52,764 nt of DNA from a bacterium (GTDB lineage: Bacteria; Zixibacteria; MSB-5A5; WJJR01). The notes under the pieces are model-generated. The model saw nothing but the letters and a program-made list of their open reading frames with translations, was not told where the DNA came from and ran no database searches. The stretch covers positions 1 to 52,764 of the forward strand of contig DATMBC010000047.1 in NCBI GenBank assembly GCA_035559435.1. Direction: 5' to 3'. The translations under genes were made by a program, and so were the position numbers. Shown piece after piece: positions 1 through 52,764 of this stretch (positions are counted from its first letter, which is position 1; every line of letters starts with the position of its first letter).

Positions 1-2
1 GA

Positions 3-290
3 CGTGTCCCCGCCATTGAGATCATGATCGGATCGGCCGCCATCCGCGAGGCGATCCTCGATCCGGAGAAGACCGGCCTGATCCAGGACCTGATCGAAAG
101 CGGTGTGACCCAGTACGGCATGCAGACCTTCGACCAGTCGATCATGAAGTGGTACCGGCAGAACGTGATCTCCTATGAGACCGCGATCGCCGCCGCCTCC
201 AGCCCGGAGGATTTCGAATTGCGCCTGCGCGGGATCGTCGGCGCCGCCGACCGCGGCTGGCAGGAGTTCGAACGTCAGAATTCGATGTAA
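3..290 (+). CDS. pilT: Type IV pilus retraction ATPase PilT, C-terminal part (5' end cut by window)
   Basis: Only the last 95 codons are present, read in frame from base 3 with no start codon. PilT is a hexameric AAA-type ATPase at the inner-membrane base of the type IV pilus that powers pilin disassembly and twitching. The visible part opens with RVPAIEIM and AIREAI, then DLIESGVTQYGMQTFDQSI and ISYETAIAAASSPEDF, which match the C-terminal helical region of PilT; the Walker and Asp/His boxes lie upstream of the window. The paralogue PilU is possible because the distinguishing regions are missing. A perfect 12-bp inverted repeat lies 24 bases after the stop. Confidence 0.8.
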   Translation, partial: RVPAIEIMIGSAAIREAILDPEKTGLIQDLIESGVTQYGMQTFDQSIMKWYRQNVISYETAIAAASSPEDFELRLRGIVGAADRGWQEFERQNSM

Positions 291-314
291 CACACCGCCT
301 CACAGTCCACCGGG

Positions 315-370
315 GCGCCATGGCGGCCGCGACCGCCATGGCGCTTCGCTCTTCTGCCTCGGTTTTTTCT
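315..370 (+). terminator. Hairpin with downstream T-run after pilT, possible terminator
   Basis: GCGCCATGGCGG (315-326) pairs perfectly with CCGCCATGGCGC (333-344) around a 6-base loop. A T6 run sits at 363-368, about 18 bases after the stem, which is further than in a classical intrinsic terminator. The hairpin is clear; its role as a terminator is inferred. Confidence 0.45.
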
Positions 371-372
371 GT

Positions 373-401
373 TTGACTTCCGCCCCGCCAGTGGATATTT
401 C
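373..401 (+). promoter_or_regulatory. Possible sigma70-type promoter upstream of the zinc-ribbon/accC genes
   Basis: TTGACT at 373-378 is followed after 17 bases by a weak TATTTC (396-401). The -35 box matches 5 of 6 consensus positions, the -10 only 3 of 6. It lies just after the presumed pilT terminator and before the structured leader, which is the right place for a promoter of the 548-2149 genes. Confidence 0.25.
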
Positions 402-402
402 G

Positions 403-513
403 CCGACGCTGACGCGTATCAGCACCCGGGTCTGCGTCGGGGGGACAGGGGAACACATTGGCACAACGCACGGTCTCCGCCGGTCGGCGCTCCGACGGCG
501 CCCGCCGGGAGAC
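403..513 (+). other. Structured leader candidate upstream of the zinc-ribbon gene
   Basis: Three perfect stems are readable: CCGACGC (403-409) with GCGTCGG (434-440); GTCTCC (473-478) with GGAGAC (508-513); and, nested inside the second, GTCGG (483-487) with CCGAC (492-496) around a 4-base loop. No known riboswitch core was recognised. GC-rich DNA forms chance hairpins, so this is only a candidate structured RNA. Confidence 0.3.
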
Positions 514-547
514 GCCGCACTAACCGATACGAGGCAGGGCTGGACGC

Positions 548-730
548 ATGCAAGTCTGTGATTACTGCGGGGTCGAGATCGAAGGCACCCCGGTCCGCCG
601 GAAAAAGCATGTCTACTGCTCCAAGACATGCGCTGAAGAGCACGAGTTCGAAGTGGCCGAGGCCGACGACGAAGAGTTGGAATACGAGCTGGAGGACGAC
701 GAGGAAGACGACGAACGCAACGGCCACTGA
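548..730 (+). CDS. Small zinc-ribbon protein with acidic C-terminal tail
   Basis: This 60-residue protein starts with CDYCG (Cys4, Cys7) followed by a second pair in YCSKTC (Cys24, Cys28), spacing typical of a treble-clef or TRASH-like metal-binding knuckle that binds one zinc. From about residue 37 it is almost purely acidic (runs of Asp and Glu), which suggests a flexible contact surface rather than a second fold. The ATG has a purine-rich stretch (GAGGCAGGG) about 9 bases upstream. It ends 24 bases before accC, so both are probably co-transcribed. The partner and function are unknown; the name rests on the cysteine pattern alone. Confidence 0.7.
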   Translation: MQVCDYCGVEIEGTPVRRKKHVYCSKTCAEEHEFEVAEADDEELEYELEDDEEDDERNGH

Positions 731-754
731 CGCCGCCGTCTCCGCGCCCGGACC

Positions 755-2149
<1,395 letters not shown>

Positions 2150-2183
2150 CAATTTCTCCACCGGACCATCTCGCGCTGACACG

Positions 2184-2220
2184 GCCGCCGGAACCGTCCT
2201 TGCTCCGGCGGCGTCTTTTT
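2184..2220 (+). terminator. Rho-independent terminator after accC
   Basis: GCCGCCGGA (2184-2192) pairs perfectly with TCCGGCGGC (2204-2212) around an 11-base loop, followed three bases later by T5 (2216-2220). The position between accC and gcvH makes a transcript end here likely. Confidence 0.7.
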
Positions 2221-2229
2221 GGGTATGTT
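2200..2229 (+). promoter_or_regulatory. Possible promoter of the gcv operon
   Basis: TTGCTC (2200-2205) and TATGTT (2224-2229) are separated by 18 bases. The predicted start near 2236 would leave a leader of about 14 bases carrying the gcvH ribosome site. It overlaps the accC terminator. The short leader leaves no room for a glycine riboswitch. Confidence 0.35.
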
Positions 2230-2249
2230 CCCCGCAACAGGGAGGACAT

Positions 2250-2633
2250 GTGATTATCAAGGACAATCTCCGGTATACCAAAGACCACGAGTGGCTGGAC
2301 ATCCAGGGTGACACCGGCACCATCGGCATCACCGACTTTGCCCAGGGTGAGCTGGGCGATGTCGTCTATGTCGAACTGCCCGCGGTCGGCACCGCCGTCA
2401 AGGCCGGCGAACCCTTCGGCACGATCGAAGCGGTCAAGGCGGTATCGGAACTTTATGCCCCGGTTTCGGGTACGGTCAGTGAGGTCAATACGCGGCTGGC
2501 CGATGAGGCCAATCTCGTCAACCAGGACTGTTACGGCGCCGGATGGATGATCAAGATCAAGATTGCCAACGCCGCCGAGGCCAACGCGCTCCTGTCGCCC
2601 AAGGACTACAGCCAACTCGTCGAGCAACACTAA
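2250..2633 (+). CDS. gcvH: Glycine cleavage system H protein
   Basis: Lipoyl-carrier protein that shuttles the aminomethyl group from P protein to T protein and is reoxidised by L protein. The GTG start at 2250 is chosen because GGAGG (2241-2245) precedes it and the nearby ATG (2248) hits a stop at once; the frame is open further upstream but has no homology there. The 127 residues fit the family. N-terminal RYTKDHEW and the lipoylation site EAVKAVSE, with the lysine to be lipoylated, are both present. It is followed by gcvPA after 30 bases, so it heads the gcv operon. Confidence 0.95.
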   Translation: MIIKDNLRYTKDHEWLDIQGDTGTIGITDFAQGELGDVVYVELPAVGTAVKAGEPFGTIEAVKAVSELYAPVSGTVSEVNTRLADEANLVNQDCYGAGWMIKIKIANAAEANALLSPKDYSQLVEQH

Positions 2634-2663
2634 ACCCACTCTTTCGGAAAGTCAGACATCACC

Positions 2664-4061
2664 ATGGCGTACCTGCCCCACAATGACGAGCGGCGCCGCG
2701 CGATGCTCAAAACCATCGGCGTCGGCTCGATCGATGATCTGCTCCGGCCGATTCCGTCCGAAATCCGCCAGCAGGGGCCGATTGACATCCCGCCGGCGCT
2801 GGCCGAATCCGATGTCGATCTGTTGGCCGAACAACTGGCGGCGAAGAATGCCGTCGCCGGCGGCTTCGACTCTTTCCTCGGCGGCGGCATTTACGATCAC
2901 TATATCCCCGCCGCGGTCGACCATGTCGCTGCGCGCTCGGAGTTTTACACCGCCTACACGCCCTACCAGCCCGAAGTCGCGCAAGGGACTCTGCAGGCCA
3001 CCTACGAATACCAGTCGATGGTGCGCCGTCTGACCGGCATGGAGGTGGCGCAGGCGTCGATGTACGATGGCGGCTCGGCGACCGCCGAGGCCGCGCTGCT
3101 GGCAATGGCCGAGACCGGACGCGGCAAGATCGTGATCGCCGGCGCCCTCAACCCGCGCTACCGCAGCATCCTCGAGACTTATCTGTCGGCGCAGACCGTC
3201 ACGATCGAAACGGCCAATCGTCCCGACGGCTCCACCGACTTTGATCGTCTGGCGCAACTGGTGGATGACAACGCCGCGTGCGTGATCATGTCGTCGCCGA
3301 ATTACTTCGGCGGCCTCGAGGACTGGGCCCGCGGCGCCGAGATCGCCCACGCCAGGGGCGCGCTTCTGATCGCGGTCTTTCATCCGATTTCGCTGGGCCT
3401 TCTCCGCTCGCCCGGCGAATGCGGCGCCGATGTCGCCGTGGGCGAGGGGCAGTGCCTCGGCAATCCGCCCGCTTTCGGCGGGCCGCTGCTGGGCCTGTTT
3501 GCCACCCGCAAGAAGTTCATCCGCCGGCTCCCCGGACGGCTGGTCGGCAAGACCGTCGATGCCCGCGGCGTGATGGCCTTTGTAACCACCCTTCAGACGC
3601 GCGAACAGCACATCCGCCGCGAAAAGGCCACCTCGAACATCTGCACCGCGCAGGCGCTTTTGGCCACACGCGCGGCGATCTACATGGCGATGCTCGGCAA
3701 GCAGGGCATCACCACGCTGGCGAAGACCTGCCTGGACCGCGCGCATTATCTCGCGGAGAACATCGCACGGATTCCCGGCTACAGCGTCCCGTTTGGGCCC
3801 GCCTTCTTCAACGAGTTCGTCGTCGAGGCGCCGGCCAATGCCCGCACGATTCTGGCGCGGCTGCGTCAGCAACGCATCCTCGGAGGGATCGAACTGGCCG
3901 GACGATTCCCCGGATTCGATCGGCGTTTCCTGGTCTGCGTCACCGAGAAGCACAGCCGCGCCACGCTTGACCGCTTCGTCGCGGCCCTGCGCGAGGCCGG
4001 CCAGCAAGCCGGCGCCGGCGCATCCGACTCGATGACTGTGGGAGGAGCCGCCGCCCGGTAG
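2664..4061 (+). CDS. gcvPA: Glycine dehydrogenase (decarboxylating) subunit 1
   Basis: N-terminal half of the split P protein. With GcvPB it forms the PLP enzyme that decarboxylates glycine and loads the aminomethyl group on GcvH. The protein has 465 residues (usual about 450) and begins YLPHNDERRRAML, with the subunit-1 signatures PYQPEVAQGTLQATYEYQ and ASMYDGGSATAEA. The PLP lysine is in subunit 2, as expected for the split form. It lies 30 bases after gcvH and 12 bases before the thioredoxin-like gene. The split organisation is typical of many Gram-positives, Thermus/Thermotoga and several candidate phyla rather than Proteobacteria, which mostly carry a fused GcvP. Confidence 0.95.
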   Translation: MAYLPHNDERRRAMLKTIGVGSIDDLLRPIPSEIRQQGPIDIPPALAESDVDLLAEQLAAKNAVAGGFDSFLGGGIYDHYIPAAVDHVAARSEFYTAYTPYQPEVAQGTLQATYEYQSMVRRLTGMEVAQASMYDGGSATAEAALLAMAETGRGKIVIAGALNPRYRSILETYLSAQTVTIETANRPDGSTDFDRLAQLVDDNAACVIMSSPNYFGGLEDWARGAEIAHARGALLIAVFHPISLGLLRSPGECGADVAVGEGQCLGNPPAFGGPLLGLFATRKKFIRRLPGRLVGKTVDARGVMAFVTTLQTREQHIRREKATSNICTAQALLATRAAIYMAMLGKQGITTLAKTCLDRAHYLAENIARIPGYSVPFGPAFFNEFVVEAPANARTILARLRQQRILGGIELAGRFPGFDRRFLVCVTEKHSRATLDRFVAALREAGQQAGAGASDSMTVGGAAAR

Positions 4062-4073
4062 GGCGGAATCGCC

Positions 4074-5000
4074 ATGCGACCGTTGCGGCCTGCCATCGCT
4101 TTGCTGCTGCTTACGGCCCTTGGGCCATTGGCGGTATTGGCGCAAGATGACACCGCCGCCACGCCGCCCGCGGCCGGCGACAGCGCGCCGGCCCCGGTCT
4201 GGCAGGAGTCTTTCGACCGCGCTGTGGGCATTGCCACCGGCGAGCGGCGCCAAATGCTCCTGGTCTTCCAGACCGAATGGTGTCCCTGGTCACGGGCAAT
4301 GAACGAGTCCACCTGGACCGACACGCAGATCCTCGAGCGCGCCAAGACACTGGTGTTTGTCCGCATCGATGGCGACCTCGACACGGCGACCGTCTCCCGG
4401 TTCCGCGTCTCCCGTTTTCCGACCACCATCCTGGCCACCGACAAGGCCGTCGAAGTTGACCGCTTTGTCGGCTACTTCGGTCCGCGCGAACTCGATAAGG
4501 AACTGACCCGCGCGTTGGAAGGCACCGGGACGGTGTGGGAACTGGAACGCCTCACTTCGGAAACGAAGAACGACCCGAAGGTGCTGCTTGCGCTGGGCAA
4601 GAAGTACATCGAGCGCAACGAGTTTGATCGCGCCGCCGAGTATCTGTCGCGGGCGAAACTGCTGGATCAGGACGGCGGGCTCGGTGTCGTCGATGACATT
4701 CTCTTCACCGAGGCGCGCATCGAACGCGAGCGCAAGAATTGGTACAAAGCGATTGAGATCTTCAAAAAACTGATCAAGGACCACCCCGAATCCGAATGGC
4801 GCGAGGACTCCGAATTGTACACCGCCTGGCTCTACGCCCAAGCCAGCGACCGGAAGGAAGCGACCAAACGGTTCACGCAATTCCTCAAGGAACGCAGCGG
4901 ATCCTCTGAGACCCAGTGGGTCCAGCGGCAACTCAACCGGCTGGCCGCCGCCGATTCCGCCGCGGCATCGTCCGCCAACCAAGGCAGTCAGACACCATGA
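4074..5000 (+). CDS. Exported thioredoxin-like protein with CxxS motif and C-terminal TPRs
   Basis: 308 residues. Residues 1-23 form a Sec signal peptide (basic start, hydrophobic core, cleavage likely after VLA). Residues about 42-160 read as a thioredoxin fold: QTEWCPWSRAM carries Cys70-Pro-Trp-Ser73, so the second active-site cysteine is replaced by serine, and a cis-proline candidate follows in SRFPTTI. Residues about 165-300 are helical repeats of TPR type (EFDRAAEYLSRAKLL, NWYKAIEIFKKLI). CxxS proteins can form mixed disulfides but are poor dithiol oxidoreductases. It sits inside the gcv operon, 12 bases after gcvPA and overlapping gcvPB by ATGA, yet is predicted to leave the cytoplasm, so its link to glycine cleavage is unclear. 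Confidence 0.75.
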   Translation: MRPLRPAIALLLLTALGPLAVLAQDDTAATPPAAGDSAPAPVWQESFDRAVGIATGERRQMLLVFQTEWCPWSRAMNESTWTDTQILERAKTLVFVRIDGDLDTATVSRFRVSRFPTTILATDKAVEVDRFVGYFGPRELDKELTRALEGTGTVWELERLTSETKNDPKVLLALGKKYIERNEFDRAAEYLSRAKLLDQDGGLGVVDDILFTEARIERERKNWYKAIEIFKKLIKDHPESEWREDSELYTAWLYAQASDRKEATKRFTQFLKERSGSSETQWVQRQLNRLAAADSAAASSANQGSQTP

Positions 5001-6475
5001 ACACCATCGCCCAGACGATCTTCGACCTATCGATCCCCGGCAGCCAGTCGGTGGCCATGCCGTCCTCCGATGTTCCCGAGGCCTCCCCGGCGTGGCGGCT
5101 GCCCGCCGGATTCCTGCGCGCCACTCCGCCCGACTGGCCGGAAGTGGCCGAAATCGAGGTGGTGCGTCACTACACGCGCCTCTCGACGCTCAACCACCAC
5201 ATCGACAAGAATATCTACCCGCTGGGGTCCTGCACGATGAAGTACAACCCCAAAGTCAACGAGCGCGCCTCCGCCAAGCCGGGATTCGCCCGTTTGCACC
5301 CCGAAACGCCCGACGAGGACTGTCAGGGGGCGCTGCAACTGATGTGGGAACTGGCGCGCGACCTGGCGGTGATTACCGGCATGGATGAGGTGCGTCTGCA
5401 GGGCTCGGCCGGCGCGCAGGGGGAAATGATCGGGTTGCTCATGGCCCGCGCCTATCACATGCGCCGCGGCGAAAATCGCCGGCGTGTCATCATCCCTGAT
5501 TCGTCGCATGGCACCAATCCCGCCTCGGTCGCCCTCTGTGGGTTCGAGCCCCTGGCGATCAAGTCCAACGCTCACGGCCTGGTCGATCCGACGGTGCTGG
5601 CATCGGTGATGGATGAGACCGTGGCCTGCATCATGCTCACCAACCCGAACACGCTCGGCCTGTTCGAGCGCGACATCGTCCAGATCGCCAGGATTGTCCA
5701 CGACAAGGGCGGGCTGCTCTACAACGACGGCGCCAACACCAACGCGCTCCTCGGGCTGGCGCGCGCCGGGGACATGGGTTTTGATATCTTGCATCTGAAT
5801 CTGCACAAGACCTTCTCGACCCCGCACGGCGGCGGCGGACCGGGCGCGGCCGCAGTCGGCGCCAAGAAGGGTCTGGCCCCATTCCTGCCCGGCCCGCGGG
5901 TGGTGCGAAAGTCCCGCGAGGGAGAGGCGAAAGCCGACGCCGATGCGCGCTATGTCTACCAGCGCGAGACTCCCGGCCCGGAGTCGATCGGATCGGTCCA
6001 TCCCTTCATCGGCAATTTTGCCGTGCTCGTGCGCGCCTTCACCTACATCCGCGCCCAGGGCGCCGAGGGACTGGCGCAGGTCTCGCGCGATGCCATCCTT
6101 GCCGCCAACTATGTCCGGGCCCGACTGAAAGACGCCTACGAAATCCCGCACGAGGGGCCCTGCATGCATGAGTTTGTCGCCTCCGCCAACCGGCAGAAAA
6201 AGCACGGTGTCCGCGCCGGCGCGATCGGCAAACGCTTGCTCGACTTCGGTCTGCATGCGCCCACCGTCTACTTCCCGCTGATTGTCCCTGAGGCACTCAT
6301 GATCGAGCCGACCGAGACCGAAAGCAAGGAGCGCCTCGATGCCCTCGCCGACGCCTTCCTCCAGATCGCCCGTGAGGCGGAGGAAAACCCCGATCTGGTC
6401 AACCATGCCCCGCACGACACCCCATACCTCCGCATCGACGAGGCCAAAGCTGCGCGGGATTTGGATTGCGGGTAG
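4997..6475 (+). CDS. gcvPB: Glycine dehydrogenase (decarboxylating) subunit 2
   Basis: C-terminal half of the split P protein, bearing the PLP-binding lysine in LNLHKTFSTPHGGGGPG. The 492-residue length is normal. Other family markers are NIYPLGSCTMKYNPK and PDSSHGTNPASVA. The ATG at 4997 overlaps the TGA of the preceding gene (ATGA), which favours translational coupling; the frame is open further upstream but without homology. It ends the operon. gcvT and lpd, needed to complete the pathway, are not in the window. Just downstream the base composition drops and the restriction-modification genes begin. Confidence 0.96.
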   Translation: MNTIAQTIFDLSIPGSQSVAMPSSDVPEASPAWRLPAGFLRATPPDWPEVAEIEVVRHYTRLSTLNHHIDKNIYPLGSCTMKYNPKVNERASAKPGFARLHPETPDEDCQGALQLMWELARDLAVITGMDEVRLQGSAGAQGEMIGLLMARAYHMRRGENRRRVIIPDSSHGTNPASVALCGFEPLAIKSNAHGLVDPTVLASVMDETVACIMLTNPNTLGLFERDIVQIARIVHDKGGLLYNDGANTNALLGLARAGDMGFDILHLNLHKTFSTPHGGGGPGAAAVGAKKGLAPFLPGPRVVRKSREGEAKADADARYVYQRETPGPESIGSVHPFIGNFAVLVRAFTYIRAQGAEGLAQVSRDAILAANYVRARLKDAYEIPHEGPCMHEFVASANRQKKHGVRAGAIGKRLLDFGLHAPTVYFPLIVPEALMIEPTETESKERLDALADAFLQIAREAEENPDLVNHAPHDTPYLRIDEAKAARDLDCG

Positions 6476-6499
6476 AGACCTGGGCGTGATCACACGGAA

Positions 6500-6961
6500 A
6501 TGCAGCTAAGAGAATCTCTGGTGTGTCGGTCTGCTAGAAGTGATCGCGCCGTCGATACCTTTGGCGGAATGAGTCGCTCGGCAATCATGTCCAAGATCCG
6601 AAGCTCTCGGAACGCATCGACGGAATTGAGACTCATGTCGATGCTTCGGAGAGAGCATCTCGCGGGCTGGCGCAGGGGCTCACAACTCCCTGGCCGCCCC
6701 GACTTCGTCTGGCATCGAGAGAGGGTAGCAGTCTTCGTCGATGGGTGCTTCTGGCATGGACACAACTGTCGCAATCTGACGCCACGGACGAATGCACGGT
6801 GGTGGGAGGCGAAGATCCTGCGGAACATCAAGCGCGACAACCACTTCGGGAGGCGGCTCAGGTCGCTTGGATGGAGAGTACTTCGGATCCGTGAGTGCCA
6901 TCTGAAGAGACGCCCCGAGTGGGTGCTGACCCGTATCCGATTGGCCTTAAGCAGAAAGTGA
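6500..6961 (+). CDS. vsr: Very short patch repair (Vsr) endonuclease
   Basis: Nicks next to T:G mismatches that arise when 5-methylcytosine deaminates, starting repair at sites of the partner methyltransferase. Markers: LPGRPDFV (catalytic Asp68) and FVDGCFWHGHNC (Cys83, His86, His88, Cys90), then the Vsr helix WWEAKILRNIKRDN and GWRVLRIRECHL. The protein has 153 residues. The start is uncertain: the family domain begins near residue 17, so an in-frame GTG at 6521 is possible, while ATG 6569 (Met24) would probably clip it. No strong ribosome site is seen. It lies six bases before the GTG that could start the C5 methyltransferase, so the two belong together functionally. Confidence 0.93.
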   Translation: MQLRESLVCRSARSDRAVDTFGGMSRSAIMSKIRSSRNASTELRLMSMLRREHLAGWRRGSQLPGRPDFVWHRERVAVFVDGCFWHGHNCRNLTPRTNARWWEAKILRNIKRDNHFGRRLRSLGWRVLRIRECHLKRRPEWVLTRIRLALSRK

Positions 6962-6984
6962 TACACGGTGACTGTTAGCCCAAA

Positions 6985-6997
6985 TACATTCAGTGTT
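6985..6997 (+). promoter_or_regulatory. Possible -10 element placing the methyltransferase mRNA start at its ATG
   Basis: TACATT (6985-6990) ends seven bases before ATG 6998. No good -35 box is visible and no Shine-Dalgarno sequence precedes the ATG. A private promoter for the methyltransferase would be sensible for an R-M system, but the match is weak. Confidence 0.2.
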
Positions 6998-8029
6998 ATG
7001 AGAGAGAGACCAACATTCATCGATCTGTTCTCAGGTGCAGGAGGACTTGGTCTCGGCTTCGAAATGGCTGGATTTCGGAGCGTTTGGGCTGTGGATTTTG
7101 ATCGCGCAAGTTGTGAAACATACGCGTTGAACTTCGGTCATACTGTATTCTGCGGGGATATCCGGGAAGCCAAGCCACCATTCCCAGAGGCGGATGTTGT
7201 CATTGGTGGGCCACCGTGTCAGGGATTCTCTCCGCTGGGGCAGATGAGCCCTTCAGACGAGCACGTCCGCATGAATGAGTTGTGGCGTGAGTTTCTGAGA
7301 ATACTGCGTGTCGTTCGTCCCAGTGCGTTCGTCGTCGAGAATGTCCCGCAATTCCTGGGATCCAAGCAAGCTCAACTGTTTCTGAGTACCGTAGCACGGC
7401 TTGGTTATGGCGCACTACCAATCGTTTTGAACGCTTATGAATTCGGTGTCCCGCAGAAGCGGCGACGAGGATTTATTCTCGGATCGATAATCGGTCCGCC
7501 AATGCCGCCTACTCCGAACGGCATTAGACGAACTGTTCGGGATGCCATCGGAGATCTCCCAATTGAACCGACCAATCTTGATCTTCACTTCGGTCGTTCG
7601 CCTCGCCCGAACTCGTTGGAAAGGTACAAGTGTATCCCGCCCGGCGGGAATCGCTTCGACCTTATTCGCAAACGCCCAGACTTGGCCCCTGCCTGCTGGC
7701 TAAAGAAGAAATCCGGTAGCACTGACGTCTTTGGAAGGCTGAGGTGGGACCGCCCATCCCTGACGATACGTACTGAATTCTATAAACCCGAGAAAGGTTG
7801 CTACCTACATCCCGAGTCGCATCGCCCGATAACTCACCGTGAGGCAGCTAGACTTCAGAGCTTTCCGGACAGTTTTCAGTTTTTAGGGAGCAAGATCGAG
7901 ATCGCGCGCATGATTGGGAACGCGGTTCCCCCGTTACTTGCGAAAGCAGTTGCCCTGTCAATTCGACCGTACGTAGTTCCCCGACAAAGGACGCCACAAG
8001 AAAGTAGGATGATGGCGGAATCAAAATGA
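6998..8029 (+). CDS. dcm: DNA (cytosine-5-)-methyltransferase of a type II R-M system
   Basis: Transfers methyl from S-adenosylmethionine to C5 of cytosine in its target site. The motifs occur in canonical order: I FIDLFSGAGGLGLGFE, IV with the nucleophile Cys in GGPPCQGFSPLG, VI VVENV, VIII QKRRRGF, then a short target-recognition region, IX HREAARLQSFP and X MIGNAVPPLLAKAV. ATG 6998 puts motif I near residue 6, usual for the family; GTG 6968 would add ten residues. The length is 343 residues. The target cannot be read from the sequence. The ATGA overlap with the HNH gene and the adjacent vsr indicate one cassette. Codons are less GC-rich than in flanking genes, a sign of transfer. Confidence 0.95.
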   Translation: MRERPTFIDLFSGAGGLGLGFEMAGFRSVWAVDFDRASCETYALNFGHTVFCGDIREAKPPFPEADVVIGGPPCQGFSPLGQMSPSDEHVRMNELWREFLRILRVVRPSAFVVENVPQFLGSKQAQLFLSTVARLGYGALPIVLNAYEFGVPQKRRRGFILGSIIGPPMPPTPNGIRRTVRDAIGDLPIEPTNLDLHFGRSPRPNSLERYKCIPPGGNRFDLIRKRPDLAPACWLKKKSGSTDVFGRLRWDRPSLTIRTEFYKPEKGCYLHPESHRPITHREAARLQSFPDSFQFLGSKIEIARMIGNAVPPLLAKAVALSIRPYVVPRQRTPQESRMMAESK

Positions 8030-8637
8030 AGAAAGTCAGCACTTCGGGTAGCAAGAGACGCGTGGCGGCTCGGGAGCGGATTCTCGACCATCTCAAGAAG
8101 CGATTTCCTGAAAAGGTCAATACCAAAGATCTCCAGCGCGTCTCGGGTATCTCTGACTATCAACGGCGCATCAGAGAACTGCGGGCTGAGGGCTGGCAGA
8201 TACTCAGCCATCATGATGACACCGCACTGAAGCCCGGCGAGTACAAGCTTGCTTCTCTGAAGAAAGGGGAGGGTTATAGATTCGCACGGGCGATTGACGC
8301 TCGCACTCGCGCGTTTGTCTTGCAGCGCAATGGATTCACTTGCACGGCGTGTGGGCGTGGAGTGGGGGACGAGGATCCGACGACTCCCGGAAGGAAAGTG
8401 AGACTTCACCTGGACCATGAGGACCCTGATGGGCCTTCCACTCCTGAGAACTTAAGAGTTCTGTGCTCGGCTTGTAATCAAGGTAAGCAAGATCTGATTC
8501 TTCAACAGAGTGCAGTAAACCTCTTAAGAGCCGTGAGGCGCGCTGCCAACTCCGATCAAAGAGCGGTGTATGAGTGGCTTAAGACGAAATTCGGGTCGAG
8601 TTCATCGAACCCTAGTCACAGCGGAAAGGAGACTTGA
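8026..8637 (+). CDS. HNH endonuclease, presumed restriction enzyme of the R-M cassette
   Basis: 203 residues. An N-terminal helical region (residues 13-60, ERILDHLKKRFPEKVNTKDL then DYQRRIRELRAEGW) looks like a winged-helix DNA-binding domain. A zinc-bound HNH fold follows: CTACG (Cys106, Cys109), LDHEDPDG (Asp130, His131), PENLRVLCSACNQGK (Asn142, Cys147, Cys150). Gene order and the 4-base overlap with the C5 methyltransferase make it the cognate restriction enzyme by inference; a nicking or modification-dependent nuclease is the alternative. No closely named type II enzyme was recognised. Base composition matches the methyltransferase, not the host genes. Confidence 0.8.
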   Translation: MKKVSTSGSKRRVAARERILDHLKKRFPEKVNTKDLQRVSGISDYQRRIRELRAEGWQILSHHDDTALKPGEYKLASLKKGEGYRFARAIDARTRAFVLQRNGFTCTACGRGVGDEDPTTPGRKVRLHLDHEDPDGPSTPENLRVLCSACNQGKQDLILQQSAVNLLRAVRRAANSDQRAVYEWLKTKFGSSSSNPSHSGKET

Positions 8638-8707
8638 AATACAGCACTGACTTTTTATTGTCGTTCTGCCGTCCCTGACCCTAAGCGCAGCATCCGTAGT
8701 GAATTCC

Positions 8708-8727
8708 CCGCCCGCGACATTCCTATC
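8708..8727 (+). promoter_or_regulatory. Upstream element shared with the ecfA gene
   Basis: CCGCCCGCGA (8708-8717) followed after six bases by TATC (8724-8727) recurs at 10793-10811 before ecfA with five bases between the parts. The repeat ahead of two neighbouring genes suggests a promoter or operator, but two copies of a GC-rich decamer could be chance. Confidence 0.25.
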
Positions 8728-8803
8728 GCCTCAAAGTCTTTGACTAATCCGCCACAACCATGTTGCGTTGAGGGCTACCACTCACGACACGGTTGGCCGC
8801 GCG

Positions 8804-10675
8804 ATGACAAAGTCCACCTCTCAGAGCCAGCCCCCGATGGCAACCGACGACGGCGGGTTCCCCTCGCCGATGCCGGCGGTCATTGCCGGCGTGGTCATCG
8901 GTTGCGCGCTCCTCTTCTGGCAGGCGCGCGTCCTCTGGTTCACGCAGGATGACGCGTACATCACCTACCGCTACGCGCAGAACGCGCTGGCCGGACATGG
9001 GCTGGTCTTCAACATCGGCGAGCGCGTCGAAGGGTACACGAATTTTCTCTGGGTGATCTTGCTGGTGCTGGCCGGAAGCATGGGGTTTTCCTTCGATGCC
9101 GCCGCCAAGCTGCTGGGACTGACCGGCGCGGCGGGGATGATCATTGTCGCGGCGCTCCTGGTCCAGGATTGGACGGCGCGTCTGCGCATTGCGCGGGGCG
9201 ACTGGCTGGCCGCGGGCATCGCGCTCTGGCTGGGCGCCAATGGCGCGCTCGCCTACTGGGCGGTCTCAGGATTGGAGACCGCGTTTTTCGGTCTCCTGGT
9301 GACGCTCGCGATCTATCTCTGGTGGCGGGGATCGCGCCTGTCTGTGATCCCGATCACGCTCGCCATCCTGACCCGTCCCGAGGGCGGCCTGATCTGGCTC
9401 TTCCTGGCGGCAGGGGAGTGGTATGTCGGCCGCGACCGACAGCGGTTGCAGTGGATGTTGCTCACCGTGGGGCTCTCCTTAGTTCCCTTCGCCGGCTTCA
9501 AACTACTCTATTACGGCGACCTGCTGCCCAATCCCTTCCACGCCAAGACCGGCCTTTCCTCCGAATATTTCGCCAGCGGCCTTGTTTACCTCTGGGAATT
9601 CCTCCGCGATTATGGTCTCTGGGGGGTGGCGCTGATTCCGCTTGTGATGGCGCTGGTGGGGGGCGGGCAACGTCTGCGTGTCTTGGCGTTACTTTGGGTT
9701 GGCTTTGCGCTCTATGTCGTCGCTGTCGGCGGCGATGTGCTTCGCCCGAACCGCTTCTTCGTGCCGCTTCTGGCCGTGTTCGCTGTCATCAGCGCGATCG
9801 GGCTCACGCTGTTCATTGCCCGTTGGCGGGCCGCGTGGGCCACCACGGTCGTCGCAGCGCTGCTCCTCGCATGGGGAACGACCGGATGGCTTCTGACGCG
9901 GGCACCGCTTCTCTCCACCCACAAACTGGAGTTGGCGCTCACCGGCAAGATGCGCGAGACCGCGGCGCGTCTGCGCGCCTCCAGTCCGCAAACCTTCACG
10001 GTGGCCGCATCCACCATCGGACGGCTCGGCTACGAGCTGCCGGGATGCCGTGTCATCGACATGCTAGGCCTGACCGATCGTGAGATCGCACGCCACCCGG
10101 AGATCATGCCGGGCATCAGTTCCAGCTGGAAGGAGCGCAACTTCAACGCCGGATATGTGCTGGCGCAGAACCCCGAGTACATTCTGTTTTCCACCGGCTA
10201 CAAGCCGTCGGCGCCGGCCGAACGCGCGCTGCTTTTGCACTCGCGCTTCCGCCGCAATTACTTCGGATTTCTTTTTTTCGCCGACGATGGCGGTTCGTTG
10301 CCGGTCTATCGGCGCAAGCGAATCGATACCGCGCCCGACAGCGTCTGGTCCGATCTCGGTTTTGCCGACGCGGTCAACGCAGCCTTCAATACGCTCGCCA
10401 CACAGGACTTTGACCGCATCGCCGAGGCATTCAGCCGTGCCCACCACAGCGGGCCGGGCGACTACGGGTTGGCGGTCGCCTATGTCGGCAACGCGCTCAA
10501 CGAGAAGGGCGACTTGCCGCGCGCGCTGGCCTACTGCGATTCGGCCATCGCCATCGACTCGTTCACGGTCGATGCCTGGCAGATCAAGGCCGGGATCCTC
10601 GAAAAACGGGACCAGCCTGACTCGGCCGCGGCCATCTACGAAGGCCTCAACCGCATCCTGCGCACCGTCCGCTGA
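8804..10675 (+). CDS. GT-C type membrane glycosyltransferase with TPR tail
   Basis: 623 residues with about ten hydrophobic segments, a TPR-like tail (about 520-620: [35 protein letters not shown]) and, before it, a soluble region. The first periplasmic loop holds [14 protein letters not shown] and [12 protein letters not shown]; the acidic pair after the first membrane helix is the usual metal/lipid-phosphate-sugar site of GT-C enzymes, here of the arabinofuranosyl/mannosyltransferase-like kind. It would use a polyprenyl-phosphate sugar outside the membrane; the acceptor is unknown. ATG 8804 is preferred to an in-frame TTG at 8768. It sits alone between the R-M island and ecfA. Confidence 0.72.
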
Positions 10676-10792
10676 GACCGCGTGGCCATCGCAGCAAGCC
10701 AAACGATCAGCTTAGGATTCAATCGCTGCCGACATCGTTGTCGGGTGCTGCGTCAAAGGTCTCGATCATCCCACAACATCACCGTACAATCT

Positions 10793-10821
10793 CCGCCCGC
10801 GAATCCCTATCATCCGCGCGC
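10793..10821 (+). promoter_or_regulatory. Candidate promoter of ecfA giving a leaderless mRNA
   Basis: TATCAT (10808-10813, 5 of 6 to the -10 consensus) ends eight bases before ATG 10822, and no Shine-Dalgarno sequence precedes the ATG. The element CCGCCCGCGA (10793-10802) upstream also occurs at 8708. No convincing -35 box is seen. Confidence 0.3.
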
Positions 10822-12255
10822 ATGTTGTGGTCCTGCGCCCATGTGTCCGTGCGCTACCGTCAGGAGGATGGCACCGAGGTCCTCGCGCTGGACGATGTCT
10901 CGTTTTCCGTTCGAACCGGCGAGCGGGTCTGCCTCGTCGGCCCCAATGGATCGGGCAAATCGACACTGGCGCTGCTGATGGCCGGCTTGATCAATCCGTC
11001 TGCCGGCGCGGTGAGCGTGGATGGGCATCCGCCGATTCCGCCCACCGGGGCGATTGCGTTTCAGTCTCCCGAGGACAATCTGCTCGGCGCCACGGTCGCC
11101 GAGGAGCTCGCGCTCTCGATTGAGCACCGGATGCAGGCCGTCAATCCGGACGCCAGCGTCGATGACTGGCTCGAACGATTTGGGCTCACTCAACTGGCCA
11201 AGACCGAGGTCGGGCGCCTGTCGGGAGGGGAAAAGCAGATCGTCGCGCTGGCCTGCGCGCTGGCTTCCGGCAAATCCATGGTCGTCATGGATGAACCCAC
11301 CTCCCATCTCGACCCGCCCGGCAGACGGCGTCTCTGGGAGTTCCTCGCCGCGTTGCCGTCGGCCGGCGATGACACGCCGGCGATCGTCTTCGTGACGCAG
11401 TACCGTGACGATGTCGTCCGCTTCGACCGTGTCATCGCGCTTGACCGTGGACGCATCATCCATGACGGGCCCTCCATCGACTGGCCGATTTCGCATCCGT
11501 CCGTTGTGTCCTCGCCGCCGGCGCCCCCTGAATCCGGTCCGGTCCTGTTGTCCGTGCGCGGACTGGGCCAGAAGTCCCATCCCGGATGGCCGCTCCCGCC
11601 GCACCCAGTCCGCGATGTCTCGCTGGAGATTCGCGCCGGCGAAGCGATCGGCCTCTGCGGTCCGATTGGCGCCGGCAAGACCACGCTCGCGCTCCTGCTC
11701 GCCGGACTTCTCGACCGGTTCGAGGGCGCACGGACATGCGTCGGCGGACAGCCGGTCATGTTGATCCAGTTTCCCGAACGCCAGCTCTTCTGCCGCACCT
11801 GCGCCGATGAAATCGCCGTCGGGTTGCGCCACCAAGGGCTCGGCGAACAGGAGATCGCGAACCGTGTGCGGGATTATCTCACACTGGTCGGCCTGCCGCC
11901 GGACCAGTTCGCCCGCCGCGACCCGTTTTCGCTTTCCGGCGGCCAGAAACGCCGCCTGATCATAGCCGCTGCCGCCGCGCTGACTGCCCCGCTTTATATC
12001 CTCGATGAACCGCAGGCCGCACTCGACGAATCGGGAATCTCGATGCTGCGCACCCTGACGGAGCATTGGCGCACACGAGGCGCTTCCTATCTGCTCATCT
12101 CGCACGACCTCGTGTTTCTGCGTCGGTTGACTCACCGCTTAATGATCATAAGCGGGGGTGAACTTGTCTTCGATGGAGATTGGGACCGCGTGGAAGCGAG
12201 CCCTAAGCCGCTGTTGGACATCGGCTTTCCGCTCCCGGAAAAGACGTGGATTTGA
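10822..12255 (+). CDS. ecfA: ECF transporter ATPase, two ABC domains in one chain
   Basis: 477 residues with two complete ABC modules, equivalent to EcfA plus EcfA' (CbiO-like), which drive vitamin or metal uptake with EcfT and a substrate-binding S protein. Domain 1: Walker A GPNGSGKST, Q-loop FQSPEDNLLGATVAEE (the ECF-type QxPxxQ-like loop), signature LSGGEKQIV, Walker B VVMDEPTSHLD. Domain 2: GPIGAGKTT, IQFPERQLF, LSGGQKRRL, LYILDEPQAALD. The start ATG 10822 is chosen as the first in-frame Met before the domain; it has no ribosome site but a -10-like TATCAT upstream. The partner EcfT is encoded 24 kb away at 36777; no S component is seen, so the substrate is open. Confidence 0.85.
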   Translation: MLWSCAHVSVRYRQEDGTEVLALDDVSFSVRTGERVCLVGPNGSGKSTLALLMAGLINPSAGAVSVDGHPPIPPTGAIAFQSPEDNLLGATVAEELALSIEHRMQAVNPDASVDDWLERFGLTQLAKTEVGRLSGGEKQIVALACALASGKSMVVMDEPTSHLDPPGRRRLWEFLAALPSAGDDTPAIVFVTQYRDDVVRFDRVIALDRGRIIHDGPSIDWPISHPSVVSSPPAPPESGPVLLSVRGLGQKSHPGWPLPPHPVRDVSLEIRAGEAIGLCGPIGAGKTTLALLLAGLLDRFEGARTCVGGQPVMLIQFPERQLFCRTCADEIAVGLRHQGLGEQEIANRVRDYLTLVGLPPDQFARRDPFSLSGGQKRRLIIAAAAALTAPLYILDEPQAALDESGISMLRTLTEHWRTRGASYLLISHDLVFLRRLTHRLMIISGGELVFDGDWDRVEASPKPLLDIGFPLPEKTWI

Positions 12256-12289
12256 GCTGCCCACGGGTGTTTATTGCCCCCGCCTTTAA

Positions 12290-13009
<720 letters not shown>

Positions 13010-13014
13010 GGCCT

Positions 13015-14037
13015 ATGGACCAGTCGCTGACCATGACCGACGCGCAGAAGCGCCCGGGCGGCGCCCCCCCGGAGGCCGCCGCTCCGGAAGGACGGCTGCG
13101 CATCAAGCACCTGCTCGGACTCGAGGGCGTCTGCCGCGAGGATCTGGAACTGATCTTCACCACCGCCCGCTCGTTCAAAGACATCCTCGACCGTCCGATC
13201 AAGAAAGTCCCGCCCCTGCGCGGCCAGACCGTCGTCAATCTCTTCTATGAGCCGTCGACCCGTACCCGCATCTCGTTTGAGCTGGCGGAAAAGCGGCTCT
13301 CCGCCGATGTGGTCAATTTCACCGCGTCGGCTTCGTCGGTGACCAAGGGCGAATCGCTGCGCGACACGGTGAAAAACATACTGGCGATGAAAACCGATGT
13401 GGTGGTCATCCGCCATCCCTGCCCCGGAGCGCCCCATTTTCTGACTCGCGCCACCGATGCCATCATCCTCAACGCCGGCGATGGCGCCCATGAACACCCG
13501 ACCCAGGGACTGTTGGATATCTACACCATGTGGGAACGCTGGGGCGAGGTGAAAGGCAAGCGCGTTCTGATCGTCGGCGACATCCTGCACTCACGCGTGG
13601 CGCGCTCCAACATCTGGGGACTTCTGACCATGGGGGCCACCGTGGCGGTCGTCGGACCGGCCACGCTTATGCCCTCCTTCGTCAATGACCTGGGCATTGA
13701 AGTCTTCACCGATATGGACAAGGCGCTGGCGCCCGGCTGCGATGCGATCAACTGCCTGCGCATCCAGCGCGAGCGTCAGAGTTCCGATTTTCTGCCCTCC
13801 ATGCGCGAATACTCGCGTCTCTACGGGGTTGATGCCCGCCGCGCCGCCAGTTTGCGGCCCGGCGGCCTGATCATGCACCCCGGTCCGATGAACCGCGGGG
13901 TGGAGATCACCTCCGACGTCGCCGACGGCTCCCACTCCGTCATTCTCGACCAGGTCACCAATGGACTGGCCGTGCGCATGGCCGCCCTCTATCTGCTCTG
14001 CGGCGGCACGGCTCCGGCCAGAGAGGAGGGAGCATGA
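13015..14037 (+). CDS. pyrB: Aspartate carbamoyltransferase catalytic subunit
   Basis: Condenses carbamoyl phosphate with aspartate, the committed step of UMP synthesis. The carbamoyl-phosphate motif FYEPSTRTRISFELA and the C-terminal HPGPMNRGVEI are intact; GDGAHEHPTQGLLD supplies the substrate-binding region. The start is ATG 13015 with TGAGG just upstream; a GTG at 13006 overlapping the pyrR stop is an alternative. An N-terminal Pro/Ala-rich extension of about 24 residues precedes the fold. The gene overlaps pyrC by ATGA. No pyrI regulatory gene is present, so it is probably the B-type enzyme that works with dihydroorotase. Confidence 0.96.
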   Translation: MDQSLTMTDAQKRPGGAPPEAAAPEGRLRIKHLLGLEGVCREDLELIFTTARSFKDILDRPIKKVPPLRGQTVVNLFYEPSTRTRISFELAEKRLSADVVNFTASASSVTKGESLRDTVKNILAMKTDVVVIRHPCPGAPHFLTRATDAIILNAGDGAHEHPTQGLLDIYTMWERWGEVKGKRVLIVGDILHSRVARSNIWGLLTMGATVAVVGPATLMPSFVNDLGIEVFTDMDKALAPGCDAINCLRIQRERQSSDFLPSMREYSRLYGVDARRAASLRPGGLIMHPGPMNRGVEITSDVADGSHSVILDQVTNGLAVRMAALYLLCGGTAPAREEGA

Positions 14038-15401
14038 TTGCCCGTGAGGCCTATCGCAGCGTCGGACTGATCCGAAGCGGACGCGTCATCGATCCCGCCT
14101 CCGGCTTTGATGGCGTGGCCGATGTTCACATCGACGAGCGCGGGCGCGTTCTGCGCGTCGAAAAACCCTCCGGCGCGCGTCCGGCCGACGCCGGGCCGCA
14201 TGCGGTAATCGACGCCGCCGGCAAGATTGTCGCCCCCGGCTTCATCGACCTCCATGTCCATCTGCGCGAGCCGGGACGCGAGGACGAAGAGACCGTGGCC
14301 ACCGGCTCGGCCGCCGGCGTCAAGGGCGGCTTCACCACTGTCTGCTGCATGCCCAATACCGAGCCGGCGATCGCCGACCAGGAAACGGTCCGTTTCGTGC
14401 TCGACCGCGCCCAGGCGGCGCCGGGACGGGTCCATCCGATCGGCGCAATCACCCGCGACCGCGAAGGCAAATCGCTGGCGCAGATCTCCGATATGATCGA
14501 GGCCGGCGCGGTCGCTTTCTCCGACGATGGCGCGCCGGTGGCCTCGGCCGGGCTTTTGCGCCGCGCCATGCAGTATGCGCAAATGTTCAACGTGCCGATC
14601 GTCGAACATTGCGAAGTGCCGGAACTGTCGGGGCAGGGCGTGATGCACGAGGGTGTCATCTCCAGCAAACTTGGCTTGAAAGGCATCCCCGCCGCCTCCG
14701 AAGAGATCTGCCTGGCGCGCGACATCGCCCTGGCCCGTGAGACCGGATGCCACCTGCACGCCGCCCACCTGTCAACCAAGGGATCGGTGGAGATTGTGCG
14801 TCGGGCGAAATCCGAAGGCATCCGCGTCACCGCCGAGGTCACGCCGCACCATCTCATTCTCACCGACGATATCATCGCGCGCGACTTCGATCCGCTGTTC
14901 AAGGTCAATCCGCCGCTGCGCACGGCGGCCGACGTCGAGGCCCTGCGCGAGGGATTGCGCGATGGCACCATCGACTGCATCGCCACCGATCATGCCCCGC
15001 ACGCCTGGCAGGAGAAGGACGGCGAATTTGATCTGGCGCCTTTCGGCATGGTGGGGCTGGAGACCGCTCTCGGTGTCTGCATCAGGGCGCTGATTGAATC
15101 CCGCGTGCTCGACTGGCCGCTTCTGATCGCCTGCCTCACGCAACGTCCCGCGGCGGCCTTCCATCTCGACGCCGGGACGATCAAACCCGGCGCGCCGGCG
15201 GATCTGGTGGTCATCGATCCCGACGCCAAATGGACCGTGACCGCCGACAACCTGATCTCGAAATCCAAGAACTCGCCCTTCCTGGGCTGGGAACTAAACG
15301 GTGTGGTCACCGCCGCCGTGGTCGATGGCCGTCTGGTGCATCACGCCAACGGGGGCCATTCCGCGGCCGCCTCCGCATCATCCGCGCGCCCACGCCGCTG
15401 A
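14034..15401 (+). CDS. pyrC: Dihydroorotase
   Basis: Zinc amidohydrolase closing the dihydroorotate ring. The 455 residues match the type I (pyrC/allantoinase-like) class. Metal ligands are seen in DLHVHLREPG and, near the C-terminus, in the DHAPH box; MPNTEPAI, VEHCEVPELS and HLHAAHLST lie between in the usual order. Translation is coupled to pyrB (ATGA). Type I dihydroorotases often associate with the pyrB product, which fits the gene pair. The last 20 residues are a low-complexity Ala/Ser/Arg tail. The DegT aminotransferase begins 23 bases later, so the glycan genes may be read from the pyr transcript. Confidence 0.95.
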   Translation: MIAREAYRSVGLIRSGRVIDPASGFDGVADVHIDERGRVLRVEKPSGARPADAGPHAVIDAAGKIVAPGFIDLHVHLREPGREDEETVATGSAAGVKGGFTTVCCMPNTEPAIADQETVRFVLDRAQAAPGRVHPIGAITRDREGKSLAQISDMIEAGAVAFSDDGAPVASAGLLRRAMQYAQMFNVPIVEHCEVPELSGQGVMHEGVISSKLGLKGIPAASEEICLARDIALARETGCHLHAAHLSTKGSVEIVRRAKSEGIRVTAEVTPHHLILTDDIIARDFDPLFKVNPPLRTAADVEALREGLRDGTIDCIATDHAPHAWQEKDGEFDLAPFGMVGLETALGVCIRALIESRVLDWPLLIACLTQRPAAAFHLDAGTIKPGAPADLVVIDPDAKWTVTADNLISKSKNSPFLGWELNGVVTAAVVDGRLVHHANGGHSAAASASSARPRR

Positions 15402-15424
15402 GCGCAGACATCGGGGCTTTAGCC

Positions 15425-16522
15425 ATGCGTGTACCGTTTCTCGACCTGAAAGCGCAGTACGCCGCCATCAAAGACGAAGTCAACACCGCCATCGCCGGCG
15501 TCCTGGAAGATTGTGCGTTCGTTCTGGGCAAACGCGTGGCGGACTTCGAAGGCGATTTCGCCCGGTATTGCCAGGCCAAACACTGCATCGCCGTCGACAC
15601 CGGCACTTCGGCTCTGCATCTGGCGCTCCTGGCCGCCGGCGTCAAGCCCGGCGACGAGGTCATCACCGCCGCCAACACCTTTATCGCCACCTGCGCCGCC
15701 ATTTCCTACACCGGCGCTACCCCGGTGCTCGTCGATGTCGATCCGCAGACCTACACGTTGGACCCCGACGCGCTGCGCAAGGCGATCACGAAGAAGACGA
15801 AGGTCATCCTGCCGGTGCATCTTTACGGCCGTCCCGCCGCGATGGACGCCATCAATGCCATCGCCCAGGAAAAGGGGATCTTGGTCATCGAGGATGCCTG
15901 CCAGGCGCACGGCGCCCGGTACAAGGGCCGGCGCGCCGGGTCGCTGGGCCATGCCGCCTGCTTCTCGTTCTATCCGGGCAAGAACCTCGGCGCCTATGGC
16001 GAAGGCGGAGCGATCGTCACCGACGACGACGACTGGGCCCACACCATCCGCATGCTGCGCGATCATGGCTCCCTGCAGAAGTACCATCACGACATGCTGG
16101 GGTATAATTACCGGATGGAAGGCATTCAGGGAGCGGTCCTGGGCGTGAAGCTGCGCCATCTCGACGAGTGGAACGCGAAACGGCGGAAAAACGCCGATCT
16201 CTATCGCCAGAAGCTGGCCGGGGCCAACCTGGTTCTGCCGCCGGCCGATGATGACGCCCAGTCGGTCTACCATCTCTTCGTCGTCCAGGTCGATGACCGC
16301 GCCCGTTTCCAGGATGATCTGAAGGCCGAAGAGATTGACACGCTCATCCACTACCCGATCCCGGTGCACCGGCAGAAGGCCTATCCGCAGATGGCCGCCC
16401 TCAGTTTCCCCGTGACAGATCGCCTCGCGGGACGCATCGTATCCCTGCCGATGTTCGCGGAACTGACCGAGGCGCAGATCGATCACGTCGCCGCGGTGGC
16501 GCGTCACTCGGTCGATCTTTAG
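15425..16522 (+). CDS. DegT/DnrJ/EryC1 family sugar aminotransferase
   Basis: PLP enzyme that aminates a nucleotide-activated keto-sugar for surface glycans. The 365 residues begin VPFLDLKAQYAAIKDE, with TGTSALHLAL, VEDACQAHGARYKGR-like core (IEDACQAHGA) and the PLP lysine in FYPGKNLGAYGEGG, followed by NYRMEGIQGAVL. All are signature segments. The ATG 15425 is chosen because the upstream in-frame stretch is non-homologous pyrC shadow. Its neighbours are a GT-C enzyme and four other glycosyltransferases, so it probably makes the amino sugar they use. The exact sugar cannot be read. Confidence 0.93.
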   Translation: MRVPFLDLKAQYAAIKDEVNTAIAGVLEDCAFVLGKRVADFEGDFARYCQAKHCIAVDTGTSALHLALLAAGVKPGDEVITAANTFIATCAAISYTGATPVLVDVDPQTYTLDPDALRKAITKKTKVILPVHLYGRPAAMDAINAIAQEKGILVIEDACQAHGARYKGRRAGSLGHAACFSFYPGKNLGAYGEGGAIVTDDDDWAHTIRMLRDHGSLQKYHHDMLGYNYRMEGIQGAVLGVKLRHLDEWNAKRRKNADLYRQKLAGANLVLPPADDDAQSVYHLFVVQVDDRARFQDDLKAEEIDTLIHYPIPVHRQKAYPQMAALSFPVTDRLAGRIVSLPMFAELTEAQIDHVAAVARHSVDL

Positions 16523-16543
16523 AACCCGGAATCCCTTCGACTC

Positions 16544-18757
16544 ATGGCCAAGCCGCAACGCGCCGCCTCCCCGTCCGCGCCGACGAGACCGTCGGCCGCG
16601 GGCGTATGGAGGGGGTGGACGCACTGGCTGGAACGCCGCCCTGTCCGGATCGCCGCCATCGGCCTGGTGGCGCTGCTGGCGATCGTTTGCCGCTTCGTCG
16701 ATTTGGGCGCCGATCCGCCGATCGATGTCTCGTGGAGTCAGGATCTGCTGACCGATCCGCCGCAGTACACGTCCTACGCGCGCACCGCCGTCGCCCACGG
16801 GAACTGGAATCCCTTGAACGATGATCGGCTGATCTTCTTCCGCAAGAATATCACCGGCGCGTTCGCGTATGTCATCTTCCTGCTCTTCGGTCCGAGCGTG
16901 ACCACCGCCAATCTGACGGCGGCGCTGATCAACCTGGTGGGGATCGGTTTTCTGGCCTGGGGTGTCGCGCGCGCCTTCGGATTCATTGCCGCTCTCACCG
17001 CCGGCTGGGCGCTGGCGGTGAACTACCTGTTTGTGGCTTATGGACGTCAGCCATTCCTCGAAGTCGCCTCCAACGCCTCGCTGGCCGTCGCCTTCTGGGC
17101 GATCGTCTCCAGTCCGCGGCGCTGGTGGTTGGTGCTCGTGGGCGGCTTCGTGGCCGGCATGGGGACCTTCTTCGGCAAAGTGACCGCGCTGCATGCCGCG
17201 CCGGTCTTCGTTTTGGCCACGCTCATGCAGGCCCTGGATGAGGACGCCGCTCTGCGCGGAGTCCGTCGCTGGCGACGTCCCCTCGGTTACCTCGCCGGTT
17301 TCGGATTCGTCGCGTTGTTGTGGTATGTCTTTGCCTACAGCGCCGCCTCGGAGGAGGTACGCGCCTACCTGGCGGAGCAATCGCGCACCCTCTATGGCGC
17401 GCCGGTGGGGTTGCAGTCACTGTCCGGTTTCATTCGCCAGTTCTTCTCGTTGGGCATCGACACGCGGATTCTGACCTGGTCGCCGGTGGCGGCCATCGCG
17501 GGCTTGCTCGGCCTGGCCGGTCTGATCCTCTGGAGCGTGCGCAACCGCGCCCACCTGCCCTGGTGGCGGCAACTGTCTCCCGCGGTGTTATTGACCGCCG
17601 GCTGGTTCCTCTGCGCCTACACCGCCTTTTCGCCGTTCAACTATCGCCCGGTGCGCTACCAGATTGTCTTGTGGTTGCCGCTGGCGGCGGCCGCCGGATG
17701 GCTTGTCCAGTGGCTGGTGGCCACACGTCGCGAGAACGCCCGCGGCGATGCGCGGCCTGCGGCCTGGTGGGCGTTGCCGATTCTGTTCGCGGCGCTGGCG
17801 ATCGGTCTGCAGCATTTCGTCTTCAGGCCGCTTCTGGACACGACCGGGCGCGGGTTGTCGACTTCAAGTCATACCGGATCGATCATCGTCGGCCTGCTGG
17901 CTTCGGTCGCACTGATCTGGCTGGCGTCCCGTCCCTCCCGCTCGCAATCCGGGAATACGCGGTTGCGGCCCGTTGCCGAAGTTGCGGTTGCGCTCCTCCT
18001 GCTCGGAATGCTGGTGGATCAGGGGCGGCACTTCGTCCGCTGGTGGGGCATTTCGACCCACACGATCGCCAACGCCAATGAGGATCTGCCCAAAGTGCTC
18101 GGTCCCGATGCGGTGGTGACCGGCGAGTGGTCGCCAATGATCACACAGACCGCCGCATCCCCCGTCGGGTTGATCCACTTCTTCTCGCTGCAGGAGCCCC
18201 GCGACTTCTTTGCCGCCAAGCCGATCACGCATGTCATCGTCGAGGACAAGCCGGACGGCGCCTTCTTCAAGGATTTTCCGCAGATTGCCGCCAAGGCCAG
18301 CAAGGTGACCGTGTACACGATCCGCAATCTGCGCATCGGAGTCTGGCGCGTCGCCGAGCACGGCGGCAACCCGCAGGCGGCCGCCTACCGGCCGACCTTC
18401 ATGGAGCGGCTGCGGATGGAGCCCGGACGACGCCCCCTCGACTCCCTATTGAGCGATCTCACACGGCGGGTCGCCGATTCCGCCGACCATTATTCCGGTT
18501 GGGCATTTGCCGCGGACCTGTTCCGCCGCGCCGACCGCAAGGATGAGGCCATGAATGCCTATCTCAAAGCCCTCGAGTATGCCCCCGACGACTTCGCGCT
18601 TCTGGGGCAGGCGGGCGATCTGTCCTGGGAACTGTACCGCACCGTCGGCGGCCCCGTCGAACGCGACCGCGCGGTGGCCTTCTGGCAGCGCGCCATGCGG
18701 GTCTCCCCGAACAATCCGGCGATCATCGACCGGCTCCGTCAGGCGGGCCGCTCATGA
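16544..18757 (+). CDS. GT-C/PMT-like membrane glycosyltransferase with TPR tail
   Basis: 737 residues. About twelve hydrophobic segments lie between residues 30 and 500; the first periplasmic loop has DLGADPPIDVSWSQDLLTDPP, with acidic residues in the place expected for dolichyl-phosphate-mannose-like donors (ArnT/PMT clan). A soluble region follows, and the last 90 residues are TPR-like (RADRKDEAMNAYLKALEYAP, RAVAFWQRAM). The gene is 21 bases after the DegT aminotransferase and overlaps the next glycosyltransferase by ATGA. It may transfer a sugar or export-linked glycan in the periplasm. The clan assignment comes from topology and loop chemistry, not from a firm motif, so the enzyme activity is inferred. 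Confidence 0.7.
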   Translation: MAKPQRAASPSAPTRPSAAGVWRGWTHWLERRPVRIAAIGLVALLAIVCRFVDLGADPPIDVSWSQDLLTDPPQYTSYARTAVAHGNWNPLNDDRLIFFRKNITGAFAYVIFLLFGPSVTTANLTAALINLVGIGFLAWGVARAFGFIAALTAGWALAVNYLFVAYGRQPFLEVASNASLAVAFWAIVSSPRRWWLVLVGGFVAGMGTFFGKVTALHAAPVFVLATLMQALDEDAALRGVRRWRRPLGYLAGFGFVALLWYVFAYSAASEEVRAYLAEQSRTLYGAPVGLQSLSGFIRQFFSLGIDTRILTWSPVAAIAGLLGLAGLILWSVRNRAHLPWWRQLSPAVLLTAGWFLCAYTAFSPFNYRPVRYQIVLWLPLAAAAGWLVQWLVATRRENARGDARPAAWWALPILFAALAIGLQHFVFRPLLDTTGRGLSTSSHTGSIIVGLLASVALIWLASRPSRSQSGNTRLRPVAEVAVALLLLGMLVDQGRHFVRWWGISTHTIANANEDLPKVLGPDAVVTGEWSPMITQTAASPVGLIHFFSLQEPRDFFAAKPITHVIVEDKPDGAFFKDFPQIAAKASKVTVYTIRNLRIGVWRVAEHGGNPQAAAYRPTFMERLRMEPGRRPLDSLLSDLTRRVADSADHYSGWAFAADLFRRADRKDEAMNAYLKALEYAPDDFALLGQAGDLSWELYRTVGGPVERDRAVAFWQRAMRVSPNNPAIIDRLRQAGRS

Positions 18758-20145
18758 TGCCGCGACGCCCCCATGATCCTACCACGATCGATGTCACGGT
18801 CGTCCTGCCTGCCCACAACGAGGAAGGAAATATCCTCCCTTTGATGGAGCAGTTCGGCGAACTGGCGCGCAAGGCGCGCTTCTCGCTCGAAGTGGTGCTC
18901 GTCGACGATGGCTCCAACGACCAGACTCTGCCGCGCGCGGTTGAGGCGCAGAATCATCATCGCTTCCTGCGCATTGTCTCGCTGCCGCACCGGCGGGGCC
19001 TGACCGAGGCGTTGCGCGCCGGCTTCTCGGTCGCCCGCGGGCAGATCATCGTTTTCTATCCCGCCGACCGGCAGTTCCATCCCGCCGATATTCCGCGCAT
19101 GGTCGAAAAGGTCCGCTCCGGCTACGACCTGGTCACCGGGCGCAAGATCGGTTTCTACAACAAGAAATTCGTCTCAAGTTTCTACAATCGGCTCTCGCGC
19201 TGGCTGTTCCCCTCGATCAAGGTCTCCGACCTCAATTCGGTCAAGGCGTTCCGCCGCGAGTTGGTCAATGTCTTCGACTACCGCCATGACTGGCACCGCT
19301 TCTGGGTGGCCATCGCCGCCGAAGCGGGCTACAACATCGGCGAAGTCGATGTGACGCTCTACCAACGCTCTGCCGGGCGGTCCAAATTCGGTTTCTGGCG
19401 CATCCCCGGCGGCGTCCTCGACCTGCTTGCGGTGAAGTTCCAATACCACACCATGCGCCGACCGCTCTGGTATTTCGGAATGACCGGCATCTTTCTGCTG
19501 ATCGCGGCATTCGTGCTCGGCGGCGTTGCGCTCTACCAGCGTTTTGTCGAAGGGCATGGCTATCGCCCGTTTGTCTATCTGGTGATGTCGCTCGGGTTGG
19601 CGGGAGTGGTGTTCTTCGCCATCGGGTTTCTTGCCGAGGCGGTTGCCAGTCTGCGCCAGCAGTTGGACACGCTCCGTCCGGCGCCGAAATACCACGTCTA
19701 CAAACCCGGCGCCAATGACCGTCCGGCGCCGAGCCGTCCCGCCGGCGACGGTCCCGAGCCGCGCTCCGAGCGTCGCGAAGGTGGCGATCGCCGCCGCGAC
19801 CCAGCGCGTGGGGATCGCTCCGGACGCGGCCCCGGCCGACGCCGCGATGAGAACCGTCTCGGCGAGCCGCCGTCTCGGCCCACGCCGCCGCCGGCAGAGT
19901 CGTCTGTCTCGTCCACACCGGAGCCGGAAGCCCCCGCCGAATCGCGGCCATCCTATACGGAGGTCCAGCGGTTCGCCCCTGCGTCGGATGAGGGAGAGGC
20001 GCGCGGCTTTGAACCGGTCTTGCCGTCGACGCCCGCTGAAGCCGATGCGGTCCCCTCCGTGCCGTCTCCAACCGAGCGCTCCGGCACCCCCACGCCCCCC
20101 GCTCCGCCGCGTGTCAACCAGTACGGACGGCGCCGGCGCGGGTGA
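18754..20145 (+). CDS. Family 2 glycosyltransferase with two membrane helices and a Pro/Arg-rich tail
   Basis: Residues 12-240 form a GT-A domain: VTVVLPAHNEEGNI, LVDDGSNDQT and the metal site YPADRQFHPADI, followed by DWHRFWVAIAAEAGY, as in polyprenyl-phosphate sugar synthases (GtrB/DPM1 group). Two hydrophobic segments (about 248-268 and 278-302) anchor it. Residues about 320-463 are an unusual low-complexity tail rich in Pro, Arg, Glu and Ser, without homology that can be named. The start ATG overlaps the previous stop (ATGA), and the end overlaps the next gene by GTGA. The tail is oriented to the cytosol if the two-helix topology holds, which would suit partner or scaffold contact. Confidence 0.85.
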   Translation: MMPRRPHDPTTIDVTVVLPAHNEEGNILPLMEQFGELARKARFSLEVVLVDDGSNDQTLPRAVEAQNHHRFLRIVSLPHRRGLTEALRAGFSVARGQIIVFYPADRQFHPADIPRMVEKVRSGYDLVTGRKIGFYNKKFVSSFYNRLSRWLFPSIKVSDLNSVKAFRRELVNVFDYRHDWHRFWVAIAAEAGYNIGEVDVTLYQRSAGRSKFGFWRIPGGVLDLLAVKFQYHTMRRPLWYFGMTGIFLLIAAFVLGGVALYQRFVEGHGYRPFVYLVMSLGLAGVVFFAIGFLAEAVASLRQQLDTLRPAPKYHVYKPGANDRPAPSRPAGDGPEPRSERREGGDRRRDPARGDRSGRGPGRRRDENRLGEPPSRPTPPPAESSVSSTPEPEAPAESRPSYTEVQRFAPASDEGEARGFEPVLPSTPAEADAVPSVPSPTERSGTPTPPAPPRVNQYGRRRRG

Positions 20146-21344
20146 ATGAACTCATGACGTCCCCGCCGCGCCGACTGGACGTCTTGTTCCTGACGCACAA
20201 CTTTCCGCGTCACGCGGGTGATTTTGCCGGACGGTTTCTGCATCGCTTCGCCGGGTTGCTGCGGGCGCGTGGCATCGCTGTCGGCGTGGTCGCGCCGCAC
20301 GCGCCCGGCATTCCCGAATTTGAGGTCATGGATGATGTGCCCGTCTGGCGTTTTCGTTACGCGGCTGACGCCGCGGAGACATTGGCCTACCGGGGCGATT
20401 GGGGGGGAGCGTCGATCTTCGGGCCGCATGGCCTCTGGGCGCATTACCGCTTCTTCCGCGCGTTTGCGCAGACAGCGCGGCGTGTCGCCGCCGACACTTC
20501 GCCGCGCGTCGTTCATGCCCACTGGTGGATTCCCGCCGGCTGGGTCGCGCGTCCGTTGGCGCGTCGCCATCGGCTGATCGTCACGTCCCACGGTACCGAC
20601 ATCCGCTTGCTGCAACGCAAGGCCTGGATGCGTCCGCTGGCGCGACGGGTCTATGGCGCCGCCGCGCAAACGACCACCGTGTCCGGCTGGATGGCGGATT
20701 TTGTGCGCGCGACCTACCCGGAGCTGGCCGACCGCGTCGGCGTCGCTCCCATGCCCCCGGACGATTCGATCTTTCATGGGACCGTGCGGACGACAACCGG
20801 CGCACCCCCGATCATCCTGGCGGTGACCCGCTACACCGCGCAGAAACGCAACGACGTCCTCGTTGCCGCGTTGGAACGGCTGCGGCAACAGGGCATCGAC
20901 TTCCGTTGCCGGATGATCGGAGACGGCGGCTCGGAACGCGCCCGGATCGAGCAACTCATCCGCGAGCGGGACCTGTCTTCGCGCGTTTCGTTGGTGGCCA
21001 GTCTGCCGCAGACCGAACTGGCTGAAGAGTACCGTCGTGCCGATGTCACCGTGCTGCCGGCGGTCGACGAGGGCTTTGGGCTGGCGCTCCTGGAAGCGCA
21101 ATTGTGCGGCTGTGCCGTCATCGGCGCCGCCTCGGGCGGCATCACCGACATCGTGTCCGACGGCCAGACGGGACTGCTGGCCCGTCCCGATGACCCGGCC
21201 GACCTTGCGCGCTGCGTGAAGGCCCTGTTGACCGACAACGACCGCCGCATGCGCCTGGCCACGGCTGGCCAGCGCGTCGCGCGGGCCACTTTTTCGTCGA
21301 CGGTGATCGTCGATCGCTTTCTGAGTTGGTATCAGTTGGGTTGA
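20142..21344 (+). CDS. Family 4 glycosyltransferase
   Basis: GT-B retaining enzyme that adds a sugar from a nucleotide donor at the cytosolic face. Of 400 residues, the N domain holds LFLTHNFPRHAGDFAGRF and HAHWWIPAG; the C domain has the EX7E-type donor site in DEGFGLALLEAQLCGCAV and GGITDIVSDGQTGLL. The start is a GTG overlapping the preceding stop (GTGA); an ATG at 20154 is possible. It lies inside the glycan cluster between two GT2 genes. The linkage made is unknown. Confidence 0.9.
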   Translation: MNELMTSPPRRLDVLFLTHNFPRHAGDFAGRFLHRFAGLLRARGIAVGVVAPHAPGIPEFEVMDDVPVWRFRYAADAAETLAYRGDWGGASIFGPHGLWAHYRFFRAFAQTARRVAADTSPRVVHAHWWIPAGWVARPLARRHRLIVTSHGTDIRLLQRKAWMRPLARRVYGAAAQTTTVSGWMADFVRATYPELADRVGVAPMPPDDSIFHGTVRTTTGAPPIILAVTRYTAQKRNDVLVAALERLRQQGIDFRCRMIGDGGSERARIEQLIRERDLSSRVSLVASLPQTELAEEYRRADVTVLPAVDEGFGLALLEAQLCGCAVIGAASGGITDIVSDGQTGLLARPDDPADLARCVKALLTDNDRRMRLATAGQRVARATFSSTVIVDRFLSWYQLG

Positions 21345-21385
21345 CCGGACCGCCTGCTTATCTTGACGCGTCGATGCCGGGGACA

Positions 21386-22108
21386 ATGCCGATGAAACCT
21401 CTGGTCGTGATCCCGACCTACAACGAGAAGGACAACCTGCCGCGGATCGTACCGGAAGTGTTGGCGCAGGATCCGTCAATCTCGGTGTTGGTGGTCGATG
21501 ACAACTCACCGGATGGCACCGGCGCGCTGGCCGACCAACTGGCCGCCGCCAATCCCCGGGTGCAGGTCCTACACCGCCCCGGTAAGCAAGGGTTGGGGAA
21601 GGCCTACCTCGACGGCTTTCGCTGGGCGCTCGAGCGCGACTACGACCGGATCATCGAGATGGACGCCGACTTCTCGCACAACCCGGCATACCTGCCCGCG
21701 CTGCTTTCGGCCTCCGCCGAGGCCGACGTGGTCCTGGGTTCGCGCTACAGTTCGGGCGTCAACGTTATCAACTGGCCGATGAGCCGGCTGCTGCTGTCGT
21801 ATTTCGCCAACGTCTACGCGCGGGTGATCACCGGGATGAAGGTCCGCGATCTGACCGGCGGGTTCAAATGCTTCCGCCGCCAGGTGCTGGAGACCATCGA
21901 TCTGGCGGCGGTCCACTCCAACGGCTACGCCTTCCAGATTGAAATGTCGTTTCGCGCCCATCGTCGCGGCTTTTCGATCCGCGAAATTCCGATCGTGTTC
22001 GTCGATCGCGAGCACGGCCACTCGAAAATGTCCAAGGCGATCGTGCGCGAGGCCATCTGGATGGTGCCCAAGCTGCGGCTGATGGCGATCTTCGGCCGTT
22101 TGCGTTGA
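21386..22108 (+). CDS. Polyprenyl-phosphate sugar synthase-like GT2 (DPM1-like)
   Basis: The 240 residues match the single-domain dolichol-phosphate mannose synthase family, which makes polyprenyl-phosphate sugars for GT-C enzymes: VVIPTYNEKDNLPRIV, VVDDNSPDGTG, EMDADFSHNP, GSRYSSG and DLTGGFKCFRRQVLE. There is no membrane anchor domain. The start ATG 21386 follows CGGGGA; ATG 21374 and 21392 are alternatives. Placed in the same cluster as two GT-C membrane proteins and a GtrB-like GT2, it may supply their donor lipid. That is an inference from family biology. Confidence 0.9.
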   Translation: MPMKPLVVIPTYNEKDNLPRIVPEVLAQDPSISVLVVDDNSPDGTGALADQLAAANPRVQVLHRPGKQGLGKAYLDGFRWALERDYDRIIEMDADFSHNPAYLPALLSASAEADVVLGSRYSSGVNVINWPMSRLLLSYFANVYARVITGMKVRDLTGGFKCFRRQVLETIDLAAVHSNGYAFQIEMSFRAHRRGFSIREIPIVFVDREHGHSKMSKAIVREAIWMVPKLRLMAIFGRLR

Positions 22109-22140
22109 CCGCACAGCCGGGCTGTCCCGCGCGTGCACTC

Positions 22141-23004
22141 ATGGACCCTGTCCCCGTCTCACTGGTCGTCGTCACCTGCCAATCCGCGCCGGTTTTGGAC
22201 CCATTGCTGGAGTCGGTAGCGGCCGCGTCCGCAGCGCTGGGCGACACGATCTTTGTCGACAACGCCTCAACCGATGGCACATGTGAGCTGATCGGTCGCC
22301 GGCTACCTGGCGCCACGATCGTCGCCAACAGCGAAAATCGCGGCTTTGCCGCCGCGGTCAATCAGGGCGTCGATCTGGCCACAGCCGGGCGCGTGCTCTT
22401 GGCCAATCCCGACACCGCCTGGACCGTCGCGGATCTGCGCGCGCTGAACGCCTTTCTCGACACCCGCCCGCGCGCGGCGGCGGTCTGCCCGCGATTGATC
22501 TTTCCCGATGGCGCGCCGCAGGCCTCGGTGCGGCGCTTTCCGACCCACGCCAACATCTGGTTCTCGCGGCACTCGCCCTTGCGGGGAGTGCGCTTGGGCG
22601 CCGGATCGCGCGCCGCCTACACTCTCGACGACCCTGCCGATCCGCAAATGGTCGAAGCTGTCGCCGCCACCTTTATGCTTCTGCGTCGCGATGCCTTCCA
22701 TGCCGTCGGCGGCATGGATGCCGGGTATTTCCTTTACGTCGAGGACACCGACCTGTGCAAACGCTGGCGCGATGCGGGCTACGAAGTCTGGATGGATCCG
22801 CGCGTCGCCGTCCGCCACCACTGGCAGGGGGGAAGCCGTCGCGACCCGACCCTGCGTGCCCATCATCGCAACGGTATCCGCCGCTACTTCCGCAAACACC
22901 ATCCCCAGCGCAGACTCGCCAATGGGTTGCTTTTCGCGGCGCTTGGGTTGCTGGACTGGAAGGATCGATCGACCGGGACTGCCCCGGCGCGGGGGCGGTC
23001 TTGA
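22141..23004 (+). CDS. Family 2 glycosyltransferase, rhamnosyltransferase-like
   Basis: 287 residues with GT-A motifs SLVVVTCQSAPVLDPLL, FVDNASTDGT, NRGFAAAVNQG and LLANPDTAW, then MDAGYFLYVEDTDLCKR, the WbbL/rhamnosyltransferase pattern. ATG 22141 is chosen; a TTG at 22105 overlapping the previous stop would add 12 residues. Soluble, so expected at the cytosolic membrane face. It overlaps the WecA-like gene by TTGA. Acting right after the lipid-linked initiation step would be logical in such a cluster, but the donor sugar is not known. Confidence 0.88.
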   Translation: MDPVPVSLVVVTCQSAPVLDPLLESVAAASAALGDTIFVDNASTDGTCELIGRRLPGATIVANSENRGFAAAVNQGVDLATAGRVLLANPDTAWTVADLRALNAFLDTRPRAAAVCPRLIFPDGAPQASVRRFPTHANIWFSRHSPLRGVRLGAGSRAAYTLDDPADPQMVEAVAATFMLLRRDAFHAVGGMDAGYFLYVEDTDLCKRWRDAGYEVWMDPRVAVRHHWQGGSRRDPTLRAHHRNGIRRYFRKHHPQRRLANGLLFAALGLLDWKDRSTGTAPARGRS

Positions 23005-24047
23005 GTGGACCCTGGCTGTTGGTCCTGGCGCTGGCGCTGGGCGCCGGCATCGTGGCGGTTTTCGTGCCGTTGATCGAGCGGCTGTGCCGTAAGCGGGGTT
23101 GGCTTGACTGGCCGCGTGCGGGCAAGATCCATCCCCAACCCACCCCGCGGCTGACCGGGATCGCGCTTTATCTGGCGCTTTGGACCGCGCTGCTGACCGC
23201 CAGCATGCTCGCCCCGGCGGCCATGGCGGAGTTCAACGCCCACGCCTTCGCCTTTTGGGTCGGGGGACTGGCAATCCTCGTTGTCGGCATCATCGACGAT
23301 CTGCATCCCCTCACCAGTCTCCCCAAGCTGGCGGTTGAAATCGCGGTTGGGTCGCTGCTGTATTGGTCGGGGATGGGATTCGACCGGCTCTGGATCCCGT
23401 TTGTCGGCGGTGTGCCGCTGGGCGTCCTGTCGTGGCCGGTCACCCTGCTCTGGTTTTTGATCGTGGTCAATGCCGTCAACATCATTGACGGCCTCGATGG
23501 CCTGGCGGCCAGCACCACCGCGATCGGCGCGGCGACACTGGTCTGGATCAGCTGGGATCTCCATTTGCCGGCCGTCTGGGTTGGCGCGGCGGCCCTGGTC
23601 GGGGGACTTTTGGTCTTCCTGCGTTTCAACCGCCCCCCGGCGCGGGTGTTTATGGGCGACTCCGGAGCGCTTTCCCTCGGCTACTTCTTTGCGATTGTCG
23701 CCCTGTTTGCTCCGATTAAACGATTCACGGCCCTGGCTTTCTTTGTCCCGATTCTGGCCCTGCTGATTCCGCTCTTGGAGTCTGTTCTGTCGGTCGGTCG
23801 GCGGACTTGGGCTGGGACCAACCCTCTGCGGGGGGACACCGGCCATCTGCACCACCAGTTGTTGTCGGCGGGATACACGCCGCGCCAGATTCTGATCTAC
23901 TACAATCTGGTCGCCTTTTGTGTCGGTTGCTTCTGTGTCGCGTTCCGATACGCCAACCGCCGGGTGACCGCTCTGCTGCTGGGGATTTTTGTATTGTCCG
24001 TGCTGGGGGGCTTGGGTATTATCCTTCGGCGGCGCAGTCAGGGATAG
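23001..24047 (+). CDS. Undecaprenyl-phosphate N-acetylhexosamine-1-phosphate transferase (WecA/TagO-like)
   Basis: Integral membrane enzyme of the MraY/WecA family that starts surface-glycan assembly by moving a sugar-1-phosphate to undecaprenyl phosphate. The 348 residues have about ten hydrophobic helices and the catalytic landmarks GIIDDLHPL, NAVNIIDGLDGLA, FMGDSGALSLG and the basic/His loop DTGHLHHQLL. The TTG start at 23001 overlaps the preceding stop, with a G-rich ribosome site (GGGGG) just upstream; the frame is open further up but this start gives the family N-terminus. It closes the glycan cluster. WecA versus a WbpL-like sugar preference cannot be decided. Confidence 0.92.
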   Translation: MSGPWLLVLALALGAGIVAVFVPLIERLCRKRGWLDWPRAGKIHPQPTPRLTGIALYLALWTALLTASMLAPAAMAEFNAHAFAFWVGGLAILVVGIIDDLHPLTSLPKLAVEIAVGSLLYWSGMGFDRLWIPFVGGVPLGVLSWPVTLLWFLIVVNAVNIIDGLDGLAASTTAIGAATLVWISWDLHLPAVWVGAAALVGGLLVFLRFNRPPARVFMGDSGALSLGYFFAIVALFAPIKRFTALAFFVPILALLIPLLESVLSVGRRTWAGTNPLRGDTGHLHHQLLSAGYTPRQILIYYNLVAFCVGCFCVAFRYANRRVTALLLGIFVLSVLGGLGIILRRRSQG

Positions 24048-24080
24048 GACAACTCGGCTTCTTGACCCATCGAGGTTAGA

Positions 24081-25058
24081 ATGGTATCCGGCAGCTACTT
24101 GGACTTCGAGAAGCCCGTGATGGAGTTGGAAGCGCGAATTCGCGACATGCGTGAATTCGCCCACGGCGAAAATGTCGAACTCAGCCGCGAAATTCGCCTG
24201 CTTGAGCGAAAGCTCGAAAAGCTCAAGAAAGACACTTTCTCCTCGCTAACTCGTTGGCAGAGAGTGCAGTTGGCGCGTCACCCGATGCGCCCGATCACTC
24301 TCGACTACATCGAGCGCATGACCACGGGATTCATGCCCTTGCATGGCGACCGTGGCTATGGCGATGACCGTGCGTTGATCGGCGGGCCCGCGATGATGGG
24401 GGACTGGCCGGTCATGATCCTCGGGCAGCAAAAGGGACGGACCACCAAGGAGAAGCTGGCCAACAATTTCGGCATGATGCATCCGGAGGGGTACCGTAAG
24501 GCCATGCGGCTTATGAGGATGGCCGAAAAGTCCGGACGCCCGATCGTAATCCTGATCGACACTCCCGGTGCTTTCCCCGGCATTCAGGCCGAAGAGCGCG
24601 GTCAGGCCGAGGCCATCGCCCGCAACCTGCGCGACATGTCGCTTCTGCCGGTACCGATCGTGATTTGTGTCATCGGCGAGGGCGCCTCCGGCGGCGCCTT
24701 GGGCATCGGTATCGGCGACAAGCTGTTGATGATGGAAAATGCCTGGTACTCGGTCATTTCGCCGGAAGGGTGCGCGGCGATTCTCTGGCCGGGCGAAGCG
24801 GCCGCCAACGCTCCCAAAGCCGCCGAGGCGTTGCGGGTGTCGGCCGAGGACCTCAACGAGCTGGGGCTGGTCGATCAGATCATCCCCGAACCGCTGGGCG
24901 GCGCGCACCGCGATCCCGACCAGTCGGCGGTCTTCCTGAAAAGCGCCATTCTCGGTGCTCTAGTCGAACTCTCAGCGCTGGATGTACCGACCTTGATTGC
25001 CCGCCGCCGCGCCAAGTACCGCAACATCGGCGTTTATGGGGAAGACGAGACTTTTTGA
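24081..25058 (+). CDS. accA: Acetyl-CoA carboxylase carboxyltransferase subunit alpha
   Basis: Moves the carboxyl from carboxybiotin to acetyl-CoA together with AccD. The 325-residue length and segments YLDFEKPVMELEARI, RDMREFA, IERMTTGFMPLHGDR, DTPGAFPGIQAEERGQ and GEGASGGALGIGIGDK are characteristic; the N-terminal coiled-coil helix typical of AccA is present. It starts 33 bases after the WecA-like gene and 16 bases before the Trm112-like gene. accD is not in the window, and accC is at 755, so the carboxylase subunits are scattered. Confidence 0.96.
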   Translation: MVSGSYLDFEKPVMELEARIRDMREFAHGENVELSREIRLLERKLEKLKKDTFSSLTRWQRVQLARHPMRPITLDYIERMTTGFMPLHGDRGYGDDRALIGGPAMMGDWPVMILGQQKGRTTKEKLANNFGMMHPEGYRKAMRLMRMAEKSGRPIVILIDTPGAFPGIQAEERGQAEAIARNLRDMSLLPVPIVICVIGEGASGGALGIGIGDKLLMMENAWYSVISPEGCAAILWPGEAAANAPKAAEALRVSAEDLNELGLVDQIIPEPLGGAHRDPDQSAVFLKSAILGALVELSALDVPTLIARRRAKYRNIGVYGEDETF

Positions 25059-25074
25059 CCGTCTGTGACGCGTG

Positions 25075-25278
25075 ATGCTGGACAATTCCCTGCTTTCCAT
25101 ATTGGTTTGTCCTGTATGCAAGGGGAAGTTGACATACGACACGGCCAACGGTACGCTCGATTGTCCGGCGTGCCGTTTGCGTTATCCGGTGCGCGACGGC
25201 ATCCCGGTGATGTTGCCTGACGCCGCGCGGCCCTATCCGGCCGCCAACACTCGTTCCGTCTCGGGAGAACCCGAATGA
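25075..25278 (+). CDS. Trm112-family zinc-ribbon protein
   Basis: Small 67-residue protein with the Trm112/YcaR layout: [14 protein letters not shown], then [20 protein letters not shown]. The two CxxC knuckles bind zinc; the C-terminal motif PVRDGIPVM is the family signature. Trm112 proteins activate methyltransferases in eukaryotes and archaea; the bacterial role is poorly defined. ATG 25075 is preferred, with GTG 25072 directly before it. The end overlaps the EIIA gene by ATGA, so translation is probably coupled. No methyltransferase partner is adjacent. Confidence 0.88.
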
Positions 25279-25727
25279 AATTGTCGAAGTTCTGCGAAGA
25301 GGAACTGATGTCTTTCGATTTGGCGGCAACGACCAAGGAAGGCATCATCAAAGAACTTGTCGACCTCGCCGCCAAGTCGAGCATGGTGCGGGAGAAAGAG
25401 GAACTTCTGGCGGCGGTCCTCGAGCGGGAAAAGCTGGTCACCACCGGCGTCGGATACGGCGTCGCTTTTCCCCACGCCAAGACCCGCGCCATCAAGGGCA
25501 TTGTCATCACCTTCGGCCGCTCGGAAGTCGGCGTCGATTTCGAGGCGATGGACAAAAAGCCCGTGCATCTGTTCTTCCTCATCGCCGCGCCCGAAGACGC
25601 CATCGGCGCGCACCTCAACGTCATGGCCCGTCTGTCCTATATCATGAAAAGCGAGAAGAACCGCGAGCGGTTGATGCGGGCCAAGACCGCCGGCGAAGTG
25701 ATGTTAATTCTCGATTCGGCGCCGTAG
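25275..25727 (+). CDS. PTS EIIA type-2 domain protein (PtsN/fructose-type)
   Basis: 150 residues with the phosphoryl-accepting His67 in GVAFPHAKT. Length and the surrounding LVTTGVGYG and [13 protein letters not shown] segments fit a stand-alone IIA(Fru/Ntr). Such proteins take phosphate from HPr/EI-like proteins and often regulate rather than transport. No EIIB/EIIC genes are near. It overlaps the Trm112-like gene by four bases and is 24 bases before mreC, which suggests a regulatory tie between phosphorylation state and the cell-shape operon; this is inference. Confidence 0.92.
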
Positions 25728-25751
25728 CCGGACTCTGGGGGGCAAAACGGG

Positions 25752-26570
25752 GTGTGGCGGCGCCTGTTGTGGTGGTCCTCCGATCGGCCCGCGGTCCTGC
25801 CGTGGGCGGTCTTCGTATCCCTGCTGCTTCTGATTCTTGGTGACGGCGTGCGCTCGTCGATCTCAGCGGCGTTTGTGCGCGTCGTTTACGCTCCGTTCTT
25901 TGCCCTGCATTACCGCATCGCCGCCGGCGCCGAGGTCTTCGAGGAAAACCGCCGTCTGGCCGAAGAACTGGCCAATCTCCAGGTCGAAGTGCAACGTCTC
26001 CGTGAAGAGAAACGCGAAAACATCCGTCTGCGCAAGCTGCTGGAGTTCGCGCCCAGTTGGCGCGGGCGCGCCATCGCCACCGAAGTGGTCGGACCGCTGG
26101 CCCCCGGCTCGGGCACGGTCTGGATCGGCGCGGGCCGGACCCGCCTGGTCGAACTTGATCTGCCCGTCATGAGCGAGGATGGCCTGCTGGGACGCGTCGC
26201 CGAAGTCGGCGACTATGTCTCCCGCGTGCGCACGATCTGGGATCCGCTGCTGCGCGTGGCCGCCTACGATCAGCGCAGCCGCGTCGCCGGGGTCGTCGAG
26301 TGGGATGTGGGGCCTCTGCTGAATATGAACTATGTCGTCGCTTCGGCCGATGTGAAAGTCGGCGACACCGTGATCTCTTCCGGCTGGGGCGGCGTCTTCC
26401 CCAAGGGGTTGCTGATCGGAACCATCGTCGCGGTCGACACCGTCAACGTCGGCGAGTTCCTCGATTTGGACATCCTCCCGGCGGTGCGTCCCGATCGGCT
26501 GGAAGCGGTCTTTGTGATTCGTCCGACGCCCGAGGAACTGTTGCCGGACAGCGTGGGGTGGACGCCGTGA
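25752..26570 (+). CDS. mreC: Rod shape-determining protein MreC
   Basis: Membrane-anchored elongasome scaffold. The 272 residues: one N-terminal helix (about 14-32), a coiled coil (about 60-95, EENRRLAEELANLQVEVQRL), then the beta domain with GSGTVWIGAG, SEDGLLGRVAEVGDYVSRV and KGLLIGTIV. The GTG start at 25752 follows AACGGGG. It overlaps mreD by GTGA. mreB is not here; it is often upstream in this operon, but EIIA takes its place. Confidence 0.94.
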   Translation: MWRRLLWWSSDRPAVLPWAVFVSLLLLILGDGVRSSISAAFVRVVYAPFFALHYRIAAGAEVFEENRRLAEELANLQVEVQRLREEKRENIRLRKLLEFAPSWRGRAIATEVVGPLAPGSGTVWIGAGRTRLVELDLPVMSEDGLLGRVAEVGDYVSRVRTIWDPLLRVAAYDQRSRVAGVVEWDVGPLLNMNYVVASADVKVGDTVISSGWGGVFPKGLLIGTIVAVDTVNVGEFLDLDILPAVRPDRLEAVFVIRPTPEELLPDSVGWTP

Positions 26571-27085
26571 GTGTCCTGCGCTGGGTCATCCTGCTGGCCA
26601 GCGTGGTCTTTTACCGCGTCTGGTTCCCCGATGGGCCGCCGCCGCTCGGGCTGCGTCTCGACTACGAGATGCTGGCAATTGCTTTGGTGGCGCTTTACCG
26701 CGGCGTGACGGTCGGTGCGGCCGCCGGCTGGGGCATCGGCTTTCTGGCACAGGCGGCCGATCCCGACATGATGGGTTGGGGCGGGCTTCTCGGCGCATTG
26801 CTTGGCTGGGCGGTCGGGCTTCTCAAGGAGCGGTTGTTCCTCGAGTATGTGCTGTCCCGCTGGCTGGTGCTTTGGGGCGTGCTGTTGCTGATCAAGACGG
26901 TGTATGTCGTCTTCGCGGTTGGGATGGATCCGGGGATGTGGCTGGCCTCGTTTTTTCCGGCCTGTCTCGGCTCAGCGGGCTTAAGCGCGACGGTCGGGGT
27001 GATCCTCTCGGTGCTCTGGGATCGGGCGCGTCCGCGCGCCCGCGCCGCCGCCGAGGCCTCGTCCGAAGGCGATCCCTTGATGTAG
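26567..27085 (+). CDS. mreD: Rod shape-determining protein MreD
   Basis: 172 residues, almost entirely hydrophobic with five or six membrane helices and the pattern of MreD (VALYRGVTVGAAAGWGIGFLAQAADPDM). The GTG start at 26567 overlaps the mreC stop (GTGA). MreD connects MreC to the PBP2/RodA complex. Sequence conservation in this family is low, so the call leans on topology and on its place between mreC and the PBP2 gene, nine bases upstream of the latter. Confidence 0.85.
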   Translation: MSVLRWVILLASVVFYRVWFPDGPPPLGLRLDYEMLAIALVALYRGVTVGAAAGWGIGFLAQAADPDMMGWGGLLGALLGWAVGLLKERLFLEYVLSRWLVLWGVLLLIKTVYVVFAVGMDPGMWLASFFPACLGSAGLSATVGVILSVLWDRARPRARAAAEASSEGDPLM

Positions 27086-27094
27086 AACACGGCA

Positions 27095-28963
27095 ATGAAC
27101 TGGACCTCCCGACGCAACATCCTTCTGGGCGCCTGCCTGCTCATGTTGGCGGGGCTGGGTGCACGGCTGGCGTGGATGCAGCTGATCCAGGCCGACGAGT
27201 ACCGCGAGTTGGCCAACAAGAACCGAGTCCGGCTGCTGCCGATTTCCGCGCCGCGCGGACGCATCCTTGATCGCAACGGCATCGATCTGGTGCGCAACCG
27301 CCCGTCCTTCACGGTTTCGGTGCTGCCAACCGACTTTCGCGGCGAGGAGCCGCGGGTGCGGCTGGCCGGCGCCCTTGGCATCGAGGGCGCCGAACTGATC
27401 GAGCGCATGCGCCGTCGTCCCGGGCTGCCCCTGGAGCCGATCGGCATCCACCGCGATGCCGATCTGCGCACGATCGCGCGGCTGGAGGAACGCATCGAGC
27501 AGTTCCCCGGCGTGATCATCGCCAACGAGCCGGTGCGCGAGTACCCGCCCGCCCCCTGGGGCGGGCATGTGCTCGGCTATGTCCGCGAGGTCAATGAGGA
27601 AGAGGCCAAGCGCACCGACAAGACCGGCGCGCCCTTGCGCGGCGCGATCGGCGCCACCGGGCTGGAGAAACGCTACGACGATCTGATTCGCGGCATTGAC
27701 GGCATCAGCTACCGGCAGATCAATGCCTACGGGCAGATGCTTGGCCCGATGCCGGGGCAGGAATCCCGTCCGCCGATCCCCGGCGATGATGTCATGCTCG
27801 GGTTGGACATCGCGCTGCAACGGCTGGCCGACTCGCTCTTGTCGCAGTATGTCGCCGGGACCGTGGTTGCCGTGGATGTGCGCACCGGCGAGATTCTCTG
27901 TCTGGTCACCCGGCCCGGATTCGATGCCAACGCCTTCTCCGGCGGGATGTCATCGAGCGAATGGCAGGCGTTACGCACCGACTCGCTCAAGCCGCTTTTG
28001 AATCGCGCGGTGATGGGACTTTACACCGCCGGATCAACCGCCAAACTCCTGACCGCCGCGGCGGCGCTGGAAGCCGGCGTCGCCGACGAGAACACCACCT
28101 ACCGCGGTTGCGGCGGCGGCTACCGATTCGGCAATCGCGTCTTCAAGTGCTGGAAACCCGAAGGACACGGGGTGCTGAACATGCTCGGCGCCATCCAGCA
28201 TTCCTGCAACGTCTACTTCTATCAACTCGGCGTGGACGTCGGCCTTTCAACCTGGTCCCGCTATGCCTTGCTTGCCGGCTTCGGTCAACCCACCGGCATC
28301 GACCTGCCCAGCGAAAACAGCGGAATTGTGCCCACCGCCGAATACCTGGACAAGGTGCGCGGCAAGGGGGGATGGGGCCCGGGCGCGATGCTCAATTTCG
28401 CCATCGGGCAGGGCGAATTCACCGTCACACCCCTGCAGGTCGTCATGTTCTATGCCGCGCTGGCCAACAATGGCGTGGCGATGAAGCCGCATCTGCTCAA
28501 GGCCAGTCGTACGCCCGGCAGCGACTGGCGCATGGTCGAGCCCGAAGTCGCCTACGATCTTGGTTACAAGATCAGCACGCTGGCGGTGCTGCGCGAGGGC
28601 TGCCGTCGGGTGGTGCAATACGGCACCGCCGCCGGTATCAATGATGATCAGGTGCGCATGGCCGGCAAGACCGGCACGGCACAGAATCCGCACGGCAAGG
28701 AGCACGCCTGGTTCGCCGGATGGGCGCCCTACGATCATCCGCAGATCGCGATTTGCGCGCTGGTGGAAAACGCCGGGCATGGCTCCACCTATGCCGCCCC
28801 GATCTGCTTCGAGGTTGCCAAGCAGTATCTTTATCCGCCCCCGCCGCCCCCGCCTCCCGATTCACTGCAGGCGGCGCCGGATTCTTCTGGCATTCCCGCT
28901 ACCGATACGGTTGAAACTACACCACGCCCGACGGCGGCGCTCACCGACACGCTACCAGAATGA
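27095..28963 (+). CDS. mrdA: Peptidoglycan transpeptidase PBP2
   Basis: Elongasome DD-transpeptidase partnering RodA. 622 residues: one N-terminal helix (about 8-26), dimerisation domain from RGRILDRNGIDLV, and the transpeptidase with the SxxK nucleophile Ser314 (STAK), the SxN motif SCN in IQHSCNVYFYQLG, and KTG in MAGKTGTAQNPHG. The last 50 residues are Pro- and Thr-rich. ATG 27095 lacks a strong ribosome site. A strong terminator lies directly after the stop, separating it from rodA, which is usually adjacent but here starts 1.5 kb away beyond a minus-strand gene. Confidence 0.96.
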   Translation: MNWTSRRNILLGACLLMLAGLGARLAWMQLIQADEYRELANKNRVRLLPISAPRGRILDRNGIDLVRNRPSFTVSVLPTDFRGEEPRVRLAGALGIEGAELIERMRRRPGLPLEPIGIHRDADLRTIARLEERIEQFPGVIIANEPVREYPPAPWGGHVLGYVREVNEEEAKRTDKTGAPLRGAIGATGLEKRYDDLIRGIDGISYRQINAYGQMLGPMPGQESRPPIPGDDVMLGLDIALQRLADSLLSQYVAGTVVAVDVRTGEILCLVTRPGFDANAFSGGMSSSEWQALRTDSLKPLLNRAVMGLYTAGSTAKLLTAAAALEAGVADENTTYRGCGGGYRFGNRVFKCWKPEGHGVLNMLGAIQHSCNVYFYQLGVDVGLSTWSRYALLAGFGQPTGIDLPSENSGIVPTAEYLDKVRGKGGWGPGAMLNFAIGQGEFTVTPLQVVMFYAALANNGVAMKPHLLKASRTPGSDWRMVEPEVAYDLGYKISTLAVLREGCRRVVQYGTAAGINDDQVRMAGKTGTAQNPHGKEHAWFAGWAPYDHPQIAICALVENAGHGSTYAAPICFEVAKQYLYPPPPPPPPDSLQAAPDSSGIPATDTVETTPRPTAALTDTLPE

Positions 28964-28964
28964 C

Positions 28965-28990
28965 AAAGGCCCCGCGTTGGCGGGGCCTTT
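28965..28990. terminator. Bidirectional terminator between mrdA and the Trp/Tyr-rich gene
   Basis: AAAGGCCCCGC (28965-28975) pairs perfectly with GCGGGGCCTTT (28980-28990) around a GTTG loop. The A-run and T-run on either side suit termination on both strands, and the genes converge here. Confidence 0.8.
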
Positions 28991-29014
28991 ATCCCAGACT
29001 GCAGTGCCTCAGAT

Positions 29015-30226
29015 TTACCGGCGGCCCTTGCTGCGGGCGGTGCCGCCGCTGGATGGCGCCGAACGGGGCGCGGCGGTCGTGCCCGGGCTGCGGAATGACG
29101 GCGTGGCGGTCTTGGCCGGACTGGGCGCCTGATAACTGGAGCCCGATGGCTTGGTGCTCGTGCCGGTTCCCGACTTGCCGGTCGAAGTTGCGCCCGTGCC
29201 CTTGCGCTTTACTGTTGATGTGCCGGTGCCGCTCGTCCCGGTCGATGTGCGGTTCTTGGTCTTGCCGCGATTGATCGTCGTCGTGTTCCCCGTCGAAGTG
29301 GCGCCGCCGCTGCGCATAGACGTCTTACGCTTGGCGTAACCGTTGTCGGTGCGGATGGTCGATGACGCGCCCTCGCGCTTGACCGTGCCGGTGCCCACCG
29401 TTGAGGAGCCGCGCGCGTAGGCGCCGCTTTTGGTCCGCGACAGCGTGGCGCCGTTGGCCGTCGTCACGCTGGTGCGTGTCGATTTACGGACCGCCAAGCG
29501 GCCGGTGGTGACCATTCCGTTGGCCACCGCGGCGTTGCGATAGGGTTTGGCCTTGGCCGATGCGTAGGTCGCTTTGGCCACCGCCGTTGACGTCTTGGCA
29601 TTGGCATAACGGAACGCCTTCGATGTGCCGCCCTGCCGCGAGGCCTTCTGACGCTCATAGGCGCCGCCGCTGTAATACCCGCCGTTGTAATGGCCATGGC
29701 AGTAGTAGTACGGATCATGCCAAACATGCCGGTAGTAATGCCAGGTGTGTGGAGAGCACCACCAGGGGTCGTACCAGTTCCAGCCGGCCCAGTACCAGTT
29801 CCAGTCCCAGAACGGATCGTACCAGGTATAGCGGTAACCCCAGCCATACCACGGGTCATATCCGCCCCAGAACAGCGAGCCATACCAGCCGTTGGTGCCC
29901 CAGCTGCCGTAGAGGTTGATGTCGACATCCCCGTCGACATCGTATGACCGGCTCGATTCGGACTCGACGTCCTCTTCCGCATCCGCCGGCGCCAGCACAT
30001 CCAGCAGCGCATCGACCACCTGGTCGCCGCAGCCCTCGTTTTTCAGGCGGGCCCAGTCGGCCGCCTCCAGCGGCTGGTCCATCCCCGCCGCCTCGACGAT
30101 GCGGGCAATCCGATCCGGCTCGAAACCGGCGTTGCACAGCTCGAGGATATCATCGACATTCATGGCCAGGGCCGGTGTCGCCACCAGCGCGGCCATGATC
30201 ACAAGTGCTCCCAGTGTCTTTTTCAT
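29015..30226 (-). CDS. Exported protein with helical domain, Trp/Tyr-rich region and Ser/Thr/Lys-rich tail
   Basis: 403 residues. Residues 1-21 are a Sec signal peptide ending PALA. Residues 24-78 form a helical module (VDDILELCNAGFEPDRIARIV, then DWARLKNEGCGDQVVDALLD), resembling the short N-terminal domain of many uncharacterised exported proteins. Residues 106-190 hold 34 Trp or Tyr in 85 positions, with Gly, Asp, Pro and His between. The rest is a low-complexity basic Ser/Thr/Gly tail with repeats of TSTG and KSGTGTST type. ATG 30226 is preceded on its strand by CGAGG. It converges on mrdA and diverges from rodA. No function is recognised; a cell-wall or adhesive role is a guess. Confidence 0.75.
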   Translation of the reverse strand: MKKTLGALVIMAALVATPALAMNVDDILELCNAGFEPDRIARIVEAAGMDQPLEAADWARLKNEGCGDQVVDALLDVLAPADAEEDVESESSRSYDVDGDVDINLYGSWGTNGWYGSLFWGGYDPWYGWGYRYTWYDPFWDWNWYWAGWNWYDPWWCSPHTWHYYRHVWHDPYYYCHGHYNGGYYSGGAYERQKASRQGGTSKAFRYANAKTSTAVAKATYASAKAKPYRNAAVANGMVTTGRLAVRKSTRTSVTTANGATLSRTKSGAYARGSSTVGTGTVKREGASSTIRTDNGYAKRKTSMRSGGATSTGNTTTINRGKTKNRTSTGTSGTGTSTVKRKGTGATSTGKSGTGTSTKPSGSSYQAPSPAKTATPSFRSPGTTAAPRSAPSSGGTARSKGRR

Positions 30227-30242
30227 CGTTCGGCCTCGGTTT

Positions 30243-30261
30243 GCGGGCGAAAACCGCCCGC
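30243..30261 (-). other. Hairpin in the 5' region of the Trp/Tyr-rich gene
   Basis: GCGGGCG (30243-30249) pairs with CGCCCGC (30255-30261) around a 5-base loop. It lies 17 bases upstream of the minus-strand start, in the likely leader, and could limit access to the ribosome site. The 254-base gap 30227-30480 otherwise holds the divergent promoters. Confidence 0.35.
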
Positions 30262-30431
30262 CCAGTACTAATACGCCATTCGGCGTCGCTCTGTGCCCGA
30301 AAAAAGCGAAAATGGTGCCAGAATCGACACGCTGAAGGTGCGAGGTAATCGCTTGGCGCGCAAGCCTTCCCGTCGGGGTGTCTGCCGCTGTGCGCCCGAT
30401 GGCGCGGGATTGTGCGTTCCCCGATCGCCAA

Positions 30432-30460
30432 TTGACAGTTATTGTGCGTCGCCGCAATTT
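30432..30460 (+). promoter_or_regulatory. Possible rodA promoter
   Basis: A perfect TTGACA at 30432-30437 is followed after 17 bases by CAATTT (30455-30460), a weak -10. The start would be near 30467-30469, just before the ribosome site of rodA. Confidence 0.4.
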
Positions 30461-30480
30461 GCCCCGGCAAGGGAGAGAGC

Positions 30481-31704
30481 TTGACCGGACTGCTGAAGAA
30501 TCTGAAGGAACTGGACTGGATCCTGATCGGCAGCGCCCTGCTTCTGACCGCGATCGGCGCGCTGTTGATCTTCTCGGCGCAGCACTCCATGCCCGAAGCG
30601 CGCGATCGGATCCTGTGGAGCCGTCAACTGTTGTGGTGGATGGTGGCCATGGCCGCCTTTGCCGTCTCGGTCTGGCTCCCGGTTCGCCTGCATGAAGTCT
30701 TCGCCTATGTCTATCTGACCGTCGTCGGTCTGGCGCTCCTGGCGCTGGTGACATTTGAGATCAGCACGTCCGGCCAATGGATTTCGGTTGGCCCGGCCTA
30801 CATTCAGCCCTCGGAACCGGCCAAGTTGGCGCTCCTGATCGCGCTGTCGCGCTACCTCGCCTACCTGAAAAAGCCGGTGATCTCGCCGCGACCGTTGCTG
30901 GCGCTGGCGGCGATTGTTGGCCCGATCTGGTTTCTGGTGATCAAGCAGCCGGATCTGGGGACGTCGCTGGTCTTCTGGGCGCTTTTTCTGGTGATGCTCT
31001 TTTGGGCCGGCGCGCCTTTGCCCGCGTTGTTTTTGCTGATCTCGCCGGTGCTCAGTCTGGTGCTTGCCTTCAACTGGATTGTCTGGGTTCTCTTTTTCAT
31101 CGCGCTTCTGGGTGTGCTCTATGTCGAGCGCCCCCGATTGCCGATTTCGATCGGCGTGGTCACGTTGAATCTGATCTTTGGAATCGTGACGCCGATTGTC
31201 TGGAACCGTCTGATGCCTTACCAGCAGCAACGCATCCTCGTCTTCCTCGATCCGGGGAAAGACCCGCGCGGCGCGGGCTACCAGATCATCCAATCGAAGG
31301 TCGCCATCGGCTCCGGCGGGCTGTGGGGCAAAGGGTATCTCGAAGGGACCCAGACCGGGTTGCACTTTCTGCCCGAAAAGCACACCGACTTCATCTTCGC
31401 CGTCGGCGGCGAAGAGCTCGGCTTCTGGGGCGGGATGCTGATTCTGGTGCTCTTCGCCGTCTTCCTCTGGCGGACCATCGACACCGCCCACATCGCCCGC
31501 AACCGCTTCTCGCAATTCCTCGCCGCCGGCACCGCCGGAATCGTTGCGTTCCAGGTCATGGTCAACATCGGCATGACCCTCGGTCTCATGCCCGTGACTG
31601 GACTGCCGCTTCCGTTTGTCTCGTACGGCGGCAGCTCCCTCGTGCTCTTCTGGATTCTCACCGGGTTGGTGGTCAACATCCGCCGGCATTGGCAGGAGTA
31701 CTGA
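30481..31704 (+). CDS. rodA: Peptidoglycan glycosyltransferase RodA
   Basis: SEDS-family polymerase that builds glycan strands with PBP2. 407 residues with ten membrane helices. Family markers: GQWISVGPAYIQPSEPAKLAL-like loop (IQPSEPAKL), KQPDLGTSLVF, FLPEKHTDFIFAVGGEELGF and the C-terminal LPFVSYGGSSLV. The TTG start at 30481 is chosen because GGGAGAG stands just upstream. It is separated from its partner mrdA by the minus-strand Trp/Tyr-rich gene. FtsW is a paralogue, but the shape genes nearby argue for RodA. Confidence 0.94.
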   Translation: MTGLLKNLKELDWILIGSALLLTAIGALLIFSAQHSMPEARDRILWSRQLLWWMVAMAAFAVSVWLPVRLHEVFAYVYLTVVGLALLALVTFEISTSGQWISVGPAYIQPSEPAKLALLIALSRYLAYLKKPVISPRPLLALAAIVGPIWFLVIKQPDLGTSLVFWALFLVMLFWAGAPLPALFLLISPVLSLVLAFNWIVWVLFFIALLGVLYVERPRLPISIGVVTLNLIFGIVTPIVWNRLMPYQQQRILVFLDPGKDPRGAGYQIIQSKVAIGSGGLWGKGYLEGTQTGLHFLPEKHTDFIFAVGGEELGFWGGMLILVLFAVFLWRTIDTAHIARNRFSQFLAAGTAGIVAFQVMVNIGMTLGLMPVTGLPLPFVSYGGSSLVLFWILTGLVVNIRRHWQEY

Positions 31705-31705
31705 G

Positions 31706-32440
31706 GTGATTTCGTCGACCACCTGGACCGCGCGATTGCCGGCGTCGGTGGCCGATGCGTTGGCGCCTCTGCTGCCGCGACGGTGCCCGATCTGTGGGGC
31801 GACACTCCACGAGCGCGCGCGTGTCTGGTGTGTGGCCTGCGAGGCGGGGATGCGCGTCTACACGCGGCCGGTCTGCGGCGAGTGCCGGCGCTTTTTGGAT
31901 CCCGGCAGCGACTGCCCGGCCGGGCATGTCCCGCTCGATCCGGCAAGGATCAGCGCGCTGGGCGCCTTTGATGGCGCCTTCGGAGCGCTGGTGCATGCGC
32001 TCAAGTACGATGGCTTTCGCGAGCTCGCCCGTCCGCTCGGCGACCTTCTCGCCGAGCGCTTCGCTGGATCCACGCCGGATGTGGTCGTTCCGGTCCCCAC
32101 CGCTCCGCGCAAACGGAGGAAACGCGGCTTTGGGCATGCCGAGGAGATCGCCCGCGCCTGCGCGCTTCGTCTTGGTGTCGCCTGTCTGCCCGATGCCTTG
32201 CGCTTCACGCGGCGTGTGGCCGATCAGACGCGATTGAACGCGCTCCAGCGCCAGGCGAACATGCGCGAAGCGCTGACGGCGCGTGAGGGAGTGACGCTGA
32301 CAGGGAAGTCCCTGTTGGTCGTCGACGATGTCTTCACCACCGGCGCGATGATGCGCGAATCGGCCCGCGCCCTCAAAGCCGCCGGCGCCGGCGCCATTCA
32401 GGGCGCGGTGGTGGCGCTCAATCTCAATGCGCAACGTTGA
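31706..32440 (+). CDS. ComF family protein (double zinc finger plus phosphoribosyltransferase fold)
   Basis: 244 residues. The N-terminal part carries cysteine pairs RRCPICGATL, WCVACEAGM, VCGECRRFLDPGSDC that build a zinc-binding region; the C-terminal part is a PRTase fold with VVDDVFTTGAMMRESARAL. ComF/GntX proteins act in DNA uptake or in nucleotide metabolism; in transformable bacteria ComF helps import of single-stranded DNA. The GTG start at 31706 lies two bases after the rodA stop, with TGAG upstream. Its end overlaps xerD by 14 bases. Type IV pilus genes exist (PilT), so competence is conceivable but not shown. Confidence 0.9.
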   Translation: MISSTTWTARLPASVADALAPLLPRRCPICGATLHERARVWCVACEAGMRVYTRPVCGECRRFLDPGSDCPAGHVPLDPARISALGAFDGAFGALVHALKYDGFRELARPLGDLLAERFAGSTPDVVVPVPTAPRKRRKRGFGHAEEIARACALRLGVACLPDALRFTRRVADQTRLNALQRQANMREALTAREGVTLTGKSLLVVDDVFTTGAMMRESARALKAAGAGAIQGAVVALNLNAQR

Positions 32441-33401
32441 TTCCCCGCCCGAACCATCCACGAAGGATGGTCCCGCCCGGAAGTCGGCGGTCTTCGATCG
32501 CTGGGTTTCGCGGTATCTCGATCATCTTGTCCTCGTTGCCGGGCGTTCGGCCAACACGCTGGCCGCCTATCGCCGCGACCTCGGGCGGTATGCCGCTTTC
32601 TGTGTCGATCATGGCGTGAGCGACCCGCGCGCCATTCAGCCGCCGCAGGTCAGTGAGTTTCTCGCCTCGCTGACCGCCTCCGGCCTGGCGCCGGCATCGG
32701 TGGCGCGCTGCCTGTCGGCGGTGAAGAACTTCCATCGCTATCTGGTTCGTCAGGACGAGGCCAAGCAGAACCCCGCCCGTCCGATCAAGACCCCGCGCCT
32801 GCCGCGCAAGTTGCCCGATGTGCTCTCGGTGCGGCAGATGCAGCTGCTGCTCGAACAGCCCGGCGAGAGCGACCCGCACCACCTGCGTGACCGGGCGATT
32901 CTCGCCACTCTCTACGGATGCGGACTGCGTGTCTCGGAGGCGGCCGGGCTCGCGGTGGACGATATCGATTTCAGCGCCGGGTTCGTGCGTGTGCGCGGCA
33001 AGGGAAACAAGGAACGGCTGGTGCCTTTCGGCCCGTCCACCCAGCGCGCGCTGCGCCGCTACCTCGACAGCCCGGCGCGACGCGACGCCGACAGCGGTGC
33101 GCGCGACCATGTGTTCCTGTCGCAGAAGGGCGGCCCGCTCAGCCGGATGGGGCTGTGGCTGATTGTCCGCCGCTACGCCCTCCGCGCCGGATTGGGCGAA
33201 CGCGTCCATCCGCATACCTTTCGCCATTCCTTCGCCACCCACCTGATCGAGTCGGGCGCCGATCTGCGCGCGGTGCAGCTGATGCTGGGACATCAGTCGG
33301 TGGCGACCACGCAGATCTACACACACCTTGATCGACAGCACCTGCGCCGAATGCATACGGCCTATCATCCGCTGGAGTCCGGCTTTCGCTCACGTAAGTA
33401 A
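32427..33401 (+). CDS. xerD: Site-specific tyrosine recombinase XerD/XerC-like
   Basis: Resolves chromosome dimers at dif. 324 residues: SAM-like N domain (YLDHLVLVAGRSANTLAAYRRDL) and catalytic domain with Arg in GCGLRVSEAAGL, Lys in RGKGNKERLVPFG, HxxR in HTFRHSFATHLIE, His in LGHQSVATTQ and the nucleophile Tyr in IYTHLDR. No phage genes are near, so it is the housekeeping recombinase, XerD being favoured over XerC by overall pattern. The ATG overlaps the comF end by 14 bases. Confidence 0.9.
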   Translation: MRNVDSPPEPSTKDGPARKSAVFDRWVSRYLDHLVLVAGRSANTLAAYRRDLGRYAAFCVDHGVSDPRAIQPPQVSEFLASLTASGLAPASVARCLSAVKNFHRYLVRQDEAKQNPARPIKTPRLPRKLPDVLSVRQMQLLLEQPGESDPHHLRDRAILATLYGCGLRVSEAAGLAVDDIDFSAGFVRVRGKGNKERLVPFGPSTQRALRRYLDSPARRDADSGARDHVFLSQKGGPLSRMGLWLIVRRYALRAGLGERVHPHTFRHSFATHLIESGADLRAVQLMLGHQSVATTQIYTHLDRQHLRRMHTAYHPLESGFRSRK

Positions 33402-33570
33402 CGGTCCGGCAATGAGTTGCGATAGCGGCCCCGTTGGCGGCTCTCTGTAAGTTTAACGTAATCTCTCCAAACCTTTTCGCCGACACAAGGATTAGGGCGG
33501 CTGACGTGACATCGTGCGAGATGGGGGCCGATTTGTTTACTGCATACCCGAGCCCGGAGGGCGGGCCGGA

Positions 33571-34497
33571 ATGATCTGCGCATATCTCCACAACTGCGCC
33601 CCGGGGTGGGCGCCCGCGCTCGAACGCGCACTGGCATGCTATCACCCGCAACTGGTGTCGTTCACCAGTCTCGAACAACTCTCGGATTTGTCGATTCAGA
33701 CACTGCTTGATGTGGTGGTGGTTCCGGTCAATGGGTCCACTGACACGGCTTTGTCGCTGGCGTTGGGCGCCAAGAGCATTCCGGCGCTAACCGCGGTTCC
33801 GGTCGTGCTGTGGCTGGCGCAGGACGATGCGGACGCCGCCTCGATGATCCTCGAATCGAGTATCGACGATCTGATCATCGGCGGCTTCGAGGATCCCATT
33901 GCCGCGGCGCGTCTGCGTCTGGCGTTGCGCCGCAGCTGGCGCGATCTGGATGTCAACCCCTCCAGCCGTCTGCCCGGCCCAACCACCATCGAGCGCGTGA
34001 TCTCCGAACGTCTCGCCCGGCGCGATCACTTCGCGGTCTGCTACGCCGACCTCGACGATTTCAAGGCCTACAATGACTACTACGGCTACTTCTACGGCGA
34101 CAAGGTGATCAAACTGGTGGCGCGGGTGATCCGCGAAACCGTGTACGATCACCAGCCCGACGGGTTCGTCGGCCACATCGGCGGAGATGATTTTGTCTTC
34201 GTCATTCCGCCCGAAAAAATCAGCGAGGTTTGCCAGGCGGTGATCCAGCGGTTCGACGCGGAAGTGCCGCTTTGCTACGAGGCCCGCGACCGGCGCAACG
34301 GCTACATTATTTCGAAGTCACGCCGCGGCACGCCGGAGACCTATGGCCTGCTCACGCTTTCCATCGCCGTCGCGGTCAACTACGGCGACACCTTCGATCA
34401 CGTGGGCCAGATCTCCCACATGGTTGCCGATCTCAAGCGTTACACCAAGACACTGCCTGGCTCCAATTTCATGGTCGAACGGCGCAAGAAGTATTGA
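33571..34497 (+). CDS. GGDEF-like protein with receiver-like N domain and variant GGDDF site
   Basis: 308 residues. Residues 1-120 look like a receiver fold (alternating hydrophobic strands such as LLDVVVVPV and ALTAVPVVLWLAQ), though the usual phospho-acceptor Asp is not evident. Residues 137-305 are a GGDEF domain: VCYADLDDFKAYNDYYGYFYGDKVI (metal site) is followed by GHIGGDDFVFV at 202-212, where the fourth residue is Asp rather than Glu. No RxxD inhibitory site precedes it. ATG 33571 has GGAGG nine bases upstream; a GTG at 33514 is possible. Cyclic-di-GMP synthase activity is therefore uncertain; it may be weak or only bind GTP. Confidence 0.82.
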   Translation: MICAYLHNCAPGWAPALERALACYHPQLVSFTSLEQLSDLSIQTLLDVVVVPVNGSTDTALSLALGAKSIPALTAVPVVLWLAQDDADAASMILESSIDDLIIGGFEDPIAAARLRLALRRSWRDLDVNPSSRLPGPTTIERVISERLARRDHFAVCYADLDDFKAYNDYYGYFYGDKVIKLVARVIRETVYDHQPDGFVGHIGGDDFVFVIPPEKISEVCQAVIQRFDAEVPLCYEARDRRNGYIISKSRRGTPETYGLLTLSIAVAVNYGDTFDHVGQISHMVADLKRYTKTLPGSNFMVERRKKY

Positions 34498-34502
34498 CGT
34501 CC

Positions 34503-36758
34503 TCAGAGTTGCGCGCCTCCCAGCTTGGCGATCTCATCCAGCAGCAATTTGGCGGTCGCGTTGCCCGGATCGATGGCCATCACCTGCCGCAGGTGCTCCT
34601 GCGCGGCGTTGAACTTCTGCTGGCGCAGATAGGCCGCCGCGAGGTTGATCCGCACCGCCACCGCCTGCGGCTGCCAGAAGACCGCCCGCTCCAGATGCGG
34701 GATGGCCTCCGCGGTGCGCTGCATTTTCAGGTAGAGCGCGCCGATGTTGGCCTGCAGGATGGCGTGGTCGGGGCAATGTTGCAGCCCGGTGACCAGGAGC
34801 GACTCGGCCATGACGAGATTATTGACGCTCGCGTAGATAATTGCCAGCGCGCTGTAGGCGCTGGCGAAGCCCGAGTCGGCCTGGATCGCCTGCATGTAGT
34901 AGCCGACCGCGGCCCCGTTGTCCTTGCGCGCCGCGGCGATGTCGCCGAGATTGAGATAGGGGTGCGGCAGCTTGGGATTGTGCCTGATCGCGGTGCGGAA
35001 GGAGCCCGCCGCCAGGGCAGTGTCGCCCTGTCCGAGGTAGGCCAGACCGATGTTGTTGTAGGCCTCGGCGTCATTCTGACGGTGGCGCAGGTAGGAGAAC
35101 GACGTCGCCACCGCCGAATCATACGAGCCGACACGCACCAGCGCGTAGGCGAGGTTCTTGCGCGATGCCAGGTGGTTCGGCTCGGCCTCCAGCGCCTTCT
35201 CGTACTCTCCGATCGCCCCTTCGTAGTCGCCCTTGCGCTCAAAACTCAGTGCCATCTGGTAATGGAGAAAGGCCGGGTTGCTCAACGTCTTTTCGACCGT
35301 GCGTTGGTTCAACGCCACGATCAGGACGACCAGAATCAGCGCGGGGAGCAGAAGTGTCTTCAGCGCGCGCTGACGGATCGCCTCCGCAAATTGCATCGCC
35401 GCCGCCGCCGCGCACACCGTCATCACCGGCACCACCGGCAACCGGTGGCGCGCGGTTGCCAAAAACAGAATCACGGTCACCGCGTACAGCGCGACGAAGG
35501 CCACCAGCGGACGGGTCTGCGGCGACCTGCGCCAGGCCAACAGCAGCCCCAATAGCCCCAGCGGCGCGATCAGGCCGAAGGGGATGTAGATAAGCGGCCG
35601 GCTGATCAGCCAGTTGAGGAACAGCGAGTACGTCGAGTAGGCGTAGATGTCGGTCTGATCCGAGACCTCGAATCCGCCGAGGAAATACCAGGTCTTCTTC
35701 AACCAGCCGCCGATCGCCCGGACGGGATGGCTGAGAATCCAGTCCCAGGTCCGGGATGTCCAAAACGAGGAAATCTCCGAAGGACGCAGCGTGCGGCCCG
35801 CCAGGGAGGAGGCCACCGAATCGGTGGTGGAGACAAACTCGTTCCACTCGACCGACTCGTCGAGCGTCACTTCCGGCATCTGCATCGTCAGTCCGTCAGC
35901 GTTGGGGTTGTTCCCCAGCCAGAAGTTGACTCCGCCCTGATAGGAGATGAGCACCGGATCGCCGGCGACCACGATGTTGCGCACGGTGACCGGGACGATG
36001 GGGAGGAGCACGCCGGCCGTGAGGATGGCCGCCGCCTGCGCCTTGCGCCAGAAGCTTCCGCCCGCCGCGGCCCCGCGGGGCCAGGCCCACCACCAGAACG
36101 CCGGCACCACCAGCAGGATGTTCGGACGGGCGATGGCAAAAAGCCCGATCACCACTCCGACCCCCAGCCAGCGGCCCATGCGCGGTGTCGGCTGCGATGA
36201 TTCCTCCATCGCCAGCCAGATTGCCCACAATCCCAGCGGCACCGCGATCACTTCGATCAGCAGTTCGGTCTCATAGTAGATCAGCGTGCCATAGAGGACG
36301 GCGGCGAAACCGGCGACCAAGCCAACACGGCGGCCGAAGCCCTTCTGGGCGATGAGGAATGTCAACCCGGCGGTCAGGCCGCCGATGATGGCCTGCAACA
36401 GCCGGATGGGCCAGAGTCCATCGCCGAAGATCTTCATCCACAACGCCAGCAGATACGGATACAGCGGCGCGCGGTAGAACACTTCGCTGCCCAGCCAGTC
36501 GCCGCCGGCGATCTGCTTGGCCCACAGATAATGCCAGCGCGAGTCGACGATCGGCTGGTCGAACGCCGGGTGATTGCCCGACAGCTGTAGGAGCACCAGC
36601 GCCCGCACGACAAAGGCCGCGCCGAGAATGATCCAAAACCATGCGGTATTGGAAAGCCCGCCGGGGGATGAGGAGGTCTTTGCCCAGGTGCGGGGATCGA
36701 ACCATGCTGTCATTCGCAGGGCCCGTGGCTGCCGGGCCGGGTGTTTTTGATCCGCCAT
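34503..36758 (-). CDS. GT-C/PMT-like membrane glycosyltransferase with long TPR tail
   Basis: 751 residues. The first half has about 11 membrane helices, and the first periplasmic loop (SGNHPAFDQPIVDSRWHY, then FYRAPLYPYLLAL) matches the PMT_2/ArnT-like pattern. Residues about 490-745 hold at least seven TPR units (GDYEGAIGEYEKALEAEPNH, NDAEAYNNIGLAYLGQGD, AYLRQQKFNAAQEHLRQVM). The fusion is reminiscent of exported protein O-glycosylation enzymes with TPR substrate contacts, which remains inference. The ATG at 36758 is seven bases from a perfect TATAAT on its strand and has no ribosome site, so the message may be leaderless. The 3' end lies six bases from the convergent GGDEF gene. Confidence 0.78.
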   Translation of the reverse strand: MADQKHPARQPRALRMTAWFDPRTWAKTSSSPGGLSNTAWFWIILGAAFVVRALVLLQLSGNHPAFDQPIVDSRWHYLWAKQIAGGDWLGSEVFYRAPLYPYLLALWMKIFGDGLWPIRLLQAIIGGLTAGLTFLIAQKGFGRRVGLVAGFAAVLYGTLIYYETELLIEVIAVPLGLWAIWLAMEESSQPTPRMGRWLGVGVVIGLFAIARPNILLVVPAFWWWAWPRGAAAGGSFWRKAQAAAILTAGVLLPIVPVTVRNIVVAGDPVLISYQGGVNFWLGNNPNADGLTMQMPEVTLDESVEWNEFVSTTDSVASSLAGRTLRPSEISSFWTSRTWDWILSHPVRAIGGWLKKTWYFLGGFEVSDQTDIYAYSTYSLFLNWLISRPLIYIPFGLIAPLGLLGLLLAWRRSPQTRPLVAFVALYAVTVILFLATARHRLPVVPVMTVCAAAAAMQFAEAIRQRALKTLLLPALILVVLIVALNQRTVEKTLSNPAFLHYQMALSFERKGDYEGAIGEYEKALEAEPNHLASRKNLAYALVRVGSYDSAVATSFSYLRHRQNDAEAYNNIGLAYLGQGDTALAAGSFRTAIRHNPKLPHPYLNLGDIAAARKDNGAAVGYYMQAIQADSGFASAYSALAIIYASVNNLVMAESLLVTGLQHCPDHAILQANIGALYLKMQRTAEAIPHLERAVFWQPQAVAVRINLAAAYLRQQKFNAAQEHLRQVMAIDPGNATAKLLLDEIAKLGGAQL

Positions 36759-36764
36759 AGGCTG

Positions 36765-36771
36765 TATTATA
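36765..36771. promoter_or_regulatory. Shared symmetric -10 element for two divergent genes
   Basis: The seven bases TATTATA contain TATTAT on the plus strand (36765-36770) and a perfect TATAAT on the minus strand (36771-36766). The plus -10 ends six bases before ATG 36777 of ecfT, and the minus -10 ends seven bases before ATG 36758 of the GT-C gene. The gap between both starts is only 18 bases, with no ribosome site for either. No good -35 boxes are visible. Confidence 0.5.
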
Positions 36772-36776
36772 CGCTA

Positions 36777-37613
36777 ATGGCAAGCCGTGCGACACTGGCC
36801 GCCGAGCCCCCGACCGATCGGCGAATGGCCCGGACCAACTCCCCGGAGCGCCGGGATCCGTGTGTGTGGCTGGCCGCGTATGCAAGCGCCATCGTCTGGA
36901 TCGGTCTGGCCACGGACGGGAAGGTCCTTCTGGGCTGGCTCTCGGCGTTGGCGCTGTTGCTGTTCGCCCAGGCGGCCCGGGGCCGGCTGGATTGGCGCGC
37001 GGTGAGACAGGTCTTCGTCTGGGTTATGGTTTCTGGCGCCCTGACCGTCTTGCTCTATTTGTTGTTGGGACCCGAGTCTGGCAGTGACGGCCTCCGACTC
37101 TGGGGCGTTGTGATCCCGCGGGAGCGGCTGGCGCTGGGCGCCGGAATGGGACTGCGGCTGGCGGCTTTAATCTGCGCGTCGGTTCTGCTGGTCACCGCTG
37201 TCGCGCCGTTGCGGTTGGCGGCGGGGGTGACCCGCTGGCTTTTGCCGCTGCGGCATCTCGGTCTGCCGGTGGCGCAGTTCTATTATCTCGCATTCTTTCT
37301 GGTGGCAATGGTCCCCAACTTCCTGAACGAATCCCGTCTGATACGTCTGGCGCAAAACTCTCGCGGCATCGGCGGCGGTGGTGGTCTGATCGCGCGCGCC
37401 CGGGCCTATCCGTCCTTGGTCGTTCCGGTCTTTGCCGCCGCGATCCGTCGCAGCGACGCCATCGCGTTGGTGCTCGCCTCGCGCGGCTTCGACACGGCCC
37501 GCATCCCGGCGGCCGTGCATGGCCTTCGTCTGGGAACCATCGATTACATCGGGTTGGGCCTGTTGGCGGCGGGGTGGATCGTCTGGATTCTGGCGCGGAG
37601 TCCCCTGGCATGA
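36777..37613 (+). CDS. ecfT: ECF transporter transmembrane protein EcfT (CbiQ-like)
   Basis: 278 residues with six or so membrane helices and, at the cytosolic end, the two Ala/Ser-Arg-Gly couplers typical of EcfT: QNSRGIG and VLASRGFD, which contact the EcfA ATPases. The start ATG 36777 follows a -10 by six bases; ATG 36825 would drop 16 residues and is an alternative. It overlaps truA by ATGA. The matching ATPases are encoded at 10822; a substrate-specific S protein is not in the window. Separation of T from A components is usual for group II ECF systems with shared modules, though there A and T are often still together. Confidence 0.88.
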   Translation: MASRATLAAEPPTDRRMARTNSPERRDPCVWLAAYASAIVWIGLATDGKVLLGWLSALALLLFAQAARGRLDWRAVRQVFVWVMVSGALTVLLYLLLGPESGSDGLRLWGVVIPRERLALGAGMGLRLAALICASVLLVTAVAPLRLAAGVTRWLLPLRHLGLPVAQFYYLAFFLVAMVPNFLNESRLIRLAQNSRGIGGGGGLIARARAYPSLVVPVFAAAIRRSDAIALVLASRGFDTARIPAAVHGLRLGTIDYIGLGLLAAGWIVWILARSPLA

Positions 37614-38374
37614 GGTATCGTCTCGACGTCGCCTACCATGGCCGCGACTTTCACGGTTGGCAGAAGCAACCGGGTCTGCGCACGGTGCAGGGCGAGCTGG
37701 AAGTGTGGCTGTCGCGCTTCCTCGGGGACCGGGAAGAAGTGGCGCTCACCGGCGCCGGACGCACCGACACCGGCGTGCATGCCCTGGCGTTGCCGGCGCA
37801 CTTCGATTGGCCCGAACCGATCGACACCGTGGCGCTGCATCACCGCCTGCGCGTGGCGCTGCCGCATGATCTGGCGATTCTATCCTTCCATCGCGTCGCC
37901 GATGACTTCCATGCCCGCTATTCCGCCATCGCCCGCCGCTATGTCTACCGGGTCCGGCGCGGCGCCTGGCCCTTCAATCGCGATCGCGACTGGCAGGTGC
38001 ATGGCGAACTGGCAATCGACCGTCTCCATGCCTGCGCGGCGATCATTCGCGGCACGCAGGATTTCTCCGGCTTCTGCCGGGCGCTGTCGCTGAAGGAAAA
38101 CAATCGCTGTAGCGTGACTCACTCCGAGTGGCGCACCGAGGGCGACAACCTTACCTACCGGATCCGCGCCGACCGGTTCCTTCACCAAATGGTGCGGCTG
38201 ATCGTCGGCACCAGCGTCGCGGTGGCGCGCGGACAGGGAACACCGGAACGCCTCCGCGAGATTCTGACCGCCGGCGATGTCACCCTCTGCGGCGATGCGG
38301 CGCCGCCGCACGGTTTGACGCTGGAGGCGGTTGAATACCCGGACGGCGTCGGCGAGCCACTCGATTTCGATTGA
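37610..38374 (+). CDS. truA: tRNA pseudouridine(38-40) synthase TruA
   Basis: Isomerises uridine in the anticodon arm. The 254-residue protein carries RYRLDVAYHGRDFHGWQKQP, the catalytic Asp in GRTDTGVHA, and DFSGFCRALS, DRFLHQMVRLIVGT. The ATG overlaps the ecfT stop (ATGA), so translation is probably coupled, as in Firmicutes where truA follows ecfT. The 54 bases to the transaldolase hold a short palindrome (TTCTTAAGAA), which may be incidental. Confidence 0.95.
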   Translation: MRYRLDVAYHGRDFHGWQKQPGLRTVQGELEVWLSRFLGDREEVALTGAGRTDTGVHALALPAHFDWPEPIDTVALHHRLRVALPHDLAILSFHRVADDFHARYSAIARRYVYRVRRGAWPFNRDRDWQVHGELAIDRLHACAAIIRGTQDFSGFCRALSLKENNRCSVTHSEWRTEGDNLTYRIRADRFLHQMVRLIVGTSVAVARGQGTPERLREILTAGDVTLCGDAAPPHGLTLEAVEYPDGVGEPLDFD

Positions 38375-38428
38375 ATCGGGCGCCCCGACGTGCCTTTCTT
38401 AAGAATCTGAACCGACCAAGGAGGAACC

Positions 38429-39100
38429 GTGAAGATTTTTCTTGATACCGCCAGTGTCGACGAAATCCGCGAGGCGGCCAGTTGGGGCATTCTCGATGGC
38501 GTGACCACCAATCCCTCGCTGGTTTCCAAGGAGGGACGCAGCTTCGACGATATCCTGCATGAGATCGTCCAGATCGTCAAGGGGCCGGTCTCGGCCGAAG
38601 TGGTCGCCGAGCAGGCCGAGGATATGGTCGAGCAGGGGATTCGTTTGGCCGCCATTGCCCCCAACATCACAGTCAAGGTTCCGATGACCGCCGAGGGGTT
38701 GAAGGCGATCCGGCAGTTAAGCGACCGCGAGATCAGCACCAATTGCACCCTGATCTTCAACGCCACCCAGGGGCTGTTGGCCGCCAAGGCGGGCGCCACC
38801 TTCGTTTCGCCCTTTGTTGGCCGACTGGATGACATCGGCCATGACGGCATGGAGCTGGTCAGCCAGTTGGTGACGATCTTTGACAACTACGCGCTCTCCA
38901 CCGAGGTCCTGGCGGCGTCGATTCGTCATCCGCTCCACGTCGTCGAGGCGGCGCTGCGCGGCGCCGATGTCGCCACGATCCCGTTTAAGATTCTCCAGCA
39001 GATCATTAAGCACCCGCTGACCGATCTGGGCAACGCGGCGTTCAACCGCGACTGGCAGAAGCTCTCGCCGGACCAACGCAAGGCCGCGGCGCGCGTGTAG
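38429..39100 (+). CDS. Transaldolase / fructose-6-phosphate aldolase-like (TalC type)
   Basis: Small 223-residue class I aldolase: [25 protein letters not shown], the Schiff-base lysine in [13 protein letters not shown], and [19 protein letters not shown]. These place it in the transaldolase subfamily of about 215-220 residues (TalC/FSA); the two activities cannot be told apart by eye. The GTG start at 38429 has AAGGAGGA right upstream. It is followed by purB after 19 bases, then psd and pssA in the same direction. Confidence 0.93.
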
Positions 39101-39119
39101 CGCCACACGGGGGCATCCG

Positions 39120-40415
39120 ATGATTGACCGCTACACACTCCCCGCCATGGGGGAATTGTGGTCGGAGGAGAACAAGTTCCGCGTCTGGCTGGAGATCGAG
39201 TTGCTGGCCTCCGAACGTCTGGCGCAGATGGGGCTCATCCCCAGGGGCGCCCCGGCCCGCATGCGCCGCCGCGCGCGCTTCTCGGTCAAACGCATCGAAG
39301 CGATTGAACGCCAAACCCGCCACGATGTCATTGCCTTCACCAAGGACGTTGGCTCGCATCTGGGCGCCGATGAGAAGTATTTGCACTATGGCCTGACCTC
39401 CTCCGATGTCGTCGACACCGCGCTGTCGGTGCGGATGGTGCAGGCGGGCGCCTTGTTGCTCGATGCGCTGGAGCCCAGCATCAAACGCACCGCGGCATTG
39501 GCGCGCAAATACATTGACACGCCGATCGCCGGACGCACCCACGGGGTCTTCGCCGAGCCGACATCGGCCGGGCTTAAGTTCGCGCTCTGGCATGCGGACT
39601 TGAAGCGCGGCCGCCGGCGGCTGAAGTCGGCGATCCACTCGGTGGCTGTCGGCAAGATCTCCGGCGCGGTTGGCAATTTCGTTCACCTCGATCCCTCGGT
39701 CGAAGCGTATGTCTGCCGCAAACTCGGTCTGCGCCCCGCGCCGATTTCGACCCAGGTGCTCCAGCGCGACCGTCACGCCGAATACATCTTCGCCATCGCG
39801 GCCCTCGGCGCCACCTGCGAGAAGATCGCGCAGGAAATCCGGCTCTTGCACCGCACCGAAACCGGCGAGATGACCGAAGGGTTCGCCAAGGGGCAGCGAG
39901 GCTCTTCGGCCATGCCGCACAAGAAGAACCCGATCCTCTGCGAGCGCATCTGCGGGATCGCCCGCCTTCTGCGCGCCCATGTCATCCCGGCGCTGGAGGA
40001 TGTCGCGCTCTGGCATGAACGCGACATCTCGCACTCCTCGGTTGAACGCGTGATCATTCCCGATGCCACGATCGCGCTGGACTATCAGCTGTATCTGCTC
40101 GATCAGGTGCTCACGCAGTTGGGGGTCCACCCGGAACGGATGCGGCAGAATCTTCAGCGGCTGGGGTCGGCGGTCTTTTCGCAGCGCCTGTTGCTGGCGT
40201 TGTCCGAGAAGATCGGCTCCCGCGACAAATCCTACACCATCGTGCAGCGGCTGGCGCTGGAGGCCGACGGCGACTCGACCTTCGAGGAACGCGTCCGCGC
40301 TGACCAGTTGGTGCAATCGCACCTGACAACGCGGCAGCTCGACGAGATTTTCGATGTCCGCTACTTCCTGCGCCGTTCACGGCAGATTCTCAAACGCGCG
40401 CTGGCGGAGAAATAG
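39120..40415 (+). CDS. purB: Adenylosuccinate lyase
   Basis: Two reactions of purine synthesis: cleavage of SAICAR and of adenylosuccinate. 431 residues with family markers: RYTLPAMGELWSEENKF, HYGLTSSDVVDTALS, GRTHGVFAEP and the flexible catalytic loop KGQRGSSAMPHKKNPILCERICG-region (SSAMPHKKNP). ATG at 39120 follows a purine-rich stretch GGGGGCA. It lies in an operon with the transaldolase and phospholipid genes; purS and purQ are 4 kb further on in a separate transcript. Confidence 0.96.
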   Translation: MIDRYTLPAMGELWSEENKFRVWLEIELLASERLAQMGLIPRGAPARMRRRARFSVKRIEAIERQTRHDVIAFTKDVGSHLGADEKYLHYGLTSSDVVDTALSVRMVQAGALLLDALEPSIKRTAALARKYIDTPIAGRTHGVFAEPTSAGLKFALWHADLKRGRRRLKSAIHSVAVGKISGAVGNFVHLDPSVEAYVCRKLGLRPAPISTQVLQRDRHAEYIFAIAALGATCEKIAQEIRLLHRTETGEMTEGFAKGQRGSSAMPHKKNPILCERICGIARLLRAHVIPALEDVALWHERDISHSSVERVIIPDATIALDYQLYLLDQVLTQLGVHPERMRQNLQRLGSAVFSQRLLLALSEKIGSRDKSYTIVQRLALEADGDSTFEERVRADQLVQSHLTTRQLDEIFDVRYFLRRSRQILKRALAEK

Positions 40416-40423
40416 GGGAGGGG

Positions 40424-41053
40424 ATGGCGCGCGACGGCTGGCTCTTTGTGGGTCCCGCGCTAGCGGTGTTGGCCGTCGGTGGGATTCTCTGGGTGGCCGG
40501 CGCGCGGCTCGGCGGCGCGTTGATCGCGCTTTTGGGCGGGGCGGCGGCGCTGGCCTTCGGCTACTTTTTCCGCGACCCCGACCGTCGTCCCCCCAACGAT
40601 CCCGAGGCGGTGGTGGCCACCGCGGATGGACGGATTGTGGTGGTCGGACCGCATCCCGACGGCGGCACCCAGATCCATACGTTTCTGTCCGTTCTCGACG
40701 TCCATGTCAACCGCGCGCCCGTATCAGGGGTGGTGCGCGAGTCCGTCCACCATCCCGGCAAGTTCGGGCTCGCCTGGAAGGACGAGGCCGGGTCGCAGAA
40801 CGAGCGGCACGACCTGGTGATTGAGTCGCCGCGCGGGACGATTCGCTCGGCGCAGATCGCCGGAATTCTCGCACGACGTATTATCTGCACCCCGCAGGTG
40901 GGCGATACATTAAGACAGGGGGACCGGATCGGGATGATCCGCTTCGGCTCGCGCGTCGAGGTGATCGTGCCCGACGGGTTCGCGCCGACCGTCAAAGTCG
41001 GCGATCGTGTCAAAGCCGGCGAAACGGTGATCGCGCGCCGGCTGGAGAATTGA
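40424..41053 (+). CDS. psd: Phosphatidylserine decarboxylase (short type)
   Basis: Makes phosphatidylethanolamine. 209 residues: N-terminal membrane segment (about 7-45), FFRDPDRRPP, FLSVLDVHVNRAPVSG, and the self-cleavage/pyruvoyl site in IRFGSRVEVIVP, where Ser of the GS pair becomes the pyruvoyl group. It is the short, archaeal-type Psd typical of genes paired with pssA. Start lies eight bases after purB, pssA follows after 25 bases, so substrate maker and consumer are co-transcribed. Confidence 0.94.
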   Translation: MARDGWLFVGPALAVLAVGGILWVAGARLGGALIALLGGAAALAFGYFFRDPDRRPPNDPEAVVATADGRIVVVGPHPDGGTQIHTFLSVLDVHVNRAPVSGVVRESVHHPGKFGLAWKDEAGSQNERHDLVIESPRGTIRSAQIAGILARRIICTPQVGDTLRQGDRIGMIRFGSRVEVIVPDGFAPTVKVGDRVKAGETVIARRLEN

Positions 41054-41078
41054 GCTTATCGGTTTCCGAGCGCCCGCC

Positions 41079-41867
41079 ATGCCCGAACACGACGACCGCC
41101 ATGTCCGCAACTTCCGCGGGATCTTCCCGGGGATGTTCACGATGGGGAACCTCTTCTGCGGGTTCCTGTCGATTCTCTCGTCGATGGACGGCGAATGGCG
41201 GCATGCCTGCCAGTTCATTCTGCTGGGATTCTTCCTCGATGGCCTCGATGGAATCGTGGCGCGGGTCTCCCGCGGGGCCACCCGGTTCGGTGTCGAACTC
41301 GATTCCTTGGCCGACCTGATCACCTTTGGCCTGGCACCGGCGATTATGGTCTATTCGTTCCGTCTGAAGGACCTGGGCAAATGGGGCTGGGTGCTCGGCT
41401 TCGTGTTCGTAATGTGCGGCGCGTTCCGGCTGGCGCGCTACAACCTCGGCGCCAAGACCGGGCCGCGCGAGGGTTTTGAGGGGTTGCCGATTCCCGCCGC
41501 CGCCTCGCTGCTGGTGTCCTACACGCTGTTTAGCTTCGAACTGTGGGGCGAGCTGAAGTATGTGCGACTGCTGATTGCGATGACCCTCGTCACGTCGGGA
41601 TTGATGGTGTCGACGATTCCGTACGAGGACAAGCCCACCAGCTGGCGATCGCTTAAGGACAGAATCAAGTTTCTCTATCTCCTGATCGGTGTGATTGCGG
41701 TGCTCATCGACATGTCCAAGACCGCGTTTCCCTTGGTGCTGGGCTATGTCGCCTACGGCCTTGTCCGCGAGATCATCGAGACCGTCTCCAACGGCGGCTC
41801 GCTGGAGCGTCCGTTGCGCCTGCCGCGCCGCCGCCGCCAGGTCGAGCATAAAGAACCCTGGCAGTAA
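41079..41867 (+). CDS. pssA: CDP-diacylglycerol-serine O-phosphatidyltransferase
   Basis: Makes phosphatidylserine from CDP-diacylglycerol, feeding Psd upstream. 262 residues with about eight hydrophobic helices and the CDP-alcohol phosphotransferase motif DGLDGIVARVSRGATRFG followed by ELDSLADLITFG, which together give D-G-x2-A-R-x8-G-x3-D-x3-D. The start ATG 41079 is preceded by GAGC. It converges on the methyltransferase gene with two bases between stop codons, leaving no room for a terminator. Confidence 0.95.
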   Translation: MPEHDDRHVRNFRGIFPGMFTMGNLFCGFLSILSSMDGEWRHACQFILLGFFLDGLDGIVARVSRGATRFGVELDSLADLITFGLAPAIMVYSFRLKDLGKWGWVLGFVFVMCGAFRLARYNLGAKTGPREGFEGLPIPAAASLLVSYTLFSFELWGELKYVRLLIAMTLVTSGLMVSTIPYEDKPTSWRSLKDRIKFLYLLIGVIAVLIDMSKTAFPLVLGYVAYGLVREIIETVSNGGSLERPLRLPRRRRQVEHKEPWQ

Positions 41868-41869
41868 CC

Positions 41870-42685
41870 TCAACGGCGCCGCGCGATCAGCTCCATCACC
41901 GCCGGCGTGATCATGAGGGCGTGCGGCGTCTTCTCCACCCGCTCAAAGGCCTCCCCGATCTGATGCGCCCGCTCGGCGGTCATTAGTCCGAGACTGACCA
42001 GGCGCTGCGGGCCGATGCGGACGAATGACTTCGGCCACTGCCAGATGAAGTTGCCCGGCGGCACGATGTCGATGATCGGCCGCATCTCCACGATCTCAAA
42101 GCCGCACTCTGGCAGCCAGAGCGGCAACTGCAGGCCGATGTCCGGCTCGCCGCCGTCGGAGCGCCAGTTTGTCATCACTTCCGCGACAAATTCCTCAATT
42201 TCCGGGCAGCGCGGCGTCGTGCGCCAGGTCGAGTAGTCGAAATACTCATGAATGACCAGTACCCCGCCGTGGCGCAACGATGGCGCGATCGCTTCCAGCA
42301 AACGGCGGGGTTGTTTCAGGAATGCGAACACCCAGCGGCACCAGGCGCCATCGGCGGCCGTTTCCGGCAGCCGGCCATCCTCCAGATCCGTTTCCACGGT
42401 GCGGATGTTGCCCAGCCCGTATCCCGTGGCCGCCGTCTCCAACGTATCGAGGAATCGGCGCGAACGGTCCAGCGAGAGGACGCGCCCGCCGTCGCCCACG
42501 ATACCCGCCAGATCAATCGAGGCATACCCCGGGCCGCAGCCGATGTCGAGGATGGTCTGCCCGACGGTGAATCCGGCGCGCCGCCAGGCGTCCAGCGCCC
42601 GCGGCCGCCAGACCCGGTGTTGGATGCCCAGACGGACGATCTCCTCATCGTGGGTGCCCAGTATGTAATCACGCTCCTGCGTCAT
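41870..42685 (-). CDS. Class I SAM-dependent methyltransferase
   Basis: 271 residues. The Rossmann core starts with ILDIGCGPGYASIDLA (SAM-binding glycine loop), followed by LSLDRSRRFLD and a VIHEYFDYSTW strand. The C-terminal part (residues about 150-270) is a substrate domain that is not identified. On its strand GAGGGAG stands before the ATG at 42685. It is followed on the same side by the AAE-type transporter gene, 174 bases apart. The substrate is unknown; a small-molecule or lipid target is as likely as a macromolecule. Confidence 0.85.
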   Translation of the reverse strand: MTQERDYILGTHDEEIVRLGIQHRVWRPRALDAWRRAGFTVGQTILDIGCGPGYASIDLAGIVGDGGRVLSLDRSRRFLDTLETAATGYGLGNIRTVETDLEDGRLPETAADGAWCRWVFAFLKQPRRLLEAIAPSLRHGGVLVIHEYFDYSTWRTTPRCPEIEEFVAEVMTNWRSDGGEPDIGLQLPLWLPECGFEIVEMRPIIDIVPPGNFIWQWPKSFVRIGPQRLVSLGLMTAERAHQIGEAFERVEKTPHALMITPAVMELIARRR

Positions 42686-42859
42686 CGAACCGTTCTCCCT
42701 CGTCTTGGGACTGCCAGCTGCATATTGTCCCGTTGCGCGACATCCTACGCAGAACAGGCGCCGTATTCAACCCGTGTGTGCGGGGATTTCCGTGCCGCGT
42801 TGAGTCGGAAAGCGTCGTCGGCGGATCGCTCGATCACGTAACCCGGCGGCCGACCGTGG

Positions 42860-44518
42860 CTAAAGCAGCAGCGTCGTCACGATCACCTGCGCCAGGATGA
42901 TCTTGGCGATCATCGACGCCGGCTGCACGGGAGCATACCAGAGGTTGGGCAGGTCGTTTTGCGCCTGCTGATTGGCATAGGCGAGACAGGCGGGTTGAGT
43001 TTGCACGCCCGCCAGCATGCCCATCGCCGCCGACATCGGCAACCCCAGGCGCTTGTGCGCGACCACCAGCACGCTGACCGACACGAACGACACGATCGCC
43101 AGCGCCACCACGATCATCCCGATCGCCCCGCTCTGAATCGTTTCCATGAGACCCAGGCCCGCCTTGGTGCCGATGGCGGCCAGGAAGAAGACCAATCCGA
43201 TCTGGCGCAGGACCAGGTTGGCATTGTAGGGCAGACCCCACTGGATTCTTCCGGTGCGCTCCAGACGTCCGAGGATCAGTCCCACGATCAGCGGCCCGCC
43301 GGCGAAGCCGAGCTTGAACGAGGTGCCATTGGGCAGCGGGATCGGCGCCATGCCGAGGAAGACTCCCAGCACAATCCCCAGCGACAGCGACAAATAATCG
43401 GTTTCCGACAGCGCCTTCAGCGAGTCGCCGAAGAAGTCGGTGATGCGCTCGATCTCCTGCCGCGGCGAGACCACCAGGATCCGATCGCCCATTTCCAGCG
43501 TGGTGCTCGGCGACGGCACAAATTCGACATCGTTGCGACGTAGACGGGTGATCGCGCCGACAAAGGGCCGTTGCTTTTGCAGTTCGCTGATCGTGCGGCC
43601 GACCACCGGGCGCTCCGAGACAAAATACCAGCGATAAGCGGTGTCGTCACGACGCGCGGCGATCTTCTCCTGCGACTCCTCGCCCAGATACAGATGCGCC
43701 GCGCGCAACGCCCGCGCCGGTCCCACCGCAATCACCAGGTCATTGGCCGCCAGCACCGTGTCGGGATTGGCCACTTCGATGGTCTCGCCCTTCTTGATGC
43801 GGGAGAGCACAAAGTCCGGATCCTCGATGGTCGCCATGAAGCGCTCGATGGTCATCCCGACAATCGCCGGATTGCTTACCCGGAAGGTGCGGCTGACAAT
43901 CTGCTCGGCTTCCGATTCCTTCTCGCGCGCGGCGGTCTCCCGCTTGAAGTCGACGCGGAATGCCTTGGAGAGGACGGTGATCCAGAAGATCGCACCCAGC
44001 ACACCGATGGGGTACGCAAGACCGTAGGCAACCACCGGGCTGTTGACGTAGTACTCGACACGGTCGGGCGGGAGGGACGGTCCCATGTTCTTGACCGCCT
44101 CGACCGCCGCCGCCAGGGCCGGCGTGTTGGTCAGCGAGCCGCAGAACAATCCCGCGATTGTCGCCGCCGAGAATCCGAACACTTTGCCCAGCACACCCGC
44201 CAGCGCCGCCGATGAGACCAGGATCGCCACCGCGATCAGACTCATGCGCAGACCGCGCTTGTGGAAGGAGGCGAAGAAACCCGGCCCCGCCTGCAGGCCG
44301 ATGGCATAGACAAACAGCACCAATCCGATGATGTAGATGTGCTCGGGCAGAATCAGGCGCGGATCGATCGCCGAGAAGGCGATTCCGACAAACAGCAGGG
44401 CCGCCACCCCGAGTTTGAACCCGAAGATGCTGATGTTCCCGATCAGGTACCCCAGCCCGATAATCGTGAACAACAGCAGCAGATTGTTCTGTGCCAGAAG
44501 GTCGAGAAAACCTGGCAT
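42860..44518 (-). CDS. Putative transporter of the aspartate:alanine exchanger (AAE) family
   Basis: 552 residues built as membrane block, two cytosolic TrkA-C (RCK_C) domains (about 200-375) and a second membrane block, as in YidE/YbjL/AspT. Family segments: FVYAIGLQAGPGFF, FCGSLTNTPALAAA, and in the second half FLAAIGTKAGLGLM and GVQTQPACLAYA. The TrkA-C domains may bind a ligand to gate transport. The substrate of most members is unknown. On the minus strand a G-rich stretch (GGGGGAGCGGGG) lies just before ATG 44518. It diverges from purS over a 297-base gap that holds the purS promoter and nothing else recognised. Confidence 0.9.
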   Translation of the reverse strand: MPGFLDLLAQNNLLLLFTIIGLGYLIGNISIFGFKLGVAALLFVGIAFSAIDPRLILPEHIYIIGLVLFVYAIGLQAGPGFFASFHKRGLRMSLIAVAILVSSAALAGVLGKVFGFSAATIAGLFCGSLTNTPALAAAVEAVKNMGPSLPPDRVEYYVNSPVVAYGLAYPIGVLGAIFWITVLSKAFRVDFKRETAAREKESEAEQIVSRTFRVSNPAIVGMTIERFMATIEDPDFVLSRIKKGETIEVANPDTVLAANDLVIAVGPARALRAAHLYLGEESQEKIAARRDDTAYRWYFVSERPVVGRTISELQKQRPFVGAITRLRRNDVEFVPSPSTTLEMGDRILVVSPRQEIERITDFFGDSLKALSETDYLSLSLGIVLGVFLGMAPIPLPNGTSFKLGFAGGPLIVGLILGRLERTGRIQWGLPYNANLVLRQIGLVFFLAAIGTKAGLGLMETIQSGAIGMIVVALAIVSFVSVSVLVVAHKRLGLPMSAAMGMLAGVQTQPACLAYANQQAQNDLPNLWYAPVQPASMIAKIILAQVIVTTLLL

Positions 44519-44713
44519 GCCCCGCTCCCCCGCGCGCGCAGCGCGCCATCCAACTTACGCTTCGCGACCGGGTGCGTCGAGACCAATGCCTCCCGCTCCG
44601 GTCGTCTTTGTCACCCCATCCGCGCAATCAATGCTCAAACGGTCCGGTTAGCCCCACTGGGCCAATAGGAGCAATCTGTTGTTGTGCAATGTGTTGCGCG
44701 CTGCGAAAAACGG

Positions 44714-44742
44714 TTGGGTTTGGCCTGTCCGGCGGGTATACT
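44714..44742 (+). promoter_or_regulatory. Likely promoter of the purS operon
   Basis: TTGGGT (44714-44719) and TATACT (44737-44742, 5 of 6) stand 17 bases apart. The start would be near 44749, leaving a leader of about 67 bases. No purine riboswitch core was seen in the leader. Confidence 0.5.
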
Positions 44743-44815
44743 ACGTGCGGAAGAGCAATGACTGGCAACGTACCGTTCACCCCCGCAAAACTGAAGAAGG
44801 CAGTAGTCTGACTGT

Positions 44816-45067
44816 ATGGTTATGGTTACCGGCAAAGTCACTGTTCGGTTGAAAGAGGGAGTGCTCGATCCGCAGGGGCAGACCATTCAGCGCGCGCTGG
44901 AGCATATGGGCTATCAGGGAATCGACCAGGTGCGCGCCGGAAAGACGTTTGAGATCAAGTTGAATGCCGCCTCGCCCGAGGCGGCCCGCGCCCAGCTGCG
45001 GGACATGTCGGAGAAGTTGCTCGCCAACCCCGTGATCGAAACCTTTCATGTGGAGGTCGTCGAGTGA
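44816..45067 (+). CDS. purS: Phosphoribosylformylglycinamidine synthase subunit PurS
   Basis: Small 83-residue subunit of the three-part FGAM synthase (PurS-PurQ-PurL), which converts FGAR to FGAM with glutamine-derived ammonia. The pattern [21 protein letters not shown] is diagnostic, as is the final [14 protein letters not shown] 44816 is used; ATG 44822 is close by. It overlaps purQ by GTGA. purL is not in the window. Confidence 0.95.
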
Positions 45068-45816
45068 GAATCGGTGTCGTCACCTTCCCGGGTTCGAATT
45101 GCGACTATGATGCCTACGCCGCCTTTCGCCATGTGCTGGATTGCCCGGTCGAGTTCCTCTGGCATGCCGATCCGGATCTGCACGATGTCGACTGCGTGAT
45201 TCTGCCCGGCGGGTTTTCGTTCGGCGACTATCTGCGCGCCGGGGCGATCGCGCGCTTTTCGCCGGTGATGCAGTCGGTGATCAAATTCGCCGCCGACGGC
45301 GGGCTGGTGTGGGGCATCTGCAACGGGTTCCAGGTGCTGACCGAGGCCGGGCTCCTGCCCGGCACGCTGCGCCGCAACGCGCACATGCGCTTTACCTGCC
45401 AGAACGTGCGCCTGCGCGTCGAGAACAACAAGACCCCCTTCACCCGCGGCGCCCGTGTCGGTCAGATCCTGAAGATGCCGATTGCTCACGGCGAGGGGAA
45501 TTACTACGCCGATCATGACGTCCTCGAACGCCTGGAGGCCAACAACCAGGTGGTCTTCCGCTATGTCAACGCGCAGGGCGAACCCGATCTGCGTTCCAAC
45601 CCGAACGGGTCGCGCCACAACATCGCCGGGATCGTCAACGCGCAGGGCAATGTCCTGGGCATGATGCCGCACCCCGAGCGCGCGGTCGAATCAATCCTCG
45701 GCAGCGCCGATGGGCTGGTGCTGTTCCAGTCGCTTCTGGGCGTCGGCGTCCCCGCGGTCGGCACCGAGACCCCCTCGGCGTCGCCCTTGATCGAAAAGAG
45801 GCGGGCCCGGGTGTGA
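45064..45816 (+). CDS. purQ: Phosphoribosylformylglycinamidine synthase subunit PurQ
   Basis: Class I glutamine amidotransferase subunit. 250 residues: [31 protein letters not shown], catalytic Cys in [17 protein letters not shown] and the His/Glu pair in [11 protein letters not shown]. The start is a GTG overlapping purS (GTGA), and the end overlaps the DUF4321 gene (GTGA). A tail of about 25 residues after the last family segment is Pro/Ser-rich. It supplies ammonia to PurL with PurS as bridge. Confidence 0.96.
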
Positions 45817-46106
45817 GAGGCCGCGAGATCACCTTCCTCATCGTCGGCATCGTGATGGCCGCCGTCGCCGGGGCCCTCGTCGGCCACCTGGTCGGCTCGT
45901 TTCTGCCCGACGGCACGATGAAGACGATCTTCACCAGCAACATCGAAATCGGCCTGGGCAAGGGCGCGGCGCTGCACCCCGTCGAACCGGTCAACCTCGA
46001 CCTCTATGCGGTCGCGTTCGCCTTTGGTTTCACGCTGCGGATCAATTTCGTCAGTGTGTTGTTTGTGCTGTTGTTGTTGATTTATTTCCGGTGGTGGTAT
46101 CTGTAG
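45813..46106 (+). CDS. DUF4321-like small membrane protein
   Basis: 97 residues with two hydrophobic helices (about 6-30 and 64-95) around a short loop that holds a [12 protein letters not shown] stretch. Layout and the order of segments resemble DUF4321, a family of unknown function. GTG start overlaps purQ. It precedes tatA by nine bases, so it is likely made with the Tat component, but whether it works with Tat is unknown. Confidence 0.6.
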
Positions 46107-46115
46107 GAGGACGGA

Positions 46116-46346
46116 ATGTTCGGCGGCATCGGCATGCAGGAATTGCTCCTCATCTTTCTGGTGATCTTGCTTCTGTTCGGTGCCAAGCGCATTCCCGATA
46201 TCGCCCACGGCCTCGGCAAGGGGATCCGTGAGTTCAAGCGCGCCATGGACGAGACCAAATCGGAGATCGACCGCGAGATCAACCGTCCGGCGACACCCCC
46301 CGAGCCGCGGCAGAATTCTGAATCTTCCGGCACGCCCGCGCCGTAG
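46116..46346 (+). CDS. tatA: Twin-arginine translocase subunit TatA/TatE
   Basis: 76 residues: one N-terminal membrane helix starting [20 protein letters not shown], the hinge [21 protein letters not shown] and an amphipathic helix, then a charged tail. This is the pore-forming TatA type of the protein-export system for folded proteins. The ATG has GGAGGACGGA just upstream. tatC and tatB are not here; the gene is the only Tat component in the window. Confidence 0.95.
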
Positions 46347-46386
46347 CAGGGCTGGACGACAACCAACCAGACGGGACGTGACTCTC

Positions 46387-46827
46387 ATGTTTGCCGAAGA
46401 GGATATCAACCGCATCGCCGCCTGCCTCAAGCCCGAGGTGCGCGAATTCCAGAAAGACCACTACCACCTCCGGCTGGTGTCCAGCGCCGAGCGCCGCGCC
46501 CTCAGCATCGATCTGTATCCCGAAACCCGTCTGGGACGCCAACTCGGATCGATGGTGGTGGTCTACACCTCCGGCGGGCATCTGCAATTGCACAACTGCA
46601 CCGGCTTTGTTGTCTCCGATGAACTCGGCGAAGTGACTTTCGTCGGTGAATCGGGCGGACGGATTTCCGGCCTGGTGGTCGAGCGCGAGGCCGGCTGCTC
46701 GCTGTACGCCAACATCAACCGCGACCTGATCTCCAGCGATTTCACGAAACTGGGTGTCGAAGTCATGCTTGCCGGCGTCGCCATCAGCATCGCCGAAGGG
46801 CTGCTGCACGACGCGCCCAAAGAGTGA
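46387..46827 (+). CDS. Hypothetical protein of 146 residues, unknown family
   Basis: No signal peptide or membrane helix. The order of alternating short hydrophobic stretches (LRLVSSAERRALSIDLY, SMVVVYTSGGHLQLHNCTGFVV, GEVTFVGESGGRISGLVVE) suggests a mainly beta fold, followed by helical ends (FTKLGVEVMLAGVAISIAEGL). ATG 46387 is chosen over further upstream starts because the earlier codons overlap tatA and are non-conserved in character. It ends the purS-tatA transcript and is followed by a strong terminator. I do not recognise it; a role with TatA or with purine genes is not supported. Confidence 0.6.
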   Translation: MFAEEDINRIAACLKPEVREFQKDHYHLRLVSSAERRALSIDLYPETRLGRQLGSMVVVYTSGGHLQLHNCTGFVVSDELGEVTFVGESGGRISGLVVEREAGCSLYANINRDLISSDFTKLGVEVMLAGVAISIAEGLLHDAPKE

Positions 46828-46867
46828 GGCAGGAGCGTCCGGCGCGATTCGCGGCCGCCGCAAAAGC

Positions 46868-46897
46868 AAAGAGCCGCCCATCGGGCGGCTCTTTTTT
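46868..46897 (+). terminator. Rho-independent terminator of the purS-tatA operon
   Basis: GAGCCGCCC (46871-46879) pairs perfectly with GGGCGGCTC (46883-46891) around a 3-base loop, with T6 (46892-46897) directly after. Three flanking A-T pairs extend the stem. It also faces the end of the minus-strand Cys-rich gene. Confidence 0.9.
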
Positions 46898-46917
46898 CGT
46901 CGCCTGAGACAATCGAG

Positions 46918-47166
46918 TTACGGCGTCATGCAACCGACACGGCTGCAGAGGCATGGGGCGCCGGAGGGCTCCACGCCCTGGCACATGTAGCAGAACTGCT
47001 CGCCCGCCTTGCAGCGATTGCTCGGCTCGCAGTACAAGAACGGCTCCACCGCCAGTTTACAGATGTACGGCTTCGCTTCCAGCGATTCGGCCGTCACCGA
47101 CGACCAGATCACGCCGGCCGCGAACGCCAGCACGAAGGCCCCCAGCACAAGACCTGCTTTGCGCAT
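46918..47166 (-). CDS. Small exported Cys-rich protein
   Basis: 82 residues. Residues 1-26 form a signal peptide or N-terminal anchor (basic start, hydrophobic GLVLGAFVLAFAAGVIW). The remainder holds eight cysteines (36, 46, 52, 59, 62, 72, 74, 79), including FCYMC and CLC, compatible with four disulfides or metal binding. On its strand GGAGGG stands just before the ATG. A promoter-like TTGCCG-N17-CATACT lies upstream. No family is recognised. It lies downstream of, and in the same direction as, the kinase gene but is separated by the kinase terminator. Confidence 0.65.
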   Translation of the reverse strand: MRKAGLVLGAFVLAFAAGVIWSSVTAESLEAKPYICKLAVEPFLYCEPSNRCKAGEQFCYMCQGVEPSGAPCLCSRVGCMTP

Positions 47167-47235
47167 GAATCCCTCCTGACAGAGTGGGTTGACAGACGAT
47201 GCCCCGGCGGGGCCGGGACCACAAAGGATGCCATG

Positions 47236-47264
47236 AGTATGCGCAGATCCGTCGCCTGCGGCAA
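47236..47264 (-). promoter_or_regulatory. Likely promoter of the Cys-rich gene
   Basis: On the minus strand TTGCCG (47264-47259) and CATACT (47241-47236) are 17 bases apart. The same -35 hexamer precedes dusB. The predicted leader is about 65 bases and contains a GCCCC/GGGGC hairpin. Confidence 0.4.
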
Positions 47265-47299
47265 GCGGAAATTCCGCGGGCGGGCGCGGCATAAAGCAA

Positions 47300-47324
47300 A
47301 AGGGCCGATCATCGATCGGCCCTT
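47300..47324 (-). terminator. Terminator after the CHASE2-kinase gene
   Basis: AAGGGCCGATC (47300-47310) pairs perfectly with GATCGGCCCTT (47314-47324) around a 3-base loop. On the minus strand it is followed by TTTTGCTTT, so it ends the kinase transcript 24 bases after its stop. Confidence 0.75.
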
Positions 47325-47348
47325 CGGCGCAAAGTTGGTTGCCGGGTT

Positions 47349-49886
47349 TTACCGCCGGAAGTTCTTCGCCCCTGCCATGTCCTCGACAAACGCTTCGAGG
47401 TCTTTGCCCATCTCTTCGGCGGTCTGGTAGCGCTGGCGCGGGTCCTTGGCCAGCGCCTTGTTCACGACGAAATCAAATAGCCCCGGAATCACCGGATCGT
47501 GTTTCGACGGCGGCGCCGGGTTCGACTGCGTGATGGAGTAGATCAAAGCCGAGATGTTCGGTCCGTCGAACGGGCGGCGGCGAGTGAGGACTTCGTAGGC
47601 CACCACGCCGAGGGAGAACAGGTCGCAGCGGCGGTCGACCGCCTCGCCGCGCAGTTGTTCCGGCGCGATGTAATACGGCGTGCCCATGGCGATGCCGGTC
47701 TGGGTCATCGACATTGCGCCCGATTCAAACCGCGCGATGCCGAAGTCGGTCACCTTTACGTTGAAGTCATCGAGCACCATGATATTGGCCGGTTTGATGT
47801 CGCGGTGCACGATGCCCATCTTGTGCGCATAGTCCAGCGCGCCGCAGACCTGGTGCAGCATCTTGGCGACGATGCGGAAGTTCATCACCTGCTGCTTGCG
47901 GATGAGCGCCTCCAGCGTCGTGCCCTCGAGAAACTCCATCGCGATGTAGTCGATGTCGCCCTCGGTCCCGACGTCGTAAATCGTCACGATGTTCGGGTGC
48001 GACAGTTTGCCGGCGGCCTTGGCCTCGCGCACCAGCCGCTCGCGCAACTCCATCGTCTGCGCCGGGTTCATGCCGCCGGTGGTGCGGATGGTTTTGAGCG
48101 CCACCATACGGTCGATCGCCGGGTCCAGCCCCTTGAACACCGTGCCCATCGCTCCCTGGCCGATCACTTCCAGAATCTCATAGCGCCCCAGCCGCTTGAG
48201 GCCGGACATGTTCGGGCCCGACTGGGTCGCGAACGCCTCCGGCCCTGACGCCTGTAACTCAATCGGCTCGGGACGGTCAAGATCGATCGGCACCGGCGAA
48301 CTTGTGCGCGTGCTCGTGTGGCCTTCCACCAGCGGGACATCGCCGTCCATCCCCGGCTCAAAGGACGGTGTGAGCGTGATACCGGCGTTGAACTGTCCTC
48401 CCGACGGCGTCGCCTCGCGCCGCTCAGGCGGCGGGGCAGGGAAGGGGGTGCCGCTGCCCGGCGAAGCGTCCATGCTGACCGTCGGCGCTGCGGATACCTC
48501 CGGCGTCGGCTCCGGCTCGGCCGGGATGACCCGGTAGGCGCCCGATGTCGAGGCCGGCTTTTCGCCCGGGATGGGGGCCCGCTTGACCGGGCGGGTCAAG
48601 GCCACCTTCTCGTTGTTGGGTTTCACAAATGGCGCAAACGCCAGGAACAGCAGGATCTCCAGTGTGGGGTAAAGCGTGTTGGTCACCAGCTTGAGCGATT
48701 GATAAAGCACAAAGTTCACGTTCAAGAAGAGCGCGGCGAAGACCACCAGCACGATCACCCGGCTGACCAGACTCACCCGCGGCAGCACCACGGCCGCAAA
48801 CACCCCGATCCCAATCAGGATGAGCAAGTCGAGAAACGTCGAGAATGTCACGGTGGTGATATAGCGTCCGGCCAGAATGTTGGCGGTCACCGTGGCCAGC
48901 TTCTCGGCGCGCGGGAAATCATCGGAAGCCGACGTGCGCAACGTGGTGCCGTAACCCGAGGCGGTCACACCCACCACCACGATCTTGTCGGTCAGACCCT
49001 GCAGATCATCCGACCCCTCCAGCACTTTCGCCGCCGAAATCGAACGGCAGGTCCCGGCGGGCCCGCGGTAATCGATGCGCAGCATCCCGCCCTCGTCGGT
49101 CGGAATGGTGCGTGCCGCCATCCGCACCGACTCGCCCGGCTCGATTTTCACCTGCAGACGATCGGCGCCGGCGGCGGCGCGCGCCAACTGCAGCGCCATC
49201 GACGGGTAGTAATGTCCCTCGTAATTGACCACCAGCGGGTCGCGGCGCACCTTGCCATCGACATCCTGCCAGGTGTTCACATGCCCCAGCCCCCAGGCGG
49301 CCCGGCAGGCCTCGGCGTAGGGGATTGTGGCGTTCAGTGATTGCGGATAGGGGAAATCCAAAAGCCGCGCGCCCTCGTCGATCACCACCAGACTCGACTT
49401 CGACACATAATCCGGCGCGGTCTGCGTAAAACGGCCGTCCTCCGCCAGCGTAAACCGCAGCGGCAGCACCACGTTGCCGGCGCGGTGAATCATGTCCGCC
49501 AAAAAGAGATTGCCTTGGGGATCTTCCATCAGATCGGATGGCAGCTCCACATCCAGCCCGATGGCCTTGGGACGGTATTCGGACAGCATACCGACCAGAT
49601 AGCCGATGCGTTCGGAATCCCAGGGCCAGCGCCCCAGTTTGTTCACCGCGTCATCGTCGATGTTGACCACCACCACTTCGGAGGGTGGGTCGGTCTTGCG
49701 CCCCAGCGACACCATCGTGTCCTGGATGCCCAGTTCCAGCGATGCCAGCCAGTGGTGATTGTCCATGTAGAGCACGATCACCAGCAGCGTGATCAGGCCA
49801 TAGAGCATAAACGGCCCGAAACGCCGCAGCAGCGTGTTCTCCTGGCGGAAATGCATGCCGTTGAATTTGGACGGTGCGCTTTTCAT
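47349..49886 (-). CDS. Transmembrane Ser/Thr protein kinase with extracytoplasmic CHASE2 sensor
   Basis: 845 residues. One membrane helix (about 25-41), a CHASE2 domain (about 42-345, with VVVVNIDDDAVNKLGRWPW and PKAIGLDVELP), three further helices (about 350-421), a disordered Pro/Ser/Thr/Glu linker (422-566), then a Hanks-type kinase (568-835): IGQGAMGTVFKG, Lys598 in VALK, HRDIKPAN with catalytic Asp696, DFG at 714-716, APEQLRG and the C-lobe DLFSLGVV. All active residues are present, so phosphotransfer is expected. CHASE2 senses an unknown outside signal. It lies 26 bases after the twin-FHA gene on the same strand, a classic kinase and phosphothreonine-reader pair. Confidence 0.95.
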   Translation of the reverse strand: MKSAPSKFNGMHFRQENTLLRRFGPFMLYGLITLLVIVLYMDNHHWLASLELGIQDTMVSLGRKTDPPSEVVVVNIDDDAVNKLGRWPWDSERIGYLVGMLSEYRPKAIGLDVELPSDLMEDPQGNLFLADMIHRAGNVVLPLRFTLAEDGRFTQTAPDYVSKSSLVVIDEGARLLDFPYPQSLNATIPYAEACRAAWGLGHVNTWQDVDGKVRRDPLVVNYEGHYYPSMALQLARAAAGADRLQVKIEPGESVRMAARTIPTDEGGMLRIDYRGPAGTCRSISAAKVLEGSDDLQGLTDKIVVVGVTASGYGTTLRTSASDDFPRAEKLATVTANILAGRYITTVTFSTFLDLLILIGIGVFAAVVLPRVSLVSRVIVLVVFAALFLNVNFVLYQSLKLVTNTLYPTLEILLFLAFAPFVKPNNEKVALTRPVKRAPIPGEKPASTSGAYRVIPAEPEPTPEVSAAPTVSMDASPGSGTPFPAPPPERREATPSGGQFNAGITLTPSFEPGMDGDVPLVEGHTSTRTSSPVPIDLDRPEPIELQASGPEAFATQSGPNMSGLKRLGRYEILEVIGQGAMGTVFKGLDPAIDRMVALKTIRTTGGMNPAQTMELRERLVREAKAAGKLSHPNIVTIYDVGTEGDIDYIAMEFLEGTTLEALIRKQQVMNFRIVAKMLHQVCGALDYAHKMGIVHRDIKPANIMVLDDFNVKVTDFGIARFESGAMSMTQTGIAMGTPYYIAPEQLRGEAVDRRCDLFSLGVVAYEVLTRRRPFDGPNISALIYSITQSNPAPPSKHDPVIPGLFDFVVNKALAKDPRQRYQTAEEMGKDLEAFVEDMAGAKNFRR

Positions 49887-49912
49887 AGGGATGTCCGCGG
49901 TTTGGCCTCGTG

Positions 49913-50611
49913 TTAGACGTTGCTTCCGGCGACAAACCGGAACACCGAACGACCGACCTGCAGGAGGTCCCCGTTTTTCAGCGCGACCTTGTCGACCGGC
50001 TCGCCGTTGACACGTGTCTTATTGCGGTGGCCGACGCTGGAGAGGACATAATGGCCGTTTTCCAGCGCGAGCGTGGCCTGGATATCGGGGACAAACCAGC
50101 CGGCAACCTTGACATTGCAGAAACCGGCCTTGCCGAAGGTGAGCGTGCCGCCGGCCAGACGGATCTCATCGGTCGGCGCGTTCTTCTCACCCATCAGCAC
50201 CGCCACGCCGCCGGAACGGGCGACGATCTCGCGGTCGCGGCGATCGGCCTCCACCTGCTCGCGGTGCTTGCGGGTGTTGAGCGTCATCGTGCCGTCGAGG
50301 TCCGACAACTTGGTTTCCGGCTCGACATTCGGACGGAACACCAGCGAGTACTTGCCGATGGTGATCGTGTCGCCGTCGTTGAGGATCTCCTCCTCCACCC
50401 GGCGGTTGTTGACAAAGGTGCCGTTGAGCGACTCGTTGTCGATGATCACGCAATTGTTGGGATTGATCTCGATCACCGCATGCTTGCGCGAGACGCCGCG
50501 GTTGTCCAGCACGATGTCGTTGTCGGAGTTGCGTCCGACGCTGATGCGCTTCTTTTCGGTGATCACCCGTTCGATCACCTTGTCCTCGTAGCGGACCACG
50601 ATTTCCGTCAT
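49913..50611 (-). CDS. Twin FHA-domain protein, partner of the kinase
   Basis: 232 residues. The first FHA domain (about 20-95) keeps the phosphothreonine-binding residues: SVGRNSDNDIVL (Arg), SRKHAVIEI (Ser, His) and NGTFVNNRRV (Asn). Between domains is a basic linker with a DGTMTLNTRKHREQVEA stretch whose threonines could be kinase targets. The second FHA-like domain (about 150-230, FGKAGFCNVKV, then TRVNGEPVDKVAL) lacks the Arg/Ser pair and is degenerate. The ATG at 50611 has GGAGGGGG just upstream. It precedes the CHASE2-kinase by 26 bases and is divergent from dusB. Confidence 0.93.
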   Translation of the reverse strand: MTEIVVRYEDKVIERVITEKKRISVGRNSDNDIVLDNRGVSRKHAVIEINPNNCVIIDNESLNGTFVNNRRVEEEILNDGDTITIGKYSLVFRPNVEPETKLSDLDGTMTLNTRKHREQVEADRRDREIVARSGGVAVLMGEKNAPTDEIRLAGGTLTFGKAGFCNVKVAGWFVPDIQATLALENGHYVLSSVGHRNKTRVNGEPVDKVALKNGDLLQVGRSVFRFVAGSNV

Positions 50612-50704
50612 TGCCCCCTCCAACCCAGCCCGGCGAGCGGCCCCGTCGACGCAAATGCCGCCGAACGGCAGGAGTCGCCGGTACGGTTATCTCTTGGCCC
50701 GACA

Positions 50705-50733
50705 TTGCCGATCGGGCTGGTGACACCTATATT
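50705..50733 (+). promoter_or_regulatory. dusB promoter, probably giving a leaderless mRNA
   Basis: TTGCCG (50705-50710), a 17-base spacer and TATATT (50728-50733) form a good sigma70-type promoter. Transcription would begin about seven bases on, which is the dusB ATG at 50741. No Shine-Dalgarno sequence precedes that ATG. Confidence 0.55.
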
Positions 50734-50740
50734 TCTCGGC

Positions 50741-51820
50741 ATGCGGATCGGAAACTTGACCATCGCCGGACGGGCCCTGCTGGCCCCGATGGCCGGCATC
50801 ACCGACGTTGTTTTCCGTCGGCTCTGCCGCCGTTTCGGCGCCGCGATCGTCTATTCGGAGTTTCTCTCCTCCGATGGCCTGCTTTTCAACACCATGAGCC
50901 AGGAGCACAAACTGGCCTTGGCAGATGACGAGCATCCTGTTGCCTACCAACTGTTTGGCGCGCGCGTGCAGACATTCGGCCGCGCTGCCCAGATGCTTTC
51001 GGCTTACCGGCCCGACCTCATTGATCTCAACTTCGGTTGCCCGGTCCGCAAGGTTGTGGGGAAAAACGGCGGCGCCTCGCTTCTGAAGGATCTCGACCTC
51101 CTGGCCAGTCTTGTGAAGGAGACTGTCGATGCGGTGCCTCTGCCGGTCACGGTCAAAATGCGCGCCGGGTGGGACGAGAAGACGCTGGTGCACTGCGAGG
51201 CCGCCGCGCGCGCGGTCGAGGCGGGAGCGCAGGCGGTGACGCTGCATGCGCGCACCCGCGCCGATGGCGCCTGGGGGCCGAAATATGCCGGTCCGGCAAA
51301 ATGGGAATACATCGCCGAACTCAAAAGGCATGAGTCCCGTGTGCCGGTCATCGGCAACGGCGATGTCACCTCCCCCGACACCGCCAAGGCGATGCTCGAT
51401 CAGACCGGTTGCGACGCGGTGATGATCGGACGCGCCGCCGTGGGGCGGCCCTGGATCTTTGCCGAAGTGAACCACTTCCTCGCCACCGGTGAGCGTCTTC
51501 CCGAACCGTCGGCCGCCGATGTCCTGACCGTCGCCTGGCATCACATCGCCGAAAAGATCCGCGTGACCCCCGAACCGCCGGCGGTGGTGGTGCGCGGTCT
51601 GCGCAAGGTGCTGGCCGCCTACATCAAGGGCTGGCCCGACGCGCACACACTGCGCGACCGCCTCATGCGCGTCGAAGACCCTGAAGCGATTCGCCGCCTC
51701 TTTGCCGACTATCTGGCCGGGCACGCCGGCTTGTTGGACAACGCCGACAGCGGTTGGATTGATCAGTATCTGCCGTTGGATCGCGGCTGGATTCCCAAAT
51801 CCCGGGCGCTGGTGGCCTGA
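50741..51820 (+). CDS. dusB: tRNA-dihydrouridine synthase
   Basis: FMN enzyme that reduces uridines in tRNA D-loops. 359 residues: LLAPMAGITDVVFRRLCRRF, the catalytic Cys in DLNFGCPVRKVVGKNGGASL, MRAGWDEKT, ARTRADGAWGPKYAG and VIGNGDVTSPDTAKAML followed by MIGRAAVGRPWIF. ATG 50741 fits the family N-terminus; the frame stays open far upstream over the antisense of the FHA gene, which is not coding. A promoter with its -10 seven bases upstream of the ATG suggests a leaderless message. larC starts three bases after the stop. Confidence 0.95.
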   Translation: MRIGNLTIAGRALLAPMAGITDVVFRRLCRRFGAAIVYSEFLSSDGLLFNTMSQEHKLALADDEHPVAYQLFGARVQTFGRAAQMLSAYRPDLIDLNFGCPVRKVVGKNGGASLLKDLDLLASLVKETVDAVPLPVTVKMRAGWDEKTLVHCEAAARAVEAGAQAVTLHARTRADGAWGPKYAGPAKWEYIAELKRHESRVPVIGNGDVTSPDTAKAMLDQTGCDAVMIGRAAVGRPWIFAEVNHFLATGERLPEPSAADVLTVAWHHIAEKIRVTPEPPAVVVRGLRKVLAAYIKGWPDAHTLRDRLMRVEDPEAIRRLFADYLAGHAGLLDNADSGWIDQYLPLDRGWIPKSRALVA

Positions 51821-51823
51821 CCG

Positions 51824-52764
51824 ATGCGCGCGGTCTATTTCGATGGCCAGTCCGGCGCCGCCGGTGACATGATCCTCGGCGCGCTGGTCGATCTGGGCGC
51901 CGATCTTGCCGCAATCCGGGCGACCCTACAGCCGATTGTGCCGGCCGAGTTTGCGCTCCAGGTCGAGCGCGTCTCCTCCTATGGGATCGCCGCCGCCCGC
52001 GTGACGGTCACAGTCGAAGAGTCGGCCCGGCACCGTCGTTTGGCGGACGTGGAGTCATTGCTCGATGCCGGCTCGCTGTCGGCACGGGTGCGAACGCAGG
52101 CCACTGCCGTCTTCCGCCGTCTGGCCAATGCCGAGGCGCGCATCCATTCGACCACCGTCGATAAAGTGCATTTCCACGAGGTCGGCGCCAACGATGCGGT
52201 CATTGATATTGTCGGATCGCTGCTGGCGCTCGAACTGCTGGGTATCGAACGGGTCTATTGCGCGCCGCTGGTGCTTGGATCCGGCGTTGGACGCTCGGCG
52301 CACGGCCCGATTCAATTCCCTGCTCCGGCGGCGCTGGAGTTGCTCAAGGATCTTCCCGTGCGCCTGGTCGCCGATCTGGGTGAGACCACCACACCGACCG
52401 CCGCCGCCATCCTCGCGGAAGCGGCGGAATTCACGACCGACATTGTCCTGCGCGCCGAGCGCATTGGCTATGGCGCCGGACAAAAGACATTCGCCGACCG
52501 CCCCAATCTGCTGCGCGCGACCCTCGGCCTTGTCGATGCCTCCTTCGAGCACGACACGCTCTGGCTGGCCGCCAGCGACATCGACAACACCCGCCCGGAA
52601 GTCTTCGAATGGGTCTCTGAGAAGCTGCGCGAGGCCGGCGCGGTCGATGTCGTCACGTTCCCGCTGATGATGAAAAAGGGACGCATCGGCACCCGTATTG
52701 AAGCGCTCTGCGCCGATGACGCCCGCGCCGCCGTCGCGGCGGTCATCCTCCGCGAGACCGGCTC
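51824..52764 (+). CDS. larC: LarC, nickel-inserting protein of lactate racemase cofactor synthesis (3' end cut)
   Basis: No stop before the window end; 313 codons are visible of a usual 400-420. LarC inserts nickel into the nickel-pincer nucleotide cofactor. Visible markers: VYFDGQSGAAGDMILGALVDLG, VDKVHFHEVGANDAVIDIVGS, CAPLVLGSGVGRSAHGPIQF and GYGAGQKTFADRPNLLR, as in the family. The ATG 51824 lies three bases after dusB, so co-transcription is likely. larB, larE and larA are not visible. An ECF transporter occurs elsewhere in the window and could in principle take up nickel, but nothing here shows this. Confidence 0.9.
   Translation, partial: MRAVYFDGQSGAAGDMILGALVDLGADLAAIRATLQPIVPAEFALQVERVSSYGIAAARVTVTVEESARHRRLADVESLLDAGSLSARVRTQATAVFRRLANAEARIHSTTVDKVHFHEVGANDAVIDIVGSLLALELLGIERVYCAPLVLGSGVGRSAHGPIQFPAPAALELLKDLPVRLVADLGETTTPTAAAILAEAAEFTTDIVLRAERIGYGAGQKTFADRPNLLRATLGLVDASFEHDTLWLAASDIDNTRPEVFEWVSEKLREAGAVDVVTFPLMMKKGRIGTRIEALCADDARAAVAAVILRETG

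Follow-up and report, generated by a model that had tools for sequence, protein, structure and literature searches.

The window, i.e., the whole 52.8 kb stretch of DNA that we analysed and to which all position numbers refer, is carried by genome G000 and contains two divergent genes with a very short gap between their start codons. Direct reading of the sequence gives CAT at 36756-36758, the 18-nt spacer AGGCTGTATTATACGCTA at 36759-36776 and ATG at 36777, which bears out the 18 bases counted by the first-pass annotation between the minus-strand ATG 36758 and the plus-strand ATG 36777. Each ATG begins a long frame (751 aa on the minus strand and 278 aa on the plus strand), and the features of the locus are as follows, where N6, N7, etc. 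give the number of bases between a -10 hexamer and the start codon.

34503..36758, minus strand: GT-C glycosyltransferase (PMT_2) with C-terminal TPR repeats
36742..36747, plus strand: -35 position at spacing 17, TGTTTT, a poor TTGACA match
36758..36759, minus strand: predicted GT-C transcription start from geometry, T36759 if strict and A36758 by purine preference
36765..36771, both strands: near-palindromic 7-nt core TATTATA, a likely symmetric -10 common to both directions, invariant in six family genomes
36765..36770, plus strand: -10 hexamer TATTAT, N6 (ACGCTA) to ATG 36777; +1 = 36777 puts T at -12, A at -11 and T at -7
36766..36771, minus strand: -10 hexamer TATAAT, N7 (ACAGCCT) to ATG 36758; an N7 start codon is also found in G001, G002, G005 and G006
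36777, plus strand: transcription start of the ecfT run as predicted from geometry, the A of ATG
36777..37613, plus strand: EcfT/CbiQ-type transporter subunit (ecfT), first gene of a tight run
36789..36794, minus strand: -35 position at spacing 17, TGTCGC, a poor TTGACA match
36825..36827, plus strand: internal ATG, a rival ecfT start; similar internal ATG/GTG codons lie near the DPR motif in relatives
37610..41867, plus strand: closely spaced genes after ecfT, i.e., truA (37610), fructose-6-phosphate aldolase/transaldolase (38429), purB (39120), psd (40424) and pssA (41079)

Since ecfT is followed by truA, the aldolase/transaldolase gene, purB, psd and pssA in such close succession, likely as one operon, the plus-strand promoter probably serves a run of six genes. 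Just before this promoter, within the part of the GT-C gene encoding the N-terminus, a terminator-like hairpin with a T run is present on the plus strand (36720-36738), though it could be due to chance.

The reading of the core as TATTAT on the plus and TATAAT on the minus strand, with 6 and 7 bases to the respective start codons, was confirmed. TATTATA at 36765-36771 is thus a single putative -10 that can be read on both strands with reciprocal -7T and -11A. The distance between its canonical +1 positions is 18 bp, compared to 19 bp between the A's of the two ATG codons. Symmetric -10 elements that fire in both directions are indeed established in bacteria, as the first-pass annotation had stated, with transcription start sites about 18 bp apart and -7T and -11A reciprocally paired (PMC10268837). 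The bidirectional class is defined by divergent start sites at a distance of 7-25 bp, usually 18, and the distance predicted here is 18-19 bp. On the minus side, the relatives likewise have a pyrimidine at the strict +1 position, followed by the A or G of the start codon. In G000 the -10 is strong while both -35 regions are weak, which explains why a consensus promoter scan of 36300-37300 returned nothing at a threshold of 9 of 12 matches. No RNA family was found in the window with Rfam, and the initial 50 nt of either message showed nothing out of the ordinary when folded as RNA.

TATTATA occurs once in the 52.8 kb window compared to a mean of 0.11 in shuffles (11 of 100 shuffles had one anywhere), and the pattern CAT-N-TATNATA-N-ATG has a single site in the 3.0 Mb genome, namely the GT-C/ecfT gap. 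The motif GTATTATA is present in only 6-12 copies per genome in the family. Gene-pair statistics for G000 were drawn from 625 kb of stretches with 473 genes, in which 46 divergent pairs were called; their gaps have a median of 280 nt and are shorter than 30 nt in just two pairs, and GT-C/ecfT alone has a TANNNTA at N6 from one start and N7 from the other. Among those CAY..TATNATA..RTG sites elsewhere in nine genomes for which DNA was fetched, none opened two long, well-scoring frames.

We located the divergent GT-C/ecfT pair in two genomes of the same genus (G001, G002), three of the same family (G004-G006) and two of the same order (G007, G008). Protein identity to the family members is 38-42% for the main copies of EcfT and 52-59% for GT-C, a distance at which spacers free of constraint would no longer be expected to look alike. 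Most columns neighbouring the core accordingly show pairwise identities of 0.1-0.6, while TATTATA is invariant in 6/6 family members, a comparison that covers only six genomes (G000, G001, G002, G004, G005 and G006) with G005 and G006 as close relatives. Of the same-order genomes, G007 has TATTATG and G008 lacks a clear core. In G000, G005 and G006, the two long frames both begin at N5-N7; in the latter two, GTG codons at N7 and N5 open frames of 755 aa and about 284 aa, and TTG-type -35 boxes give TTGACG-18-TATTAT in one direction and TTGCAA-18-TATAAT in the opposite one. The arrangement fails on one side in three genomes, i.e., for ecfT in G001 and G002 and for GT-C in G004. Because the core is conserved and fits the published bidirectional geometry, there is good support for a -10 that works in both directions, and GT-C and ecfT likely have this one -10 in common.

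The evidence for a leaderless start is strongest on the GT-C side, where TANNNT lies 5-9 nt before the start without a Shine-Dalgarno sequence, as in the TA-led leaderless genes described by Zheng et al. 2011 (PMC3160421). A start codon in the GT-C frame follows TATAAT at exactly N7 in five of the six family genomes (ATG in G000 and G001, GTG in G002, G005 and G006), and G004 seemingly lost it through an indel; under an independent-base model, the chance of an N7 start in 3/4 further lineages is about 1e-5. Beyond the family, an in-frame start preceded by TANNNT at N6-8 was seen in 15, from eight families, of the 22 GT-C homologues taken from other families of the class (loci L042-L063), which are best hits rather than proven orthologues and come in part from the same genus or family. 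Windows starting at N2 to N7, which overlap or adjoin the peak, gave 10-15/22, and those from N9 outward gave 0-6/22. Most of these 15 have a TTG-type -35 at 17 nt, with TTGACA at exactly this distance in six (G015, G029, G035, G040, G045 and G049) and a 5-of-6 match at 17-18 nt in three more. Codon statistics slightly prefer an internal GT-C start at 36713. Given the 15 homologues and their -35 boxes, the GT-C gene is very likely leaderless and would have been so since ancient times.

How common such starts are in these genomes can be gauged from their promoters. For TTGAC-type -35 elements followed by TANNNT, G000 shows a peak at a spacing of 17 (15 sites compared to 0-4 at most other spacings). 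The predicted +1 falls exactly on a candidate start codon in 3/20 cases in G000, 3/16 in G024 and 3/24 in G028, which makes this the commonest single distance in each of them; G023 and G004 show no peak of +1 at the start codon. Leaderless genes are thus a minority. A second peak in G000 at spacing 16, caused by a TTGACG-16-TACATT cluster, was rejected as a set of promoters since it is largely a repeat array. On contig C19 of this genome, a CRISPR-like array with a period of about 66 bp and the repeat GCTGGGGATTGACGACAATCGTCGCTTGAGTACATT was noted (L090:12839-13853).

On the ecfT side, in-frame starts follow TATTAT at N6 in G000 (ATG), N5 in G005/G006 (GTG), N9 in G004 (ATG) and N6 in G007 (GTG), and the chance of finding one near the core in 3/5 is about 0.003. 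From the element up to where ecfT becomes conserved, the G005 and G006 sequences differ without any indel or stop, with 4, 2 and 7 differences at codon positions 1, 2 and 3, a pattern suggestive of a coding extension of ecfT. Codon statistics slightly prefer a start further upstream, GTG 36741. In G001, an insertion with inverted-repeat-like sequence (L006) separates core and ecfT, leaving no near in-frame start; this genome also has a second, partial ecfT at a contig edge (C11). In G002 (L005), the ATG at N6 is out of the ecfT frame and opens a 17-codon frame that ends in TAATG on an internal ecfT ATG, possibly a leaderless leader peptide with coupled translation or else an assembly frameshift. 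On balance, ecfT is rather more probably leaderless than not. The first-pass claim that both genes lack a leader is thus strongly supported for GT-C, across the class, and more weakly for ecfT, whose start drifts between N5 and N9, is missing in G001 and G002, and competes with an internal ATG.

Because many ecfT genes have an ATG or GTG inside the frame close to the DPR motif, a leadered ecfT stays a candidate. The two-way -10 could then have a leaderless gene on the GT-C side alone, with ecfT starting internally (ATG 36825, leader of ca. 48 nt) or with an N-terminus that varies by species, which we regard as rather unlikely. Such a start would sit only a few residues before the DPR motif as in most relatives, it or a later one is all that G001 and G002 can use, and 36777-36824 has a neutral codon score (-0.98). 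However, no clear Shine-Dalgarno precedes 36825, in-frame N5-N9 starts recur in G004, G005/G006 and G007 at the low chance given above, and the differences in the G005/G006 extension fall mostly on third codon positions. It is less probable still that only the GT-C direction is a real promoter, with the plus-strand reading of the hexamer as its by-product and ecfT driven from elsewhere. The ancestral promoter does appear to be that of GT-C and the plus -35 is poor in G000, but G005/G006 have, in the plus direction, an extended TGC-TATTAT preceded by TTGACG at 18 nt, the scan of 36300-37300 gave no other consensus promoter, and the plus-side starts follow the position of the element.

The core might instead be the binding site of a dimeric regulator and no -10 at all, given that it is flanked by near-perfect arms of the palindrome CGTATTATACG in G001, G002 and G004. 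We consider this very improbable: conserved arms with recurrence at the genes of a regulon, as would mark an operator, were not what we found, since G000, G005, G006 and G007 lack the arms but have the TATTAT core and the start spacing, and the right arm is missing from the other GTATTATA sites that were sampled, which are intergenic and close to gene starts. Moreover, an N5-N7 spacing to the start codons on both sides is expected of a -10 and not of an operator. Binding by RNA polymerase accounts for conservation of the core, its symmetry and the start spacing together, which an operator does not.

We therefore favour, with moderate confidence, a single sigma-70-type bidirectional promoter with a leaderless GT-C gene and an ecfT gene that is leaderless or nearly so, a model built on the sequence, spacing, conservation and coding frames described above. 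RNA polymerase would load on the symmetric TATTATA either way, one orientation at a time. The leftward transcript would start at A36758 or one base before it and yield a leaderless mRNA for the GT-C/TPR protein; the rightward transcript would start at A36777 and yield an ecfT-truA-fsa-purB-psd-pssA mRNA on which ecfT, as the first gene, has little or no leader. The leaderless GT-C promoter would be the older part, with ecfT having come to abut GT-C in the window's family and to use the same -10.

The bidirectional promoters of Warman et al. 2021, as represented in PMC10268837 and PMC12825309, share with this locus the near-symmetric -10, the reciprocal -11A/-7T and the canonical 18 bp between start sites. 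Here, in contrast, both products are protein-coding and the predicted transcription starts fall on start codons, while PMC12825309 makes no mention of leaderless messages. In E. coli, 24% of the bidirectional promoters lie between divergent genes, and polymerase bound to a two-way promoter in one orientation blocks the other (PMC12825309). The suggestion at first pass that the arrangement ties the expression of the two genes is hence only half right: they would share one -10, but binding one way would prevent the other. Similarly, the overlapping divergent promoters of EcoRV CR/M have overlapping polymerase sites of which one excludes the other, with that pair being regulated by a C protein (PMC5333194). 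The TA-led genes of Zheng et al. likewise have TANNNT some 10-12 bp ahead of the start codon, with the difference that one hexamer would serve two genes here. The pairing of two leaderless genes had been called unusual, which is partly right; the adjacent and divergent Mycobacterium tuberculosis genes Rv1129c and prpD (Rv1130) have already been mapped as leaderless on both sides (PMC3898074), compared to predicted here, though the genes and the phylum differ. Our limited literature search found no paper in which two leaderless genes are served by a single symmetric -10. Bacteria are already known to have two-way promoters and, separately, leaderless genes, and GT-C/ecfT is a well-conserved further case.

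The more surprising part is the class-wide leaderless GT-C promoter rather than the pair sharing a -10. Elsewhere in the class, in G014, the GT-C gene is divergent from the ecfT-truA strand with genes for a subtilase, an M6 peptidase, a FUR-family protein and FeoB in between, and several other genomes have GT-C and ecfT similarly separated by several kilobases, while ecfT directly abuts GT-C in the window's family. Loss of the intervening genes, after which ecfT would have come under the GT-C promoter region, is the simplest scenario. More tentatively, the leaderless start of GT-C/TPR may be under selection across the class (in at least eight other families), and in the window's family the housekeeping run ecfT-truA-fsa-purB-psd-pssA may have been captured onto the same -10, competing with the membrane glycosyltransferase gene for the polymerase site and sharing leaderless translation.

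The locus would be a small, natural and conserved example of a single -10 hexamer that fixes where transcription and translation begin on either side, so that a single base-pair change at the reciprocal -11A/-7T should affect two genes. With leaderless genes otherwise in the minority, the class-wide GT-C promoter also makes it possible to test concretely whether selection for leaderless starts acts on individual genes.

Other short divergent gaps were seen in G000. One of 23 nt in the window (49886-49910), between genes for a CHASE2 kinase and a Dus family protein, has no visible -10. A 47-nt gap on contig C4 (L068:11013-11060) contains the symmetric GGTATACC, with a leaderless-looking TTGTCA-17-TACCAT-N6-GTG on the plus side and a Shine-Dalgarno leader on the minus side. 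Finally, a 56-nt gap on contig C9 (L073:1771-1827) has a central symmetric TATAATA at N25/N26 from both called starts and is likely a two-way promoter with leaders.
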